From NCBI RefSeq assembly GCF_000341085.1, contig NZ_ANBA01000016.1, positions 62,001-126,000 on the forward strand: a stretch of DNA of 64,000 nt. The letters are read 5' to 3'. Positions 1 through 64,000 of the stretch are shown piece by piece. Origin of the DNA: Nocardiopsis ganjiahuensis DSM 45031 (GTDB taxonomy: Bacteria > Actinomycetota > Actinomycetes > Streptosporangiales > Streptosporangiaceae). A program made the translations under genes and the position numbers. The notes beneath the pieces were generated by a model. The model saw only the letters and a list, made by a program, of their open reading frames with translations. It was not told the DNA's origin and did no database searches. Numbering within the stretch: position 1 is the stretch's first letter; each line of letters starts with the position of its first letter.

Positions 1-1527
1 CTGGCGGACGGCGGCGTCCTTGACCAGCAGCTCCAGGGAGTCGGAGTTGCCGATGATGCCCACGCGCGGCCCGTCCGGCAGCGGCTGGTAGGCGAACACC
101 TGGGCGGCGTCGAACATCTGGGTGATGTCGTCCACACGCACCACGCCGGCCTGCTGGAACAGGGAGGTGACGGCGTAGTCGGGCAGGGCCAGTCCCCCTG
201 CGGCGTGGCCGGTGGGCGTGGTCTGCGCCGAGCCGCCGCTGCGCACCGCCACGACCGGCTTCTGCTTGGCCAGGCGCCGCGCCAGCCGGGTGAACTTGCG
301 CGGGTTGCCCAGGGACTCCAGGTACTGGAGCACGACGTGGGTGGCGGGGTCCTCCTGCCAGTACTGCATGAGGTCGTTGCCGGACACGTCGGCGCGGTTG
401 CCCGCGGAGACGAAGGTGGACAGGCCCATCCCGCGCTCGGCCACCCGCTGGAGGATGGCCCGGCCCAGGGCGCCGGACTGGGAGAAGAACCCGATCGGCC
501 CCTGGGGCGGCAGGTCCGGGGACAGGGTGGCGTTGAGGGAGACCGAGGGGTCGCTGTTGGCGATGCCCAGGCAGTTGGGCCCGACCACGCGCATACCGGC
601 GGCGCGGGCGGTGCGCACCAGTTCGTCCTGGCGTGCCCTCCCCTCGGGTCCGACCTCGCCGAACCCGGAGCTGACCACGATCAGCCCGTGCACACCCTTC
701 TCGGCGCACTGCTCGACCACGTCGACGACCGTGTCGGCGCGCACCGCCACGACGGCCAGGTCGACCTGGTCGGGGATGTCCAGGACGGAGGGATAGGCGC
801 GCACGCCCACCACGGCCTTGGCCTCGGGGTGGACGGGGTAGACGGGGCCCTGGAACTCCCCGCCGAGCAGGTTGCGCAGGGCGGTCTGGCCGATGGTGTG
901 CGCGGTGCGGCTGGCACCGATGACCGCGACGGACTCGGGGAAGAGCAGGCGGGCGATGGAGCGCGACTCGGCGCGCTGCTCACGGGCCCGCATGACCTCC
1001 TTGGAGTCGTCCGTGGGCTGGAGGTCCAGGGTGAGCCGGATGACGCCCTCGTCGAAGGTCTGCTGTGCGGTGTAACCGGCTTCGCGGAAGACGTTGATCA
1101 TGCGCCGGTTCTCGGGCAGCACGTCGGCGATGAAGCGGCGCACCCCGCGTTCGCGGGCGGCGGCTCCGATGTGCTCCAGGAGCACCGAGGCCAGGCCCCG
1201 GCCCTGGTGCCCGTCCTCCACGACGAAGGCCACCTCGGCTTCCTCCGGGGCGACCTTGTCGTAGCGCACCACGGAGACGAGGGTGCCGGAGATGGTGGCC
1301 ACCAGGGCCACCCGGTCTTCGTAGTCGACCGTGGTGAAACGTTTCACGTCACGGTCGGAGAGCTTGGGGTAGGGCGCGAAGAACCGGTAGTAGATCGTCT
1401 CCGGCGAGAGCCGGGAGTGGAACTCACGCAGCAGGTCGGCGTCGTCAGGGGTGATGGGGCGCAGGTGCGCGGTGCCTCCGTCGGTCAGAACGACGTCGGC
1501 TTCCCAATGGTTCGGGTAGGACTGCAC
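1..1527 (-). CDS. GNAT/NDP-forming acyl-CoA synthetase fusion protein (lysine acetyltransferase, PatA-like), 3' end missing
   Basis: The frame is open from a GTG at 1527 to the left edge of the window, giving 509 codons, so the C-terminus lies outside. Residues about 15-170 form a GNAT domain with the acetyl-CoA loop GHQGRGLA (about 107-114). From about residue 195 an NDP-forming acyl-CoA synthetase CoA-binding domain begins (LFPESVAVIGAS) and continues into the succinyl-CoA-ligase-like region (VVGPNCLGIAN, GFFSQSGALG). This order, GNAT first and synthetase-like domain second, is that described for Streptomyces lividans PatA, which acetylates and inactivates acyl-CoA synthetases; in Salmonella Pat the order is reversed. 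The synthetase half is probably a non-catalytic sensor. The start was chosen because no in-frame start lies upstream before stops and the GNAT fold begins soon after it. The gene is divergent from the sugar kinase. The substrate is inferred, not seen. Confidence 0.85.
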   Translation of the reverse strand, partial: MQSYPNHWEADVVLTDGGTAHLRPITPDDADLLREFHSRLSPETIYYRFFAPYPKLSDRDVKRFTTVDYEDRVALVATISGTLVSVVRYDKVAPEEAEVAFVVEDGHQGRGLASVLLEHIGAAARERGVRRFIADVLPENRRMINVFREAGYTAQQTFDEGVIRLTLDLQPTDDSKEVMRAREQRAESRSIARLLFPESVAVIGASRTAHTIGQTALRNLLGGEFQGPVYPVHPEAKAVVGVRAYPSVLDIPDQVDLAVVAVRADTVVDVVEQCAEKGVHGLIVVSSGFGEVGPEGRARQDELVRTARAAGMRVVGPNCLGIANSDPSVSLNATLSPDLPPQGPIGFFSQSGALGRAILQRVAERGMGLSTFVSAGNRADVSGNDLMQYWQEDPATHVVLQYLESLGNPRKFTRLARRLAKQKPVVAVRSGGSAQTTPTGHAAGGLALPDYAVTSLFQQAGVVRVDDITQMFDAAQVFAYQPLPDGPRVGIIGNSDSLELLVKDAAVRQ

Positions 1528-1795
1528 GACTGCGAGACTAGACGACAATCGGTCGAATCCGGGGAAAGTCCATGCGGGCTCCCCGAAATCCCCTCCCCGG
1601 GACCCGCCCGCCGAAGGGCTTGGGGCCCGTCTCAGCCGGGCGCCGCGTACCCTGGTGCGGTGGGTCCGTCGACCCTCGGCAGCCCTTGTGTGACCGCGTG
1701 TCCGGGGTGCTGTCAGTTCGTTACCCGACACTGATCGTTAAGCTGTTAACGTCGTGCGGGCACAGATTCTCAAACCCTCGGTGGTGGCTGGCGAA

Positions 1796-2740
1796 ATGAC
1801 TCGAGTGGTCGTGATCGGTGACCTGATGACCGATGCCGTCGCGCGCGCGTTCCACCCGTTGGCCCGCGGCAGCGACACCCCTGCGTCAGTGATCATGTAC
1901 GGCGGCGGTTCCGGGGCGAACATAGCCTCGTGGCTCGCGGTCGAGGGTACCGAAACCACGTTCGTCGGCCGTCGCGGCTCCGACATCACCGGACGCACCC
2001 GCGAGATGGAACTCATGGGCTACGGCCTGGACTCGCGCATGGTGATGGACCCCGAGCGCCCCACCGGCACCTGCGTGGTGATGATCACCCACCGCGGCGA
2101 CCGGACGATGCTGAGCGACCCCGGCGCCAACGCCCGGCTCCAGCCCGAGGACCTGCCCCGTGACGTGTTCGGCGCCGACGGCCACCTGCACGTGTCCGGC
2201 TACACGCTGATCAACTCCGACTCCCGCCGCGCGGCCCGGGTGGCCCTGCGCATGGCGCGGGAGAGCGGGATGTCGATCTCGGTGGACGGCGGCTCGCACG
2301 CGCCGCTGGAGCGCGCCGGCGCGGAGAACTTCCTGGACTGGACGCAGGGCGCCCGGCTGCTGTTCGTCAACGTCGACCAGGCCCGGGTGCTCACCGGGCG
2401 CGACGACGCCGAGGCCGCCGCCAAGGTGCTGACCGCGTGGTTCCCCAATGTCGTGATCAAGCTCGGCCAGGAGGGCGGGCTGTGGGCCTCCAAGACGCGC
2501 GAGGACTGCGTGACCGCCCCCGCCGAGCCGGTGGAGCCCTCCCCGGGCTCCGTGGGCGCCGGTGACGCCTTCATCGCCGGTTTCCTGCCCGCGTGGCTGG
2601 CCGGACGCCACCCCAAAGAGGCCCTGGGCCGGGCCAGCAGACTGGCCGCCCGCGCGCTGCACCAGCCGGGGGCCCGCCCGGACCTGGGCGAGGGGCAGCC
2701 GGTCCGCCGGGGCGCGCCCCGGGGCCAGCGCATCCGCTGA
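1796..2740 (+). CDS. PfkB-family carbohydrate/nucleoside kinase
   Basis: This 314-residue cytoplasmic kinase of the ribokinase/PfkB family transfers phosphate from ATP to a sugar or nucleoside. The N-terminus reads MTRVVVIGDLMTDAV, followed by the glycine-rich substrate signature GGGSGANIASW. The C-terminal signature is SVGAGDAFIAGF, with the catalytic Asp in GAGD. The length is normal for the family. A GTG 42 bases upstream (1754) would add 14 residues that do not belong to the fold, so the ATG at 1796 is preferred although its ribosome-binding site is weak. The gene stands alone, divergent from the acetyltransferase gene and convergent with the helicase, and ends in a strong hairpin. The substrate cannot be told from sequence. 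Confidence 0.85.
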   Translation: MTRVVVIGDLMTDAVARAFHPLARGSDTPASVIMYGGGSGANIASWLAVEGTETTFVGRRGSDITGRTREMELMGYGLDSRMVMDPERPTGTCVVMITHRGDRTMLSDPGANARLQPEDLPRDVFGADGHLHVSGYTLINSDSRRAARVALRMARESGMSISVDGGSHAPLERAGAENFLDWTQGARLLFVNVDQARVLTGRDDAEAAAKVLTAWFPNVVIKLGQEGGLWASKTREDCVTAPAEPVEPSPGSVGAGDAFIAGFLPAWLAGRHPKEALGRASRLAARALHQPGARPDLGEGQPVRRGAPRGQRIR

Positions 2741-2756
2741 CCCCGCGCACACGTCC

Positions 2757-2794
2757 GTCAAGGCCCCGCCGCCTCGATGTGGCGGGGCCTTGAC
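2757..2794. terminator. Bidirectional terminator hairpin
   Basis: A perfect 14-bp stem (2757-2770 with 2781-2794) with a 10-base loop lies between the convergent kinase and helicase genes. No U-tract follows, as is common in actinomycetes. Confidence 0.8.
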
Positions 2795-2847
2795 GTGTCC
2801 GGGATCCGAACCGCTGCCGAACCCGCGGCCCGCGTCCCCGGGCCCGC

Positions 2848-5175
2848 TCAGCCGCCGGTGGTGGCCAGGGTGAGGGGCAGGACCTCCGGGGCGCCCGCCT
2901 TCCGGAGCAGGGCCGCGCCGACCGTCAGGCTCCACCCGGTGTCGACCTGGTCGTCCACCAGCAGAACCGGTCCCGGTGTGCGGTTCTGGAGCTCGGCCAC
3001 CCGGGCCTCGAGGGCCTCGTCGGCCACCAGCTCCGAGTACACCTGCTCCAGGCGCATGGCGCTGTTGTGGCGGCGGGTGCCCGGCCCGCCCCCGGTCCGG
3101 TAGGACAGCGAGCCGAGCGGAACCAGCCGGCCGAGCTCGGCGATGCGGGCGGCGAGGTCCGCGACCAGGGCCGGCCGGGTGAGCGAGGGCATCGCGACCA
3201 CGCCGACGGGCCGGTCCCGCCACCCCCAGGAGGCGAGGACGCGCACCACGCCCTGGAGGAGCCGTTCGTCCACGGGTGCGTCCGGTGCGCCCTCGGCGAG
3301 GATCCGGCGCAGTTCGGTGCCCCAGCCGATGTCGGTGAGGCGGCCCAGGGCGCGTCCCTCCGCCGCTCTGAGGTTCTCGGGGATCTTGCCGGACAGGCGC
3401 ACGCCGAGGGTGTCCATTCCGGTGGGCCACTGGCGGCGCGGGGTGATGGGGGTGCCGGGCCGGTCCAGGTGGTCGGCCGCGGCCTTGCGGCGCCCTGAGT
3501 CGACCTCGGTGGGCCAGTACCGGCCGGTGCACACGTCGCAGCGCCCGCACGGCTTGGCCTCGGGGTCGTCCAGCTGGCGGCGGAGGAACTCCATCCGGCA
3601 GGTGTCGACGGCGATGTAGTCGAGCATGGCGCGCTGCTCGCGTTCACGGGCGGCGCTGACGGCGGCGTAGCGCTCGGCGTCGTAGGTCCAGGGCCGGCCG
3701 GTGGCGGTCCAGCCGCCGCGCACCCGGCGCACCGCCCCGTCCACGTCCAGCACCTTGAGCATCTGCTCCAGGCGGGTGCGGCGCAGGTCCACACGGGTCT
3801 CGAGGTTGGCGGTGGACAGGGGTTTGTCGGACTCCCCCAGCACCTGGAGGGTCTGGCGGACGGTGTCCTCGGGCGGGAAGGACAGCCCCGCGAAGTACTC
3901 CCAGATCTGCACGTCCTCGCGGCCGGGCAGGAGCACGACCTCGGCGCGCTCGACGCCGCGGCCCGCACGGCCGACCTGCTGGTAGTAGGAGATCGGGGAC
4001 TGCGGGGCGCCCAGGTGGACGACGAAGCCCAGGTCCGGCTTGTCGAAGCCCATGCCCAGCGCGCTGGTGGCCACGAGCGCCTTGACCCGGTTGCCGAGCA
4101 GGGCGTCCTCGGCCAGTCTGCGCTCGTCGGGGTCGGTCTGCCCGGTGTAGGGCAGCACCTCCATGCCCTGCTCGGTGAGGAACCGGGCGGTCTCCACCGC
4201 GGCGCTGACGGTGAGCGTGTAGACGATGCCCGAACCCGGGATCCGGGGCAGGTGTTCGGCCAGCCAGCTGAGCCGGGCGGTGGGGTCGGGCAGCTCGGCC
4301 ACGCCCAGGCTCAGGCTCTCGCGTTCCAGGCTGCCGCGCAGGACCAGGGTGTCGGCGCGGTCGGCCCCGGCCTGCAGCTGCTCGGCGACGTCGTGGGTGA
4401 CGCGCTCGTTGGCGGTGGCGGTGGTGGCCAGGACCGGGACCCCGTCGGGCAGGTCGTGCAGCAGGGAGCGGATGCGCCGGTAGTCGGGGCGGAAGTCGTG
4501 GCCCCAGTCGGAGACGCAGTGCGCCTCGTCGATGACGACCAGGCCCGCCCCCGCGGCGAGTTCGGGCAGGACGCGGTCGCGGAACTCGGGGTTGTTGAGC
4601 CGTTCGGGGCTGACCAGGAGCACGTCCACCAGGCCCTGGGAGACCTCGGCGTAGGTGGACTCCCAGGCGGTGGTGTTGGAGCTGTTGATGGTGCGGGCGC
4701 GGATGCCCGCCCGTTCGGCGGCGGCGATCTGGTTGCGCATCAGCGCCAGCAGCGGGGAGACGATGACGGTGGGACCCGCCCCCTCGGCCCTGCGCAGGGC
4801 GGTGGCCACGAAGTACACGGCCGACTTGCCCCAACCGGTGCGCTGGACGACCAGGGCCCTCCTCCGGTCGGCGACCAGGGCGTGGATGGCGGTCCACTGG
4901 TCCTCGCGCAGGCGGGCGGAGTCCCCGGCGAGGGCGCGCAGGTGCTCCTCGGCGCGTTCGCGCAGGGCACCGCCCGGCCGGGGGCCCGCCGGGTCGGCGG
5001 CGGGGTCGGCCGGGCCGCTGCCGGGCTCCTCGGAGCCGGCGGGGGCGTGCCCGGGTTCCGCAGGAGCCGCGGGCTCGTCGACGGGGACCTCCGGGGGCGC
5101 GGCGGGTGCCGCGTCCGGGTCCGTTGCGGATACTGCGTCCGGGGCGGGGACGTCGGGCGGGGTGGGAGTGGCCAT
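2848..5175 (-). CDS. RecQ-type ATP-dependent DNA helicase with C-terminal phosphoribosyltransferase-like motif
   Basis: This 775-residue protein is a superfamily-2 DNA helicase. After a Pro/Ala/Glu-rich, probably disordered N-terminus (about 1-75) come the Walker A variant RTGWGKS (about 112-118), the DEAH box VVIDEAHCVSDWGHDFRPDY (from about 213) and motif VI QQVGRAGRG. A CGRCDVC zinc cluster follows, as in RecQ. Near the end is VLLVDDQVDTGW, which resembles the PRPP-binding loop of phosphoribosyltransferases; this extension recurs in actinobacterial RecQ-like proteins. The start ATG at 5175 was chosen because the Ala/Pro-rich tail begins there; the 70 upstream in-frame codons are Arg/Cys-rich and unlike protein. 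The likely role is replication-fork or recombination repair. Ligand binding by the C-terminal domain is inference only. Confidence 0.87.
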   Translation of the reverse strand: MATPTPPDVPAPDAVSATDPDAAPAAPPEVPVDEPAAPAEPGHAPAGSEEPGSGPADPAADPAGPRPGGALRERAEEHLRALAGDSARLREDQWTAIHALVADRRRALVVQRTGWGKSAVYFVATALRRAEGAGPTVIVSPLLALMRNQIAAAERAGIRARTINSSNTTAWESTYAEVSQGLVDVLLVSPERLNNPEFRDRVLPELAAGAGLVVIDEAHCVSDWGHDFRPDYRRIRSLLHDLPDGVPVLATTATANERVTHDVAEQLQAGADRADTLVLRGSLERESLSLGVAELPDPTARLSWLAEHLPRIPGSGIVYTLTVSAAVETARFLTEQGMEVLPYTGQTDPDERRLAEDALLGNRVKALVATSALGMGFDKPDLGFVVHLGAPQSPISYYQQVGRAGRGVERAEVVLLPGREDVQIWEYFAGLSFPPEDTVRQTLQVLGESDKPLSTANLETRVDLRRTRLEQMLKVLDVDGAVRRVRGGWTATGRPWTYDAERYAAVSAAREREQRAMLDYIAVDTCRMEFLRRQLDDPEAKPCGRCDVCTGRYWPTEVDSGRRKAAADHLDRPGTPITPRRQWPTGMDTLGVRLSGKIPENLRAAEGRALGRLTDIGWGTELRRILAEGAPDAPVDERLLQGVVRVLASWGWRDRPVGVVAMPSLTRPALVADLAARIAELGRLVPLGSLSYRTGGGPGTRRHNSAMRLEQVYSELVADEALEARVAELQNRTPGPVLLVDDQVDTGWSLTVGAALLRKAGAPEVLPLTLATTGG

Positions 5176-5447
5176 GACTTCTTTGGTACCAGAGGCGGAG
5201 GGGATCGGTGTGGTCGTCCACAGGCTCTTCCGCCCAGCGCAGGGGCGAAACGGAAGATCTCTCTGACGGTGCGGCGGCCTCGTGGGCACCGGCCGCCCCT
5301 TGTGGAACACGCGTACGAACCGGCACCCGGTCCCACATCTCCTCCCAAGGCAACAGTGGTAACGGAATAGAAACATTCCCCACATATGGCATTGCGCTCA
5401 CGCGGTGTTATCTGAACACTCGCCGCAAGGGCTCATGTGTTCACGTA

Positions 5448-5479
5448 TGGGAGCGCTCCCGAAAGGGGAGGGCTCTCCC
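5448..5479. promoter_or_regulatory. CebR/CelR-like LacI-family operator(s) upstream of the beta-glucanase
   Basis: TGGGAGCGCTCCCG (5448-5461) matches 13 of 14 bases of the known CebR/CelR operator TGGGAGCGCTCCCA, which controls cellulase and cellodextrin genes in Streptomyces and Thermobifida. A weaker near-palindrome GGGAGGGCTCTCCC lies 18 bp further on (5466-5479). Both sit just before the GH81 ribosome-binding site, where a repressor would block early transcription. A separate inverted repeat TGAACAC...GTGTTCA (5413-5443) lies just upstream. Confidence 0.72.
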
Positions 5480-5502
5480 GAGAGAAGCACGAAAGGCACC
5501 CG

Positions 5503-8445
5503 ATGGCAGCACGAAGCCGCCCCACCCCCGACGGCTCCGTCCCCCGATCCCCACGTTCCCTCCTCCCCGGTTCCACCGGACCCCGGCACGCCCGTGGGCG
5601 CAACCGCACCACCCTGGGCCTGCTGGCCACCGCCTCCGCCCTCGTGGTCGGCGGCGCGACCCTGGCGGTCGCCGGGGCCGGGACCGACGCCACCCCGGCC
5701 TCCGCCGACAGCGCGGCCGAGGTGCCCGTCGGCTCGGGCAGCTACACCGACTCCCGTCCCGCGGGCGCCTCCGGCCCCTCCGACCTGAACGGGGCACCGA
5801 CCTCCCCCAAGGTCACCGACGACTACACCGGCCCGGCCCCCACCAACGAGTGGTGGTCCTCGCTGATCTTCCAGCGCTACCCCGACAACCCCCACGGCGA
5901 GAACCTCTTCGCCCACCCCCTGAGCTACCGGCCCCACGAGGGCGGGCTCGACATGGGCTACCCCGACTCCCACCAGCTCGTGGGCGACGACCTCAAGTAC
6001 GAGTACACCGCCGTCTCCGACCTCACGCTCGGCGCCGCCGGGCTGGACTCGCCCGACACCCGCACCGCGGACAGCGGCGACTGGACGGTCACCGCGCACT
6101 GGGAGGGCGGCGGCGCGCAACTGCGGGTCACCATCGGCCAGGGACTCCCCTTCGCCTACGCCGAGACCGACGGCGCCGGAGCCGAGGTGACCTTCGAGAG
6201 CTCCCCCGACATCTGGCACGAGGACGGATCCACCGTCGGCGCCACTGTCAACGGCAGGCACTACGCCCTGTTCTCGCCCTCGGACTCCCCCTGGACCGTG
6301 TCCGGTGACACGCTCACCGCCGACACCGGGGACGACGGGTACTACTCCGTGGCCGTCCTGCCCTCACCCGAGGACCTGGACGCCTTCGCCCCCTACGCCC
6401 ACTCCTTCGTCACCGGCTCCCTCGTGGAGTACGACTACGACGAGTCCGCGGCCACCCTCACCAGCACCTACCAGCTGGAGACCGAGGCCAAGGAGGGCGA
6501 CGAGACCGGCACCCTCACCGCGCTCTACCCGCACCAGTGGGCCAACGTCACCGGCGGCCTCACCGACCTGTCCTACGTCTCGCCCCGGGGCGAGATGAAG
6601 GTCTCCGAGGGCGCCTCCTTCACCACCGAGCTCACCACCCAGGGCATCATGCCCAGCCTGCCCACCGTCGACAGCGCCGACCACGACCGGATGGCCGCGC
6701 TCATCGACGAGGTCCTCGCCGAGGAGGAGCTCTTCCCCGAGCCCGGCGACACCTACTGGGACGGCAAGGCCATGGGCCGCCTGGCGCAGCTCATCCCGAT
6801 CGCCGACTCCATCGGCCACACCGAGGCCCGTGACGAACTCCTCGCGCTGGTCCAGGGCCGCCTGGAGGACTGGCTGACCGCCGGCGGGACCCGCCAGTTC
6901 CACTACGACGAGCAGTGGGGCACGATGCTCGGCTACCCCGACAGCTTCGGGGCCGCGACCGAACTCAACGACCACGACTTCCACTACGGCTACTTCGTCT
7001 CCGCCGCCGCCGTTGTCGCCCGCTACGACCGCGACTGGGCCGACGAGGACGCCTGGGGCGGCATGATCCGCCTGCTCATCGGAGACGTGGCAGAGACCGA
7101 CCCCGACAGCGACATGTTCCCGCGCCTGCGCTCGTTCTCCCCCTACGCCGGACACGGCTGGGCCTCCGGCCACGCCGGGTTCGCCGCGGGCAACAACCAG
7201 GAGTCCTCCTCCGAGGGGATGCACTTCGCTGCCGCCACCGCCCACTTCGGCGCCATGACCGGCGACGAGGAACTCCGTGACCTGGGCGTCTACCTGCACA
7301 CCACCCAGGCCTCCACCATCGCCCGCTACTGGCAGAACGCGGGCGGGGACACCTTCCCCGAGGACTACCCCGAGGACGTCGTCGGCATGGTCTGGGGCGA
7401 CGGCGGCGACTACCGCATCTGGTGGGACGGCGGTGCCGAGGAGCACTACGGCATCAACTACCTGCCCATCACCGCGGGCTCGCTGTACCTGGGGCACGAC
7501 CCCGAGCACGCCGGTGTGATCTACGAGTCGCTCGTGGACAAGCTCGGCGGCGAGCCCGACATCTGGCGGGACATCCACTGGGCGCACCGCGCGCTCTCCG
7601 ACGGCGAGGACGCCCTGCGGATGTTCGAGGAGCAGTGGGACACCTACGAACCCGAGGCGGGCGGCTCCAAGCCGCACACCTACCAGTGGGTCTCCACCCT
7701 CGCCGAGGTCGGCACCGTGGACGTCTCCGTGACCGCTGACACCGCCCACTACGCCGTGTTCGACAACGGCACCGAACGCGCGTACACGGCCTTCAACCCG
7801 GGTTCGGAGCCGCTCACCGTCACCTTCTCCGACGGCACCACGCTCCAGGTCGAGCCCGGCGCGCTGGGCTCCACCGTGGGCGAGGGCGGCGGAGGCGACC
7901 CCGGCGGCCCCGGTGACGGCGGGGACCCCGACCCCGACCCCGGTCCGGGCGAGGGCAACGTGGGCGAGGGCTCCCTCCACCTGACCGACACCGCGCTCTC
8001 CACCGACCCGGGCGGCACCGAGAGCGGCATCACGGTGCCGAACGCGGCCGGTGGGAACCACGACGGCACCCCGCCCTCGGACAGCGTGGTGCTCGAGCTG
8101 GAGGGCCTGACCGGCTCCTTCACCGGTGGCTCCACCTCCTTCGCCCTGCCGGTGGACTCCGGCGACGGGATCGGCAACGCCGTCCAGGCACGCGTCTCCT
8201 ACGACTTCGACGGCGACGGCACGCACGACCGGGAGGAGACGTACCACTACTTCGCCACCGACGACGTCTCCGGCTGGGAGACCTACACCCACGGTCAGGG
8301 CCCGGCGTCCCATGAGGGTTCGTTCGCGGATCTGGACGGCGGATCGGTACGCGTGGAGATCTGGAGCGCCCTCGGCGGCCAGGACTCCGAAGTGCGCGTC
8401 GGCGGCCCGGAGGGCGCCACCCTGGGCGTTCCCTTCACCGACTGA
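5503..8445 (+). CDS. Secreted GH81 endo-beta-1,3-glucanase with C-terminal glucan-binding-like domain
   Basis: This 980-residue exported enzyme should hydrolyse beta-1,3-glucan such as laminarin, curdlan or fungal wall. After a long Arg-rich n-region comes a signal helix (LGLLATASALVVGGATLAVA) ending near an ASA site. The GH81 catalytic region has TNEWWSSLIFQRYPDN near its start, then the family hallmark ELNDHDFHYGYFVSAA with the catalytic Asp. A Glu-rich block NNQESSSEGMHFAAA contains the expected catalytic Glu. A Gly/Asp/Pro linker separates a beta-rich C-terminal domain (last about 160 residues) that resembles a beta-1,3-glucan-binding module, possibly CBM56; that assignment is tentative. 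The ATG at 5503 has GAAAGG six bases upstream. Expression is probably induced by beta-glucan oligosaccharides through the operator at 5448. Confidence 0.9.
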   Translation: MAARSRPTPDGSVPRSPRSLLPGSTGPRHARGRNRTTLGLLATASALVVGGATLAVAGAGTDATPASADSAAEVPVGSGSYTDSRPAGASGPSDLNGAPTSPKVTDDYTGPAPTNEWWSSLIFQRYPDNPHGENLFAHPLSYRPHEGGLDMGYPDSHQLVGDDLKYEYTAVSDLTLGAAGLDSPDTRTADSGDWTVTAHWEGGGAQLRVTIGQGLPFAYAETDGAGAEVTFESSPDIWHEDGSTVGATVNGRHYALFSPSDSPWTVSGDTLTADTGDDGYYSVAVLPSPEDLDAFAPYAHSFVTGSLVEYDYDESAATLTSTYQLETEAKEGDETGTLTALYPHQWANVTGGLTDLSYVSPRGEMKVSEGASFTTELTTQGIMPSLPTVDSADHDRMAALIDEVLAEEELFPEPGDTYWDGKAMGRLAQLIPIADSIGHTEARDELLALVQGRLEDWLTAGGTRQFHYDEQWGTMLGYPDSFGAATELNDHDFHYGYFVSAAAVVARYDRDWADEDAWGGMIRLLIGDVAETDPDSDMFPRLRSFSPYAGHGWASGHAGFAAGNNQESSSEGMHFAAATAHFGAMTGDEELRDLGVYLHTTQASTIARYWQNAGGDTFPEDYPEDVVGMVWGDGGDYRIWWDGGAEEHYGINYLPITAGSLYLGHDPEHAGVIYESLVDKLGGEPDIWRDIHWAHRALSDGEDALRMFEEQWDTYEPEAGGSKPHTYQWVSTLAEVGTVDVSVTADTAHYAVFDNGTERAYTAFNPGSEPLTVTFSDGTTLQVEPGALGSTVGEGGGGDPGGPGDGGDPDPDPGPGEGNVGEGSLHLTDTALSTDPGGTESGITVPNAAGGNHDGTPPSDSVVLELEGLTGSFTGGSTSFALPVDSGDGIGNAVQARVSYDFDGDGTHDREETYHYFATDDVSGWETYTHGQGPASHEGSFADLDGGSVRVEIWSALGGQDSEVRVGGPEGATLGVPFTD

Positions 8446-8522
8446 GCAACGGGTCCCGCCGCGCGGGGCCGCACGTGAGGGGGCGGGACCGCCGGCGACC
8501 GGTGGCCCCGCCCCTGCCCCCG

Positions 8523-8558
8523 GGTTTCCCGCCCCCGGCTCGCCGGGGGCGGGAAACC
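8523..8558 (+). terminator. Terminator of the GH81 gene
   Basis: A perfect 16-bp stem (8523-8538 with 8543-8558) and a CTCG tetraloop lie 77 bases after the GH81 stop codon. Confidence 0.85.
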
Positions 8559-8602
8559 GTTCTTCGTATGGGCGGAAACCGTCTCTCGCATGGGCGAAAA
8601 CC
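8547..8602 (+). repeat. Degenerate tandem repeat of about 22-23 bp upstream of parC
   Basis: The unit GGGCGGGAAACCGTTCTTCG (8547 on) recurs as GGGCGGAAACCGTCTCTCG (8570 on) and in part as GGGCGAAAACC (8592 on). The first copy overlaps the right arm of the GH81 terminator. It lies 80-135 bases before parC and could be decay of a duplicated segment or a set of binding sites. Confidence 0.55.
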
Positions 8603-8681
8603 CCCCAGTCGCGCGACTCACACACGCCCAACCACGCGCCCCGGTACGTTTCAGTCTCTGGCACAGGCCAGAATTACGGAC

Positions 8682-11177
<2,496 letters not shown>

Positions 11178-11190
11178 GTTTCGCGCCCTC

Positions 11191-11228
11191 TGCCGTGCAC
11201 ACGGGTGTGGTTACCTGTGTGCACGGCA
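11191..11228 (+). terminator. Hairpin between parC and the carbonic anhydrase gene
   Basis: A perfect 12-bp stem TGCCGTGCACAC/GTGTGCACGGCA (11191-11202 with 11217-11228) and a 14-base loop lie 13 bases after the parC stop. It is the probable parC terminator. The arms are themselves palindromic at GTGCAC, so an operator for the next gene cannot be excluded. Confidence 0.6.
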
Positions 11229-11265
11229 TCGCCGCGCACCCAAAAGACATAGGGAGTAACGACAC

Positions 11266-11796
11266 GTGAGCGCTAGCACCGACGCCACCCCTCCCCCCGG
11301 GTCCTTCGACGACGTGTTCGAAGCCAACGCCGAGTACGCCGCGGACTTCTCACTGGACGGCCTCGAACCGCTGGCCGCACGCGGCCTGGCCCTGGTGACG
11401 TGCATGGACTCCAGGATCGAGCCGCTGGACATGCTCGGTCTGAAGCCGGGCGACGCGAAGATCCTGCGCAACGCGGGGGCCCGGGTCACCGACGACACCC
11501 TGCGCACCCTGGTCCTGGCCGTGTACCTGCTGGGGGTGGAGCGCGTGCTGATCCTGCCGCACACCCGCTGCAAGATGGCGTCGGTGGAGAACGACGACGT
11601 CGTGCACGACCTCATCCTGAACGAGCACGGGGTGGACACCCGCAGCCTGGAGTTCCACACCGACAACGACCAGATGGGCGCGCTCAAGCACGATCTGGAG
11701 CGCATCAGGCACCATCCTCTGCTGCCCGAGGACCTGCCGGTGGCCGGGGCGATCTACGACGTGGACACGGGCAGGGTGACCCCGGTCGACCTCTGA
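11266..11796 (+). CDS. Beta-class carbonic anhydrase
   Basis: This 176-residue cytoplasmic zinc enzyme interconverts CO2 and bicarbonate, supplying bicarbonate to carboxylases. The zinc ligands and catalytic dyad are visible: Cys and Asp/Arg in TCMDSRIEPLD, then His and Cys in LPHTRCKM. KILRNAGARVTDDTLRTL between them is characteristic of the family. The length fits the short actinobacterial subtype. The GTG start (11266) has AGGGAG nine bases upstream. A weak 8-bp stem (11834-11841 with 11846-11853) downstream may end the transcript. The gene follows parC in the same direction but beyond a hairpin, so it is probably a separate unit. Confidence 0.9.
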   Translation: MSASTDATPPPGSFDDVFEANAEYAADFSLDGLEPLAARGLALVTCMDSRIEPLDMLGLKPGDAKILRNAGARVTDDTLRTLVLAVYLLGVERVLILPHTRCKMASVENDDVVHDLILNEHGVDTRSLEFHTDNDQMGALKHDLERIRHHPLLPEDLPVAGAIYDVDTGRVTPVDL

Positions 11797-11961
11797 GCGG
11801 GTCGCGCGAGGTGTCGCGGCGGCCCGGCGCGGGGATCACTCCTACGAGTGGTCGAACCACCCGCCCCCGGGCCCCGCACCCGCCTCGTCCACCCCCGGGA
11901 ATGCGGTCACCCCCGTGGCCGTTGTGACCCGGGACGGTGTGACACCGTTGAGAGGAGCACC

Positions 11962-12288
11962 GTGGAAGAGAGCACCTACGACACCTTCAACCGCGCCCGC
12001 CTGTTCTTGGAGCTGGGCGACCCGATCTACGCCGCCCGCACCCTCGAACCCGTCGTGGAGAGCGAGCCGGGCAGCCGTTCCCTCCTGGAGCTGCTGGGAC
12101 GCGCCTACTTCCACTCCGCGCAGCTCAACAAGGCCGAGTCGACCTTCCGCAAACTGATCGAGCTGGACCCGGTGGACAACTGGGCGCACATCGCCCTGGC
12201 ACGCACGCTGGAGAGGCAGAGCCGCCACGAGGAGGCGGCCACCTACCGGCGCATGTACTCGGTGATGTCCGGCGGTTCCCTGGACTGA
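11962..12288 (+). CDS. Small tetratricopeptide-repeat protein
   Basis: This 108-residue protein consists almost entirely of TPR-type helix pairs: TFNRARLFLELGDPIYAART, then LLELLGRAYFHSAQLNKAES, then IALARTLERQSRHEEAATYR. Such units bind peptides or partner proteins. The GTG start is set by AGGAG five bases upstream; 38 upstream in-frame codons lack TPR character. Similar free-standing short TPR proteins are common in actinomycetes and have no assigned partner. It ends in a strong terminator. Confidence 0.8.
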   Translation: MEESTYDTFNRARLFLELGDPIYAARTLEPVVESEPGSRSLLELLGRAYFHSAQLNKAESTFRKLIELDPVDNWAHIALARTLERQSRHEEAATYRRMYSVMSGGSLD

Positions 12289-12303
12289 CCGGTCGCAGGA
12301 CAC

Positions 12304-12338
12304 CGGAGAGCCGGACCCCCCTCGGGTCCGGCTCTCCG
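12304..12338 (+). terminator. Terminator after the TPR gene
   Basis: A 15-bp perfect stem (12304-12318 with 12324-12338) and a 5-base loop lie 16 bases after the stop codon. Confidence 0.85.
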
Positions 12339-12357
12339 TGCGTCCGTGGGCGTGAGG

Positions 12358-12385
12358 GCGCGAGAGCGCGAGAGCGCGAGAGCGC
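12358..12385 (+). repeat. Octamer tandem repeat (GCGCGAGA)x3
   Basis: Three exact head-to-tail copies of GCGCGAGA plus GCGC lie between the TPR terminator and the PLP-enzyme gene. They may be replication slippage and a potential variable-number locus in the promoter region. Confidence 0.8.
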
Positions 12386-12426
12386 CGCCAGGATGGGTTT
12401 CAGCAAACACGGATACCCTGCTGACC

Positions 12427-13563
12427 ATGGCTCCCACCCCAGAAAGACCAGGTCCGGACGATCCGTGGGTCGACCGGTGTTCCGACAGCACCCGTTCCTG
12501 GGCGGACGAGGCCGTCCGCAAGGTGATCGCGGACGACACCCGTTCGGCCGACACCCACCTGCACGTGTTCCCGCTGCCCCCGGAGTGGGGCATCGACCTG
12601 TACCTGAAGGACGAGTCGGTGCACCCCACCGGCAGCCTGAAGCACCGGCTGGCGCGGTCGTTGTTCCTGTACGGGCTGGCCAACGGGTGGATCACCGAGG
12701 GCACCACGATCGTGGAGGCCAGCTCCGGTTCCACGGCGGTCTCCGAGGCCTACTTCGCCCAGCTGGTCGGGCTGGACTTCATCACGGTGGTGCCGCGTAG
12801 GACCAGCCCGGAGAAGATCGCCCTCATCGAGCGCTACGGCGGCCGCTGCCACTTCGTGGACAACCCGCCGGAGATGTACAGCGAGGCCGAGCGCCTGGCC
12901 GCGGAGACCGACGGCCACTACATGGACCAGTTCACCTACGCCGAGCGGGCCACGGACTGGCGGGGCAACAACAACATCGCCGAGTCGATCTTCGAGCAGC
13001 TCGCCATGGAGCGCCACCCCTGCCCGGACTGGATCGTGGTGGGCGCGGGCACGGGCGGCACCTCGGCGACCATCGGCCGCTACCTGCGCTACCGGCGCCT
13101 GCACACGCGCCTGGCCGTGGTGGACCCCGAGAACTCGGCGTTCTTCCCCGGCTGGGTGACCGGCGCCGCCGACTACGCCACCGGCATGCCCTCCCGGATC
13201 GAGGGCATCGGCCGCCCCCGGATGGAGCCGAGCTTCGTGCCGTCGGTGATCGACCTGATGATGCCGGTGCCCGACGCCGCGAGCATCGCCGCGATGCGCC
13301 ACCTGCACGACCTCACCGGCCGGGCCGCGGGCGGGTCGACCGGCACCAACCTGTGGGGCGTGTGGCACCTGGTCGCCAGGATGCTCCGTGAGGGCCGCAA
13401 GGGCAGTGTGGTCACCCTGATCTGCGACGGCGGCGAACGGTACCAGCACAGCTACTACAACGACGCCTGGGTGTCGGAGCGGGGGCTGGACCCCACCCCC
13501 TACCGGGCCGCCATCGACCGCTTCTTCGCCGACGGGGTCTGGGAGCCGCCGCGGACCCCGTGA
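12427..13563 (+). CDS. PLP-dependent cysteine synthase/desulfhydrase family protein
   Basis: This 378-residue fold-type II PLP enzyme has the Schiff-base lysine in [15 protein letters not shown] and the substrate-binding loop [17 protein letters not shown]. The PLP phosphate-binding glycine loop is [16 protein letters not shown]. The family includes O-acetylserine sulfhydrylase and the mycobacterial cysteine desulfhydrase Cds1. The extended N-terminus and the [10 protein letters not shown] segment resemble the Cds1-like group more than CysK, but the reaction direction cannot be fixed from sequence. The start is the ATG at 12427. The gene is convergent with parE, with a shared terminator. Confidence 0.82.
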
Positions 13564-13577
13564 CCGGCGGACACGGG

Positions 13578-13628
13578 AAGGGGCCCGTACCGACGGCTGA
13601 GAGTTCAGACGGTCGGTGCGGGCCCCTT
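13578..13628. terminator. Bidirectional terminator between the PLP enzyme gene and parE
   Basis: A 17-bp stem with one G-T pair (13578-13594 with 13612-13628) and a 17-base loop lies between convergent genes. Confidence 0.85.
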
Positions 13629-13642
13629 CGCCTGCGCGGGGC

Positions 13643-15748
13643 TCAGGCGTCGATGCGCTCCAGGTCCAGCTCCTGGGCGCCCTCCTGGATGAACTTGCGG
13701 CGCGGGGCCACCTCGTTGCCCATCAGCAGGTTGAACACGGAGGCGGCCTCCTCGGCCTGCTCCACCCGGATCCGGCGCAGGGTGCGGTGGCGCGGGTCCA
13801 TGGTGGTCTCCGCGAGCTGGTCGGCGTCCATCTCGCCCAGACCCTTGTACCGCTGCACCGGCTCCTTCCAGGAGACCTTGCGCTTCTCCAGGTCCAGCAG
13901 GGTCCGCGACAGCTCCGCGTCGGAGTAGGTGTAGATGTAGCGGTCCTCGGGCTTGGCGCCGCGCTTGCGCCGGACGTTGGTCAGCTCGATCCGGTGCAGC
14001 GGCGGCACCGCCGCGTACACCCGCCCGGCCTCCAGCATCGGCCGCATGTACCGGTAGATGAGGGTGAGCAGCAGACAGCGGATGTGGGCGCCGTCGACGT
14101 CCGCGTCGGCCATGAGGATGACCCGGCCGTAGCGGGCGGCGTCGATGTCGAAGGTCCGCCCGGAACCGGCACCGATGACCTGGAGGATCGCGGCGCACTC
14201 GGCGTTCTTGAGCATGTCCGCGACCGAGGACTTCTGCACGTTGAGGATCTTGCCCCGGATGGGCAGCAGCGCCTGGAACTCGGAGTCGCGGGCGAGCTTG
14301 GCGGTACCCAGCGCGGAGTCACCCTCGACGATGAACAGCTCGCTGTGCTCCAGCCCCTCGCTGCGGCAGTCCACCAGCTTCGCGGGCAGGGCCGAGCTCT
14401 CCAGGGCGTTCTTGCGGCGCTGGGTCTCGCGCTGCTGGCGGGCGGCCAGGCGGGCCTTGGCGGCGCCGACGACCTTCTCCATGACGGTGCGGGCCTTGGC
14501 CTTCTCCGCCTTCTTGGTGGAGGTGAGGAACTCGCGCAGTTCCTTGCCGACCACCTGGGAGACGATCCGGGAGGCCGCGGAGGTGCCGAGGATCTCCTTG
14601 GTCTGCCCCTCGAACTGGGGCTCGGGCAGGCGCACGGTGACGACCGCCGTCAGCCCTTCCTGGGTGTCGTCCTTGGTGACCGGGTCGTCGCTGTTCTTGA
14701 GCAGCTTGGTGGCCCGCAGCTGGTCGTTGATCACCCGCACCAGGGCGCGCTCGAAGCCGTTGATGTGGGTGCCGCCCTTGGGGGTGGCGATCACGTTGAC
14801 GAAGGAGCGCACGGTGGTGTCGTAGCCGGTGCCCCAGCGCAGGGCGACGTCCACGTCCAGGCGGCGCTCGACGTCGGCGGGGACCATGTGGCCGGACTCG
14901 TCCAGGACCGGGACGGTCTCGGTGAAGTTGCCCGACCCCTGGATGCGCAGGACGTCGCTGACCGGGTTGTCCGGCGCCAGGAAGGTGCAGAACTCGCCGA
15001 TCCCGCCGTCGTAGCGGAACTCCTCGACGTAGGCGGGCTCGCCCTCGGTGCGCTCGTCGCGCACCGCGATGGTCAGCCCGGGGACGAGGAAGGCGGTCTG
15101 GCGGGCCCGGTCGAGCAGGTGGTCGCGGGTGATCTCCGCGTCCTTGAGGAAGATCTGCAGGTCCGGCCAGAACCGGGTGCGGGTGCCGGTGATCTTCTTG
15201 GCGATCTTGCGGGTCTGCTCGAGGCCGGAGACCGGGGTGAACTCGGCGTCGGGGCCCGCGCCGGCGAAGCGTCCGGCGATGCCGCGGCGGAAGCTTATGG
15301 CGTGGGTGTGACCGTGCAGGTCGACCTCCACGTCCACCCGGGCGGACAGGGCGTTGACGACGGAGGCGCCGACACCGTGCAGGCCGCCGGAGGCGGTGTA
15401 GGAGCCGGAGCCGAACTTGCCGCCCGCGTGGAGCTTGGTCATGACCAGCTCGACACCGGACAGTCCGGACTTGGGTTCGTTGTCCACGGGGATACCGCGG
15501 CCGTCGTCGTGGACGGAGACGGACCCGTCGCTGTGCAGGGTCACGTCGATGCGTTCGCAGAAGCCGGCGAGGGCCTCGTCGACGGAGTTGTCGATGATCT
15601 CCCACATGCAGTGGGTGAGGCCCCGGCTGTCGGTGGACCCGATGTACATGCCCGGCCGTTTGCGCACCGCCTCGAGGCCCTCGAGGACCGACAGGTGCCG
15701 GGCGGAGTAGTCCCCGGGATCGTGGACGGCTGCGGTCAAGGCGGTCAC
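13643..15748 (-). CDS. parE: Type IIA topoisomerase subunit B (topoisomerase IV ParE-like)
   Basis: This 701-residue ATPase partner of the ParC-like protein carries the GHKL motifs EIIDNSVDEAL, HDDGRGIPV and GGLHGVGASVVNAL. The TOPRIM catalytic residues are in LFIVEGDSALGTAK and LMADADVDGAHIRC. The C-terminal QRYKGLGEMDADQL is also typical. The start is GTG at 15748, with AGGAG about eight bases upstream. As in Streptomyces, a DUF7455 gene and the principal sigma factor gene lie close by. Separation from parC by three unrelated genes on the opposite strand means the subunits are expressed independently. Confidence 0.9.
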   Translation of the reverse strand: MTALTAAVHDPGDYSARHLSVLEGLEAVRKRPGMYIGSTDSRGLTHCMWEIIDNSVDEALAGFCERIDVTLHSDGSVSVHDDGRGIPVDNEPKSGLSGVELVMTKLHAGGKFGSGSYTASGGLHGVGASVVNALSARVDVEVDLHGHTHAISFRRGIAGRFAGAGPDAEFTPVSGLEQTRKIAKKITGTRTRFWPDLQIFLKDAEITRDHLLDRARQTAFLVPGLTIAVRDERTEGEPAYVEEFRYDGGIGEFCTFLAPDNPVSDVLRIQGSGNFTETVPVLDESGHMVPADVERRLDVDVALRWGTGYDTTVRSFVNVIATPKGGTHINGFERALVRVINDQLRATKLLKNSDDPVTKDDTQEGLTAVVTVRLPEPQFEGQTKEILGTSAASRIVSQVVGKELREFLTSTKKAEKAKARTVMEKVVGAAKARLAARQQRETQRRKNALESSALPAKLVDCRSEGLEHSELFIVEGDSALGTAKLARDSEFQALLPIRGKILNVQKSSVADMLKNAECAAILQVIGAGSGRTFDIDAARYGRVILMADADVDGAHIRCLLLTLIYRYMRPMLEAGRVYAAVPPLHRIELTNVRRKRGAKPEDRYIYTYSDAELSRTLLDLEKRKVSWKEPVQRYKGLGEMDADQLAETTMDPRHRTLRRIRVEQAEEAASVFNLLMGNEVAPRRKFIQEGAQELDLERIDA

Positions 15749-16243
15749 TCGGACATCTCCTGCGTCTTGAGGGCCATCGTGGCTGTGCGGTGCGTGCCCT
15801 TTGTACCGCGCCGCACCGACTGTTGAGGGGGCCAGGCTACGGCGAGCCGAGGGCTTTGCCGTGGCACGGCTGTGTCTGGGCGGGGTCGTGTCCCCCGGAT
15901 GCGGGTCTCCGGCGTCGTCGCCGGGGCCGCTGTGACGGGCTCCACAGAGCGACGTGAAGGCCGGTACGGACCGACATGGGGGTCGGACGGGCCTGCCCCG
16001 CGCGAGACTACCACCTCCGGTGGATGCGACCTGGATACTCCCGTTTTCCGGGGATAGCCGGGCCTCCTCAAGGGGTACAACAAGGTTGAGGAACCGCGTT
16101 CAACGAGAAAGGCCCCAGAGTGTGTCACCCAGGCATGAACCGGGCGGATTCCGCTGTCGGCGTACACGGGACCTGGTTGGGAACGTCTGGGTCGGGTTAG
16201 ATGTTGTCAGAGGTGACTAACGCCGAGTATTGAGGATGGCGAA
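15749..16243. other. Intergenic region between divergent parE and the DUF7455 gene
   Basis: This 495-bp stretch has no convincing gene and must hold both promoters. A 7-bp inverted repeat TCCTCAA...TTGAGGA (16065-16092) and AT-rich patches near 16030-16100 are the only obvious structures. A possible but poor promoter, TTGGGA with TAGATG (16177-16203), precedes the DUF7455 gene. Confidence 0.5.
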
Positions 16244-16468
16244 GTGACTGGAACCCTTGCCCCCACTCAGCCGCTGACGGCTGCTGACCGCTGCGACCGC
16301 TGTGGTGCACAGGCGTACGTCCGGGTGCTGCTTAACTCCGGCGGCGAACTCCTGTTCTGCGCGCACCACATGCGCAAGCACGACGACTCACTCCGCAAGA
16401 TCGCCTCGGACATCCAGGACGAGACGGACAAGCTCACTGAGAGCAAGAAGGACGCGGAAGAGCGTTAG
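16244..16468 (+). CDS. DUF7455 small Cys/His protein
   Basis: This 74-residue protein contains DRCDRCGAQAYVRV, then LLFCAHHMRKH, a likely zinc-binding set of three Cys plus His, followed by a charged C-terminal helix. It belongs to the small family annotated DUF7455, found in actinomycetes next to the principal sigma factor and parE. Function is unknown. The GTG start has GAGGA upstream. A strong terminator follows. Confidence 0.85.
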   Translation: MTGTLAPTQPLTAADRCDRCGAQAYVRVLLNSGGELLFCAHHMRKHDDSLRKIASDIQDETDKLTESKKDAEER

Positions 16469-16489
16469 CCACTACGACCCCGAAACGTC

Positions 16490-16521
16490 GACGGCGGCCC
16501 CCGGTTCCGGGGGCCGCCGTC
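16490..16521. terminator. Terminator between DUF7455 and GNAT genes
   Basis: A 15-bp perfect stem (16490-16504 with 16507-16521) lies between convergent genes; the nominal loop of two bases means the top pairs will open. Confidence 0.85.
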
Positions 16522-16576
16522 CTCGTTGTGCGGCCGGTCCGTCGTGGGAGCGTTCCGGTGTCCGCTGCCCGGCTGA

Positions 16577-17269
16577 TCAGTCGGCCAGCACCCGGTTGTG
16601 GTAGCGCGAGACCTCCTCGAACCCCGCACCCCGGTACAGGCGGAGGGCGGGTTCGTTGTCGGCCACCACACACAGGTAGGCCCGGCGGGCGCCCTTGTCG
16701 TGCGCCCAGGCGAGCAGGTCGGCGAGGATCGCCCCGGCCACACCGCGCCCGCGGGCGGCGCGTGCGGTGACCATCGCGCAGACCGCCACCGACTCGCCGT
16801 CCAGCACCGCGCAGCCCCGGCCGTCACCGTCCTCGTGGACCCCGTAGGCGGCGCTCACCTGCCCCAGGATGCGCACGACCCCCTCGGCCCACTCCGCGGA
16901 CACACCCGTCTCCGCGAAGAGCTCCGTCCAGCGCCCCGCCGGGGTGCTCGAGATCCGGGTCCGCTCCGGTCCCCGAGGCCGCTCGGAGAGCTCCCGGGCC
17001 AGGACCAGGGTCGGCTCCACCACCGCGTAACCGTGCTCGGCCAGCCGCGCGTCCACGGCCTCCTCCCCCGGCCACACCTGCACGCAGGGGCGCAGGCCGT
17101 GCTCGCGGTAGAACCGCGTGACCTCCGCGACATCGGCTCCGAGGTCCTCCACCAGGGCGCAGTTGGCCCGTTTGGTGAACCCGCCCGCGAGCCCGAACCG
17201 CCACCCGTTCCGGATCTCGGTGTGGAACGCGGGCCAGTCCCCGGACACCCGTGCCGCCCATGTGTGCAT
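16577..17269 (-). CDS. GNAT-family N-acetyltransferase
   Basis: This 230-residue acetyltransferase has its single clear GNAT domain in the C-terminal half. The acetyl-CoA loop reads TARAARGRGVAGAIL, followed by the usual ADNEPALRLYRGAGFEEVSRY end. The N-terminal half resembles the degenerate domain seen in two-domain GNATs. The ATG at 17269 has GAGGAAG seven bases upstream and is preferred to a start 24 codons further out. It is divergent from the yaaA-like gene, with about 100 bp for both promoters. The acyl acceptor is unknown. Confidence 0.85.
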   Translation of the reverse strand: MHTWAARVSGDWPAFHTEIRNGWRFGLAGGFTKRANCALVEDLGADVAEVTRFYREHGLRPCVQVWPGEEAVDARLAEHGYAVVEPTLVLARELSERPRGPERTRISSTPAGRWTELFAETGVSAEWAEGVVRILGQVSAAYGVHEDGDGRGCAVLDGESVAVCAMVTARAARGRGVAGAILADLLAWAHDKGARRAYLCVVADNEPALRLYRGAGFEEVSRYHNRVLAD

Positions 17270-17373
17270 GTTCGCTTCCTCACTGTCCAGCTGCCGGAAG
17301 CGGCACATCCTATCAGCCCGGACACGCCCTAACATGGGCACGGCCCCCGTGACACCTGCGACCTGGAGAGTTC

Positions 17374-18168
17374 ATGTTCATCCTGCTCCCGCCCTCCGAG
17401 GGCAAGGCCACCTCCGGTGAGGGACCCCGCCTGGACCCGGGCGCGCTGACCCTGCCGGAGCTGGCCCCGGACCGGGAGCGGGTCGTGACCACGCTGACCG
17501 AACTCTGCTCGGGCCCCGAGGACACCGCACGCGAGGTGCTCGGGCTCTCCGTGTCCCAGACCGACGCCCTCAAGCGCAACCTCGACCTGGCCGCCGCGCC
17601 CACGCTGCGCGCCGCCGAGCTGTACACGGGTGTGCTCTACGACCGCCTCGGCCTGCCCGGGCTGCTCGCCGAGCACGGCACCCGGGTCCGGGAGCGCGTC
17701 CTGGTGTTCTCCGGCCTGTGGGGCGTGGTGGGCCCCGCCGACCGCCTGCCGCCCTACCGCCTGTCCATGGGTGTGAAGCTGCCGCCGCTGGGCGGCCTGG
17801 GCGCGTACTGGCGCAAGGCGATGGCCGGGCCGCTCGGGGAGCTCACGGAGGGGAGCCTGCTGGTGGACTGCCGGTCCTCGACCTACGCGGCGGCCTTCAG
17901 GCCCACCGGGGCGGCGGCCGAGCGGACCGTGGCGGTGCGCGTGCTCCGCGAGCGCGAGGTGGACGGGGTGGCCGAGCGCTCCGTGGTCAGCCACATGGCC
18001 AAGGCCACCCGGGGTGACATCGCCCGTGTCCTGGTCGGCGAGGACGTCCGGGCCCGCACCCCGCAGGAGCTGGTCTCGGCGCTGCGCGACCTGGGCCACA
18101 CGGCCGAGCTGCAGCCAGCGGGGAAGCCGGGGACGGCGCGCACGATGGATGTCGTCGTCCGCGACTGA
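17374..18168 (+). CDS. yaaA: YaaA-family peroxide-stress protein
   Basis: This 264-residue YaaA/DUF328 protein begins with the signature MFILLPPSEGKATSGEGP. It contains FSGLWGVVGPADRLPPYRLSMG and the downstream VDCRSSTYAAAF block expected of the family. In E. coli YaaA limits free iron and protects DNA from Fenton damage during peroxide stress; DNA binding by a family crystal structure has been reported. The length matches. The ATG has GGAGAG upstream. The assignment is by motif only. Confidence 0.85.
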   Translation: MFILLPPSEGKATSGEGPRLDPGALTLPELAPDRERVVTTLTELCSGPEDTAREVLGLSVSQTDALKRNLDLAAAPTLRAAELYTGVLYDRLGLPGLLAEHGTRVRERVLVFSGLWGVVGPADRLPPYRLSMGVKLPPLGGLGAYWRKAMAGPLGELTEGSLLVDCRSSTYAAAFRPTGAAAERTVAVRVLREREVDGVAERSVVSHMAKATRGDIARVLVGEDVRARTPQELVSALRDLGHTAELQPAGKPGTARTMDVVVRD

Positions 18169-18319
18169 CCACGGACCGCAGACCCCTGGAGCGAATCCGC
18201 ACCAAGGCGGACGAAGCGTGCGGGAAATCGGACCGGAACGCCTTTATGCCACACCTACAGTGCGTGGGGCAGCATGGTCGTCATCGGATGGAGATCGGAC
18301 TCCGTGCGGGGACAGTGAA

Positions 18320-18424
18320 GCGCCTGATGTCATGCGAGGGACACGCGGGGGTCGCCACACCCGTGAGCATGCAGGGGCACAGACGTCAGGCGCGCCCTCC
18401 CGGATCACATCGGGAGAGCGCGCC
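18320..18424 (+). ncRNA. Candidate structured RNA/attenuator between yaaA and rpoD
   Basis: In this 348-bp gap (18169-18516) an outer 12-bp stem GCGCCTGATGTC/GACGTCAGGCGC (18320-18331 with 18382-18393, one G-T pair) encloses a CATGC/GCATG stem and an inner CACG(C)GGG/CCCGTG hairpin. The right outer arm overlaps the left arm of a following terminator stem (18389-18402 with 18411-18424), so the two are mutually exclusive. On the + strand TGTTCGTCTTCTC follows. This could be a small RNA, an attenuator-like switch, or simply the shared yaaA/rpoD terminator complex. A TACAGT -10-like box lies at 18256 but has no good -35. No known Rfam family was recognised. Confidence 0.35.
18389..18424. terminator. 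Terminator hairpin between yaaA and rpoD
   Basis: A 14-bp stem with one mismatch (18389-18402 with 18411-18424) and an 8-base loop is followed on the + strand by a pyrimidine-rich TGTTCGTCTTCTC. It is positioned to serve both convergent genes. Confidence 0.7.
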
Positions 18425-18516
18425 TGTTCGTCTTCTCAGCCTGGGACTTGGGTCATCGCCCGGACCGGCTGTGTCGGTCGTGCTCGGCGGACCGTCGGGG
18501 GCCCGCCGCACACGTC

Positions 18517-20184
18517 CTAGTCCAGGTAGTCGCGGAGCACCTGGGAGCGCGACGGGTGACGGAGCTTCGACATCGTCTTGCTCTCGATCTGCCGGATGCG
18601 CTCACGGGTGACCCCGTAGACCTTACCGATTTCGTCTAAAGTCTTCGGCTGGCCGTCGGTGAGACCGAAGCGCATGGAAACGACGCCGGCCTCGCGCTCG
18701 GACAGGGTGTCGAGCACCGAGTGCAGCTGCTCCTGGAGCAGCGTGAAGCTGACCGCCTCGCCCGGCTGGATCGCCTCGGAGTCCTCGATGAGGTCACCGA
18801 ACTCGCTGTCGCCGTCCTCGCCCAGCGGGGTGTGCAGGGAGATCGGCTCGCGGCCGTACTTCTGCACCTCGACGACCTTCTCCGGGGTCATGTCGAGTTC
18901 CTTGGCCAGCTCCTCCGGGGTGGGCTCGCGGCCCAGGTCCTGGAGCATCTGGCGCTGGACGCGGGCCAGCTTGTTGATGACCTCGACCATGTGCACCGGG
19001 ATACGGATGGTGCGGGCCTGGTCGGCCATGGCCCGGGTGATCGCCTGGCGGATCCACCACGTGGCGTACGTGGAGAACTTGAAGCCCTTGGTGTAGTCGA
19101 ACTTCTCCACGGCGCGGATCAGACCGAGGTTGCCCTCCTGGATCAGGTCCAGGAACAGCATGCCGCGACCGGTGTAGCGCTTGGCCAGGGACACGACCAG
19201 ACGCAGGTTGGCCTCGAGCAGGTGCTTCTTGGCGCGGCCGCCGTCCTCGGAGATCCACTCGAGCTCGTCACGGAGCTCGAAGGTGAGGACGTCGTTCTCC
19301 TCCGAGAGCTTCTCCTCGGCGAACAGGCCGGCCTCGATGCGCTTGGCGAGCTCGACCTCCTGCTCGGCGTTGAGGAGCGGGACCTTGCCGATCTGCTTCA
19401 GGTAGTCCTTGACCGGGTCCGCGGTGGCGCCGGCCGCGACCACCTGCGGGGTGGGCGCGTCGTCGTCATCGTCGTACAGGACGAAGGAGTCGTCGTCCTT
19501 GCTCGGCTTCACGGGAGCGCCGACGGTCTCGGGCTTGGCGGGCTTGGTCTCCTTGTCGGAGTCCGCCGCGTCCTCGACCAGTTCCAGCTCGGCGCCGGTG
19601 TGCTCGAGGTCGTCGTCCAGACCCTCCTCGACGAACTCACCGGGCCCCGAGGCGAGCTCGAGGTCCTTCTTCGCCGTCTTCTTGGTCGCCGTCTTCTTGG
19701 CCGGGGCCTTGGCGGCGGCGGTGGTCTTCTTGGCCGCGGTCTTCTTGGGGGCGGCCGCCTTCTTCGCGGTCGCCGCCTTCTTGGCCGCGGGCTTCTTCGC
19801 GGTGGTGCCCTCGGAGGAGTCGACGACGGCGGTGACCGTCTCCGGCTGTTCCTGGGCGGCCGCCGCACGGGCGGGCTTGGCGGCCCGACTCGTGGTCGTG
19901 GTCGAGCGGGTGGTGGTGCTGGACCGAGGGGCAGCCGGCTTGCGCCGCGTGGTCTTGCGCCGCGAGGAGGCCGACTCCGGAACCAGTACCGTCACGCCCT
20001 CCTTAGCGAGGCTTCGGAGCACGGACTGCGCCTGCGACATCGGAATTTCGGCCTCTTCGAAGGCACGGCGCACGTCCTCGGGCTCAAGAAAGCCCTGGGA
20101 CCGCCCACGCTCGATCAGCTGCTGAATGACGGGCTCTTGCAGTGACTCGGACTGCTTCGAGCGAGTCGAACTGGCAGATGACAC
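18517..20184 (-). CDS. rpoD: Principal RNA polymerase sigma factor (RpoD/HrdB/SigA)
   Basis: This 555-residue essential sigma-70 factor directs RNA polymerase to housekeeping promoters. The N-terminal helices ([20 protein letters not shown]) resemble the actinobacterial SigA start. A long Lys/Ala-rich segment (about 90-180) and an acidic linker follow. Region 1.2 is [20 protein letters not shown] and region 2 is [20 protein letters not shown] with [16 protein letters not shown]. The region 4 helix-turn-helix is [20 protein letters not shown]. The GTG at 20184 has GAGAGG five bases upstream; the ORF extends 37 codons further without conservation. The 5' leader contains a small CGGACC/GGTCCG hairpin (20220-20235). 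Confidence 0.95.
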
Positions 20185-20381
20185 AAACACCTCTCGAACG
20201 GACGTGTGGCGAGAATTGATCGGACCCGGTGGTCCGGTTTCGGCCGGGACCGGGTACTGCACCCTCTCCCACCTGCGGCCTGGGATCGTCCCCACTGGGC
20301 GGGGAAGCCGGGGTCACCTCCGCATCGCGGGGCGCGGCGGCTTCTTCACTGTAGGCAAGGCAATGGACTTGTTCGTACGGT

Positions 20382-22616
20382 CTACCGCTCCGACACGGAA
20401 TCGATCACCGGAAGCTGAACGGCGAGCAGAGTGACATCATCGTCCTGCTCATACCCTTCGAGCATGCTCTCAACAAGGTACTCCAGCATCTGCTGTGGAT
20501 CGCCCACCACCTCGGGCTGAGCCATCGACGCCACCCTGACGAGCTCGTTGAGACCGGCGTCGACGGATCGTTTGCGGTTCTCAACCAGTCCATCGGAGTA
20601 GAGGGCGACAGTGTTACCGGGTTGGACGAAGAATTTGTGATGGCCCCTCGGAGAGCTGACGCCGAGCGGTGTGTCCGGGTCGGTGTCGAGCAGCGAGGGC
20701 CCGGCGTTGCCGGCGACCACGAGCGGCGGGAGGTGGCCCGCGTTGCTGAGGTCGAGTTGTCCGGTGACCGGGTCCAGAACGAAGTAGACCAGCGTTGTCA
20801 CCTGATCCATTCCCTCTGTGGCCGTGAACATGCGGTCCAGTCCGGTCAACACATCGACCGGTTCGGGCATCGAGAACGCCAGTGCACGCAACGCGTTGCG
20901 GATCCGACTCATTCCCGCGGCGGCCGGGATGCCCTTGCCCATGACGTCGCCGAGGACCCCGGCGACCCGCCCGTCGGGCAGGGGGAAGGCGTCGTACCAG
21001 TCGCCGCCCACCTGCACGTGTTGTGAGCCCGACCGGTAGTAGGCGGCCAGGCGTACCCCGCTCACTTCGGGGAGCTCCTCGGGCAGCAGGCTGCGCTGGA
21101 GCTCCTCGGCGGTGCCGTGTTCGCGCTCGTAGACGATGGCCCTGCCGATGGCCAGGGCGCACTGTCCGGCGAGCGCCTCCAGGAAGACCCGCTCCTCGTC
21201 GGTGACGTCGCGCTGGGCGTCGAAGGAGAAGCGCAGGGCCCCGATGGGCCGCCCCGCGGCCATCATGGGCAGCGCCACCCAGGCGCGCTCCCCGGTCAGC
21301 TCGAGCAGGGCCTCGACCTCGGGCGCGTTCTCCATGAGTTCGCGCAGCTCGGCGGGGCTGGCGGCCAGCCGGGGCGCCCGGGCGGCCACGGCACGGGCCG
21401 CGACGTCGGGGTAGTCCAGTGAGAACCCCCGCTCGGGCAGGCCGAGGCAGCCGTCCGCGGAGAGCATCCGCAGGCGCAGCCGGTCCCGGTCGAAGAGGGC
21501 CACGGAGGTGTGGTCGGCGCCCACGCCGGAGCGACCGATCTCGGACATGGCCTGGACGACCTCGTCGGCGGTGAGCGCCTCGGCCAGGTCGGAGGTGGCC
21601 TTCTGCAGGCGGGCGGTGCGCATGGCCGCCTCGCTGAGCTGCTGGTTGAGGCGTTGGCGCAGTTCGTCGGCCTCGCGCTCGGTAGTGACGTCGACCAGGG
21701 TTCCGACCCATTCGGCGGTCTCCGCGCCGTCCGTGATCGGATTGGCCCTGGCCCGGTAGTGTCCGTGGCCGCCCGCGCGGGTGCGCACGCGGAACATGGC
21801 GTCGAAGGGTGTGACGTCCAGGACGGCGTCGTCCCAGGCGCGCTCGACGCGGGGACGGTCGTCGGGGTGGAGGGCGTCGAGCCAGCCCCGGCCGAGGTAG
21901 GCGTCCAGGTCCTGGCCGGTGATGGCCCGCCACTGGGGGCAGTCCTCCTGGACGTCGCCGCCGGGCCCGGCCGACCAGACGATCTGGTTGCCCGCCTGGA
22001 GCAGGGCGCGCAGGCGCTGTTCGCCGCGGTGGGGGCCGCCGTCCTCGTGGTCGCGGGCGGCGATGAGCGCGATGTGCCGGTCACCGTTGGCGGGGTCGTC
22101 GACCGGGAACCAGGTCAGGTCCCAGGTCTGCTCGGAGGGGGTCCGGTGGCGGCCGCGCACGGCGTGGCCGCTCTCCCGCACGCCGGCCACCGAGGTGCTG
22201 TGGGCGACGGCCCCGGCGGGGTCGCCGGACTCCTCCAGGGCCTCGGTCGGCGTGCGGCCCAGGCAGCGGGCGGGGGTGCTGCCGAAGACGGTGGCCATCC
22301 GGGGGTTGATCGACACGAAGACGTCGTCCGGGCCCAGGAGTGCGAATCCGATGGGCGCTTCGGTGAGGAGGGATTTCACCGCGTCCGGCAGTTCCGCCGC
22401 GCTGATCCGGGGTGGGGGAATGGACGTCTCGGCGCTCAACTGCTCGACACCTCCGGAACCGTGGGATTCCCCAGCCGTGTTTCGATGGGGCTTTTTCTGG
22501 ACCGCGTGGTCCCCTGTGCACTGTGCCCGCCACCCGTTCGCGGCGGCGCTGGGGCGCGGGGTGCGCGGCGCCGATTCCGGCCGGGGGCTCCGCGGCTCCC
22601 AGGAGTCACGCTCCAT
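20382..22616 (-). CDS. PAS-PAS-GAF-PP2C (SpoIIE-type) serine phosphatase
   Basis: This 744-residue cytoplasmic signalling phosphatase probably dephosphorylates an anti-sigma-factor antagonist. It has two PAS domains (PIGFALLGPDDVFVSINPRM near 90; the second near 205-320, ending GTLVDVTTERE), a GAF domain (about 360-500) and a C-terminal SpoIIE/PP2C domain. The PP2C domain shows LQRSLLPEELPEVSGVRLAA, GGDWYDAFPLPDGR, GVLGDVMGKGIPAA and VALYSDGLVENR, with the metal-binding Asp residues intact. The ATG has GAGAGGAG upstream and a good promoter further up. It is followed 197 bases later by rpoD on the same strand. No anti-sigma partner gene is nearby. Confidence 0.88.
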   Translation of the reverse strand: MERDSWEPRSPRPESAPRTPRPSAAANGWRAQCTGDHAVQKKPHRNTAGESHGSGGVEQLSAETSIPPPRISAAELPDAVKSLLTEAPIGFALLGPDDVFVSINPRMATVFGSTPARCLGRTPTEALEESGDPAGAVAHSTSVAGVRESGHAVRGRHRTPSEQTWDLTWFPVDDPANGDRHIALIAARDHEDGGPHRGEQRLRALLQAGNQIVWSAGPGGDVQEDCPQWRAITGQDLDAYLGRGWLDALHPDDRPRVERAWDDAVLDVTPFDAMFRVRTRAGGHGHYRARANPITDGAETAEWVGTLVDVTTEREADELRQRLNQQLSEAAMRTARLQKATSDLAEALTADEVVQAMSEIGRSGVGADHTSVALFDRDRLRLRMLSADGCLGLPERGFSLDYPDVAARAVAARAPRLAASPAELRELMENAPEVEALLELTGERAWVALPMMAAGRPIGALRFSFDAQRDVTDEERVFLEALAGQCALAIGRAIVYEREHGTAEELQRSLLPEELPEVSGVRLAAYYRSGSQHVQVGGDWYDAFPLPDGRVAGVLGDVMGKGIPAAAGMSRIRNALRALAFSMPEPVDVLTGLDRMFTATEGMDQVTTLVYFVLDPVTGQLDLSNAGHLPPLVVAGNAGPSLLDTDPDTPLGVSSPRGHHKFFVQPGNTVALYSDGLVENRKRSVDAGLNELVRVASMAQPEVVGDPQQMLEYLVESMLEGYEQDDDVTLLAVQLPVIDSVSER

Positions 22617-22644
22617 GACTCCTCTCGGCCGCTGTCACGGCTCA

Positions 22645-22672
22645 AGCATAAGACACACCCGCTCACACGCAA
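22645..22672 (-). promoter_or_regulatory. Sigma-A-type promoter of the PP2C gene
   Basis: On the minus strand TTGCGT (22672-22667), a 16-bp spacer and TATGCT (22650-22645) lie 28 bases before the start codon. Confidence 0.55.
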
Positions 22673-23018
22673 CGGCTGCCGGGGAGGGGGGCCTACCGTG
22701 GACGCGGAAGGTAAATGTTAGGCCACAGGACCCCCTGCGCACAGCCGACCGGGGGTTTTGCGGGCGTGTTTTCCCATAATTCCCAACGATGGGCAAGGAT
22801 GGCCGGTTTGCGGCGAACTCTTCGAAACGGGACTGTTATATGTCCGAAACGTCCTTTTCGCCTTGTTGACCTGCGGTGATGATGTGACCAGAGTAAACGG
22901 CCCCTCCCCCAGGTTTTATCAACAGCGTGCCGCGAGAGGGGTTGACAGTCCGTCCAGAACAAGTGGAATGGGTGGAGGTCACCGTCCAGGCCATCTTCAG
23001 CTAGGGGTGTGAGCGAGA
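22673..23018. other. Low-GC intergenic regulatory region
   Basis: This gap between divergent genes is clearly less GC-rich than its surroundings. On the + strand there is a near-perfect -10 TTATAT (22836-22841) flanked by two CGAAACG copies (22824-22830 and 22845-22851). A TTGACA (22942-22947) with a poor -10 16 bp on precedes the small gene at 23019. An ACCCCC/GGGGGT hairpin followed by TTTT lies near 22727-22757. No gene was recognised. Confidence 0.45.
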
Positions 23019-23294
23019 ATGCTCCAGACCTTCCCGGTCCAGGATCTCAGACAGATCTCGGCGAGGCTTCACGACGAGTTCAGCGGGCTGTCCCACCGCT
23101 GCGTCGAGCGCTGCGTCAGCGATACCTGGAACTGCGTCGAACACCTGGGCATCACGGTCACACCACACCTCGTCGAGCGGGTCGCCCGCGAGCACCTCGA
23201 GGCCATGGTGAACTCCGTGCCGCCCTCAACCGCGAGGAAGGCCACGCGCCGTCCGGGAACCACGCTGTTCACCGGCCACCGAGCGGTTCCCTGA
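23019..23294 (+). CDS. Small protein resembling a three-helix-bundle dimerisation domain
   Basis: This 91-residue protein has DLRQISARLHDEFSGLSHRC and VERVAREHLEAMVNSV. The pattern resembles the three-helix N-terminal dimerisation domain attached to some actinobacterial tyrosine-phosphatase-like (ArsC-type) proteins, here free-standing. Three Cys residues lie close together (about 28-43). The ribosome-binding site is weak. It is followed by a strong hairpin. Function is unknown and the domain match is by eye. Confidence 0.6.
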   Translation: MLQTFPVQDLRQISARLHDEFSGLSHRCVERCVSDTWNCVEHLGITVTPHLVERVAREHLEAMVNSVPPSTARKATRRPGTTLFTGHRAVP

Positions 23295-23324
23295 CCGCGC
23301 TGACCCGCTGACCGGGCCGGTCAC

Positions 23325-23373
23325 CACGCCAGCCGGACGCGGACGCCCAGGGGCGCCGTGTCCGGCTGGCGTG
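23325..23373 (+). terminator. Terminator after the small helical protein gene
   Basis: A perfect 14-bp stem CACGCCAGCCGGAC/GTCCGGCTGGCGTG (23325-23338 with 23360-23373) has a 21-base loop. It lies 30 bases after the stop. Confidence 0.75.
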
Positions 23374-23462
23374 CTGCCCGCCGCCGGCACGGACCGCGAA
23401 CCGCGGCCGGGTTGTCCACAAGCGGGAGCGGACCCGGTTCCCACTGGCATACGCTTCAGACC

Positions 23463-25136
23463 GTGCCATCCCCTTCGCCCTCACCCACAGGCCCTGACGT
23501 TCCAGCCGCCGCCTTCGAGGAGATGCTGCGCGCGGCCAGAGCCCTGCTCGCCATGCGGCACCCGCTCGACGCCGAGCTGGCCTTCAGTGAGCTTCTGGGC
23601 ACCTGGTGGGGCGAACGGCTGCCCGGGGTGGACGTCGAGCGGCTGCTCGGAGAAGGGCTGATCACGCACGCCACGGCCTCCGGGAAGCCGGCCGGGCTGG
23701 GCGTACTGGCCGCGATCACGGCGCTCGGCACCTCCGCCTCACGGCGGGAACTGGCCGAACAGGGCATGATCGCCCTGCGCGAGCGGGGACTGCAGGCCCC
23801 TGCCTGGGCGTCCCAGCTGGGCGCGGTGACCCCGGTGTCCGTGTACGTCAGCGGCGACCGGTTCGGTGACATCGACGACGTCGTGTGCGTCTTCAGCCGG
23901 GACGCGCCCGACAGCAGCGGCGCGCTGCCGCCCGAACACGCGCTGATCCTGGTCCTGGACCACAACAGCGGCGGGCTGCTGCGCGACACCTGGGTCACCA
24001 CCAAGGTCGACCTGCTCCTCAAGAAGTGCCGCGAACGCGCCGCGAACGACGACTTCGCCCGGTTCGACCAACTGGAGCTGAGCGAGGCCCGGACGCTGCT
24101 CTCCCGCGCGCTGGAACGCACCGAACGGGTCGTGACCGGTGCCGCCGCCGACCCCTCCGCAGGACCCGCGGTGGAACCGGTGGGGGTCTCCTCCGCCGAT
24201 CTGACCGGGGGTTCACTGGCGGCGCACTTCGCGTTGGCCGCCTCCCGGGTCCAGCGGCTCCCCCACCCGCCCGAGGGCGTGCCCGCCTCGCCGGTCCCGG
24301 TGTGGCGGCGCGACCGGCGCGCCGTCCTCGCCGCCCGCTTCCTCTCCTCGGACCAGGCCGCCGAACTCTCCGACTCCTACGCGGCGAGCCGGTGCGCGGA
24401 CCACATCATCGCGCACGGCTGCGACGTGGACTCCGGTCGACCGCTCCGGGTGAGCCCGCGCAAGGTGGAGTCGTTCCTGCTGCACTGGCTCCCCGGCCGG
24501 GTGGTGCTGCTGCCCGAGGAGCAGGAGGCGATGCCGCACGTCCTCGCCGCCTGGGTCCGCTGGGCCGGCGCCCGTACCCAGCTCCCCGAAGTGGCCGTCG
24601 GCGCGACCCTGGACGCGGTCTGGGAGACCACCTCGGCCTTCGCGAAGACCTACCGCGACCCGGCCCGCCCGCTCGGCCTGCGCCAGGAGGCGGTACGCCG
24701 CCTGCTGCCCGACGGCGACTTCGCGTCCCTGGCCCGGCGGATGTTCGCGTTCCCCCTGCTGGCCAGCGAGATCGTCACGGGCGCACCGGAGGAGTTCGCC
24801 CCGGACACCTCGAAGGGCCGCCGGGCCCTGCTGCGGCTGGACCACTACGGCGAGTACGACGCCGCCACCCCGCACAGCGGCCGCCACCACTCCACCGGCC
24901 AGGACCGCTGGTACCGCCCGGTCACCGGCCTGGACCCCGAGCGCGAACGCGAACTCGACCGCCACGAACGCCTCGCCAAACGCCTCTGGGACGGCCGCCC
25001 CGCCAACCTCTGGGCCGCGGCCCGCCGCATGCTCGACCGCGGCCAGGACCGCCCCACGGTCCTGGCCACCCTCACCGAGGTCCTGTTCAGCGCCACCAGC
25101 GAGAGCGACCTCCGCCGCCGCCTGGACGCCCTGTAG
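23463..25136 (+). CDS. Conserved actinobacterial protein of unknown function
   Basis: This 557-residue protein has no motif I recognise. The N-terminal half contains FEEMLRAARALLAMRHPLDA, LAFSELLGTWWGERL and an Asp-rich FGDIDDVVCVF patch. The C-terminal half is alpha-helical with many Arg and Trp residues. There is no signal peptide or membrane segment, so it is probably cytoplasmic. The GTG at 23463 begins a VPSPSPSP tail; the 35 upstream codons lie over the terminator of the previous gene. CATACG lies about 8 bases before the start, which may mean a leaderless message. No partner genes are evident. Confidence 0.7.
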   Translation: MPSPSPSPTGPDVPAAAFEEMLRAARALLAMRHPLDAELAFSELLGTWWGERLPGVDVERLLGEGLITHATASGKPAGLGVLAAITALGTSASRRELAEQGMIALRERGLQAPAWASQLGAVTPVSVYVSGDRFGDIDDVVCVFSRDAPDSSGALPPEHALILVLDHNSGGLLRDTWVTTKVDLLLKKCRERAANDDFARFDQLELSEARTLLSRALERTERVVTGAAADPSAGPAVEPVGVSSADLTGGSLAAHFALAASRVQRLPHPPEGVPASPVPVWRRDRRAVLAARFLSSDQAAELSDSYAASRCADHIIAHGCDVDSGRPLRVSPRKVESFLLHWLPGRVVLLPEEQEAMPHVLAAWVRWAGARTQLPEVAVGATLDAVWETTSAFAKTYRDPARPLGLRQEAVRRLLPDGDFASLARRMFAFPLLASEIVTGAPEEFAPDTSKGRRALLRLDHYGEYDAATPHSGRHHSTGQDRWYRPVTGLDPERERELDRHERLAKRLWDGRPANLWAAARRMLDRGQDRPTVLATLTEVLFSATSESDLRRRLDAL

Positions 25137-25333
25137 GCCCCGGTCCCGGCAGAACCCCGGGTCCGGGCCTGCTCGCTGAGATGGCGAACTCCGCTCCGGC
25201 GGCGAAGACCCGGTCGGGCACGGCCGCGCGGGGGTTCCGGCCGGGCGGGCGGGCCGCCGAACGGATCCGAAAGACCTCCGGGCCGCGTGGTGTCCGTGGA
25301 CTCCTATGTGCCCGGCGACGATCTCCGAGCGGG

Positions 25334-26113
25334 TCAGACGAGCAGGCGGTCCTTCAGCTGGTCGAGGGTGCCGCCGGAGAGCTTGAGGCCGTCGACGACG
25401 TAGTTGTCGAAGGAGCCGTAGAGCTCGTCGACGTGGGTGAAGGCCGTGTCCAGGTAGTCGGCGCGGACGCGGGTCATCGGCTGCACGTCCTCCCAGGGCA
25501 GGCCGCTGTGCTGGGACAGCTGGCGCATCCAGTGGTCGGTGTTGGCCTGGCGCTCGTTGCTGGTCAGGTAGTCCTCGGTGACCGCCTCGCGCTCCACGCC
25601 CAGGAGGGTGAGCAGCAGGGCGGCGCCCCAGCCGGTGCGGTCCTTGCCCGCACTGCAGTGGAAGACCAGGGCGGTGGGTCCCTTGGCGGCGCGTTCGACC
25701 AGGTCGCGGTAGCCCTCCAGGGCCTCGGCCTCGGAGACCAGTTCGCGGTAGACGCCGAACATGAACCGCTCGGCCGCCCCGTCGCTGAACATCGCGCGGG
25801 CCTGTTCGGGGTCGGCGAGCGTCTCGACGAAGTTCGCCCCCGCGGCCTCGGCGTTCTGGACGCCCACGGCGGCGTACTCGGCCCCGTCGGGGACCAGGTC
25901 GGGGAGGCGGTCGCGTTCGTGGTGGGTGCGCAGGTCGATCAGCTGGCGGATACCGAACCCGTTGTACACGGGCAGGTCCTGCTCGGAGATGGTGTGCAGG
26001 GCGTCGGACCGGTAGAGGAGACCGTCGCGCACGGTGCGGCCTTCCCTCGTGCGGTGGCCGCCGAGGTCACGGAAGTTGGGGGCGCTGGGGAGGAGGAAAC
26101 CGTCATTCGTCAC
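25334..26113 (-). CDS. Tyrosine/serine protein phosphatase (PtpB/MptpB-like)
   Basis: This 259-residue phosphatase has the CX5R catalytic loop in VFHCSAGKDRTGWGAA and the family N-terminus FRDLGGHRTREGRTVRDG with LYRSDALH. The downstream LRTHHERDRLPD and the long insert before the P-loop match the atypical bacterial group of Mycobacterium PtpB and the Listeria lipid phosphatases. The start at 26113 (GTG ACG AAT) was chosen because TATTGT ends seven bases upstream, fitting a leaderless message; a GTG six codons upstream is possible. The substrate could be a phosphoprotein or phosphoinositide. Confidence 0.87.
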   Translation of the reverse strand: MTNDGFLLPSAPNFRDLGGHRTREGRTVRDGLLYRSDALHTISEQDLPVYNGFGIRQLIDLRTHHERDRLPDLVPDGAEYAAVGVQNAEAAGANFVETLADPEQARAMFSDGAAERFMFGVYRELVSEAEALEGYRDLVERAAKGPTALVFHCSAGKDRTGWGAALLLTLLGVEREAVTEDYLTSNERQANTDHWMRQLSQHSGLPWEDVQPMTRVRADYLDTAFTHVDELYGSFDNYVVDGLKLSGGTLDQLKDRLLV

Positions 26114-26120
26114 GACGGCG

Positions 26121-26126
26121 ACAATA
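26121..26126 (-). promoter_or_regulatory. -10 element of a probable leaderless promoter (phosphatase)
   Basis: On the minus strand TATTGT ends seven bases before the GTG start and there is no ribosome-binding site. Confidence 0.45.
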
Positions 26127-26177
26127 CCCACCGCCCCGGTGCCCCGTCACCACACGGTCCTACGTCCGGGTGAACAC

Positions 26178-26912
26178 TCAGCCCGCGGTCTCCCGCATGG
26201 CCTCGATCTCGGCTCCCGCCTCCTTGACGTCCTTGGCGGTGTCCACTCCGCGCCAGAACCCGTCGATGCGGTAGGCGGTCAGCTTCCCCTCCTTGGCCAG
26301 GTCGGGGAAGGTCGAGGACTCGTGGTCGCCCTTGACCGGCAGGAGCGGGGTCAGGCCCGGCTCGAACAGGTAGACGCCCGCGTTGATCCACACCGGCAGC
26401 AGGGGGCTCTGGGTGAAGCCCTCGATGCGGTCGTCCCCGTCCACGTCGACGATGCCCCAGGTGGTGCGGAACTGGGCCAGGGCCAGGGTGCCGAGACCGC
26501 CCTTGGCGCGGTGGCGCTCGGTGAGTTCGTCGAGGGGGAACCAGGTGAGCACGTCGCCGTTGAGGGCGAAGTACGGGGCCTCGGGGTCGCGCAGCCCGGT
26601 GGCGGCGTAGCGCAGGGCGCCGCCGCGGCCCAGCGGCTCGTCCTCGACCAACAGGGTGATCTCGGGGCCGCCCCGACGGGCTTCGAGGTGTTCGCGCAGG
26701 ACCTCGGCCTTGTAGCCGCAGGAGACGACGACCTGCTCGACTCCGTGCGAGGTCAGCCACTCCAGCTGGTAGTCGATGATGGGCCGTCCGGCCACCTCCA
26801 CCATCGCCTTGGGGCGGGTGTCGGTGTAGGGCCGCAGCCGGGTGGCCTGTCCGCCGGCGAGGATCAGTGCCTGTGTGACGGGGGACGCGGAGGATGAGGG
26901 TGCAGCGGTCAT
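26178..26912 (-). CDS. Sugar-1-phosphate nucleotidyltransferase
   Basis: This 244-residue NTP-transferase joins a nucleoside triphosphate to a sugar 1-phosphate. It has the pyrophosphorylase loop LILAGGQATRLRPYTDTRPK and the metal-binding Asp in FALNGDVLTWFP, with EDEPLGRGGALRYA between. ILLPV-type C-terminal extensions are absent, so it is a single-domain enzyme like those of glycero-manno-heptose or GDP-mannose pathways. The sugar is not identifiable. The ATG at 26912 begins a short Ser/Ala tail before the Rossmann fold. It lies between a phosphatase and an AAA protein gene with no other glycan genes. Confidence 0.87.
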   Translation of the reverse strand: MTAAPSSSASPVTQALILAGGQATRLRPYTDTRPKAMVEVAGRPIIDYQLEWLTSHGVEQVVVSCGYKAEVLREHLEARRGGPEITLLVEDEPLGRGGALRYAATGLRDPEAPYFALNGDVLTWFPLDELTERHRAKGGLGTLALAQFRTTWGIVDVDGDDRIEGFTQSPLLPVWINAGVYLFEPGLTPLLPVKGDHESSTFPDLAKEGKLTAYRIDGFWRGVDTAKDVKEAGAEIEAMRETAG

Positions 26913-26948
26913 GTACTGGACAGTAGCAGGGGGCGGGGTCGGGAGTCC

Positions 26949-29450
26949 CTAGCTCTGTTGGGTGGCATCGGAGTAGGCCTTGCGGACGTCCTCGCTGGTG
27001 ACCACGGTCAGCTCGGCCGCCGTGGCCGCCTCCCCCACCTCCTGGGAGACCCGCAGGTCGCGGTGGGAGCAGGCCCGCTCGTAGAGGGAGCGGGCGAAGC
27101 GCCCGTTGCCCAGCTCGTCGATCCACCCGGTCCGGCACACGTGGGTGAAGATGCTGTGCAGGTCCTCGCGTGCGGTCTCGTCGAAGACGTCACCGGTGCG
27201 GGCCGCCACCGTGTCCGCGATCTCGGACAGCTCGTCGGGGCTGTAGGACGGGAACCGCACGCGCACGTTGAAGCGGGAGGACAGTCCGGCGTTGGAGGCC
27301 AGGAAGCGGTCCATCTCGTCGGTGTAGCCGGCGAGGACCACCACGAGCCGGTCGCGGTCGTCCTCGGCCCTCTTGAGCAGGGTCTGGATGGCTTCGGACC
27401 CGAACGCGTCGCCGCCGCTGTACCCCGGGTTGACCAGGGAGTAGGCCTCGTCGACGAACAGCACGCCGCCCAGGGCCCGGTCGACCAGGCGGTTGGTCTT
27501 GACGGCGGTCGCACCGAGGTGCTCGCCGACCAGGTCGGCGCGCTGGGCCTCCACGACCTCGGCGCGGCCGAGCATGCCCAGGGCGGAGAAGACCCGGCCG
27601 AGCACGCGCGCGACCGTGGTCTTGCCGGTGCCGGGCGGACCGGTGAAGACGAGGTGGCGCATCGGCGGCTGGTGCGGCAGGCCCTGTTCCTCCCGGAGCC
27701 GGGCCACCCGCAGCTGCGCGACCAGGGAGCGCACCTGTTCCTTGACCGGTTCGAGGCCGATCATGCCGTCGAGCTCGGCCATCGCCTCCTCCAGGCCGGG
27801 CGACTCCCCGAAGCCGGGGAGGCGGGAGGTGAGTTCGGTGTAGGCGGTCTCTACGTCGGCGGTGAGCACGGTGACCAGAGCGTCCGCGCTGGGCCTGGGT
27901 GCCGGTCCGTCGCCGTTCACCCCGGAGGTGACCACACGGACGTCGCGGGCCTGGGAGGCCTTCTCCACCATGGAGCGGGCGAAGCGGCCGTTGCCGAGTT
28001 CGTCCACGGCCTCGCGCTGGACGGTCTGGTCGAACCTGCGCCGGAGCGTACGGGCCGCGTCCGGGTCGAGGGTGTCCCCGCGCTGGCCGACGAGGGTCTC
28101 GGCGATCCGGAAGAGCTCGGCGGAGGAGTAGCTGGGGAAGCTGATGCGGGTGGCGAACCGGGAGGCCAGACCAGGGTTGGAGGACAGGAAGGCGTCCATC
28201 TCCTTCTCGTACCCGGCCAGGATGATCACCAGCTGGTCGCGGTCGTCCTCGGCGCGCTTGAGCAGGGTCTGGACCGCCTCGTTGCCGAACCGGTCGGCCT
28301 GGCCGTCGCCCTCGTTGACCAGGGAGTAGGCCTCGTCGACGAACAGCACACCGCCCAGGGCGCTGTCGATGAGCTCGTTGGTCTTGATGGCGGTGGCGCC
28401 CAGGTACTCACCGACCAGGTCGGCGCGCTGGACCTCCACGACCCGGGAGGTGGGCAGGAGGCCGAAGGAGTGGAAGATCGTGGCGAGGGTGCGGGCGACG
28501 CTGGTCTTGCCGGTGCCGGGCGGGCCGGAGAAGACCAGGTGGCGCAGGGGGCGTTCCACGGCGAGCCCGGCGTCGGCGCGCAGGCGGGCGGCCTCGATGG
28601 AGGCGGCGATCCCCCGGACCTGCTGTTTGACCGGGTCGAGGCCGATCATGCTCTCGAGTTCGGCCAGGGCCTGGTCGACCGGGACGGGTTCCTCGTCCGC
28701 GTCGGTCCCGTCCTCGGCGGCCCTGCCCCGGCCGGGCGCGTTCGAGCCCCGGCCGCGCAGGCCGCGGAGCCCGCTCCCGTCGCCGGGGACGTCGCCCGTA
28801 CCGGACCGCTTCCCCGACGGATCCCCCTGCGGTGGTCCCGCCGGTGACCTGGAGGTGCTGTTGCGCCGCTTCTCCTCGTTCTCCCGGCTCTCCTTGGCCA
28901 CCTGCCCGGAGGCGGCCAGCCGCCAGATCAGGCAGGCGCCCGCGGCGACGTAGAGCGCGGCGATCCCGGCAGCGGCGGGGAAGGGCTCGACGACCATGCC
29001 GAACAGTGCCACGGAGAACCCGACGATGAGCCCGGCGGTCAGCGACAGCAGGGCGGTGTGCCAGGCGGGGAACTCGCGGGCGCGACCCGCCGCGAGGACC
29101 ACCAGGAGGGGCAGCGGCAGGACCAGCAGGGTGACGGGCTCGGCTGTCAGCGGGATCTGGAAGAGCGGTACGGCGATGACCAGCCACGCCACCGACACCA
29201 CGACGGTGAGGAAGGAGTCGAAGGAGCGCATCAGGGCCGAGAACGCCACCAGCAGCAGCAGGGTGGCGAGCAGGACCCGGAACACGGGCACGCTCAGCAC
29301 GAAGGCGACGACAGCGACCACCGTGAGCAGGACCAGCGCCGCGACCAGGCGTCTTCCGACCGGGGTCCGGTGGTAGACGGCGCGTAGGCGGTCCAGTCCC
29401 GAGGCGCGGCCGGCCTGCGCGGCGGCGGTGGAGCGCGTTTCGCGCGTCAT
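26949..29450 (-). CDS. Membrane-anchored tandem CbxX/CfxQ-type AAA ATPase
   Basis: This 833-residue protein has an N-terminal region of about five or six hydrophobic helices (residues about 30-185: VAALVLLTVVAVVAFVLSVP, LPLPLLVVLAAG, LTAGLIVGFSVALFG). A charged disordered linker follows (about 190-265). Two complete CbxX-type AAA domains come next, with Walker A GPPGTGKTSVART and GPPGTGKTTVARV and Walker B GGVLFVDEAYSLVN in both. ELGNGRFAR sensor segments are also duplicated. Relatives are Rubisco-activase CbbX and EccA of type VII secretion, but no ESX genes are here. The ATG at 29450 has AAGGGG upstream. It probably remodels a membrane-associated protein; the client is unknown. Confidence 0.88.
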   Translation of the reverse strand: MTRETRSTAAAQAGRASGLDRLRAVYHRTPVGRRLVAALVLLTVVAVVAFVLSVPVFRVLLATLLLLVAFSALMRSFDSFLTVVVSVAWLVIAVPLFQIPLTAEPVTLLVLPLPLLVVLAAGRAREFPAWHTALLSLTAGLIVGFSVALFGMVVEPFPAAAGIAALYVAAGACLIWRLAASGQVAKESRENEEKRRNSTSRSPAGPPQGDPSGKRSGTGDVPGDGSGLRGLRGRGSNAPGRGRAAEDGTDADEEPVPVDQALAELESMIGLDPVKQQVRGIAASIEAARLRADAGLAVERPLRHLVFSGPPGTGKTSVARTLATIFHSFGLLPTSRVVEVQRADLVGEYLGATAIKTNELIDSALGGVLFVDEAYSLVNEGDGQADRFGNEAVQTLLKRAEDDRDQLVIILAGYEKEMDAFLSSNPGLASRFATRISFPSYSSAELFRIAETLVGQRGDTLDPDAARTLRRRFDQTVQREAVDELGNGRFARSMVEKASQARDVRVVTSGVNGDGPAPRPSADALVTVLTADVETAYTELTSRLPGFGESPGLEEAMAELDGMIGLEPVKEQVRSLVAQLRVARLREEQGLPHQPPMRHLVFTGPPGTGKTTVARVLGRVFSALGMLGRAEVVEAQRADLVGEHLGATAVKTNRLVDRALGGVLFVDEAYSLVNPGYSGGDAFGSEAIQTLLKRAEDDRDRLVVVLAGYTDEMDRFLASNAGLSSRFNVRVRFPSYSPDELSEIADTVAARTGDVFDETAREDLHSIFTHVCRTGWIDELGNGRFARSLYERACSHRDLRVSQEVGEAATAAELTVVTSEDVRKAYSDATQQS

Positions 29451-29646
29451 CCGTAGCCCCTTCCTGCGTGGGGGTCGCGTGGTCGGCCCGGGACGGACCG
29501 GGGTCGGAGGGGACCGACGCCCGCGGCGCGGCCGCAGACCAGTCAACAGCCTTGCCCCAAGTGGGGCCGGATGTCCAGTGCGGGGCGGCGTGTCGCGGGT
29601 CGCCCCCGGGGTGCCGCGGCGGGTCCGGGGCCGTCCCGCGAGCGGT

Positions 29647-30390
29647 TCAGAGCAGCGGGATCTGACCGCCGGGTGCGGGGCGCACCCGGCGCAGGTGGCT
29701 CCATCGCGGCAGGTCGTCGAGGTAGGCCCAGCTCATCCGGTGCTGCGGGGTGGGGCCCACCTCGGCCAGGGTGGCCCTGTGCGTGGGCGAGGGGTAGCCC
29801 GCGGCCTTCTCGAAACCGTAGCCGGGGTGTTCCTCGGCGAGCTCGGCCATGAGGGAGTCGCGGCGCACCTTGGCCAGGATCGCGGCGGCGGCCACGCTCA
29901 CACAGGTCAGGTCACCCTTGACCTGGGTGCGGACCCGCCAGGGGCGGCCGATGAAGTCGTGGCGGCCGTCGAGGAGGACCGCGTCGGGCCGGGGCTCCAG
30001 CGCGTCCAGGGCCCGGCGGGCGGCCCGGTGCAGGGCCTCGGTCATGCCGACCTCGTCGATCTCGGCCGCCTCGGACCAGCCGAAGGCGTGGTCGGCGACC
30101 CAGGGCTCGATCTGAACGGCGAGCTCGCGGCGCCGCTTGGGGGTCAGGCGCTTGGAGTCGGTGAGCCCGGCGGGCGGCTCACCCTCGCCGGGGACCGCGG
30201 CGCAGACCAGGAGGGGTCCGGCCCAGGCCCCCCGGCCCACCTCGTCGACCCCGGCCACCACGCGCGCGCCCGCGGCGCGGAGTTCGTTCTCGACATCGAA
30301 GGTGGGCGCGGGCGGGGGGTCGCTCTTCGTCGCACGCCGGCTGGCGCTGTTCTTGGCGGAAGCGGTGTTCGCGGAAGTCATCGTGGGCAC
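29647..30390 (-). CDS. rnhB: Ribonuclease HII
   Basis: This 247-residue RNase HII removes ribonucleotides and RNA primers from DNA-RNA hybrids. The catalytic Asp-Glu pair is in [16 protein letters not shown], the third Asp in [12 protein letters not shown], and the fourth acidic residue in [11 protein letters not shown]. The first 35 residues form a basic, probably disordered tail. The GTG start at 30390 lies 9 bases beyond the MFS gene stop on the same strand. TAGGGT, six bases upstream, may act as a leaderless -10 or its AGGG as a weak ribosome-binding site. An internal ATG at 30381 is an alternative start. Confidence 0.92.
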
Positions 30391-30399
30391 GCCACAACC

Positions 30400-31635
30400 C
30401 TAGATCGGCTGGGTGACCTTCCGTGCCGGTTCGGCCGAGGAACGGGACAGGCGCAGGGAGACGAGCAGTGCGGCGGCGGTCGCGGAGGCGGAGGCCACCA
30501 GGAGCGCGGGCTGGCCGATGAGCGCCAGGAGGGCGCTGCCGAGGGCGAACCCGGCGTTCTGCGAGGCGAAGGCCCACGAGAAGTACCCCGCCCGCTGGTG
30601 TTCGGGGACGACGGTGTCGATCATGTGCGAGCGCAGGCCCAGGAGTGCGGCGACGGGCAGGCCGCTCAGGAACAGGGCCAGGGCGGCGAGGGGCAGGGGC
30701 GGCGAGGCCGCCAGGAGCAGGCAGCCCGCGACGAGCAGGGTCACCGCGCCGACTGCCCACGCGGACTCGCGGCGCCCGGGTGCGCGGGCGGCGTCGAGGT
30801 AGCCGCCGACGACACTGGCCAGGGACAGGAAGAGGAAGACCACCCAGGCCGTGCTCACGTCGTGTCCGTAGGCGACCACCAGCGCGGTGGCCCCCACCTC
30901 GACGGCGGCGAAGTAGAGGCCGATGGCCAGGCCGAACACGATCCAGGACACGGCGGCGGTGTTCCAGCGGAGCCGGTGGGCGCCCTTTCCGGCGGCCGTT
31001 CCCCCACCCGCCCCCTCGGTCGTCCCCCGGCCGGTTCCGGCGCTCCCGCCCGCGGGGACGGGCAGCGCGGTCAGGGGGACCGCGACGGCGGCGACCAGGC
31101 TCAGGAAGGCGACGGCCGCGATCGGCCCGAGCGGGTGGATCGGGCTGGTGGCCGCCACGACCAGCGGGGCGAGGAAGATCAGCAGGTCCATGAAGGTGAC
31201 GTCCACGGTGGAGGCCGCCCGGCCCGCGCCCTCGGGGACGGTTCGGGTCAGCAACGAGCGCACCACTCCCCCGGAGCCCGCGACGACGGTTCCGGCCAGC
31301 GCGGCGCCCAGGCACCAGGACCAGACCGGCAGGCCGCCCCCGACGGCGGCCCAGACCGCCGACCACAGCAGCCCGTGGGCGCCCATCTGGACGGCGAGGA
31401 CCCGGTTCGGTGACCAGCGGCCGACGATCCGCGCGGCGACCGGGGTCGCGGCGAGCATGCCGACCACATGGCAGGTGGTCATGAGTGCGCCGGTGTCGAT
31501 CCGGCCGGTGACGAGCAGGCTCGTGGTGGTCGCCGCGACGGCGACCATGAGCGCGGGTGCGCGGCACAGGGCGGCGACCAGGGAGTAGGACCAGAAGCGG
31601 CGGGAGGTGAGCGTGCTCTTGAGGGGTGAGTCCAT
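30400..31635 (-). CDS. Major facilitator superfamily transporter
   Basis: This 411-residue membrane protein has about 12 hydrophobic helices split by a Gly/Thr/Ala-rich cytoplasmic loop near residue 200. VAARIVGRWSPNRVL resembles the loop 2-3 region of MFS drug exporters. The helix pattern is clear; substrate specificity is not. The ATG at 31635 has TACGAT six bases upstream and no ribosome-binding site, suggesting a leaderless message. It is divergent from a CGNR-type regulator gene sharing a 56-bp promoter region, so that regulator probably controls this exporter. Confidence 0.85.
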   Translation of the reverse strand: MDSPLKSTLTSRRFWSYSLVAALCRAPALMVAVAATTTSLLVTGRIDTGALMTTCHVVGMLAATPVAARIVGRWSPNRVLAVQMGAHGLLWSAVWAAVGGGLPVWSWCLGAALAGTVVAGSGGVVRSLLTRTVPEGAGRAASTVDVTFMDLLIFLAPLVVAATSPIHPLGPIAAVAFLSLVAAVAVPLTALPVPAGGSAGTGRGTTEGAGGGTAAGKGAHRLRWNTAAVSWIVFGLAIGLYFAAVEVGATALVVAYGHDVSTAWVVFLFLSLASVVGGYLDAARAPGRRESAWAVGAVTLLVAGCLLLAASPPLPLAALALFLSGLPVAALLGLRSHMIDTVVPEHQRAGYFSWAFASQNAGFALGSALLALIGQPALLVASASATAAALLVSLRLSRSSAEPARKVTQPI

Positions 31636-31641
31636 ACGGTC

Positions 31642-31675
31642 ATCGTAACGGTAGGATGAGACATTCTCCCGTTAC
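31642..31675. promoter_or_regulatory. Divergent promoter with inverted-repeat operator (MFS/CGNR genes)
   Basis: The inverted repeat GTAACGG...CCGTTAC (31645-31651 with 31669-31675, 31 bp overall) overlaps or adjoins both -10 boxes: TACGAT for the MFS gene (31647-31642, minus) and TAGGAT for the regulator (31652-31657, plus). A repressor bound here would shut off both genes. Confidence 0.6.
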
Positions 31676-31691
31676 ATGGAAGGATCGGGGA

Positions 31692-32243
31692 ATGACCTCG
31701 GAACACACGACGGAGCACCTCCTCCGGGCCGCACTGCGCCTGGTGGCCACCCGCCCCGTGGACCTCTGGCCGGAGGAGCTGCTCTCGCTGGAACAGCTCG
31801 GCCCGCCCGCACCGGCCCAGGGGTCGGCGCGGGACCTCGCCGAGGTCCGGGAACTGCGCGACCGCCTCGCACCGCTGGTCCTGGCACCGGACCCGGCCAT
31901 GGCCCCCGCCGCGCTGTCCGCACTCGCCCGGGAGTTCGCGCTGACCCCGACGGTGGACTCGCTGAACGGCCCGCTCCGGCACGTGAGCCCCGACCCCCGA
32001 CCGGTGGCACGCGTGGCCGAAGCCCTGGTCCCCGCGATCATGCGCGCCTGGGAGGCGGGGCTGCTCGCCCGCGTGCACACCTGCGGGGCGAACGACTGCG
32101 ACACCCCGTTCCTGGACGCCTCACCGCGGGCCAACCGGGACTACTGCTCGGACCGGTGCGCCACACGCACCCGGGTCCGCAGGCTCCGGGTGCGGGCGGC
32201 CTCGCCCGGGCGCCCGGCCCCGGCTCCGGACGACGGGGACTGA
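31692..32243 (+). CDS. CGNR zinc-finger (ABATE-type) regulator
   Basis: This 183-residue protein has an N-terminal helical domain (LLRAALRLVATRPVDLW) and a C-terminal zinc finger of the CGNR type. The four cysteines are in HTCGANDCDTPFLDASPRAN and YCSDRCATRTRVRRLR, with the basic tail expected to touch DNA. The family includes stress-related transcription regulators in actinomycetes. The CGNR residues themselves are altered to C-A-T-R. The start at 31692 has AAGGA nearby. It is divergently paired with the MFS gene and is its probable local regulator. Confidence 0.85.
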   Translation: MTSEHTTEHLLRAALRLVATRPVDLWPEELLSLEQLGPPAPAQGSARDLAEVRELRDRLAPLVLAPDPAMAPAALSALAREFALTPTVDSLNGPLRHVSPDPRPVARVAEALVPAIMRAWEAGLLARVHTCGANDCDTPFLDASPRANRDYCSDRCATRTRVRRLRVRAASPGRPAPAPDDGD

Positions 32244-32391
32244 GGGACCGGGAGAGCCCTCGCGGTGCCGCCGGAGCCAATCCGCCGGGTTTTGTGCGAC
32301 TCACCGGACGTGACAAGCAGTCATGAGCCGTGACTTTCGGTAGTTTCCGCTTGTTGGAACCGCCGTGCCGGCTCGCCCGGGAGGAATGGAC

Positions 32392-33027
32392 ATGCAGCGC
32401 ACCCAGCCGAGGACACGGCCGAAAACCCCGTCGAAACCCCCCTCTCGGTCCGCAGCGAAACCCCGGAGCCACCGGGCCAAACCCTCCATCCTGCGCGGCC
32501 GCCTCCACGACGTCGTCTCCGCCGCCACCAGGGTGGGCGTGGGCTGGGTGTTCGCTGAGTACGGCCTGGCACTGCGCGGCCGGGAGACCGCGGTCGCCGA
32601 GCGCCTGTCCGACGCCGGAATGCCCGCCGCCGCCTTCGCCGCGCCGCTGCTCCCGGCACTGCTCGTCGCTCTTTCGGTGTCCTTCGCCGTGGGTCTGCTC
32701 ACATGGCTGACCGGCCCGCTCCTGGCCCTGTCAGCCGTGGTCGGAACCCTCACAGCCGGAGCCGCACACCTGTCCCCGTTCGGCTCCTGGGGAGCGACCG
32801 CGCTGGTCACGGCGGTGTGCGTCCTCATGGCGGTGGGTGGCGGACGCTGGTCGTGGGACTACCTGGTCCTCTCCCCCCGCCCCGTCGTGCCCCGACCTGC
32901 CCGGCGCCGGGCGCCATCGACGACACAGGGGAAAGCTCCTGCTATTTCACCCCGTCGCCCCGAACACGCCCCACCACTGCTCTATCCTGTGGAACAGGCC
33001 GCACTACGACGGCCGTATCGACTGTGA
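32392..33027 (+). CDS. DoxX-like small membrane protein
   Basis: This 211-residue protein has about four membrane helices between residues 45 and 150 (VGVGWVFAEYGLAL, LLPALLVALSVSFAVGLLTW, LLALSAVVGTLTAGAAHL, ALVTAVCVLMAVGGG). The arrangement is DoxX/DoxD-like. Basic Pro/Arg-rich tails flank the core. Two start codons are close; the ATG at 32392 lies six bases after GGGAGGA, whereas the ATG at 32386 abuts it, so 32392 is preferred. DoxX proteins have been tied to thiol or oxidative-stress handling in mycobacteria, but no role can be assigned here. Confidence 0.7.
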   Translation: MQRTQPRTRPKTPSKPPSRSAAKPRSHRAKPSILRGRLHDVVSAATRVGVGWVFAEYGLALRGRETAVAERLSDAGMPAAAFAAPLLPALLVALSVSFAVGLLTWLTGPLLALSAVVGTLTAGAAHLSPFGSWGATALVTAVCVLMAVGGGRWSWDYLVLSPRPVVPRPARRRAPSTTQGKAPAISPRRPEHAPPLLYPVEQAALRRPYRL

Positions 33028-33099
33028 CGCGGCCTGTCGAGGCCCCCGACCGCCCTCGGGCCCGCGTCACCACGACCCGGATTCGGTGGGGGGAACGCC

Positions 33100-33756
33100 A
33101 TGTCCGCCTCAGCTTCCGGCCAGAACCCTGACGGGTCCGTGGCCAAGCTGATCGAGATCGCCGAGAAGCCGACACCGGCACAGCGGCTGATCAGTTGGGC
33201 CTCACGCCCACCAGGTCGGCTCTACATCCCCGCTTGCGCGGTGATCGGACTCGTCCTTCTCTTCGAGGACAGCATGCCCGCGGGGCACCTGCCCACGTTC
33301 GTGATCGGCATGGGCGGTGGACTGCTCCTGGCCGGGATGGGCGCCCTGCGCCTGGGGATCGCGCTGGCCGTGGCCCGTCCGATGATCCGCTACTACTGGC
33401 TGCGCTGGGTCTCCGCCCCGCTCATCGCCTTCGTGGCACTGGGCCTGGCCGTCGCCGACGTGCCCCTGCAGATGCGTGTGCAGGCCTCCTCGGAACAGCT
33501 CCTGGAACTCCGCGACGAGGTGGCCGACCCCACGACCATCCCCCGCAACGGCGAGCGGACCGGCCTGTACTCACTGCGCAGCGTCTCGGTGACCGACGAC
33601 GTCACCCACTACGAGGTACAGGGCTCCGGCCTGTTCTACCCCTCGGGCCTGGCCCACAGCCCCGAGGAGCTCCCCGTCGGCGTCTTCGTGCCCGGCCAGG
33701 GCTCCCGGATCTACGAACACGTGGCCGACGACTGGTACGTCTGGGTGGACCACTGA
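33100..33756 (+). CDS. Predicted membrane protein with extracytoplasmic C-terminal domain
   Basis: This 218-residue protein is unrecognised. It has three hydrophobic helices (LYIPACAVIGLVLLF, FVIGMGGGLLLAGMGALRLG, APLIAFVALGLAVADV), then an extracytoplasmic domain of about 100 residues rich in Asp, Glu and Tyr and ending EHVADDWYVWVDH. The ATG has GGGGGGAAC upstream. It is followed by a strong hairpin and may be co-transcribed with the DoxX-like gene 73 bp before it. Confidence 0.75.
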   Translation: MSASASGQNPDGSVAKLIEIAEKPTPAQRLISWASRPPGRLYIPACAVIGLVLLFEDSMPAGHLPTFVIGMGGGLLLAGMGALRLGIALAVARPMIRYYWLRWVSAPLIAFVALGLAVADVPLQMRVQASSEQLLELRDEVADPTTIPRNGERTGLYSLRSVSVTDDVTHYEVQGSGLFYPSGLAHSPEELPVGVFVPGQGSRIYEHVADDWYVWVDH

Positions 33757-33791
33757 CCCGAACCGGCCTCCGCCCCCGGCGGACCGGTGCG

Positions 33792-33828
33792 GTGCCCGGG
33801 GCGGTGACCTTCACCCGACCCCGGGCAC
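33792..33828 (+). terminator. Terminator with nested stems
   Basis: The outer 10-bp stem (33792-33801 with 33819-33828) encloses an inner GGTGA/TCACC stem (33803-33807 with 33811-33815). It lies 36 bases after the stop codon at 33756. Confidence 0.8.
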
Positions 33829-33973
33829 GGACTTCTTACCCGGCTCTTTGCCGGGGGCTGTCCCACTCCAACGTGACTCTCACCCTCGGTGTGTAGAGAT
33901 GGTGGCGTACCCCCGGGAGACACCCCTCGAGGTTCTCCCCCCAGGCAGCGCCGCCCATCCGAGGAGAGATCCC

Positions 33974-34162
33974 ATGCGCGAGTTCGTGCTCACCCTTCAC
34001 CTGCGTCTCCACGACTCGATCACCGCGCTGCGCCGCGCCCACGCCGTGGGCGACGACGACCTGGCCTCCACCCAGGCCGGTGAGATCGAGGACCTGGTGG
34101 AGATCGCGGCCCGGCACGGGATCGACATCGCCGGCTACGCGGCCCTGTCCCCCACCGGCTGA
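33974..34162 (+). CDS. Small conserved helical protein
   Basis: This 62-residue protein begins MREFVLTLHLRLHDSITALR and continues with two amphipathic helices rich in acidic residues (TQAGEIEDLVEIAARHGIDI). No family was recognised. The ATG has GAGGAGAG upstream at good spacing, which fixes the start; upstream in-frame codons are Pro/Arg-rich. A strong terminator follows, so it is a one-gene unit convergent with the SPFH operon. Confidence 0.65.
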   Translation: MREFVLTLHLRLHDSITALRRAHAVGDDDLASTQAGEIEDLVEIAARHGIDIAGYAALSPTG

Positions 34163-34200
34163 GCCCCGGCACCACCGGTGGAGGATCCTCCCCCGTACAC

Positions 34201-34236
34201 GCGAGGGCCCCGCGACACTCGTCGCGGGGCCCTCGC
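34201..34236. terminator. Bidirectional terminator
   Basis: A perfect 16-bp stem (34201-34216 with 34221-34236) with an ACTC loop lies between convergent genes. Confidence 0.9.
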
Positions 34237-34299
34237 ACGGTCCACCGTTCCGGGCGGGCGTCCGGCGGAACCGGACCGGCACCCGACGGGCACCAGAGG

Positions 34300-35772
34300 T
34301 CAGCGACCCCGGCGTCCGCCCTGGTTGCCGCCGTAACCCTCGCCGCGCTCGAACTGCTGTCGCATCGCGGCGTCCTGCTGGCCCTGGTACTCCTCGGCCA
34401 TCTGCTGCTGGCGGGCGGCGGCCGCGGCCACCGACCCCTGCGCGTTCTCGAAGGCCTCCTGCGCCGCCGAGGCGCCCAGCGAACGGCGCGAGGAGCCGCC
34501 CCCGCCGTTCATCACCTGCGGCAGCAGCTGGGCGGTCAGCAGCGTGGACAGCGCCGAGCTGTCCCCCGAACCGGCCTCGGTCTGCACCACGACCGGACGC
34601 GGCGCGCGCTCGGCCAGTACGGCGCCCACGTCCAGGCGGCGACGGGCCAGCTCGTACTCCAGCACCGCCCGGTTGTCCCGGTAGGCCGTGGCCAGACGCC
34701 GCTGCGCCTTGGCCTCGTTCTCGGCGGCGACCAGGTCGGTCCGGCCGCGCGTCTCGATCTCGTACCGCACCCGCTGGGCCTCGGTCTCCTGCTCCTCCAG
34801 CATCTGCGCGACGTCCTTGCGCGCCTTGTTGAGGGAGGCGTTGACCTCGACGATCTTGGCGTCGCGGGTCTTCTTGGAGCGCTCGATGTCCATGAGCAGG
34901 GTGTCGATGCGGCGCTTGCGCGTGAGCTCCCACTCCTGCTCGTAGGCGACCAGCTCCTTGGCGACCCGCTCCCGCGTGGCCAGGTGCTGCTGGTACTGGC
35001 TGGGCAGCTGCACGTCCGGGATGTTGCAACCGGTGATGGTCACGCCGTACTTGAGCAGCTGGGTGTTGAGCAGACGGCGCATGTCCTCGACGTTCGACCC
35101 GCGCAGGTCGTAGGCGGACTCGGTGTTGACCATGCGGCTGCGCTGGCGGATGGCGTCCTGCACCGCGCTGGACAGCACCAGGTCGAAGTTGCTCGCACCG
35201 ATGGTCGTGACGAACCGGTACGGGTCCTCGATCCGGAACTTCAGGAAGAACTCGATCGACTTCAGCGGCACGTTCTCACGGGTCGGGCAGGCCAGCACCG
35301 GAGCCGTGTACGGGATCTCCGTACGGGTGTCCACCACGAAGTCCACACGCGACCACGGGTGCCACAGGTAGTGGCGGCCCGGGCCGATGCTCTTGGCGAA
35401 GGCACCGTACTTGGTGAGGATGCCGGTGGTGCCCTCCTCGATCTCCACGATCGCGCCGCGCCACCACCACAGGCCCGCGGCCAGGACGCTGAGCACACCG
35501 ACGAACAGGGTCGGCACCGCCAGGGCGCCGTAGGCGAAGTCCGCCACCGGGCCGCCGAGCGCGACGTTCAGCGACATCATCAGTGCGCTGCTGAGCGCGA
35601 ACAGGCCGAACCAGACCAGGATGGTCCAGCGCAGGCCCCGGTTGTCGCGGGGGATGACGACCGGGACGATCGCACCCTGGTCGCCGCCGCGCAGCAGACT
35701 CGCGAGGTCTCCCCACGAGGCGAGGGACTCCTTGATGTTGGAGCCGCCTCCGGGATTGAAGGACTCACTCAT
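34300..35772 (-). CDS. SPFH/Band 7 domain membrane protein B
   Basis: This 490-residue protein has two N-terminal membrane helices (LVWFGLFALSSALMMSLNVA, LFVGVLSVLAAGLWWW), then an SPFH domain (VEIEEGTTGILTKYGAFAKS to about residue 290). A long coiled coil follows (ERVAKELVAYEQEWELTRKR onward), then a Gly/Gln/Arg-rich tail. SPFH proteins such as flotillin and HflK/C form oligomeric membrane cages or rafts. The start ATG follows the TAG of the upstream SPFH gene with no gap, so translation is coupled. The 490-residue length and paired arrangement are unusual. Function is unknown. Confidence 0.85.
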   Translation of the reverse strand: MSESFNPGGGSNIKESLASWGDLASLLRGGDQGAIVPVVIPRDNRGLRWTILVWFGLFALSSALMMSLNVALGGPVADFAYGALAVPTLFVGVLSVLAAGLWWWRGAIVEIEEGTTGILTKYGAFAKSIGPGRHYLWHPWSRVDFVVDTRTEIPYTAPVLACPTRENVPLKSIEFFLKFRIEDPYRFVTTIGASNFDLVLSSAVQDAIRQRSRMVNTESAYDLRGSNVEDMRRLLNTQLLKYGVTITGCNIPDVQLPSQYQQHLATRERVAKELVAYEQEWELTRKRRIDTLLMDIERSKKTRDAKIVEVNASLNKARKDVAQMLEEQETEAQRVRYEIETRGRTDLVAAENEAKAQRRLATAYRDNRAVLEYELARRRLDVGAVLAERAPRPVVVQTEAGSGDSSALSTLLTAQLLPQVMNGGGGSSRRSLGASAAQEAFENAQGSVAAAAARQQQMAEEYQGQQDAAMRQQFERGEGYGGNQGGRRGR

Positions 35773-37584
35773 CTACTGACCTCCCGGCTGCTGGCCCTCG
35801 GAACCCTGCTGCGACCACGGGGGCAGCGGCGGGTCCTGCGGGTTCTGGAACGGTGCGCCGGCGGGCGGCGGGGCGTCGACCGGGGCCCAGCCCGCGGGCG
35901 GAGCCGAGGACTCGGCGGAGGGAGCGTCGTCGGGGGCGGCCTCGGAGATGCGCTCGTCGATGGAGTCGTCGCTCACCGACTGGCGGATCTCCTCCACCAG
36001 GTCCTCGCCCGGGTCCTCCGTGGAGGGGCCGCGGCGCGCCGCGTCCTCGTCCTCGACGATGGCGTTGATCTCCTGCTCGCGGTCCGCGATACGGGCCTTG
36101 ATGTCGCCCAGGCGCTCACGGATCGCGCTCATGTCCTCGTCGGAGAACAGCGCGGCGTCGGTCTGGCCGATGATCTCCTGGGCGATGCGCAGGTAGTCGA
36201 CGCTCGCGCCGTCGCCCGAGCCGATCCGCAGGACCTGCGGGAGGCTGTCGGCCACCGACTCCAGCTTGTCCAGGAGGTTCTCCCGGAACCGGTAGTTGAG
36301 GATCTCCGGGGCCTCGGCGGCGCTGATCGCGCGGATGTCCAGAGCCTGGGCCTGGAGGAGCGCGGCGTTGGCGTTGGCCTCGGACTCGGCCTCCACGAAA
36401 CGCTGCCGGGCGGTGGCACGCGCCCGGTTGGTCTCGCGTTCCAGGGCGGTGTCCATCTGCGCCTGGTACTGGGCGATGTCGGCCTGGATCGCGGAGAGCG
36501 TCTCGTTGAGGGTGGCGAGCTCCTTGTTCAGGTCGCCCTCGTTCTGCTCCTTGCGCAGCTGGAGCTCGTACTCGAAGGTGTAGGCGTCCTTGGCCACCCG
36601 CACCATCTCCGGGGCCGCCAGGTCCATCCGGTACTCCTGGCTGGAGGGCTCGGCGTGGGTGATGTTGGCGCTCGTGAGGACGACGATGCCGCCGAACTGG
36701 CGGTTCAGGGAGTCCAGGAGGGCCTGGGTGCTCTCGCCGACCATGTCGTAGATCGCCGAGGCCTCCTGCTCGTAGATGAGGCTGCGGGTGGTCTCGCTGA
36801 TGGCGTTGTTGAGCTTCTCCTGGAAGCCCGGGACACCGCCGAGGGTGTAGACGAAGTCCGTGGCGTTCTCGATCTTGAACTGCACGAACAGGTCGACCGA
36901 GGCCTGGACGCCGCTCTTGGTGGGGGCGGAGCGGATCGGCGCGTTGAAGGGGTACTCGCGCGTGGTGTTGACGATGTAGGAGACGCGCTTCCAGGGGTTG
37001 AACAGGGTGACCCGCCCCGGCTGGAAGAGGTTCTCCATCTTCCCGAACCGCGTGACGATGGCCTGGCAGCCCTCCGGGACCATGACCATTCCCTGGCGCC
37101 ACCACATGAAGCCGGTGACGGCGAGCGTGATGACCCAGTAGTGGAGACCGAAGAAGGGGTTCAGGAGGGGGTTGGCTCCGGTGGCCATGGCGGCGGCGGA
37201 CACCGACACGAACCCGATGACACCGATGACCACCAGGGCGATCGCCGGAAGCATCGTGACGAAGGTACGCCCCTTGGGGATGACCATCGGACAGATGACG
37301 TGGACGGGACCGCCCCGGCCGCGCTCGTAGTAGCTGCTGTTGAGGGCCTCGCCCGCGTTGCTGAGCGAGGTGGTCTTCTGCTCGATGCGGGTGTCGACGG
37401 AGGCGCCCTGCTCGCGCGCGGCGATGAAGTCCCCCGGGTCGAGGCCGCCCTCCGAACTCTGACCGGACCGTTGGCCGGCCGACTGGCCGGTGGCCTGTTG
37501 GACTGCGTCGGTCACGGCCTGGCGCGGGTCGCCCCCCTGGGCTACCGCACTGGCCGCGCCGCGCACTGTCTGCGCGAACGACAT
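35773..37584 (-). CDS. SPFH/Band 7 domain membrane protein A
   Basis: This 603-residue protein has a Gln/Ser-rich N-terminal tail (1-75) and two membrane helices (TFVTMLPAIALVVIGVIGFV, HYWVITLAVTGFMWW). The SPFH domain runs from MVMVPEGCQAIVTRFGKME to about 330, then a long coiled coil (YELQLRKEQNEGDLNKELAT) and an acidic/proline-rich tail. It is paralogous in layout to the downstream gene, to which it is joined without a gap. The ATG at 37584 has GAGGAG nine bases upstream; another ATG six bases earlier (37590) is only three bases from it. The two products may co-assemble, as HflK and HflC do; this is inference. Confidence 0.85.
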   Translation of the reverse strand: MSFAQTVRGAASAVAQGGDPRQAVTDAVQQATGQSAGQRSGQSSEGGLDPGDFIAAREQGASVDTRIEQKTTSLSNAGEALNSSYYERGRGGPVHVICPMVIPKGRTFVTMLPAIALVVIGVIGFVSVSAAAMATGANPLLNPFFGLHYWVITLAVTGFMWWRQGMVMVPEGCQAIVTRFGKMENLFQPGRVTLFNPWKRVSYIVNTTREYPFNAPIRSAPTKSGVQASVDLFVQFKIENATDFVYTLGGVPGFQEKLNNAISETTRSLIYEQEASAIYDMVGESTQALLDSLNRQFGGIVVLTSANITHAEPSSQEYRMDLAAPEMVRVAKDAYTFEYELQLRKEQNEGDLNKELATLNETLSAIQADIAQYQAQMDTALERETNRARATARQRFVEAESEANANAALLQAQALDIRAISAAEAPEILNYRFRENLLDKLESVADSLPQVLRIGSGDGASVDYLRIAQEIIGQTDAALFSDEDMSAIRERLGDIKARIADREQEINAIVEDEDAARRGPSTEDPGEDLVEEIRQSVSDDSIDERISEAAPDDAPSAESSAPPAGWAPVDAPPPAGAPFQNPQDPPLPPWSQQGSEGQQPGGQ

Positions 37585-37894
37585 AGGCATGCACTCCTCG
37601 TGACGAAACGTCGGGAACTATCGGCTTCGACGCCGCGTACTGTGTTCCGGTTCCAGGTCGGGACGGGAACGACGCACGAAAAAGCGGTAGTGGTCTGCGC
37701 CCAGACTGTCACGGACACCGTCCGAAACCCATGGGTCGTGTCCCGAGCGTGACGCGGAATCCGCCGCACGGTGACCGGAGCCCGGGCCACGCCCCGGACA
37801 GCCCTCCGCGCCGGAACACGCGTGCCGGATGGTGCCGCGTTCCGGGTGGGACTAACGTCGTTGTCACCGATTCGCGTCAAACGAGGAGTTCTCG
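37585..37894. other. Intergenic region upstream of the SPFH operon
   Basis: About 310 bp lie between divergent genes. No gene, clear promoter pair or long repeat was recognised. Confidence 0.4.
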
Positions 37895-38200
37895 ATGCCC
37901 GCAGTACCCAGTGCCGTCCTGACCACCGCCGGCCTGATCGGCGGCTACTCGATGGCCCGGGCGACCGGCAACCGGCCCCTGGGCGGGGCGGTCCTGGCCG
38001 GGTTCGGCGCCGCGGCCTTCGAGACCACGCGCCGCAGCTCGGGCCTGGGCACCGCGATCGCGCTGACCGGCGTGTACGTGGCCGCCTTCGGCCTGTCGCA
38101 CCCGCTGGCCAAGAAGATCGGCTCCTGGCCGGCGGTGCTGGGGGTGACCGCGGCGACCGCCGCCGTCGCCGTGGCGTCGGGGGACCGCTCCGGGGCCTGA
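37895..38200 (+). CDS. Small three- or four-helix membrane protein
   Basis: This 101-residue, nearly all-hydrophobic protein has helices around AVLTTAGLIGGYSMARAT, LGGAVLAGFGAAAF, GTAIALTGVYVAAFGLSHPL and WPAVLGVTAATAAVAVASG. It has no recognised motif. GAGGAG lies eight bases before the ATG. It resembles the small hydrophobic proteins of unknown function common in actinomycetes. Confidence 0.65.
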   Translation: MPAVPSAVLTTAGLIGGYSMARATGNRPLGGAVLAGFGAAAFETTRRSSGLGTAIALTGVYVAAFGLSHPLAKKIGSWPAVLGVTAATAAVAVASGDRSGA

Positions 38201-38214
38201 CCACGGACGCCCGG

Positions 38215-38234
38215 CCGGGGCGGACAGGCCCCGG
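38215..38234. terminator. Short terminator hairpin
   Basis: A 7-bp stem CCGGGGC/GCCCCGG (38215-38221 with 38228-38234) lies between convergent genes. Confidence 0.5.
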
Positions 38235-38246
38235 AGGGGGTTCCGG

Positions 38247-38678
38247 CTACCGGCCGTGGATGTAGGCCTCCAGCTGGGCCCGGTCGTCCTCCAGGATCCG
38301 CAGACGGCTCTTGACCAGGTCACCGATACTGACGATCCCCGCCAGGCGGCCCTCCGAGGTCACGGGGACGTGCCGGAATCGGCGCACGGTCATGTTCTCG
38401 CTGACCTCCTCGACGGAGTCCTCGGGGGTACAGGTGACCACGTCGGAGGTCATGATGTCGGAGACGGGGGCGGACAGGAGCTCCGGTCCCCGGCGCTCCA
38501 GGTGTCGGACGACGTCCCGCTCGGAGGCGATACCGACGAGTGTGCCGTCCTCACCGGCGACGACGACGGCGCCGATGTTGTGGCGTGCGAGTTCGGTGAG
38601 CAACTGCGCGACGGTCGCCTCGGGGGCGACCCTCACCACCTCCGGGCCCTTGGCCCGCAGGATCGCGGCTATCAGCAT
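38247..38678 (-). CDS. Tandem CBS-domain protein
   Basis: This 143-residue protein consists of two CBS motifs: VAQLLTELARHNIGAVVVAG with LVGIASERDVVRHL, and VEEVSENMTVRRFRHVPVTS with LAGIVSIGDLVKSRL. Paired CBS motifs bind adenosyl ligands such as AMP, ATP or SAM as an energy sensor. The ATG at 38678 has AAGGTGG upstream; the longer ORF is Arg/Pro-rich noise. Free-standing CBS pairs like this resemble mycobacterial Hrp1-type proteins. No partner enzyme is evident in the neighbourhood. Confidence 0.87.
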   Translation of the reverse strand: MLIAAILRAKGPEVVRVAPEATVAQLLTELARHNIGAVVVAGEDGTLVGIASERDVVRHLERRGPELLSAPVSDIMTSDVVTCTPEDSVEEVSENMTVRRFRHVPVTSEGRLAGIVSIGDLVKSRLRILEDDRAQLEAYIHGR

Positions 38679-38811
38679 GGAAACCACCTTCCACCGGCTG
38701 TCGCCGGGTGCCGAAGGATTACCCGCTCCCCTCCCCCGCCAACCACAGGTGTGGACCACGCGCCCCCGAAGGCCCCGACCGAAACCGCCCCGAGAGCCGC
38801 TGCGGAACGCT

Positions 38812-39183
38812 TCAGACGAGCCAGAGGGCGCTGCGGCGGTGGCGTCCCTGAGGCAGGGGCACCTCCTCGGCGGCTTCGGGGTCCAGCCTCCCCTCGGCCG
38901 TGTTGACCCGGACTCGGACCTCGGTGACCGCGCGGCGCAGGTTCTGGCGTTCACGGCGTTCCTCCACAGCGGCCCACTCGGAGACCCAGCCGTCGTCGGC
39001 CAACAGTCGGGCCGGCTCGTGGGTGCGGGAGCGACGGGTCACAGGGCGCGGGACCGGGCGGCGGCCCTCACGGCGGGCCGCGCGGAGTTCGGCGGCCCCG
39101 TAGCGCAGCTCGGTGGCGGTAACGGCGCGGAACAGCTCGAACCCGAGCCGTCCGGTGCGGGTGTGGTGAACGGTGCGTGCCAT
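38812..39183 (-). CDS. Arg-rich conserved protein of unknown function
   Basis: This 123-residue protein is very basic (VPRPVTRRSRTHEPARL) with a helical Glu/Arg segment (EWAAVEERRERQNLRRAVTE) and no recognised domain. The ATG at 39183 has GGGAGG seven bases upstream. It is on the same strand as the CBS gene but 133 bp before it. Its charge and size would suit nucleic-acid binding, but nothing more can be said. Confidence 0.6.
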   Translation of the reverse strand: MARTVHHTRTGRLGFELFRAVTATELRYGAAELRAARREGRRPVPRPVTRRSRTHEPARLLADDGWVSEWAAVEERRERQNLRRAVTEVRVRVNTAEGRLDPEAAEEVPLPQGRHRRSALWLV

Positions 39184-39228
39184 GGCTGCCTCCCGGCCCC
39201 AGGCTAACCGCGGTCGGGTGCACGGCAA

Positions 39229-39257
39229 AGGGGGACGGCCGGCCTCGCCGTCCCCCT
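39229..39257 (-). terminator. Terminator of nrdJ
   Basis: A 10-bp stem AGGGGGACGG/CCGTCCCCCT (39229-39238 with 39248-39257) lies 18 bases after the nrdJ stop. Confidence 0.8.
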
Positions 39258-39275
39258 CGGGCCGATCGCTTTCGG

Positions 39276-42200
39276 TCAGCTGCAGCCGCTGGTGGCGCCG
39301 CAGCCCTCACAGGCGTAGCAGCTGCCCGAGGGCCGCATCTTGGTCCCGCAGGTGATGCACAGCGGGGCGTCGGCGACGAACCCCTCGGTGCGGGGCACCT
39401 CGGCCGCGCGGGGTTCGGCGTGCTCCTCCCTCGGGGCGGCCGGGGCCTCCGTGGAGGCCGCCGACTGCGCGTACGACTCCACCTGCACCGCGGCCTGGGC
39501 CGGGTCCTCGCCGCTGACCTGGGCCTCGCGTTCGGAGGCGGACAGCACGCCCAGGGCGGCCCGCTCCTCGTAGGGCAGGTGGTCCAGGGCCAGGCGGCGG
39601 AAGATGTAGTCCACCACCGACTGCGCCATGCGGATGTCCGGGTCGTCGGTCATGCCCGCCGGGTCGAAGCGCATGTTGGTGAACTTCTCCACGTAGGTCT
39701 CCAGCGGGACCCCGTACTGGAGGGCGATGGAGATCGCGATGGAGAAGGCGTCCATGACCCCGGCCAGGGTCGAGCCCTGCTTGCCGAGCTTCATGAAGAC
39801 CTCGCCGAGGCCGTCGTCGGGGTAGGAGCCCGCGGTGATGTACCCCTCGGCGCCGCCCACGGAGAACGAGGTGGTCTCGCTCGGCCGCTTCTTGGGCAGC
39901 CGCTTGCGGACCGGCCGGTGGACCTCGACGACCTTGGGCGCCTCCTTGTCCTCGGTCCTGGCCGTGGACAGCGGCTGGCCCACCTTGCAGTTGTCCCGGT
40001 AGACCGCCAGGGCCTTGAGCCCCAGACGCCAGCCCTCGTAGTAGATGTGCTCGAGGTCGGCGACCGTGGCCTCCTCGGGCACGTTCACCGTCTTGGAGAT
40101 CGCCCCCGACAGGAACGGCTGGGTGGCGGCCATCATGCGCACGTGGCCCATGGGCTGGATGTAGCGGCGCCCCATGGCGCAGTCGAACACCTCGTAGTGC
40201 TCGGGCCGGAGCGCGGGCGCGTCCACCACGTGGCCGTTCTCCGCGACGTACCCGACGATCGCCTCGACCTGCTCGTCCTGGTACCCCAGGTTCCGCAGCG
40301 CCCGCGGGATGGCCTGGTTGACGATCTGCATGGACCCGCCGCCGACCAGCTTCTTGTACTTGACCAGCGAGAAGTCCGGCTCGATCCCGGTCGTGTCGCA
40401 GTCGAGCATGAAACTGATCGTCCCGGTGGGCGCGAGGAGGCTGGCCTGGGCGTTGCGCCAGCCGTGGCGTTCGCCGAGCTTGAGGCACTCGGCCCACTCC
40501 TGTGTGGCGGCCGCGTGGACGGGCTGCTCCAGGGCGCCGACGGTACGCAGGTCGTCGTTGGCGGCGGCGTGCTTGCGCATCACCCTCTTGTGGGCCTTCT
40601 CGTTGCGCTTGTAGCCCTCGTAGGGGCCGACGACCCCGGCCAGTTCGGCGCTGCGGCGGTAGGCGGCACCGGTCATCAGGGACGTGATCGCGGCGGCCAC
40701 GGCACGGCCGCCGTCGGAGTCGTAGGCGTGGCCGGTGGCCATGAGCAGGGCGCCCAGGTTCGCGTAGCCGATGCCCAGCTGACGGTAGGCGCGGGTCGTC
40801 TCACCGATCTTCTCGGTGGGGAAGTCCGCGAAGGTGATGGAGATGTCCATCGCCGTGATGACCAGCTCGGTGAGGCCGGTGAACCGCTCGATGTCGAACG
40901 TGTCGTCCTCGCGCAGGAACTTCAGCAGGTTGACCGAGGCCAGGTTGCAGGACGAGTCGTCCAATGACAGATATTCACTACATGGGTTGCTTGCGCTGAT
41001 ACGCCCGGTTTCGGGGTTGGTGTGCCAGTCCTGGATGGTGCCGTCGTACTGGATGCCCGGGTCGGCGCACTCCCAGGCGGCCTTGGCCATGCGGTGGAAG
41101 AGGTCCTTGGCGTCGACGGTGGCGATGACCTCGCCGGTGGTGCGGGAGGTCAGCCCGAACTCGGAGCCGGTGTCCACCGCGCGCATGAAGGCGTCGGAGA
41201 CGCGGACGGAGTTGTTGGCGTTCTGGTACTGGACGCTGAACATGTCGTCGCCGCCGAGGTCGACGTCGAAGCCCGCGTCGCGCAGGGCGCGGATCTTGTG
41301 CTCCTCGCGCGCCTTGGTCTCGACGAACTCCTCGATGTCGGGGTGGTCCACGTCCAGCACGACCATCTTGGCCGCGCGGCGGGTGGCGCCGCCCGACTTG
41401 ATGGTGCCGGCGGAGGCGTCGGCGCCGCGCATGAAGGAGACGGGACCGGAGGCGGCGCCGCCGGAGGAGAGCAGCTCCTTGCTGGAGCGGATGCGCGACA
41501 GGTTCACACCCGCGCCGGACCCGCCCTTGAAGATGAGCCCCTCCTCCTTGTACCAGTCGAGGATCGACTCCATGTTGTCGTCGACGGAGAGGATGAAACA
41601 GTTGTGGACTCGGAGGTTGCCGGAGAGGTATTCACCGCTCTCGGTCTGGATGTCGTAGACCTTCATGGGACCGAGGTCCTCGATCCTGGCGATCTCCAAC
41701 CGCTTGAGGTCTTTGGCAACCCGGCCCGGGCGGTCCAGGCTGCGTTCCAGTTTGTGGGCCTTGACAGGGTCGACGAAGCCGATCTCGGCATGGAAGAGCG
41801 CCCGGTCCCCCAGCGATTGGATGCCGAGGGCGCACAGATCGTGCCGGTTGGACCTGGGATCCGACTTGGTCCGCACACGGGAGAAGATCCCGAACCGCAT
41901 CAGCAGCTTCTGGACCCCGCGGACCAGATCCGCGGAGATCATGTCCATGCCGACGAGGGTGGAACGCTCCCGGTCGGAGACGTAGCCCTCAGCTTGGAAG
42001 ATGCTGCGTAGGTAGGCCCGGACCACCGGCAGAGGGGCGCTGAACAGGAATGGAGGTACCGCCATGTCGGTTCCGCGTGCCCGAAGCCCCCAGCGCGCCA
42101 CGAAATCCTTCATACCGTTGCCGTAGAGCCGGGTGCGTCGGCAGTCCAGGCTCGTGTCCTGGGTCCGGACCTTGGTTTCCCTGCGATGGATGTCAGGGAA

Positions 42201-43145
42201 CACCCGGTCCAGAGCACTGGTGACCCAGGTCAGCTCGGCCGGGGTCACGGTCATCGCTTCGATGGTGAGGGACTTGTTGGTTCCTTGGTACTGGCCGACG
42301 AAGCCGTCGGACTGAAGCCAACCCGCCAGCGCCGCTTCGGCTATGTCGCTCGAACGGATCTCGGCCTCTCCGAAGGAGTCCCTCCGGTGCCACTGAAGGC
42401 TGTCACCGGGTCCGAGTGACCCAGCCGGCACGAAACGCCCGGACGTGAGACTGGTTCCGCTGCTCTTCCACACCAAGTGGTCCGCGGTCACATCGAGGGT
42501 GTGCCCAGCCTTGGTGTGCAGACGGAGTACCTCCTTGACCCCGTTCTCCTTGGTCGCGACGATGCGGGTCAGCCCGTTGACGTCGTAGACCTTGGTTCCG
42601 ACCGCGTCGTTCTCCACCAGTTCACCGATCGGCACGAGCCCCGCCGGAGTGCTGACCATCGCGCCGTACGGTTGACACGCGCTGACCTGCTGTTTCGCGG
42701 TGGTCCCCACGTTGAACCAGACCGGGGAGTTGAAGCTGAACATCTGGTGCGCCAGGGCGTACTTCAGCTCGTGGTCGAAGACCTCGGCGTCCTCGTCGGA
42801 GGCGAAGTAGCCGTGGGCGCGCCCGGTCGCGGTGTAGACGCCGACGACGCGGTCGATGAGCTGTTTGAGGCTCCACTCGCGCTCGGGGGTGCCGACGGCT
42901 CCGCGGAAGTACTTGCTGGCCACGATCTGGGTGGCGTTCACCGACCAGGAGGAGGGGAACTCGACCCCGCGCTGCTCGAAGTTGACGGTGCCGTCGCGCC
43001 AGTTCGTCATGACGACGTCGCGGAGTTCCCACTCGAGGGTGTCGTAGGGGTGCGTGCCCTCGGTCGTGAAGACCCGGTTGATCCTGAGCCCCTTGCGCGA
43101 CCCCTTGTTCTTGCGCCCCGCTGGACTGCTCGCGGTCTCCGTCAT
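39276..43145 (-). CDS. nrdJ: Adenosylcobalamin-dependent ribonucleotide reductase (class II) interrupted by an intein
   Basis: The 1289-residue precursor yields a 930-residue vitamin-B12-dependent reductase that makes dNTPs with or without oxygen. The finger-loop/active-site region is ASNPCSEYLSLDDSSCNLAS, with other typical blocks FKGGSGAGVNLSRIRSSKE and LAPTGTISFMLDCDTTGIEP. The C-terminus carries zinc/redox cysteines (CITCGTKMRPSGSCYACEGC). An intein occupies residues 157-515; splicing joins VSA to CFILSVDD, restoring a contiguous NrdJ sequence. The ATG at 43145 begins the Ser/Lys-rich tail usual in actinobacterial NrdJ. nrdR lies 154 bp upstream on the same strand, and the pair is probably one operon under NrdR control. 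Confidence 0.95.
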   Translation of the reverse strand: MTETASSPAGRKNKGSRKGLRINRVFTTEGTHPYDTLEWELRDVVMTNWRDGTVNFEQRGVEFPSSWSVNATQIVASKYFRGAVGTPEREWSLKQLIDRVVGVYTATGRAHGYFASDEDAEVFDHELKYALAHQMFSFNSPVWFNVGTTAKQQVSACQPYGAMVSTPAGLVPIGELVENDAVGTKVYDVNGLTRIVATKENGVKEVLRLHTKAGHTLDVTADHLVWKSSGTSLTSGRFVPAGSLGPGDSLQWHRRDSFGEAEIRSSDIAEAALAGWLQSDGFVGQYQGTNKSLTIEAMTVTPAELTWVTSALDRVFPDIHRRETKVRTQDTSLDCRRTRLYGNGMKDFVARWGLRARGTDMAVPPFLFSAPLPVVRAYLRSIFQAEGYVSDRERSTLVGMDMISADLVRGVQKLLMRFGIFSRVRTKSDPRSNRHDLCALGIQSLGDRALFHAEIGFVDPVKAHKLERSLDRPGRVAKDLKRLEIARIEDLGPMKVYDIQTESGEYLSGNLRVHNCFILSVDDNMESILDWYKEEGLIFKGGSGAGVNLSRIRSSKELLSSGGAASGPVSFMRGADASAGTIKSGGATRRAAKMVVLDVDHPDIEEFVETKAREEHKIRALRDAGFDVDLGGDDMFSVQYQNANNSVRVSDAFMRAVDTGSEFGLTSRTTGEVIATVDAKDLFHRMAKAAWECADPGIQYDGTIQDWHTNPETGRISASNPCSEYLSLDDSSCNLASVNLLKFLREDDTFDIERFTGLTELVITAMDISITFADFPTEKIGETTRAYRQLGIGYANLGALLMATGHAYDSDGGRAVAAAITSLMTGAAYRRSAELAGVVGPYEGYKRNEKAHKRVMRKHAAANDDLRTVGALEQPVHAAATQEWAECLKLGERHGWRNAQASLLAPTGTISFMLDCDTTGIEPDFSLVKYKKLVGGGSMQIVNQAIPRALRNLGYQDEQVEAIVGYVAENGHVVDAPALRPEHYEVFDCAMGRRYIQPMGHVRMMAATQPFLSGAISKTVNVPEEATVADLEHIYYEGWRLGLKALAVYRDNCKVGQPLSTARTEDKEAPKVVEVHRPVRKRLPKKRPSETTSFSVGGAEGYITAGSYPDDGLGEVFMKLGKQGSTLAGVMDAFSIAISIALQYGVPLETYVEKFTNMRFDPAGMTDDPDIRMAQSVVDYIFRRLALDHLPYEERAALGVLSASEREAQVSGEDPAQAAVQVESYAQSAASTEAPAAPREEHAEPRAAEVPRTEGFVADAPLCITCGTKMRPSGSCYACEGCGATSGCS
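41601..42677 (-). mobile_element. Intein with LAGLIDADG homing endonuclease, inserted in NrdJ
   Basis: This 359-residue in-frame intein spans precursor residues 157-515. Block A is CQPYGAMVSTPAGLVPIGEL and block B contains TADH. The two dodecapeptide endonuclease motifs are LAGWLQSDGFVG (about 273-284, catalytic Asp) and YLRSIFQAEGYVSD (about 378-391, catalytic Glu). Block F is KVYDIQTESGEYL and block G ends HN followed by Cys. The splicing residues C157, H514, N515 and C516 are all present, so it should be active. Two sampled 60-base lines inside it are about 60 and 65% GC against about 70% in a sampled extein line, consistent with later acquisition. Confidence 0.95.
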
Positions 43146-43216
43146 GGCAACTCCCCGAAAGTACGTTCATGCGCGGACCGGCGGTGACCGCGCGGGCGTT
43201 CATGGGTGTTCAGGGT

Positions 43217-43245
43217 GGCAGGAGGACGCAGCGGCGTCCTCTGCC
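43217..43245 (-). other. Intercistronic hairpin between nrdR and nrdJ
   Basis: GGCAGGAGGACGC pairs with GCGTCCTCTGCC (one bulge, loop AGCG). Lying inside the likely nrdRJ transcript, it could attenuate or protect the nrdJ message. Confidence 0.55.
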
Positions 43246-43299
43246 GTGCCTCCGCCCGCCTGGGGGCAGCTGTTCCGGCACCGCGCGGGCGCCGTGGAG

Positions 43300-43785
43300 C
43301 TACCCCGCGGAAGCAGTGGTGTCGACCGGGGCCTCGTTCTCGCGGTCCTCGCGCAGGCTGGCGATCTCCGCCTCGAAGTCGGCCAGGCTCTCGAAACCGC
43401 GGTAGACGCTGGCGAAGTGCAGGTAGGCGACCTCGTCCAGGTCTCGCATCGGCCCCAGGATGGCCAGGCCGATCTCGTGGGCGGGCACCTCGGCCACACC
43501 CCTGCCGCGGATCTCCTCCTCGACCTGTTGGCCGAGTTTGGCGAGGGCGTCCTCGGAGACGGGGCGGCCCTGGCAGGCGCGGCGCACCCCGGCGATGATC
43601 TTGGTCCGGCTGAAGGGCTCGGTGACCCCCGACCGCTTGGCCACCATCAGCAGGACGGTCTCCTGCGTGGTGAAGCGGCGCTCGCAGACGGGGCAGGACC
43701 GGCGGCGCCGGATCGCCGCGCCGTCGTCGGTGGACCTGCTGTCGATCACCCGGGTGTCCGGATGGCGGCAGAACGGACAGTGCAT
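43300..43785 (-). CDS. nrdR: Transcriptional repressor NrdR
   Basis: This 161-residue nucleotide-sensing repressor controls ribonucleotide reductase genes. The N-terminal zinc ribbon is [17 protein letters not shown] with [12 protein letters not shown]. The ATP-cone domain follows ([20 protein letters not shown] to about residue 140). NrdR binds paired 16-bp boxes when its ATP-cone carries dATP/ATP. The ATG is at 43785. The gene precedes nrdJ and has inverted NrdR-box-like sequences 64-114 bases upstream, so it should autoregulate the operon. The Glu/Asp/Ser-rich tail is typical of actinobacterial NrdR. Confidence 0.95.
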
Positions 43786-43848
43786 CCCGGTTCACCTGGC
43801 TTCCCTTGCCCGACCAACGCCCCTCGGGGCCTTCCCTGGGGTCTACTA

Positions 43849-43899
43849 AACCACAACTTCTGGATCGCATACCCCTGATTGACACCAGATGTTGTGGTT
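43849..43899 (-). promoter_or_regulatory. nrdR: Paired NrdR boxes upstream of nrdRJ
   Basis: AACCACAACTTCTGG (43849-43863) and CCAGATGTTGTGGTT (43885-43899) are inverted copies matching at 14 of 15 positions. ACACCAGATGTTGT (43882-43895) fits the ACAC...GTGT-type NrdR box imperfectly. The implied box centres are about 29 bp apart, near three helical turns, as in paired NrdR sites. Exact box limits are uncertain. Confidence 0.7.
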
Positions 43900-44348
43900 G
43901 AACCTAGGCGCCCGGACGGATGTCCGCAACCCTCTCGCCAGCGTGTCCCCATAACGGGGTCCGAGGACCGCGACCGGTCGGCGAAGGGGGGACCCGAGGA
44001 GGGGAAGTGGGGATGTGCGGTGCTGGGCACCGGCTCCAAGGATAAGGGCGCCGGAGCACGCGACTCCCCGGGCGCCACACCCCGCCGCTGGCCGAATCCT
44101 CCCTCCGGACATCCCTCTCCTGCGACTCCTCTCCGGGCAACCCGGCACCGACGACGCGTGGGGCGGCCGGGGCGAGACGAACCCCATACCCGCCGGGCCC
44201 CGGGAACCCCCGAAACCCTCCTTGAACCTCTTCCCGCATTCGGGGGACAACGACGGGTGAACACGTGTACACACATATGTGGAGGCCGCCGGAAAACAGG
44301 GCTCGAAAACACAAAACAAAATCCGCGCGCGACCCCGAGCACCCGTTC
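43900..44348. other. Intergenic region between nrdR and lexA
   Basis: I see no gene or known riboswitch in this 450-bp gap; the ORFs crossing it are Pro/Arg-rich noise. Overlapping palindromes ACACGTGT, GTGTACAC and CACATATGTG lie at 44261-44281. They are followed by an unusually A-rich stretch (44290-44325) that could be an upstream promoter element for lexA. Confidence 0.5.
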
Positions 44349-44389
44349 TCGAACGCTTGTTTGATATCACCGTGCGCAACGACTAATGT
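44349..44389 (+). promoter_or_regulatory. lexA: LexA (SOS) operator and lexA promoter
   Basis: TCGAACGCTTGTTTGA (44349-44364) fits the Gram-positive SOS box CGAAC-N4-GTTYG. It overlaps a good promoter: -35 TTGATA (44361-44366), 17-bp spacer, -10 TAATGT (44384-44389). LexA binding would cover the -35, giving autorepression. The transcript would start near 44396, leaving a leader of about 110 nt before the start codon. Confidence 0.85.
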
Positions 44390-44507
44390 TGACCTTGATT
44401 TCACGCCGGTTTCGCCGTCCCGTGGACCACCAGGTCGGCGCGGTCGGACCCGGTGGCTGGCCACACAAGCAGGCCCTGACCGAACCGAACGCCGAGGAGG
44501 CCCGGCC

Positions 44508-45239
44508 GTGCCGGAGGAGAACCCCGGAGCCGTCGGCTCCGGACCCACCACTGTTCTTTCGCCCGTAGGTGACACGGGGACAACCGTTCCCGACGCCCCC
44601 AAACTCACCGCGCGCCAGCAGAGTGTCCTCAACTGCATCCAGCGTTATGTCCGGGAACGGGGTTACCCGCCGTCCATCCGGGAGATCGGTGACACGGTCG
44701 GCCTGTCCAGTCCGTCCAGCGTGGCGCACCAGCTCAAGTCGCTCCAGCGCAAGGGCTACCTGTACCGCGACCAGAACCGGCCGCGGGCGGTCGAGCTGCG
44801 CACGCCGGGCCGGGACACGACGCAGAGCATCACCCCGGAAGAGCTCACCGCCGACTCCACCCGGGCCGCCTCGGTGCCGCTGGTCGGCCGGATCGCCGCC
44901 GGCGGTCCGATCCTGGCCGAGGAGGCGGTCGAGGACGTCCTGGCGCTGCCCCGGCAGCTGGTCGGCGAGGGCCGCCTGTTCATGCTCACCGTCGTGGGCG
45001 ACTCGATGGTCGACGCCGCGATCACGGACGGCGACCTCGTGGTGATCCGCCAGCAGCAGGACGCGGAGAACGGCGACATCGTCGCCGCGATGCTGGGCGA
45101 CGAGGCGACCGTCAAGGTGCTGCGTCGCGAACCGGACGGGCACGTCTGGCTGATGCCGCGCAACGACGCCTACGAGCCCATCAACGGTGACGAGGCGACC
45201 ATTCTCGGCAAGGTCGTCACGGTCATGCGCCGGGTCTGA
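44508..45239 (+). CDS. lexA: SOS-response repressor LexA
   Basis: This 243-residue repressor self-cleaves when RecA filaments form. The N-terminal winged helix-turn-helix is [20 protein letters not shown] with [20 protein letters not shown]. The Ala-Gly cleavage site is in [12 protein letters not shown], the catalytic Ser in [11 protein letters not shown], and the Lys in [11 protein letters not shown]. The GTG at 44508 is fixed by GAGGAGG seven bases upstream and leaves a 25-residue tail before the DNA-binding domain; the longer ORF runs back through the promoter. Autoregulation is shown by the SOS box at 44349. A long perfect palindrome terminates the gene. Confidence 0.95.
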
Positions 45240-45242
45240 AAC

Positions 45243-45284
45243 CGCGGTCCCGCTCCGTGTGCGCGCACACGGAGCGGGACCGCG
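45243..45284. terminator. 42-bp perfect palindrome terminator after lexA
   Basis: Arms of 21 bp meet with no spacer (45243-45263 with 45264-45284). The palindrome starts 4 bases after the lexA stop and should end the transcript, with a small loop formed by melting of the central GCGC. Confidence 0.85.
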
Positions 45285-45316
45285 CACGTCCGGGGCGGGG
45301 GCGGCGGGCGGGCCGA

Positions 45317-45322
45317 TACGCT
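45317..45322 (+). promoter_or_regulatory. -10 element of a probable leaderless promoter (hydrolase)
   Basis: TACGCT lies six bases before the GTG start. Confidence 0.4.
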
Positions 45323-45328
45323 GTGGGC

Positions 45329-46438
45329 GTGTCGACACCTGCCTCCTCCGCCGCCCCCAGCACCACTACCGCCCCCGCGACCGGCCGCGCTCGGACCGCA
45401 CTGGTCGCGGCCCTGGCCGCCGGCGCGCTGCTGGTCACCGCCTGTTCGCCGACCGACGGCGAGGACGGTCCCGGTCTGCCCGGCCGGGCCGGGGACGAGC
45501 GCGAGGTCTCCTTCGAGGGCGGCGGGTTCGCGGTGTCCGGTACCTTCACCGCCCCGGCCCGGACCGACGACGGCACGGTCCCCGGGGTTCTCATCATCTC
45601 CGGCAGCGGCCCCACCGACCGGGACGGCAACGGCCCGGGGCGCCCCGAGGCCGACACCAACCTGAACCTCGCCCGGGTCCTGAGCGGTGCGGGCGCGGCC
45701 TCACTGCGCTACGACAAGTTCGGCAGCGGCGACCCCGCGGAGATGGACGACGCCGAGCTGGAGGCCATGGAGCGCTCCGTGGACCCGAGGGTCTACGACG
45801 AGCAGATGGCGGCCGCCTACGCGGAGCTCGTCGCGCAACCCGAGGTGGACCCCGAGCGCACCGTCGTCCTGGGCCACAGCGAGGGCGCACTGTTCGCCCT
45901 GCGCGCCCACGAGGTCCTCGACGCCGAACCCGCGCTCGTGCTGGCCGCCCCGCCCGGCACCCGCATGCTCGACCTCATCGACCGGCAGGTGACCGAACAG
46001 ATCCGCAGCGCGGAGGCCCAGGGCGCCGTCGGGGAGGTCGGCGCCGCGGAGATGCTCTCCGACGTCCGGGCGGGGCGGGCTGCGATCCGCGCGGGCACGG
46101 AGCTGCCCCCGGACGACACTACCGGCCTGTTCGACGAGCAGAACGAGGCCTACCTGGCCTGGATCGACGCCTTCGACCCGGTGGAGCTGGCCGAGGAGCT
46201 GCCCGCGAGCACCCCGGTGCTGGTTCTCTGGGGCGACGAGGACGCCCAGGTCAACGAGGAGGAGGTCGACCTGCTCATGACCGGCCTGAGCGGCGCGGAG
46301 CGGGTGGACCTGCCCGGTGTGGACCACATCCTGCGTGAGTACGACGACTCGCCGGGGGCCGTGGCGCTCGACGCCGACCGCCCCTTCGCCCCCGCGGTCG
46401 CCCCGGCCGTGGAGGATTTCCTCGACGGCCTCTGGTAG
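45329..46438 (+). CDS. Lipoprotein alpha/beta-hydrolase
   Basis: This 369-residue hydrolase is anchored outside the membrane by a lipobox (ALVAALAAGALLVTACSPT, lipidated Cys near 39). The alpha/beta-hydrolase core shows the oxyanion region VLIISGSGPTDRDG, the nucleophile elbow GHSEGALFA, the acid in LVLWGDEDAQV and the His in LPGVDHILREY. All three catalytic residues are present. The substrate may be an ester or peptide, as in the extracellular YqiA/esterase-like lipoproteins; this is not determinable. The GTG at 45329 lies six bases after TACGCT with no ribosome-binding site, suggesting a leaderless message. Confidence 0.87.
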   Translation: MSTPASSAAPSTTTAPATGRARTALVAALAAGALLVTACSPTDGEDGPGLPGRAGDEREVSFEGGGFAVSGTFTAPARTDDGTVPGVLIISGSGPTDRDGNGPGRPEADTNLNLARVLSGAGAASLRYDKFGSGDPAEMDDAELEAMERSVDPRVYDEQMAAAYAELVAQPEVDPERTVVLGHSEGALFALRAHEVLDAEPALVLAAPPGTRMLDLIDRQVTEQIRSAEAQGAVGEVGAAEMLSDVRAGRAAIRAGTELPPDDTTGLFDEQNEAYLAWIDAFDPVELAEELPASTPVLVLWGDEDAQVNEEEVDLLMTGLSGAERVDLPGVDHILREYDDSPGAVALDADRPFAPAVAPAVEDFLDGLW

Positions 46439-46440
46439 GC

Positions 46441-46472
46441 CCTCAGGCCCGGGGCAGGCCCCGGCCCTGAGG
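46441..46472. terminator. Bidirectional terminator
   Basis: A 14-bp stem with one mismatch (46441-46454 with 46459-46472) lies between convergent genes. Confidence 0.75.
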
Positions 46473-46480
46473 AGCGGCCG

Positions 46481-47221
46481 CTAGTCGTCTTCGGGCGCGG
46501 GAAGCTGCTCGACGACGGACCGGGCGAGGCGTTCGGCCTCATCGGCGGCGAGGTCGCCGTCCACGGAGCGGACGGCGTCGTAGTCGGTGGCCGCGGTGTA
46601 GCAGGACTCCGCGTACAGGTTGGAGACGCGGACGGCGACGCAGCCCACCTCGAAGGTGCCGTCCTCGACCCACCGCAGGGCCTCGTCGCCCAGGTCCTCG
46701 ACCGGCTGGGCGCCGTTGCCTTCCGCGGTGGAGCGCAGGGTGTCGGCGGCGACGTCCTCACCGCCCTCCACCGGGGCGGCGACCAGGACCAGGGTGGCGG
46801 CGGCCGGCACGGAGTCCCCCGAGCCCTCGGGGGTGGCCCAGCGGCACTGCCAGCCCGTCCCGAAGGTGTCCTGGACGGTGCCGACGGTCTCCTCGATCTC
46901 GGTCTCGTAGCCGGGCACGAGTTCGTCGAGGACCTCGGTCTCCCCGATCCCGCACTCGGGTGCGGCCTCGAAGTCGCCGCTCTCCGCGCCGTTGCCCAGC
47001 AGGTACCAGACGAGCCAGCCGGCGAGGGCCAGTACGGCCACGACCAGGAGCGCCAGGAGGGCGACGGCCAGTCCGCGGCTCTGCGGCGGTGTGGCTCCGG
47101 GATCCTCGGCGTGCTCACCGGGGCCGCTCGGACCGCCCGGGCCGCCCGGGCCGCTCGGGCCGCTCGGGCCACCCGGGCCGTCCGGGCCACCCGGGACCGG
47201 GCCGGGGTAGGGCGTGCTCAC
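46481..47221 (-). CDS. Membrane-anchored extracytoplasmic protein with Gly/Pro-rich N-terminus
   Basis: This 246-residue protein starts with a cytoplasmic Gly/Pro/Ser tail of collagen-like triplets (GGPSGPSGPGGPGGPSGPG). A single membrane helix follows (LAVALLALLVVAVLALAGWL, about 50-70), then an extracytoplasmic domain with four Cys residues that could form disulfides (PECGIGE, WQCRW, VGCVAV, ESCYTA). The layout resembles DUF3558-like actinobacterial secreted proteins, but the match is weak. Its GTG start overlaps the upstream gene's stop by four bases (GTGA), so the two are translationally coupled. Confidence 0.75.
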   Translation of the reverse strand: MSTPYPGPVPGGPDGPGGPSGPSGPGGPGGPSGPGEHAEDPGATPPQSRGLAVALLALLVVAVLALAGWLVWYLLGNGAESGDFEAAPECGIGETEVLDELVPGYETEIEETVGTVQDTFGTGWQCRWATPEGSGDSVPAAATLVLVAAPVEGGEDVAADTLRSTAEGNGAQPVEDLGDEALRWVEDGTFEVGCVAVRVSNLYAESCYTAATDYDAVRSVDGDLAADEAERLARSVVEQLPAPEDD

Positions 47222-47859
47222 AGGACCTCCCCGAGCTGTTCGGCGAAGGCCACGGTGGTCTCGCGCGCCTCGTCGAAGGGCACGGGGTCGCCGTCGTCGA
47301 CCCCGCTGTAGGCGACGCGGACCAGCAGGTTGTCGGTGTGGAAGGCGAGTTCGGCCGTACCGGGGACCTGGCCCCGCCAGACCTCGACCTCGTCTCCGGT
47401 CTCCAGGACGACGGCCTCACCGCGCGGCGGAACCACGGCGCTCCGGGCACGGGACGCGAACTCGTCACCGGTGACGACGGGTTCGGCGGAGGCGTCGGTG
47501 AAGCGCGCGGACAGGTCCACGCGCAGGACGCCCTGCCCCGTGCCCGTGTCCGCTTGGTCCTCCCCGTCCGGCCGGCCGGCCGAGGTCCACACGCACACCG
47601 TGCTCTCCCCGCCCGCCAGGGGGCCGCTCTCGGCCGATTCCAGGACGGCCCCGGGCAGCGCCTCGGCGATCGCCTCCTCGGGGACCACGCCGCACTGGGG
47701 CGCCGCGGTGTGCGTGTCACCGCCGTGCGGTTGGTCGGGGTCGTCCCCGGCGAGCCGGAGACCGCCTCCGACGGCGGCGGCGGAGAGCACCACCGTGCCG
47801 ACCACCACGATCACGGCCCGTACCCAGGGTCGGGGTCCAGCACCCGTCGCAGAGCCCAC
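47218..47859 (-). CDS. Membrane-anchored extracytoplasmic protein
   Basis: This 213-residue protein has one N-terminal hydrophobic helix (WVRAVIVVVGTVVLSAAAVG) and an extracytoplasmic domain containing two Cys (PQCGVVPEEAIAEALPG, STVCVWTSAG). Layout and size match the downstream coupled gene, and both have a conserved-looking Cys-Gly near the start of the domain, so they may be diverged paralogues. No function was recognised. The start is GTG at 47859. Confidence 0.7.
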   Translation of the reverse strand: MGSATGAGPRPWVRAVIVVVGTVVLSAAAVGGGLRLAGDDPDQPHGGDTHTAAPQCGVVPEEAIAEALPGAVLESAESGPLAGGESTVCVWTSAGRPDGEDQADTGTGQGVLRVDLSARFTDASAEPVVTGDEFASRARSAVVPPRGEAVVLETGDEVEVWRGQVPGTAELAFHTDNLLVRVAYSGVDDGDPVPFDEARETTVAFAEQLGEVL

Positions 47860-47941
47860 CCGGCCACCGCCTCCCAGTCAGTTGTCACGCCCACGTTAGA
47901 GGGCGGCGGCCGCTGCCGCGACCACCGCCCCGCGTGCAGGG

Positions 47942-50437
<2,496 letters not shown>

Positions 50438-50712
50438 CTCTGAGTAGTCCTTAGCCGGTTCTGGGTGTGTTGCCTTCAGGTTAGCGGCTGCGCCACCCGG
50501 CCGAGGACCGGTTTTCCACCACCTGGGACGCCCCCGAACCGGGCATCCATCACGGAGGGTGACGATCGCACCGGTGGTTTTCCGGACCCCTCGCCTCTCC
50601 ACACCGACCGCCCGGTTTGTTACTCTGCCGTAAAAGTGGCGCAGAACACGCGAGCCAGGTCACACCTGGTCCGTTGCACCTGCCTGGATTCACTCGCCTG
50701 CGGGAGGCCCCC

Positions 50713-52293
50713 ATGTTCAATCTTTCTGTGCTTCTTGAGGACGGCGCCCGAGCCGTGCCCGAGAAGGAGTGCCTGGTCTTCGGCGACACACGGCTCAACT
50801 ACGCGATCACCGACATGATCGCCAACCAGGTCGCGAACCTGTTGGTCTCCCGGGGCGTCGAGCCCGGCGACCGGATCGCCCTGGCCAGCCCCAACCTGCC
50901 GTACTTCCCGTTCGTGTACTTCGGCGCGCTCAAGGCGGGCGCCGTGGTCGTCCCGCTGAACGTGCTGCTGACGCCGCGCGAGATCGCCTACCACCTGGAG
51001 GACTCCGGGGCCAAGGCGATCTTCGCCTTCACCGGCTCCCCCGAACTCCCGCTGGGGCAGCGCGCCTTCGAGGCCTTCAACCAGGTGGACGCCTGCGAGC
51101 TCTTCGTGGACATGCCCGCGGCGGCCGGGGCCACGGAGTCCACGATCGAGGGCGCCGAGACCATCTGGGCGGCGCTGGCCGGCCAGCCGGGCACCTTCGA
51201 GACCGTGCAGGCCGGTGCCGACGACACCGCGGTCATCATCTACACCAGCGGCACCACCGGTAAGCCCAAGGGCGCCGAGCTGAGCCACAACAACCTGATG
51301 ATGAACGCCGTGGTGGCCTCCGGCCTGGTCAACCCGCACCCCGAGGGGCGCGACGTCGCCCTGACCGTCCTGCCGCTGTTCCACATCTTCGGCCAGACCG
51401 TGATGCTCAACGCCGCCCTGTACCGCCACGCCACCATGGTCCTCATGCCGCGCTTCGACGGCGACCAGGCGCTGGAGATCATGCAGAAGGAGGGCATCAC
51501 CGGTTTCGCGGGGGTGCCCACCATGTACTGGGGCCTGCTCAACGCCGCGCAGGCCGCCGAGTCCGGCAAGTACGACCTGGAGGCCATCGCGAGCAACCTC
51601 GTCGACTCCGTCTCCGGCGGCTCCGCGCTGCCCGGTCAGCTCGCCGAGGACTTCACCAAGCTGTTCGGTGTGGGCATCAAGGAGGGGTACGGCCTCTCCG
51701 AGACCTCTCCGGTGGCCTCCTTCAACAACCCCGACACCGGCGCCAAGACCGGCTCCATCGGCCGCCCGGTCTGGGGTGTGGAGATGAAGCTGATCGACCC
51801 CGAGTGGAACGAGGTCGTCAAGGAGGGCGACGAGGACCCCGTCGGCGAGATCGCGATCCGCGGCCACCTGATCATGAAGGGCTACCACAACCGCCCCGAG
51901 GTGAACGCGGAGGTCATGAAGGACGGCTGGTTCCGTACCGGTGACATCGCCCGCCGCGACGAGGACGGCTTCTACTTCATCATCGACCGCTCCAAGGACA
52001 TGATCATCCGCGGCGGCTTCAACGTGTACCCGCGTGAGGTCGAGGAGGTCCTGATGACCCACCCGGCGGTCAGCCTGGCCGCGGTGGTGGGCGTCCCGCA
52101 CGAGAGCCACGGCGAGGAGATCAAGGCGTTCGTGATCCTCAAGGACGGCGCCGAGGCCACGGCCGAGGAGATCACCGCCTTCTCCAAGGAGAAGCTGGCG
52201 GCGTACAAGTACCCGCGCCAGATCGAGTTCCGCAGCGAGCTGCCGATGACCTCCACCGGCAAGATCCTCAAGCGCGAGCTGCGCGACGCCTAG
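50713..52293 (+). CDS. Long-chain acyl-CoA synthetase / AMP-dependent ligase (FadD-like)
   Basis: This 526-residue adenylate-forming enzyme should activate a fatty or other carboxylic acid to its CoA thioester. The P-loop is IIYTSGTTGKPKGAELSHNN. Other ANL motifs are present: EGYGLSETSPVASFN, DGWFRTGDIARRDEDGFYF, the hinge region DRSKDMIIRGGFNVYPREVE, and the C-terminal catalytic Lys in PMTSTGKILKRELRD. The length is typical of FadD-like ligases. The ATG at 50713 has GGGAGG six bases upstream. It is divergent from leuS and convergent with the ABC transporter. If the PatA-like protein at the left edge acts as in Streptomyces, this is a possible target (inference). Confidence 0.9.
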   Translation: MFNLSVLLEDGARAVPEKECLVFGDTRLNYAITDMIANQVANLLVSRGVEPGDRIALASPNLPYFPFVYFGALKAGAVVVPLNVLLTPREIAYHLEDSGAKAIFAFTGSPELPLGQRAFEAFNQVDACELFVDMPAAAGATESTIEGAETIWAALAGQPGTFETVQAGADDTAVIIYTSGTTGKPKGAELSHNNLMMNAVVASGLVNPHPEGRDVALTVLPLFHIFGQTVMLNAALYRHATMVLMPRFDGDQALEIMQKEGITGFAGVPTMYWGLLNAAQAAESGKYDLEAIASNLVDSVSGGSALPGQLAEDFTKLFGVGIKEGYGLSETSPVASFNNPDTGAKTGSIGRPVWGVEMKLIDPEWNEVVKEGDEDPVGEIAIRGHLIMKGYHNRPEVNAEVMKDGWFRTGDIARRDEDGFYFIIDRSKDMIIRGGFNVYPREVEEVLMTHPAVSLAAVVGVPHESHGEEIKAFVILKDGAEATAEEITAFSKEKLAAYKYPRQIEFRSELPMTSTGKILKRELRDA

Positions 52294-52327
52294 GGGTGCG
52301 GGGCGCCCGGGCGCTCCGCACACGGTG

Positions 52328-52358
52328 AGGGGGGCCGTCCGATCGGGACGGCCCCCCT
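52328..52358. terminator. Bidirectional terminator
   Basis: A 13-bp stem AGGGGGGCCGTCC/GGACGGCCCCCCT (52328-52340 with 52346-52358) lies between convergent genes. Confidence 0.9.
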
Positions 52359-52371
52359 TCGCCGGTCCCGG

Positions 52372-53280
52372 TCAGCCCTTGACCGCGCCCTGGACGAGCC
52401 CGGACACCAGCCAGCGCTGGACGAGGACGAAGAACACCATCACCGGGATGGTGATGATCGTGGAGGCCGCCATGACGTGCCCCCAGTCGTTGGCGTACTG
52501 GCCGAAGAACTGGCGCAGGCCCACCGCGACCGTGTAGTTCTGGCTCTGGGTCATGAAGGTCATCGCGAGCACGAACTCGTTCCAGGCCACGATGAACGAG
52601 AAGATCGCCGTGGCCACCAGGCCCGGGGCCACCAGCGGGAAGAGCACCTTCCAGAACATCTGCGGCCAGGAGGCGCCGTCGATGTAGGCGGCCTCCTCAA
52701 CCTCCTTGGGGACCGCCGCCACGAAACCGCGCATCATCCAGACGGCCAGCGGCAGGGCCAGCGCCACGTAGACGATGCTCAGGCCGATCACGGTGTTGAG
52801 CATCTGGAGGTTGCGCACCTGGATGAACAACGGGATGACCAGCGCCTCCAGGGGCACCATCTGCACGATGAGGATCAGCACCAGTACCGCGGTGCGGAAC
52901 CGGAAGCGGAAGCGCGCCACCGCCACGGCCGCCAGCATCGACAGCACACAGGCGAAGGCCACCGTGACCCCGGCGACCGTCAGCGAGTTGCGCAGGTACG
53001 TGCCGAAGTTGCCCTCGGTCATGACGTACACGAAGTTGTCGAAGGTGAACGAGGTCGGCAGCAGTGCCCCGGTCCCGGAGGTCGTGCTGTCCGAGAACGC
53101 GCTCACCAGCATGAAGTAGACGGGGAAGAGGGTGAAGAACAGGAGGGCGCTCACCCCGGCGGCCTTGCCGAGGACGCGGCCGGCCCTGAGCGCCCCGCCC
53201 CGGCGCCGGGAGGCCCGTACCCGCACCTCCCAGTCGTCCCCGGCCGTGGCGGGGGATCTGTCAGCGGTGCGCGTGTCCAA
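52372..53280 (-). CDS. Sugar ABC transporter permease (MalG-type)
   Basis: This 302-residue inner-membrane permease of a carbohydrate (CUT1) importer has six helices. The EAA loop that contacts the ATPase is EEAAYIDGASWPQMFWKVLF. A basic, probably cytoplasmic tail precedes helix 1 (GVSALLFFTLFPVYFMLVSA). The start is TTG at 53280, chosen for the strong AGGAGG five bases upstream. The stop lies beside a terminator, so this is the last gene of the transporter set. No ATPase gene is present; in actinomycetes CUT1 importers often share the MsiK ATPase encoded elsewhere. Confidence 0.87.
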   Translation of the reverse strand: MDTRTADRSPATAGDDWEVRVRASRRRGGALRAGRVLGKAAGVSALLFFTLFPVYFMLVSAFSDSTTSGTGALLPTSFTFDNFVYVMTEGNFGTYLRNSLTVAGVTVAFACVLSMLAAVAVARFRFRFRTAVLVLILIVQMVPLEALVIPLFIQVRNLQMLNTVIGLSIVYVALALPLAVWMMRGFVAAVPKEVEEAAYIDGASWPQMFWKVLFPLVAPGLVATAIFSFIVAWNEFVLAMTFMTQSQNYTVAVGLRQFFGQYANDWGHVMAASTIITIPVMVFFVLVQRWLVSGLVQGAVKG

Positions 53281-53404
53281 CGGACCTCCTCGTGTGGGTG
53301 GGGCGCCTACGGCGGGTACCGCCCGCCGGACATGCCGTGGGGCGGGTCCGGGGGCATGCCCTACAATCCTCCTCGATCCGCTGGGTGAGGAACGGGAACG
53401 GGTG

Positions 53405-53701
53405 ATGGAGAGCGTGAACGATCCTGGCGCCCCCTCCCCCACCGAGGTCATCGCCGCGTGGATACCGCACGACGCCCGGTTCCGGGAGCACGCGCTCCGG
53501 CACGCCCTGCGGGACACCAGCGGCCGTTGGCTCCACGTGTACGTGGACAGCCTGGTCAACCGGGACCACGACGACGGCAGGCCGCTCGACGAGTACGACC
53601 TGCGCACCACGGCCGCGGTCCGCGAGGACCTGGACCGGCGTTCGCTGGCGTCGGTGGACTGGCGGACGGTGCGGGAGAAACTGGTCTCCGGTCTGTTCTG
53701 A
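53405..53701 (+). CDS. Small unrecognised protein on the opposite strand between the two permease genes
   Basis: This 98-residue protein contains EVIAAWIPHDARFREHALRH and a central WLHVYVDSLVNRDHDDGRPL, with a good amino-acid balance and no membrane segment. No family was recognised. Starts at GTG 53402, ATG 53405 and GTG 53414 are all possible; GAGGAA lies about 12 bases before 53405. It lies antisense to the direction of the transporter genes and splits them by about 500 bp, an odd arrangement for a CUT1 operon. Confidence 0.55.
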   Translation: MESVNDPGAPSPTEVIAAWIPHDARFREHALRHALRDTSGRWLHVYVDSLVNRDHDDGRPLDEYDLRTTAAVREDLDRRSLASVDWRTVREKLVSGLF

Positions 53702-53775
53702 CCCCGGTCCGGGGGCCGGGTGGACCGGGCGTGTGCCGCGGATCTGCTGTGGCGGGCGAACCCGCTGTGTCCGGG

Positions 53776-54735
53776 TCATCTCAGCTCGTCCTCCCGGAAC
53801 AGTGCGCGCAGGTACACGACGGTGACCCCGAGGAGCAGCAGCGTGAGCATGGCCGCGATGGCCGAGCCCGTGCCGAAGTCGTTCTGGCCGAAGGACCGCA
53901 CGTAGGCCCACACGCCCAGGTTGAGCATCTGGGAACCCCCGACGTCACCGCCGGGCATCAGGTAGATCTGCGCGAACACCTTGAAGTCCCAGATGGTCGA
54001 CAGCACCGTCACCACCGCGAACACCGGGCGCAGCGTCGGGAACGTGACGTGCCAGAAGCGCTTCCACGCCCCGGCGCCGTCGATCCGCGCCGCCTCGTGC
54101 AGCTCCTTGGGCACCGTGAGCAGCCCCGCCAGGACCGTGACGGCCACGAACGGGAACCCGCTGTGCACGATGTTGAGGGTGACGATCGCGTAGAACCAGA
54201 AGCGGTCGGCGAACCAGTTGTAGCCGGCGGGCTCGATGAGGCCCAGGGCCTTCAGGGCCTGCGCCACGACCCCGTGGTCGACGTCGAAGATCCAGATCCA
54301 CACGTAGGTGCCGCTGACCGCGGGCATCGCCCAGGCGACCATGATGCACGAGACCACGATGATCCGGGTGACCGGTTTGAGATTGGCCAGCAGCAGGGCG
54401 ACGAGCGTGCCCAGGACCACCGTCGCGACCACCGCGACCACGGCGAACACGACGGTGTTGACCAGGACGACCTGCCACAGGTACGGGTCGGTCAGCAGCC
54501 TGACGTAGTTGTCGAGGCCGATGAACTCCGACTCGCCCGAGACGAGGTTGCGGAGCTTGAAGTCCCGGAAGGACAGCCACACGATCCGGCCGATCGGGAA
54601 CAACAGCAGGAGTCCGATGACCCCGAGCGGGGCGACGAGCAGCACCCAGGGCAGGAGGGCGCGCCGCCCCCGCATACCCAGGAGCGGCGCGCGACGCCCG
54701 CCGTTCGGCGGCCGGACCGGTGTACCGAGCTGCAA
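53776..54735 (-). CDS. Sugar ABC transporter permease (MalF-type)
   Basis: This 319-residue permease has six or so helices (LPWVLLVAPLGVIGLLLLFP first). The EAA loop is LHEAARIDGAGAWKRFWHVT. Together with the MalG-type subunit it forms the channel of the importer. The TTG at 54735 follows the binding-protein stop TAG with no gap, and GAGGGC precedes it, so translation is probably coupled; an in-frame ATG at 54675 is an alternative. Confidence 0.88.
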   Translation of the reverse strand: MQLGTPVRPPNGGRRAPLLGMRGRRALLPWVLLVAPLGVIGLLLLFPIGRIVWLSFRDFKLRNLVSGESEFIGLDNYVRLLTDPYLWQVVLVNTVVFAVVAVVATVVLGTLVALLLANLKPVTRIIVVSCIMVAWAMPAVSGTYVWIWIFDVDHGVVAQALKALGLIEPAGYNWFADRFWFYAIVTLNIVHSGFPFVAVTVLAGLLTVPKELHEAARIDGAGAWKRFWHVTFPTLRPVFAVVTVLSTIWDFKVFAQIYLMPGGDVGGSQMLNLGVWAYVRSFGQNDFGTGSAIAAMLTLLLLGVTVVYLRALFREDELR

Positions 54736-56031
54736 CTAACTGCCCTCGTTGAGGATGTTCTCGATGGCCTCGGCGGCGCTGTCGGTGGCCTCCTCGACGG
54801 TCGCGTTGCCGTTGAGGATGTCCTGGTGCATGCCGACGATGATGCCCTCGGCCTCGACCTGCGACCACGCGGGGACGACCGGGGTGGTGCGTCCCGCCTC
54901 GAGGAGCTGGACCGCGAACGGCTCGACCAGCGGGTCGCCGGAGTCGGCGTAGGCCTGGATCTCGTCGACCCCGGCCGGGAAGAAGCCGCTCTCCTCGCCC
55001 CAGCGCTCGAAGAACTCGCCGTTGGTGAGGAGGTCGACGTACTGCCAGCCCGCCTCCTCGTTTCCGGTGCCCTCGAACACCGACAGCAGGGAGCCGCCGG
55101 CGAAGGAGTCCATGTACCCGCCGTCCTGGCCGGGCAGCGTGAAGACGCCGAGCTTGCCCTCCAGGTCGGGGTTGGACTCGATGATGGCCTTGGGGTTGGA
55201 GCTGTTGGAGATCGCCATGATCGACTGCTCGTCGGCGAGCGTCTCCATGACGTCGATCTCGTTCCAGTTGACCGCGCCCGTGGTGGACAGGTCGTCCTCC
55301 AGGGCCAGGTCGGTGAAGAACTCCACCCCGGCGCGCCCCTCGGGGCTGTTGATGGTGGAGGTCCAGGTGCCGTCGGCCTCCTGGACCGCGACCTCACCGC
55401 CGCCGCCCCAGATCCACGGCATGACCGAGTACTGGGCCTGGCCGGGCACCGGGAAGCCGATCATGTCCTCTTCGGCCTCGGCGAGGTCGAGCGCGGTCTC
55501 ACGCAGCTCGTCCCAGCTGGTGGGCTCCTCCTGGCCGTGCTCCTCGAAGATGTCCTTGCGGTAGATGATCGACCGGATGGACGCGTACCAGGGCACACCG
55601 TAGGCGGCGTCGTCGATGACGCCCATCTCGTACATCTCCTGGTGGAAGCGGGAGGGGTCGTCGATGTAGCCGGAGAGGTCGTGCAGGGCGCCGGCGTCGG
55701 CGAACTCCGGGGTGAAGGTGGTGCCGAGTTCGATGACGTCGGGCGTGGTGCCGCCGGCGATGGCCGTGGAGATCTTGTCCTGGGCGTCGGCCCAGGGCAC
55801 GAACTCGACCTCGGCCTCGATCCCGGTCTCCTCGGTGTACGCCGCGTTGACCTCGTCGAAGAAGGCCGTGGCGTCCGGGTTGGTGCCCTCCATGATCCAG
55901 ACCTGGAGGGTGTCGGTGGTCCCGCCGTCACCGCCGCCGTCTCCGCCGCCACCGCAGGCGGTCGCCGCAAGCACCAGGCTCAGTGTGGCTGCGGGGAGGG
56001 TGACGTACTCGTGTACTCGTCTGCGGGCCAT
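54736..56031 (-). CDS. Sugar ABC transporter substrate-binding lipoprotein
   Basis: This 431-residue CUT1 binding protein is exported and lipid-anchored at the Cys of SLVLAATACGGG (near 27), followed by a Gly/Asp spacer. The periplasmic-binding fold is seen in TLQVWIMEGTNPDATAFFDE and FVPWADAQDKISTAIAGGTT. PGQAQYSVMPWIWGGGGEVA is the usual ligand-cleft region. The sugar cannot be told: the family takes up maltose-, trehalose- or chitooligosaccharide-like compounds. The ATG at 56031 has GGGAGG upstream. It is the first gene of the transporter set, under a promoter with tandem direct repeats. Confidence 0.88.
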   Translation of the reverse strand: MARRRVHEYVTLPAATLSLVLAATACGGGGDGGGDGGTTDTLQVWIMEGTNPDATAFFDEVNAAYTEETGIEAEVEFVPWADAQDKISTAIAGGTTPDVIELGTTFTPEFADAGALHDLSGYIDDPSRFHQEMYEMGVIDDAAYGVPWYASIRSIIYRKDIFEEHGQEEPTSWDELRETALDLAEAEEDMIGFPVPGQAQYSVMPWIWGGGGEVAVQEADGTWTSTINSPEGRAGVEFFTDLALEDDLSTTGAVNWNEIDVMETLADEQSIMAISNSSNPKAIIESNPDLEGKLGVFTLPGQDGGYMDSFAGGSLLSVFEGTGNEEAGWQYVDLLTNGEFFERWGEESGFFPAGVDEIQAYADSGDPLVEPFAVQLLEAGRTTPVVPAWSQVEAEGIIVGMHQDILNGNATVEEATDSAAEAIENILNEGS

Positions 56032-56072
56032 CGGCTCGCCTCCCGTTCCTTTCGAGGGTCCCCTGAGGGTTG

Positions 56073-56126
56073 GTAGGAAACCTACGTAAAGAACGGCGAC
56101 TTGTGAAGTAAACAACTACGACTTGT
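56073..56126 (-). promoter_or_regulatory. ABC transporter promoter with 22-bp-spaced direct repeats and palindrome
   Basis: On the minus strand -35 TTCACA (56107-56102), a 17-bp spacer and -10 TAGGTT (56084-56079) form a good sigma-A promoter. Two 19-bp direct repeats, 16 of 19 identical, lie at 56086-56104 and 56108-56126 with 22-bp phasing. One lies between the -35 and -10 boxes, overlapping the -35, and one lies just upstream. A palindrome GTAGGAAACCTAC (56073-56085) covers the -10. This looks like a regulator-binding array; the protein is not encoded nearby. Confidence 0.7.
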
Positions 56127-56209
56127 GTCTGAGCTGTTAGGGGACGTTGTCCCGCGAGCCGGGGACGGGTCTCCCGCCAGGGGGCCGGGGGCGGCCCGCC
56201 CAGCGGTTC

Positions 56210-56746
56210 TCAGTCGCTCAGGCCGGTCACCTGGCGCAGGGTGGAGACCAGTTCGGAGCGCTTGTAGACGGCCTGCCCGATGGCGGCGCAGAAGGCGGCG
56301 AGCATGTGCACGAAGACCATGGGGTCGCCCTGGGTGAAGCGCTCCGCGGCCTCCTCCTCACCGATGGAGTGGGCCTCCCAGGCGGTGGAGACCGCGAACT
56401 CCAGCTCCGGCGGGAGCATCTCGGCGACCGTGCGGGCCACCGCCTCGCGCGAGTCGGCGGGTTTCCACACGACACCGGTGTCCTGGACCCGTCGGCCGAG
56501 GAAGGCCGCGATCACCTTGAGTTCGGACAGGACGTCGTCGACGTCGTCGGTGGCCCGGGGGATGAGCCGGTCCAGTTCCTCCCTGTTGTGGTCCACGTAT
56601 GCGCTGACCAGCGCGATCGCGGTCTCCTTGACGTGGTCCGGCAGGTCGTGTTCGGGTGTGGGTCCGCCCTGGGGCGCGTTGTCGTCGGAGGACACGGGGT
56701 TGGTCCCTTCACTGCTGCTCACTGCTGCTGGAACTGTCGGCTCCAT
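56210..56746 (-). CDS. Conserved protein in the third position of the tms operon (TmsC candidate)
   Basis: This 178-residue acidic, mainly helical protein has no recognised motif (VKETAIALVSAYVDHNREEL, LSELKVIAAFLGRRV). It follows tmsB by 93 bp on the same strand. The described tmsABC loci for 10-methyl fatty-acid synthesis end with a small gene of uncertain role, so this is a candidate by position only. The ATG at 56746 has GGAG eight bases upstream; a GTG at 56704, after AAGGG, is an alternative start. Confidence 0.6.
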   Translation of the reverse strand: MEPTVPAAVSSSEGTNPVSSDDNAPQGGPTPEHDLPDHVKETAIALVSAYVDHNREELDRLIPRATDDVDDVLSELKVIAAFLGRRVQDTGVVWKPADSREAVARTVAEMLPPELEFAVSTAWEAHSIGEEEAAERFTQGDPMVFVHMLAAFCAAIGQAVYKRSELVSTLRQVTGLSD

Positions 56747-56839
56747 GATGCCGTCTCCGTGTCGCCGGATGCGGCAGGAGGACGGTTCCGGGCGGGGGTG
56801 TCCGCGATGCGCGAACACCCCCGTCCGGGTTCGGGAGGG

Positions 56840-58126
56840 TCAGAAGACCGGGCGCAGGGGCATGTGGGAATCGGTCCCGTCCAGCTTGACCCCCAGGATC
56901 TGGTGGAGCTGCACGACGTCCCGCTCGAAGCCCAGGACGGACCCGGCCATGTAGAGCAGCCACACGCGTGCGGTGCCCTCACCGACCTCGGCGACGGCCT
57001 CCTCCCAGTTGCGCTCCAGGTTGGCGCCCCAGTGGCGCAGGGTCAGGGCGTAGTGCTCGCGCAGGTTCTCCTGGTGGCGGATCTCGAATCCGGCGTCGTT
57101 CATGGCGGTCTGGATCTGGGCGGGGCCCTCCAGCTCGCCGTCGGGGAACACGTACCGGTTGATGAAGCCCTTGGTGTTCATCGGCTTGAGGTTGTTGCGC
57201 GGCCGGGTGATGCAGTGGTTGAGCAGCCGGCCGCCCGGCACCAGCTTGTCGTGGAGCGAGGAGAAGTAGGCGTCCAGGTTCTTCGAGCCGATGTGCTCGG
57301 TCAGGCCGATGGAGCTGATCCGGTCGAAGCTGCCGTCGGGCACGTCCCGGTAGTCCATGTGCCGGATCTCGGCCAGGTCGGTCAGGCCCTCCTGGGCGAT
57401 CCTCTTCGCGCCCCACTCCGCCTGCTCCTTGGAGAGGGTCACCCCGACCGCCTTGACGCCGTACTCGCGGGCGGCGTGGCGGACCATGCCGCCCCACCCG
57501 CAGCCGACGTCGAGCAGGCGCATGCCCTCCTCGAGGCCCAGCTTGCGGGCGACCAGGTCGTACTTGCGGAACTGGGCGCTCTCCAAGGCCCCGTCGAAGG
57601 CGCCCACCCGGTCCAGGGAGCCGTCCTGGTCGTCGAAGACCGCGCAGGTGTAGGTCATCGACGGCCCGAGGACCATCTCGTAGAACTCGTTGGACACGTC
57701 GTAGTGGTGGTGGATGACCTCGGCGTCGCGCTCCTTGGAGTGCCGCAGCCCCCGCCCGAGCAGGGTGCCCCGGCGCACCTCCTGGGGCGGCGGGGCCACC
57801 CGGTTGACGAACTTCACCCAGCCCACCGAGCGGACGATCTCGAACGCGTCGCGGGCGGTCACGTTCACCCCCTCGGCGAAGGCGAAGTCCGCCATGTGTC
57901 TGAGCAGGGTGTACATGTCGCCCTCGATCTCCAGGTGGCCGGAGACGTAGGCGCGGGTGAGGCCGACGGCGTTGGGTGACTGGGCCAGGTAGTTGACGGC
58001 GACCGGGGTCCGCACGTTCAGCCCGACGTCGCTGTTCGGGTCTCCGGCGGAGCTGCCGTCGTAGGCGGTGAACCGGATGGGCGCGTCAGGTCCGACGACA
58101 CGCTCGAAGATCTCTGCAAGCCGCAT
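56840..58126 (-). CDS. tmsB: SAM-dependent fatty-acid 10-methylene transferase (cyclopropane-synthase family)
   Basis: This 428-residue enzyme is of the CFA synthase family, which adds a one-carbon unit from SAM to the double bond of a phospholipid acyl chain. The SAM-binding motif is MRLLDVGCGWGGMVRHAARE. The neighbouring family blocks IHHHYDVSNEFYEMVLG and SMTYTCAVFDD are intact, as are SSIGLTEHIGSKN and NHCITRP. It follows an FAD oxidoreductase gene on the same strand, the tmsA/tmsB (bfaA/bfaB) pair that makes 10-methyl chains such as tuberculostearic acid. The ATG at 58126 has GGAAAGGA upstream. The product is inferred from the pairing. Confidence 0.87.
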   Translation of the reverse strand: MRLAEIFERVVGPDAPIRFTAYDGSSAGDPNSDVGLNVRTPVAVNYLAQSPNAVGLTRAYVSGHLEIEGDMYTLLRHMADFAFAEGVNVTARDAFEIVRSVGWVKFVNRVAPPPQEVRRGTLLGRGLRHSKERDAEVIHHHYDVSNEFYEMVLGPSMTYTCAVFDDQDGSLDRVGAFDGALESAQFRKYDLVARKLGLEEGMRLLDVGCGWGGMVRHAAREYGVKAVGVTLSKEQAEWGAKRIAQEGLTDLAEIRHMDYRDVPDGSFDRISSIGLTEHIGSKNLDAYFSSLHDKLVPGGRLLNHCITRPRNNLKPMNTKGFINRYVFPDGELEGPAQIQTAMNDAGFEIRHQENLREHYALTLRHWGANLERNWEEAVAEVGEGTARVWLLYMAGSVLGFERDVVQLHQILGVKLDGTDSHMPLRPVF

Positions 58127-58254
58127 GCTCTTGTCCTTTCCCCTGTCGGACGCGGCCCTTCCCCACGGGTCGCCTCCCGGTGGTGTCGACTGCTCAGCTT
58201 CGGTGGTCCTGCGTTCGGCTGTCCGGTGGTCAGGCGGTGCCGCGGATGAGTGGT

Positions 58255-59745
58255 TCAGCGGTTGCGTACGCACTTGGCGTACAGGTCCAGGAGACGGCCC
58301 TCGGGGTCGTAGGCCCGTTTGAGGGCGTCGTAGGCGGTGCCGTTGTAGAGGTCCCAGAACTCGTCCTCGGTGTAGAAGGAGTCCGAGTACAGCGACTTGT
58401 GGCCGCCGAGCCGGGTGACCTCCTCCTCGACACTGCGGTTGTGGTGGGCCCGGCGCTGGCCGGGCTGCATGTCGACCAGCCCCCAGAACCCGAAGTTCAC
58501 GTACAGGCGGTCGTTCTCCAGCGGGTACAGCGGCCAGACGTGTTCGCCCTCGGCCAGCCCCTTGCGGCGGGGTTCGCGGAGCCGGATCGGGCACATCCAC
58601 AGCGGGGTCATGCCGATCCGGTCGTGGTAGAAGTCCAGGAACTCGGCCCCGTGCTCGACCCCCACCTCGATGTCCTGGATGAGGGGTTCCTGCTGGGGTC
58701 GGCCGCGGTAGTGGTTCAGGAGCCGGGAGAAGTCGGTGCGCCGGTCCCAGGCGACCAGCCTGCGGTAGACGTCGGAGCGTTTGAGGGCGCGCGGCCACAG
58801 CGGGCGCACGAGCGGGTTCTGGGTGCCGAAGGCGCGGGAGCACCAGAACCAGTCGGTGTCCCAGCGCCAGAGGTAGTCGTGGACGGTGAGGTAGTCACCG
58901 GGCCCGGCGGGGGCGGATCCGCCCGCGGGGTCCGCGTAGCGCGGGATCGAGCGGTAGTAGACGTCGTTGCCGGTGTAGTCGCTGGTCCAGGGTGCCTGGT
59001 CGGTGAAGCGGGCCAGGGACAGGTACAGCTCGTCGGGGCCGAAGGCCACTCCGTCCACGAAGTCCACGGGCTGCCCGTCGTGGACGGCGTCGGCGCAGAT
59101 CCGGGCGAGGGCGTCCATCGCCTCCGCGGCGTCGTGGAACCTGAGGTGGCGCAGGTGCACGTAGGGGGAGACCGGTTCGAGCTCGATGCGCAGACGCAGG
59201 CTGTAGCCGAGCGTCCCGTAGGAGTTGGGGAAGCCGTGGAACAGGTCGCTGTGCTCGTTGTCCCGGGTGGCGGTGACGACCTCGCCGGAGCCGGTGAGGA
59301 TCTCCATCTCCTGCACCGACTCGTGCGGCAGGCCGTTGCGGAAGGAGGAGGACTCGATCCCCAGTCCGGTGACCGCCCCGCCCAGGGTGATGGTGCGCAG
59401 CTGCGGCACGACCATGGGCATGAGCCCGTGCGGGAGGGTGGCGGCGACCAGTTCCTCGTAGGTGGTCATGCCGCCGACGTCGGCCAGGCGCTCGACGGGG
59501 TCGATGGAGATGACCCCGGAGAAGGCCGACACGTCCAGGGCGGGCGCCGAGGAGGGTTCACGGAACCGGAAGAGGTTGGAGGTCGGCTTGGCCAACCGCA
59601 CCGGCGCGCCTTCGGGGAGCGCCCGGTACTCCCGGCTCAGGCGCTGCACCGCGGCGATGTGCTCCGCGAGTCCCGTTCCCCGTCCTGCCGGCTGTTTCGA
59701 CCTGGAGCCTGAGTTCGACGTCGTACCGGGTTGTCTAGGAGTCAT
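58255..59745 (-). CDS. tmsA: FAD-dependent 10-methylene fatty-acyl reductase
   Basis: This 496-residue flavoprotein has a PCMH-type FAD domain (VISIDPVERLADVGGMTTYE, VPQLRTITLGGAVTGLGIES) and a C-terminal domain of the DWF1/DHCR24-like group. In the tmsAB (bfaAB) pathway it reduces the 10-methylene intermediate made by the methyltransferase to a 10-methyl branch, using NADPH. It lies 128 bp upstream of tmsB on the same strand. The ATG at 59745 has GGGGAA six bases upstream. A Ser/Arg/Pro tail precedes the conserved part. Assignment rests on family plus pairing. Confidence 0.82.
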   Translation of the reverse strand: MTPRQPGTTSNSGSRSKQPAGRGTGLAEHIAAVQRLSREYRALPEGAPVRLAKPTSNLFRFREPSSAPALDVSAFSGVISIDPVERLADVGGMTTYEELVAATLPHGLMPMVVPQLRTITLGGAVTGLGIESSSFRNGLPHESVQEMEILTGSGEVVTATRDNEHSDLFHGFPNSYGTLGYSLRLRIELEPVSPYVHLRHLRFHDAAEAMDALARICADAVHDGQPVDFVDGVAFGPDELYLSLARFTDQAPWTSDYTGNDVYYRSIPRYADPAGGSAPAGPGDYLTVHDYLWRWDTDWFWCSRAFGTQNPLVRPLWPRALKRSDVYRRLVAWDRRTDFSRLLNHYRGRPQQEPLIQDIEVGVEHGAEFLDFYHDRIGMTPLWMCPIRLREPRRKGLAEGEHVWPLYPLENDRLYVNFGFWGLVDMQPGQRRAHHNRSVEEEVTRLGGHKSLYSDSFYTEDEFWDLYNGTAYDALKRAYDPEGRLLDLYAKCVRNR

Positions 59746-59991
59746 GCCGGGTTCCCCTGAACTGTTGACGACTGGCTGTTGGCGGCGCACAGCTTGGGTC
59801 GGCCGGAACCGGTGGTGGTGTACCGCGGCAGGCCGATTCCCTCAGTTCTACCTATCGGTAACGGTCTTCTGCCACCCCATTTCGGTACGTGTCTTACCCA
59901 CACGGGGCCCGGTTCCGGGGCCCGGACCGGCGCTCGTCACAGGCGACGCCCCGTCACCTGCGGTGTTGTCGGGGTCACCCGCCGACCCGCA

Positions 59992-59997
59992 TAGGAT
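59992..59997 (+). promoter_or_regulatory. -10 element of a probable leaderless promoter (racemase-like gene)
   Basis: TAGGAT lies eight bases before the GTG start, with no ribosome-binding site. Confidence 0.4.
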
Positions 59998-60005
59998 TCG
60001 GTTCC

Positions 60006-60767
60006 GTGCGCATCGCTCTTGTTGACTCCGGTATCGGCATGCTGTCCACCGCCGCCGCGCTGCACGCGGCCCGGCCCGACGCGGACCTCGTCCTCTCCAT
60101 GGACCCGGACCACATGCCGTGGGGTTCCCATACCCCGGAACGGATCATCGACCGGGCCCTGGCCGGGGCCCTCGCCGCGCGGGACTCCGCGGGTTCCCTG
60201 GACGCGGTGGTCGTGCCCTGCAACACCGCGTCGGTCCACAGCCTGGACCGGTTGCGCGCCGAGTTCGAGCCCGGTGTCCCGGTGATCGGCACCGTTCCCG
60301 CCATCAAACCCGCGGCCGCCGCGGGGACCCCCATCGCGGTGTGGTCCACCGAGGCCACCACCCGCAGCTCCTACCAGCGCCGGCTCGTGGAGACCTTCGC
60401 CCGGGACGTGTCCGTGACCACGGTCGCCTGCAAGGGCCTGGCCGAGGCGGTGGAGTCCGCCGACCCCGACCGGATCGCCGGGGCCGTGGCGTACGCGGCG
60501 TCCCTCACCCCGCCCGAGGTCCGCGGGGTGGTGCTGGGCTGCACGCACTACGACCTGGTGGGCGAGGAGATCTCCAAGGCGCTGTCCGGGAGCGTGGAAC
60601 TGTTCACCGCGGCCCGGCCGGTGGCCACCCAGACCCTGCGCAGGATGGGTGCGGCCGCCGGGGCCGGCGGTGGGGCGGGCGAGGTCACCGTCCTCGCCAG
60701 CGGCCGCCCGGAGGAACTCCCCCCGGCGGCCCTGACCTACCCCGCGGGCAGAGCGCTGCTCAGCTGA
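60006..60767 (+). CDS. Aspartate/glutamate racemase-superfamily protein (MurI-like)
   Basis: This 253-residue protein has the hallmarks of the cofactor-independent racemase family: RIALVDSGIGMLSTAAA at the N-terminus, the first catalytic Cys in VVVPCNTASVHSL and the second in GVVLGCTHYDLV. The usual FPYG of glutamate racemase is replaced by DHMPWGSHTPE, and the N-terminal Gly-Gly is Gly-Met, so it is a divergent MurI or a racemase for another amino acid. The GTG at 60006 follows TAGGAT by eight bases without a ribosome-binding site. It is divergent from the tms operon. Confidence 0.78.
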   Translation: MRIALVDSGIGMLSTAAALHAARPDADLVLSMDPDHMPWGSHTPERIIDRALAGALAARDSAGSLDAVVVPCNTASVHSLDRLRAEFEPGVPVIGTVPAIKPAAAAGTPIAVWSTEATTRSSYQRRLVETFARDVSVTTVACKGLAEAVESADPDRIAGAVAYAASLTPPEVRGVVLGCTHYDLVGEEISKALSGSVELFTAARPVATQTLRRMGAAAGAGGGAGEVTVLASGRPEELPPAALTYPAGRALLS

Positions 60768-60838
60768 GGCCCAGGACCGGGACCCGTGGCCGGGCTCGAG
60801 GGCCGGGATCCCGGGTCCCCGGCCGCCGTGGCGCGACC

Positions 60839-62692
60839 TCAGCCGCTGATACCGAACCGCCCGGCCCCGGCCGTCTCCTGCCGCTCCGGGTCGGGCCGGT
60901 GCTCCGGGACCGGCTGTCGCTGTGAGGCGTGCTGCCCCCGCGGAGCCGCCCACTCCTCCGGCACCAGCTGCCGCTCCGGGACGGCCTGGACCGGCTGACT
61001 CCGCGCAGCAGGCTGCCCTTCCGGAACCAGACGCCCCTGTGCGGCCGGCTGTTCCTCGGGCACCGGCTGTCCGTGTGCGCTCGGCCGGACCTGCGGAGCC
61101 GTGTGGCCCTGCGGGACCGGCTGCCCTGCCGGGACCGGTCGGCTCTGCGGGGCAGGCTGTCCTTCGGCCGCCACCTGGCCCTGCGGGATCAGGGCCCCAG
61201 CCGCCAGGGTGCGGACGAGGTTGCGCACCCCCGCCGTGTCGTTGTCGTGCAGCAGCGTCTCCAGCAGCGACAGGGCGGCGCGCTGGTCGCCCGGCTGTTC
61301 GCGGACGTGGCGCCACTGGGGTTCGGTGGCGGCGTCGGACAGCATCAGCGTCCGGCCGACCTGCCCGAGCGCGCTCAGCAGAGAGCTGTCGTGCGGCTGT
61401 TCCATGAGCGCCACGTTGACCTGTTCGGCCTGTTCCTCGGGGTTGACCTCCTCGGTGGGCTGCGCCCTGAGGAACTCCAGGATGTCGGCGGCCGGAGCGA
61501 GGGGGTGGATCGCCTTCATCCCCCGCACCATCGACCTCACCTCCACCAGGTCCCCGATGATCTCCTCCGCGCCGCCGAGCTCACGGATCAGGCGCTCGGC
61601 GCGCTGCGCGGAGCACTCGGCCACCCAGCGGGCCCCTCGTCCGCTGGCCAGCCGGGTCGCCGCCAGGGCGAGTTCGGCCCCCCGCCTGGGCGCCCCGACC
61701 CGCTCGAAGTAGCGGGACCAGGTCGTCACGCGCACACCCAGACGCCAGTCGTTGCGGACACTCCCCTGGCACACCAGGTTCTCCACGGCCTCCACCCAGG
61801 CGGAGCGCAGCTTCGGGTAGGCCTCGGCCTCCTCCACCGTGGGCAGCAGCCCGATGGCCTGGCGGGCGTCGCACAGGCCGAGGCGCGCCAGCCAGGAGAG
61901 CAGCCGGGCGCGCTCGAAGCGGATCATCCGGCGCAACGCGGTCCGGCGCGGGTTGGCCGGGCCTCCGGCCTCCCTGCCGCCCAGGCCGAGCTCGGCCTCC
62001 ATCCGGTCCAGCGCCTCCAGGGCGTCGGTGTGCTTGTCCTGGTGTCGCAACGCCCTGACCAGCGCGAAAACCCCGTCTGCGCCGAGCACGGCGGGGCCGG
62101 TGGCGGTGTGTTCGTAACGGCGCAGCTCCGCCTCGGCGCGGTCGGCCTGGTCCTCGTCGATGAGTAGATGGACCCGAGCCAGGGTGAAGGCGGGCCAGGC
62201 CGGGGTGCTCTCCCAGCCGGACAGGCGCCGGGCCGAGAGCAGTTCGCGGCGCTGGTCCGTGGTGCCCCGGGCGTCGATGTTGGCGTGGCACCGGACCAGC
62301 GTCTCCAGGGCGGAGACCGGCAGCGGTCCGTGCGTGTGCGGTGCGGGCTCGTCCTCGGCGGCGGCCGTGGCCTGTTCGAGGGCGCGACGGCCCTCGGCGA
62401 GCGCTCCCACGCGCACGGCGAGCGGCCAGTGCGCCAGGAAGAACAGGGTCGGCGGTCCGAACACGCCCGGCACCGAGGCCGGGGCCGCCGTGAGTGCGTT
62501 GTCGGAGGTCTTCCCCGCTTCGGCGACCAGGCGCCGGGCGGTGCGCAGCGCCGATCTGGCCACCGCCTCCACTCTGACAGCGTCCCCCGCCTCACTGAGC
62601 TCCGGCAGTGTGGTGACGGCCTCCGCCAGTTCGTCCTGCCCCGCGGCGCGCAGTTGGCGTCCCGTCTCCCCCGCCCATGTCCACATCGTCAT
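60839..62692 (-). CDS. TPR-like helical protein with Pro/Gln-rich repeat tail
   Basis: This 617-residue protein is mostly alpha-helical with helix pairs resembling tetratricopeptide repeats (LTEHTATGPAVL-flanking helices; ALRHQDKHTDALEALDRMEA; FERARLLSWLARLGLCDARQ). The last 100 residues (about 510-610) are a degenerate repeat of the type QPVPxGQPAPQG, likely an extended linker. No catalytic motif or signal peptide was seen. The ATG at 62692 has GGGGAGAAG upstream. It ends 72 bases from the convergent racemase-like gene. Function is unknown. Confidence 0.65.
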   Translation of the reverse strand: MTMWTWAGETGRQLRAAGQDELAEAVTTLPELSEAGDAVRVEAVARSALRTARRLVAEAGKTSDNALTAAPASVPGVFGPPTLFFLAHWPLAVRVGALAEGRRALEQATAAAEDEPAPHTHGPLPVSALETLVRCHANIDARGTTDQRRELLSARRLSGWESTPAWPAFTLARVHLLIDEDQADRAEAELRRYEHTATGPAVLGADGVFALVRALRHQDKHTDALEALDRMEAELGLGGREAGGPANPRRTALRRMIRFERARLLSWLARLGLCDARQAIGLLPTVEEAEAYPKLRSAWVEAVENLVCQGSVRNDWRLGVRVTTWSRYFERVGAPRRGAELALAATRLASGRGARWVAECSAQRAERLIRELGGAEEIIGDLVEVRSMVRGMKAIHPLAPAADILEFLRAQPTEEVNPEEQAEQVNVALMEQPHDSSLLSALGQVGRTLMLSDAATEPQWRHVREQPGDQRAALSLLETLLHDNDTAGVRNLVRTLAAGALIPQGQVAAEGQPAPQSRPVPAGQPVPQGHTAPQVRPSAHGQPVPEEQPAAQGRLVPEGQPAARSQPVQAVPERQLVPEEWAAPRGQHASQRQPVPEHRPDPERQETAGAGRFGISG

Positions 62693-62877
62693 GCTTCTCC
62701 CCCCTGTGCCATGTGCGACAGAACGTAGCAGCGTGGTGACAGAGCTGTCTGGAAAACGCGTAAAACCGGTGCAGCTTGGGCGCTCGGGGCCCGTCTGGGG
62801 TCGGGTCCAGGCCGATACACTCGGCGGTATCCAGCAAGCAACAGGTATGAACAGGCATTAAGGGGACATGAGCGCCG

Positions 62878-63222
62878 ATGGGATGGCGAGACCGTTTCGG
62901 ACTCCGCAAGGCCAACCGTAAGGGCAAGACCCGCTTCGACCGTGTCACCGAAGATTCGGACATCAAGGCGCTGATCGAGTTCGCCAAGAGCCGGGTGGGG
63001 GTGGAGTTCTTCGTCGAGCCCGAAACCTTCGCCACCCAGACCACAGCCGTCGCAGTGGCCACGGACGGGGAGTGGATCCGGCGGCGCTGCGGCTCCCCCG
63101 ACGTCATCCGCAAGGTCGCGGGCAAGATCTCCGCGCCCGTCTACGACGTACAGATCGTCGGCTACCCGCAGCGGATGCGGGACTGGACCGCGCGCAACAA
63201 GCGCGGCCTCTCCATGGACTAG
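62878..63222 (+). CDS. Small conserved actinobacterial protein
   Basis: This 114-residue basic protein begins MGWRDRFGLRKANRKGKTRF and continues with a compact alpha/beta domain (IKALIEFAKSRVGVEFFVEP, YDVQIVGYPQRMRDWTARNK). No family name can be assigned. The ATG at 62878 lies about ten bases after AAGGGGAC. A TACACT -10-like box lies at 62816-62821 without a clear -35. The clean frame and balanced composition support it as a real gene. Confidence 0.7.
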   Translation: MGWRDRFGLRKANRKGKTRFDRVTEDSDIKALIEFAKSRVGVEFFVEPETFATQTTAVAVATDGEWIRRRCGSPDVIRKVAGKISAPVYDVQIVGYPQRMRDWTARNKRGLSMD

Positions 63223-63248
63223 TGGTTCACCGTGATTCCGCGCTGCCC

Positions 63249-63286
63249 CTCCGCCCGGCGGGACCCCCTGTCGGGTGAGGGCGGAG
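63249..63286 (+). terminator. Terminator hairpin
   Basis: An 8-bp stem CTCCGCCC/GGGCGGAG (63249-63256 with 63279-63286) lies 27 bases after the stop codon at 63222. Confidence 0.6.
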
Positions 63287-63458
63287 CATACCCCTCAAAG
63301 GTGAGACCGGCCACGTCCACGCACCCTCTGAGCACGTCCGAAACCCGTTCCCCGGTCATTTTGGGCATTGATGACGAGTCCTTGCCGCGACTTCCTCTCC
63401 GAACGGGTTCCCTAACGGCCTCCATCCGTCGCATACTCGCCTGGGAGGGGGGACTCTG

Positions 63459-63983
63459 ATGAAGCAGGATCTCACTGCCTTGTGTTGCGAGTGCGGCATG
63501 ATCCGCAAGGTGAGCGACCACCAGAGTGTCGGCGAGGCGCAGTCCGCCTACGGACTGGCCCGCTGCGTGGTCTGGCGCAAGTGCCGTGCGTGCGGCTACC
63601 GCACCTACCACGCCTACCTTCGGGACGACGAGGAGCGCGACGAGCTGGAGGAGGCTCTGCAGCTCGACGGCGCCCTGGCCGCCGAAGCCCTCGACGAGGA
63701 GGTGGAGCAGCTCCGGTTGTGCGGGGTCGAGGTCGGCCACGCCTCCGTTCCGGCGATCTGGGACGGGCAGTCCGTGGGCATGGTGACCCAACGGCTCACC
63801 GACCACGCCTACTCGATCGTGCTCGACCCCGAGGCCTCTGTGGTCTCCCGGCTCAAGCTCATCGACATGATGTGGAACGAGCTCCTGGTCGGCGAGCACG
63901 ACGACCGCTGGCAGATCCAGGAACCGGAGGAGAACTCCCCCGGTTACGCGGTCCGCCTCTTCGGTTACCGCACACGGGGCTGA
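63459..63983 (+). CDS. Zinc-ribbon-containing conserved protein
   Basis: This 174-residue protein has two CxxC-type clusters near the start (ALCCECGMIRK and WRKCRACGYRTYHAYL), a likely zinc ribbon. An acidic helical region (EERDELEEALQLDGALAAEA) and a C-terminal alpha/beta domain follow. GGGAGG lies upstream of the ATG with CATACT 20 bases further up as a possible -10. No family was recognised. It is the last gene in the window and complete. Confidence 0.7.
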   Translation: MKQDLTALCCECGMIRKVSDHQSVGEAQSAYGLARCVVWRKCRACGYRTYHAYLRDDEERDELEEALQLDGALAAEALDEEVEQLRLCGVEVGHASVPAIWDGQSVGMVTQRLTDHAYSIVLDPEASVVSRLKLIDMMWNELLVGEHDDRWQIQEPEENSPGYAVRLFGYRTRG

Positions 63984-64000
63984 TCCGGCGCCGGACGGCA

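Follow-up and report, generated by a model that had tools for sequence, protein, structure and literature searches.

A conserved promoter with a putative palindromic operator before a sugar-type ABC importer operon in Nocardiopsis and related genera

The closest described systems come from Streptomyces. The csnREFGHK cluster, at the head of which stands its own regulator gene, is described with the ROK-family repressor CsnR and the CsnR box AGGAAANTTTCCT (PMC6097792). The same review gives A(G/C)TGGTCTAGACCA(G/C)T as the consensus of dre, the site of DasR (PMC6097792). It also recounts that direct repeats in Streptomyces chitinase promoters were proposed as a binding site (Delic 1992; Ni and Westpheling 1997, both via PMC6097792), single-base changes in which deregulate the promoters (via PMC6097792).

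The locus considered here lies in a window of 64 kb, i.e., the whole stretch of DNA analysed. A sequence-only reading of it had drawn attention to two phased direct repeats at an importer promoter and had proposed that a response regulator or another tandem-binding protein acts on them. On comparison with orthologs, this striking single-genome repeat dissolved and the less striking palindrome adjacent to it emerged as the constrained part. The site was not found in print in the literature on the motif, on Nocardiopsis promoters, on Nocardiopsis ROK operators or on ROK proteins and GlcNAc.

The importer operon and its promoter

The operon is encoded on the minus strand and consists of three genes. 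The first (54736..56031) encodes the substrate-binding protein of a carbohydrate ABC importer (431 amino acids with a lipoprotein-like N terminus; Pfam SBP_bac_1, 1.8e-40), and it is followed by a first permease (53776..54735; BPD_transp_1, 7.7e-18) and a second permease (52372..53301; BPD_transp_1, 1e-20), the start codon of which is not fixed. The claim that the repeats lie at the promoter of a sugar-type ABC importer was borne out. No NCBIfam model reached its cut-off for the binding protein or for either permease. By sequence, the closest solved structure to the binding protein was Lin1841 (4e-42), a match that does not fix the cargo.

The predicted promoter, read on the minus strand, is composed of the -35 element TTCACA (56102..56107), of which TTCAC is found in the 61 module-bearing promoters described below, and, 17 bp away, the -10 element TAGGTT (56079..56084; TANKTT in relatives). 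Transcription would start near 56070-56073, in agreement with the earlier prediction of 56072. A standard promoter scan detected nothing, since it demands closer likeness to TTGACA/TATAAT. The housekeeping -35 consensus has G at the position that holds C here, and the presence of C in 61 orthologs hints at more than plain sigma-70 contact. The predicted 5' leader (56032..56071, minus strand) carries the ribosome site GGGAG (56044-56040) and a small CCC-loop-GGG hairpin. An RNA element was considered and rejected: an Rfam search of the leader gave no family (two matches lay far below the gathering score, E 0.16 and 0.85), and the hairpin was weak, with 7 pairs and a covariation term of -0.25 kcal/mol in 8 chosen leaders of the 61.

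The existence of the repeat pair was confirmed. On the plus strand, the proximal copy GTAAAGAACGGCGACTTGT (56086-56104) and the distal copy GTAAACAACTACGACTTGT (56108-56126) are two 19-mers in direct orientation, identical at 16 of 19 positions and 22 bp apart from start to start. Three bases of the -35 element fall within the proximal copy, together with 16 of the spacer's 17 bases; the distal copy borders directly on the -35. With up to three mismatches, the 19-mer matched the 64-kb window at these two copies only (0.01 matches expected). A search of the whole genome (7.35 Mb, up to three mismatches) gave five matches, i.e., the two copies and three sites with three mismatches each, against four for the reversed-pattern control, and the 19-mer is not a genome-wide element. 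It was also found that 16 places in the window, the repeat pair included, hold a 19-mer repeated with at least 16 of 19 identities at an offset of 19-60 bp, compared with a Markov expectation of 1.4 on average (40 order-1 copies); hence, the pair is not remarkable window-wide. For the 178-bp intergenic stretch alone, a comparable pair appeared in 0.3% of 3000 Markov copies.

Distribution and conservation of the promoter module

Orthologs of the binding protein at E<=1e-90 were found in 62 of 341 genomes of the host's family, the source genome included, spread over 13 genera. The upstream regions of all 62 (38 from Nocardiopsis and 24 from other genera) were inspected, and a common module, CTTCACA-N15-GCGTARGTTTCYTACC on the minus strand (-35 TTCACA, 17 bp, -10 TARGTT), was present in 61 of them and in 12 of the 13 genera; G198 has the importer without the module. 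The ortholog comparison thus covered 61 promoters from 12 genera, the source genome among them. In a set of 120 genomes, a binding-protein match at E<=1e-60 was obtained in 50 (source included), and the 36-bp pattern CTTCACA-N15-CGTARGTTTCYTAC with up to three mismatches was found in 45, comprising 38 of Nocardiopsis and 7 of other genera, whereas its reversed control matched once. These 45 are exactly those of the 120 genomes that have an ortholog at E<=1e-90, and the pattern occurs once per genome apart from an extra three-mismatch match in G017. Two Nocardiopsis genomes, G012 and G024, have neither the ortholog nor a match to the module. Among 394 genomes sampled class-wide, a longer pattern was matched in 17, every one a member of the host's family. 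The module is confined to the promoter of this operon, apart from scattered matches at chance level.

The promoter region is strongly conserved. The alignment was anchored on ACTTCAC or CTTCAC (only G198, which has no module, failed the anchor and was left out), and the invariance of the -35 columns is therefore partly by construction. Most columns between about 56140 and the ribosome site are conserved above 0.9 in the 38 Nocardiopsis promoters (columns below 56053 were judged from the listing rather than counted), with variable gaps at 56122-56118 and 56102-56095; the flanking columns 56142-56154 are conserved at only 0.37-0.63. For the other genera, columns were counted in 22 promoters (L130 and G198 left out), and the fixed ones were CTTCAC (56108-56103, the anchor), TGCGTA (56088-56083) and TT (56080-56079), together with the T (56075) and C (56073) of the TAC end of the palindrome, the A between them reaching 0.95. 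The distance from CTTCAC to CGTA is 16 in 60 of the 61 promoters and 17 in the remaining one (L130). On the upstream side, GTTTAC (56108..56113, minus strand) adjoins the -35 and is retained by Nocardiopsis and by some of the other genera: TTTACT immediately precedes TCACA in 37 of the 38 Nocardiopsis promoters and in 11 of the 23 others. Further upstream lies a Nocardiopsis-specific box, CTAACRGSTSAGACACAA (56123..56140, minus strand), in which 14 of 18 columns reach at least 0.9 in the 38 species and which was not seen in the promoters of other genera. With up to two mismatches, this box gave 40 matches in 37 of 40 genomes (three of them extra), compared with 13 for the reversed control, and G022 has the module without the box.

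The palindrome GTAGG-TTT-CCTAC (GTAGG-AAA-CCTAC on the plus strand; 56073..56085) covers 13 bp and is the proposed repressor operator. It had been described as lying over the -10, which holds true. Most relatives carry the form GTARG-N3-CYTAC. Over the 61 promoters, all five arm pairs are complementary in 42, four in 18 and three in one; all five pair in 37 of the 38 Nocardiopsis palindromes, while the 23 palindromes of other genera have five pairs in 5 cases, four in 17 and three in 1. Arm positions 4 and 10 vary mostly as purine and pyrimidine, respectively, being G/C in 43 promoters, G/T in 9, A/T in 5, A/C in 3 and T/C in 1. This is not strict covariation; the occurrence of all four purine/pyrimidine combinations would fit a dimer that accepts either purine. 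The palindrome core, with up to one mismatch, was found in 38 of 40 Nocardiopsis genomes (control, 5), with two extra matches in the source genome and one in G027, and at this tolerance no second conserved operator site was found in the 40 genomes.

The two extra sites of the source genome are identical copies of ACGTCGGTTTCCTACC, one mismatch from the operator core (L161:9649-9664 on C8 and L160:8888-8903 on C17). From reading of the translations, they lie upstream of a secreted amidase-like gene and a binding-protein-like gene. No counterpart was found in the other 39 Nocardiopsis genomes with up to one mismatch. The two sites could be further targets, which would speak against the importer operon being the only one.

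Readings of the site

On the sequence-only reading, the two 19-mers, separated by two helical turns, would be bound by a response regulator or another protein of tandem-binding type. In its favor, an offset of 22 gives the highest mean identity between copies in the genus (12.05 of 19 in the 38 Nocardiopsis promoters; 1.9-7.5 at the other offsets from 12 to 32), and AC, GT and TTAC stay common to both copies in most Nocardiopsis. However, the identity of 16/19 in the source genome is the highest of all 61 orthologous promoters, falling to 2-10 of 19 in the 23 promoters of other genera, so that the repeats are largely not conserved. The AAGTCG portion drifts in both copies, and the proximal copy begins with ACT instead of ACA in 14 of the 38 Nocardiopsis promoters. 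Matched changes between the copies did at first appear in excess (122 against 103.5 in shuffles, with 8 of 5000 shuffles as high), but on shuffling within clades of the binding protein at four cut-offs no excess was seen (139 observed; means 139.9-141.8), and relatedness therefore explains it. The two copies are thus not kept in register across orthologs and show no concerted change within clades, and the direct repeat was rejected as a functional unit. In addition, the position of the proximal copy between the -35 and -10 elements would be unusual for an activator site, similar sites elsewhere in the genome do not exceed the control, and no response regulator was present among 40 proteins scanned with Pfam (the importer genes and four genes of L132 included). 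A tandem-binding protein is consequently very unlikely, and the repeat is probably a by-product of elements spaced 22 bp apart and of drift.

Four other readings were considered. In one of them, the palindrome is an unusually constrained core promoter and discriminator rather than an operator: several -10 bases (T, A and TT) belong to the fixed columns, and only one family and one operon possess the module. This is nevertheless unlikely, given that the terminal GTA and TAC, which extend in part beyond the -10 hexamer, vary almost as little (1.00, 0.95 and 1.00 for TAC in other genera), that the purine/pyrimidine variation is near-symmetric and that conservation extends upstream too. A dedicated alternative (ECF-like) sigma factor that reads CTTCACA and CGTA directly, leaving the palindrome incidental, would account for the presence of both boxes in 61 of 61 promoters at a spacing of 16 or, once, 17, and the pair CTTCAC/CGTA presumably resembles the ECF41-type TGTCACA/CGTC. 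This reading is quite unlikely, as conservation continues past the -10 in the form of a palindrome and as other sites with the exact two boxes at one spacing barely differ in number from the control (see below). Catabolite control by a CRP-type global regulator on a site overlapping the -35 is hardly probable. The consensus of such proteins is TGTGA-N6-TCACA, the right half TCACA is perfect in 24 of 38 Nocardiopsis promoters and 22 of 23 others, and the best match at any place in the 150-base stretch has one or two mismatches in 17 of 38 and 15 of 23, respectively; but the left half at the -35 place matches at just 2-3 of 5 bases in all 38 Nocardiopsis promoters, and TTTACT fills the N6 spacer in 37 of them, although a protein of this type would not be expected to recognize these bases. 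Finally, a ROK-family repressor of the CsnR kind might act through a shrunken CsnR box, since the sense strand contains AGG-TTT-CCT and a second binding-protein/permease/GH3 operon of the source genome has a divergent ROK gene and a perfect AGGAAAGTTTCCT. However, AGGAAANTTTCCT is matched at best with 3-4 mismatches in Nocardiopsis and with 3-5 elsewhere, and the arm spacing differs, which makes this reading very unlikely.

The reading that we prefer, with about an even chance of being correct, is that of a promoter-operator of the three-gene importer operon with a trans-encoded repressor on the palindrome and a second factor upstream. RNA polymerase would use TTCACA (56107-56102) and TAGGTT (56084-56079), with a start near 56071. 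The proposed repressor, a homodimer encoded elsewhere in the genome and probably responsive to sugar, would occupy GTARG-N3-CYTAC over the -10 and start and block the promoter until its ligand arrives, with the importer operon as its only strong target. GTTTAC and the Nocardiopsis box at 56123-56140 may be bound by a second factor, an activator that makes up for the departure of the -35 from consensus, and a second factor or a special polymerase contact may be engaged at GTTTACTTCACA. What the genomes display directly is the conservation of the site, its near-symmetry, its near-fixed spacing, and its restriction to and co-occurrence with the importer operon; we infer the repressor, its ligand, the activator, the start site and, on the strength of the NagZ-like GH3 gene behind the importer in other genera, a GlcNAc-type cargo. 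A two-fold symmetric site does lie over the predicted -10 and start. A point against the operator is that only 5 of the 23 palindromes of other genera are perfect and that one has T at arm position 4, and part of the conservation belongs to the promoter and not to the operator because the -10 sits inside the palindrome. G198, in which the importer lacks the module, and the longer spacing in L130 also count against this reading.

Sugar repressors commonly regulate their own genes as well, and the failure to find a second conserved site at up to one mismatch in the 40 genomes is thus a further point against. No sugar regulator was found among the scanned neighbors, which were a racemase, an FAD enzyme, a CMAS methyltransferase, the short upstream gene, a P450, a GH3, fadD, a DUF6406 protein, leuS, an AI-2E transporter, an ion channel and some proteins without a family. 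The sole DNA-binding protein seen near the importer was LexA (44265-45239), located behind leuS and 7 kb beyond the operon. The exact two-box pattern CTTCAC-N16-CGTA gave 100 matches in 23 Nocardiopsis genomes, 22 of which were the importer promoter; the remaining 78 compare with 74 for the reversed control, and hence there is no wider regulon at this spacing.

A wider two-box regulon at this one spacing was rejected, and eight recurrent matches to the loose pattern differ beyond the two boxes. Judged from translations, four of these lie upstream of a glycerol-3-phosphate-dehydrogenase-like gene, two between TetR-like and hydrolase-like genes and two upstream of a RadA-like gene. The first kind was met in 8 of the 23 Nocardiopsis genomes; the four that were fetched carry CGTTCGGCATTGTCGTA (L150:1164, L151:1158, L152:1201 and L153:1187), perhaps a GylR-type site. 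A palindrome-like AC(A/G)..ATACGAACGATCGTAT was noticed between the TetR-like and hydrolase-like genes in two Nocardiopsis (L154 and L155).

On the whole, the earlier observation stands, its interpretation is borne out only in part, and the locus is probably an ordinary conserved promoter-operator of a sugar importer with an unusually private and well-kept site. Sugar operons seldom show a site that is limited to one operon per genome and has no regulator gene next to it. A bolder view is that the module is private in the full sense, i.e., that one non-adjacent regulator (a repressor or a dedicated sigma factor or activator) has one strong target in each genome and is kept in 12 genera, that GTARG-N3-CYTAC represents an undescribed operator class and that the import of a GlcNAc-type, possibly cell-wall-derived, sugar is tied to a conserved lipid-gene neighborhood; this we regard as doubtful. 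For Nocardiopsis and its relatives, the promoter provides a convenient bait (about 40-70 bp) with which to find what regulates this uncharacterised importer.

Cargo, gene neighborhood and comparison with known systems

A GH3 gene lies behind the importer in 22 of the 24 loci of other genera (L049 and L127 gave none); these are the query from L047 and 21 others at 62-80% identity. Two of them were scanned with Pfam (PF00933, 5e-66 and 2e-62), and five that were read contain KHFPGHGDT..DSH, which we take to be the NagZ-type signature. A NagZ-like GH3 behind the importer in other genera makes a GlcNAc-type sugar the probable cargo and points to an oligosaccharide containing beta-GlcNAc, which may derive from chitin or peptidoglycan. 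The 33 Nocardiopsis loci, some of them short or from a genome represented twice, showed no GH3 or P450 close to the importer, and the cargo may therefore differ in Nocardiopsis; L105, titled N. chromatogenes, has both. Directly before the importer, 19 of the 24 other-genus loci carry a P450 gene; the sequence of L118 extends just 1.1 kb upstream.

In the window, the importer is followed by a convergent fadD-like gene (50617-52293, AMP-binding). Upstream on the importer's strand are a short gene (56210-56746, no family), a CMAS-type methyltransferase and an FAD-binding enzyme, and this stretch (56210-60767) presumably resembles a cluster for methyl-branched fatty acids (tms/bfa-like). An Asp/Glu-racemase-family gene (PF01177) adjoins it. 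The closest GH3 of the source genome (48%) belongs to the second binding-protein/permease/GH3 operon (L132:3848-10160, on G000:C9), where the divergent ROK-family gene is accompanied by the perfect CsnR-type box AGGAAAGTTTCCT at L132:5091. The two importers are therefore wired differently.

Compared with the published systems (PMC6097792), the locus resembles Streptomyces chitinase promoters in having short direct repeats in the promoter. It differs in that the importer repeat has not been kept by evolution, whereas single-base changes matter in the chitinase repeats. With DasR and dasABC of Streptomyces it would share the control of GlcNAc or chitobiose uptake and use, but the best match to the DasR dre ASTGGTCTAGACCAST at the importer promoter has 4-8 mismatches, which leaves no dre there. 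From the CsnR system it is set apart by the form GTARG-N3-CYTAC, with 3-5 mismatches to the CsnR box, and by the lack of an adjacent regulator among the scanned neighbors; among the stretches searched, a perfect CsnR box was found only at the paralogous operon of L132. As in the CsnR system described there, a palindromic operator, here a putative one, is placed at the promoter of an ABC importer for amino-sugar oligosaccharides, here the probable cargo, in an actinomycete, and, like the CsnR box, it is an odd-length palindrome with AGG and CCT ends.
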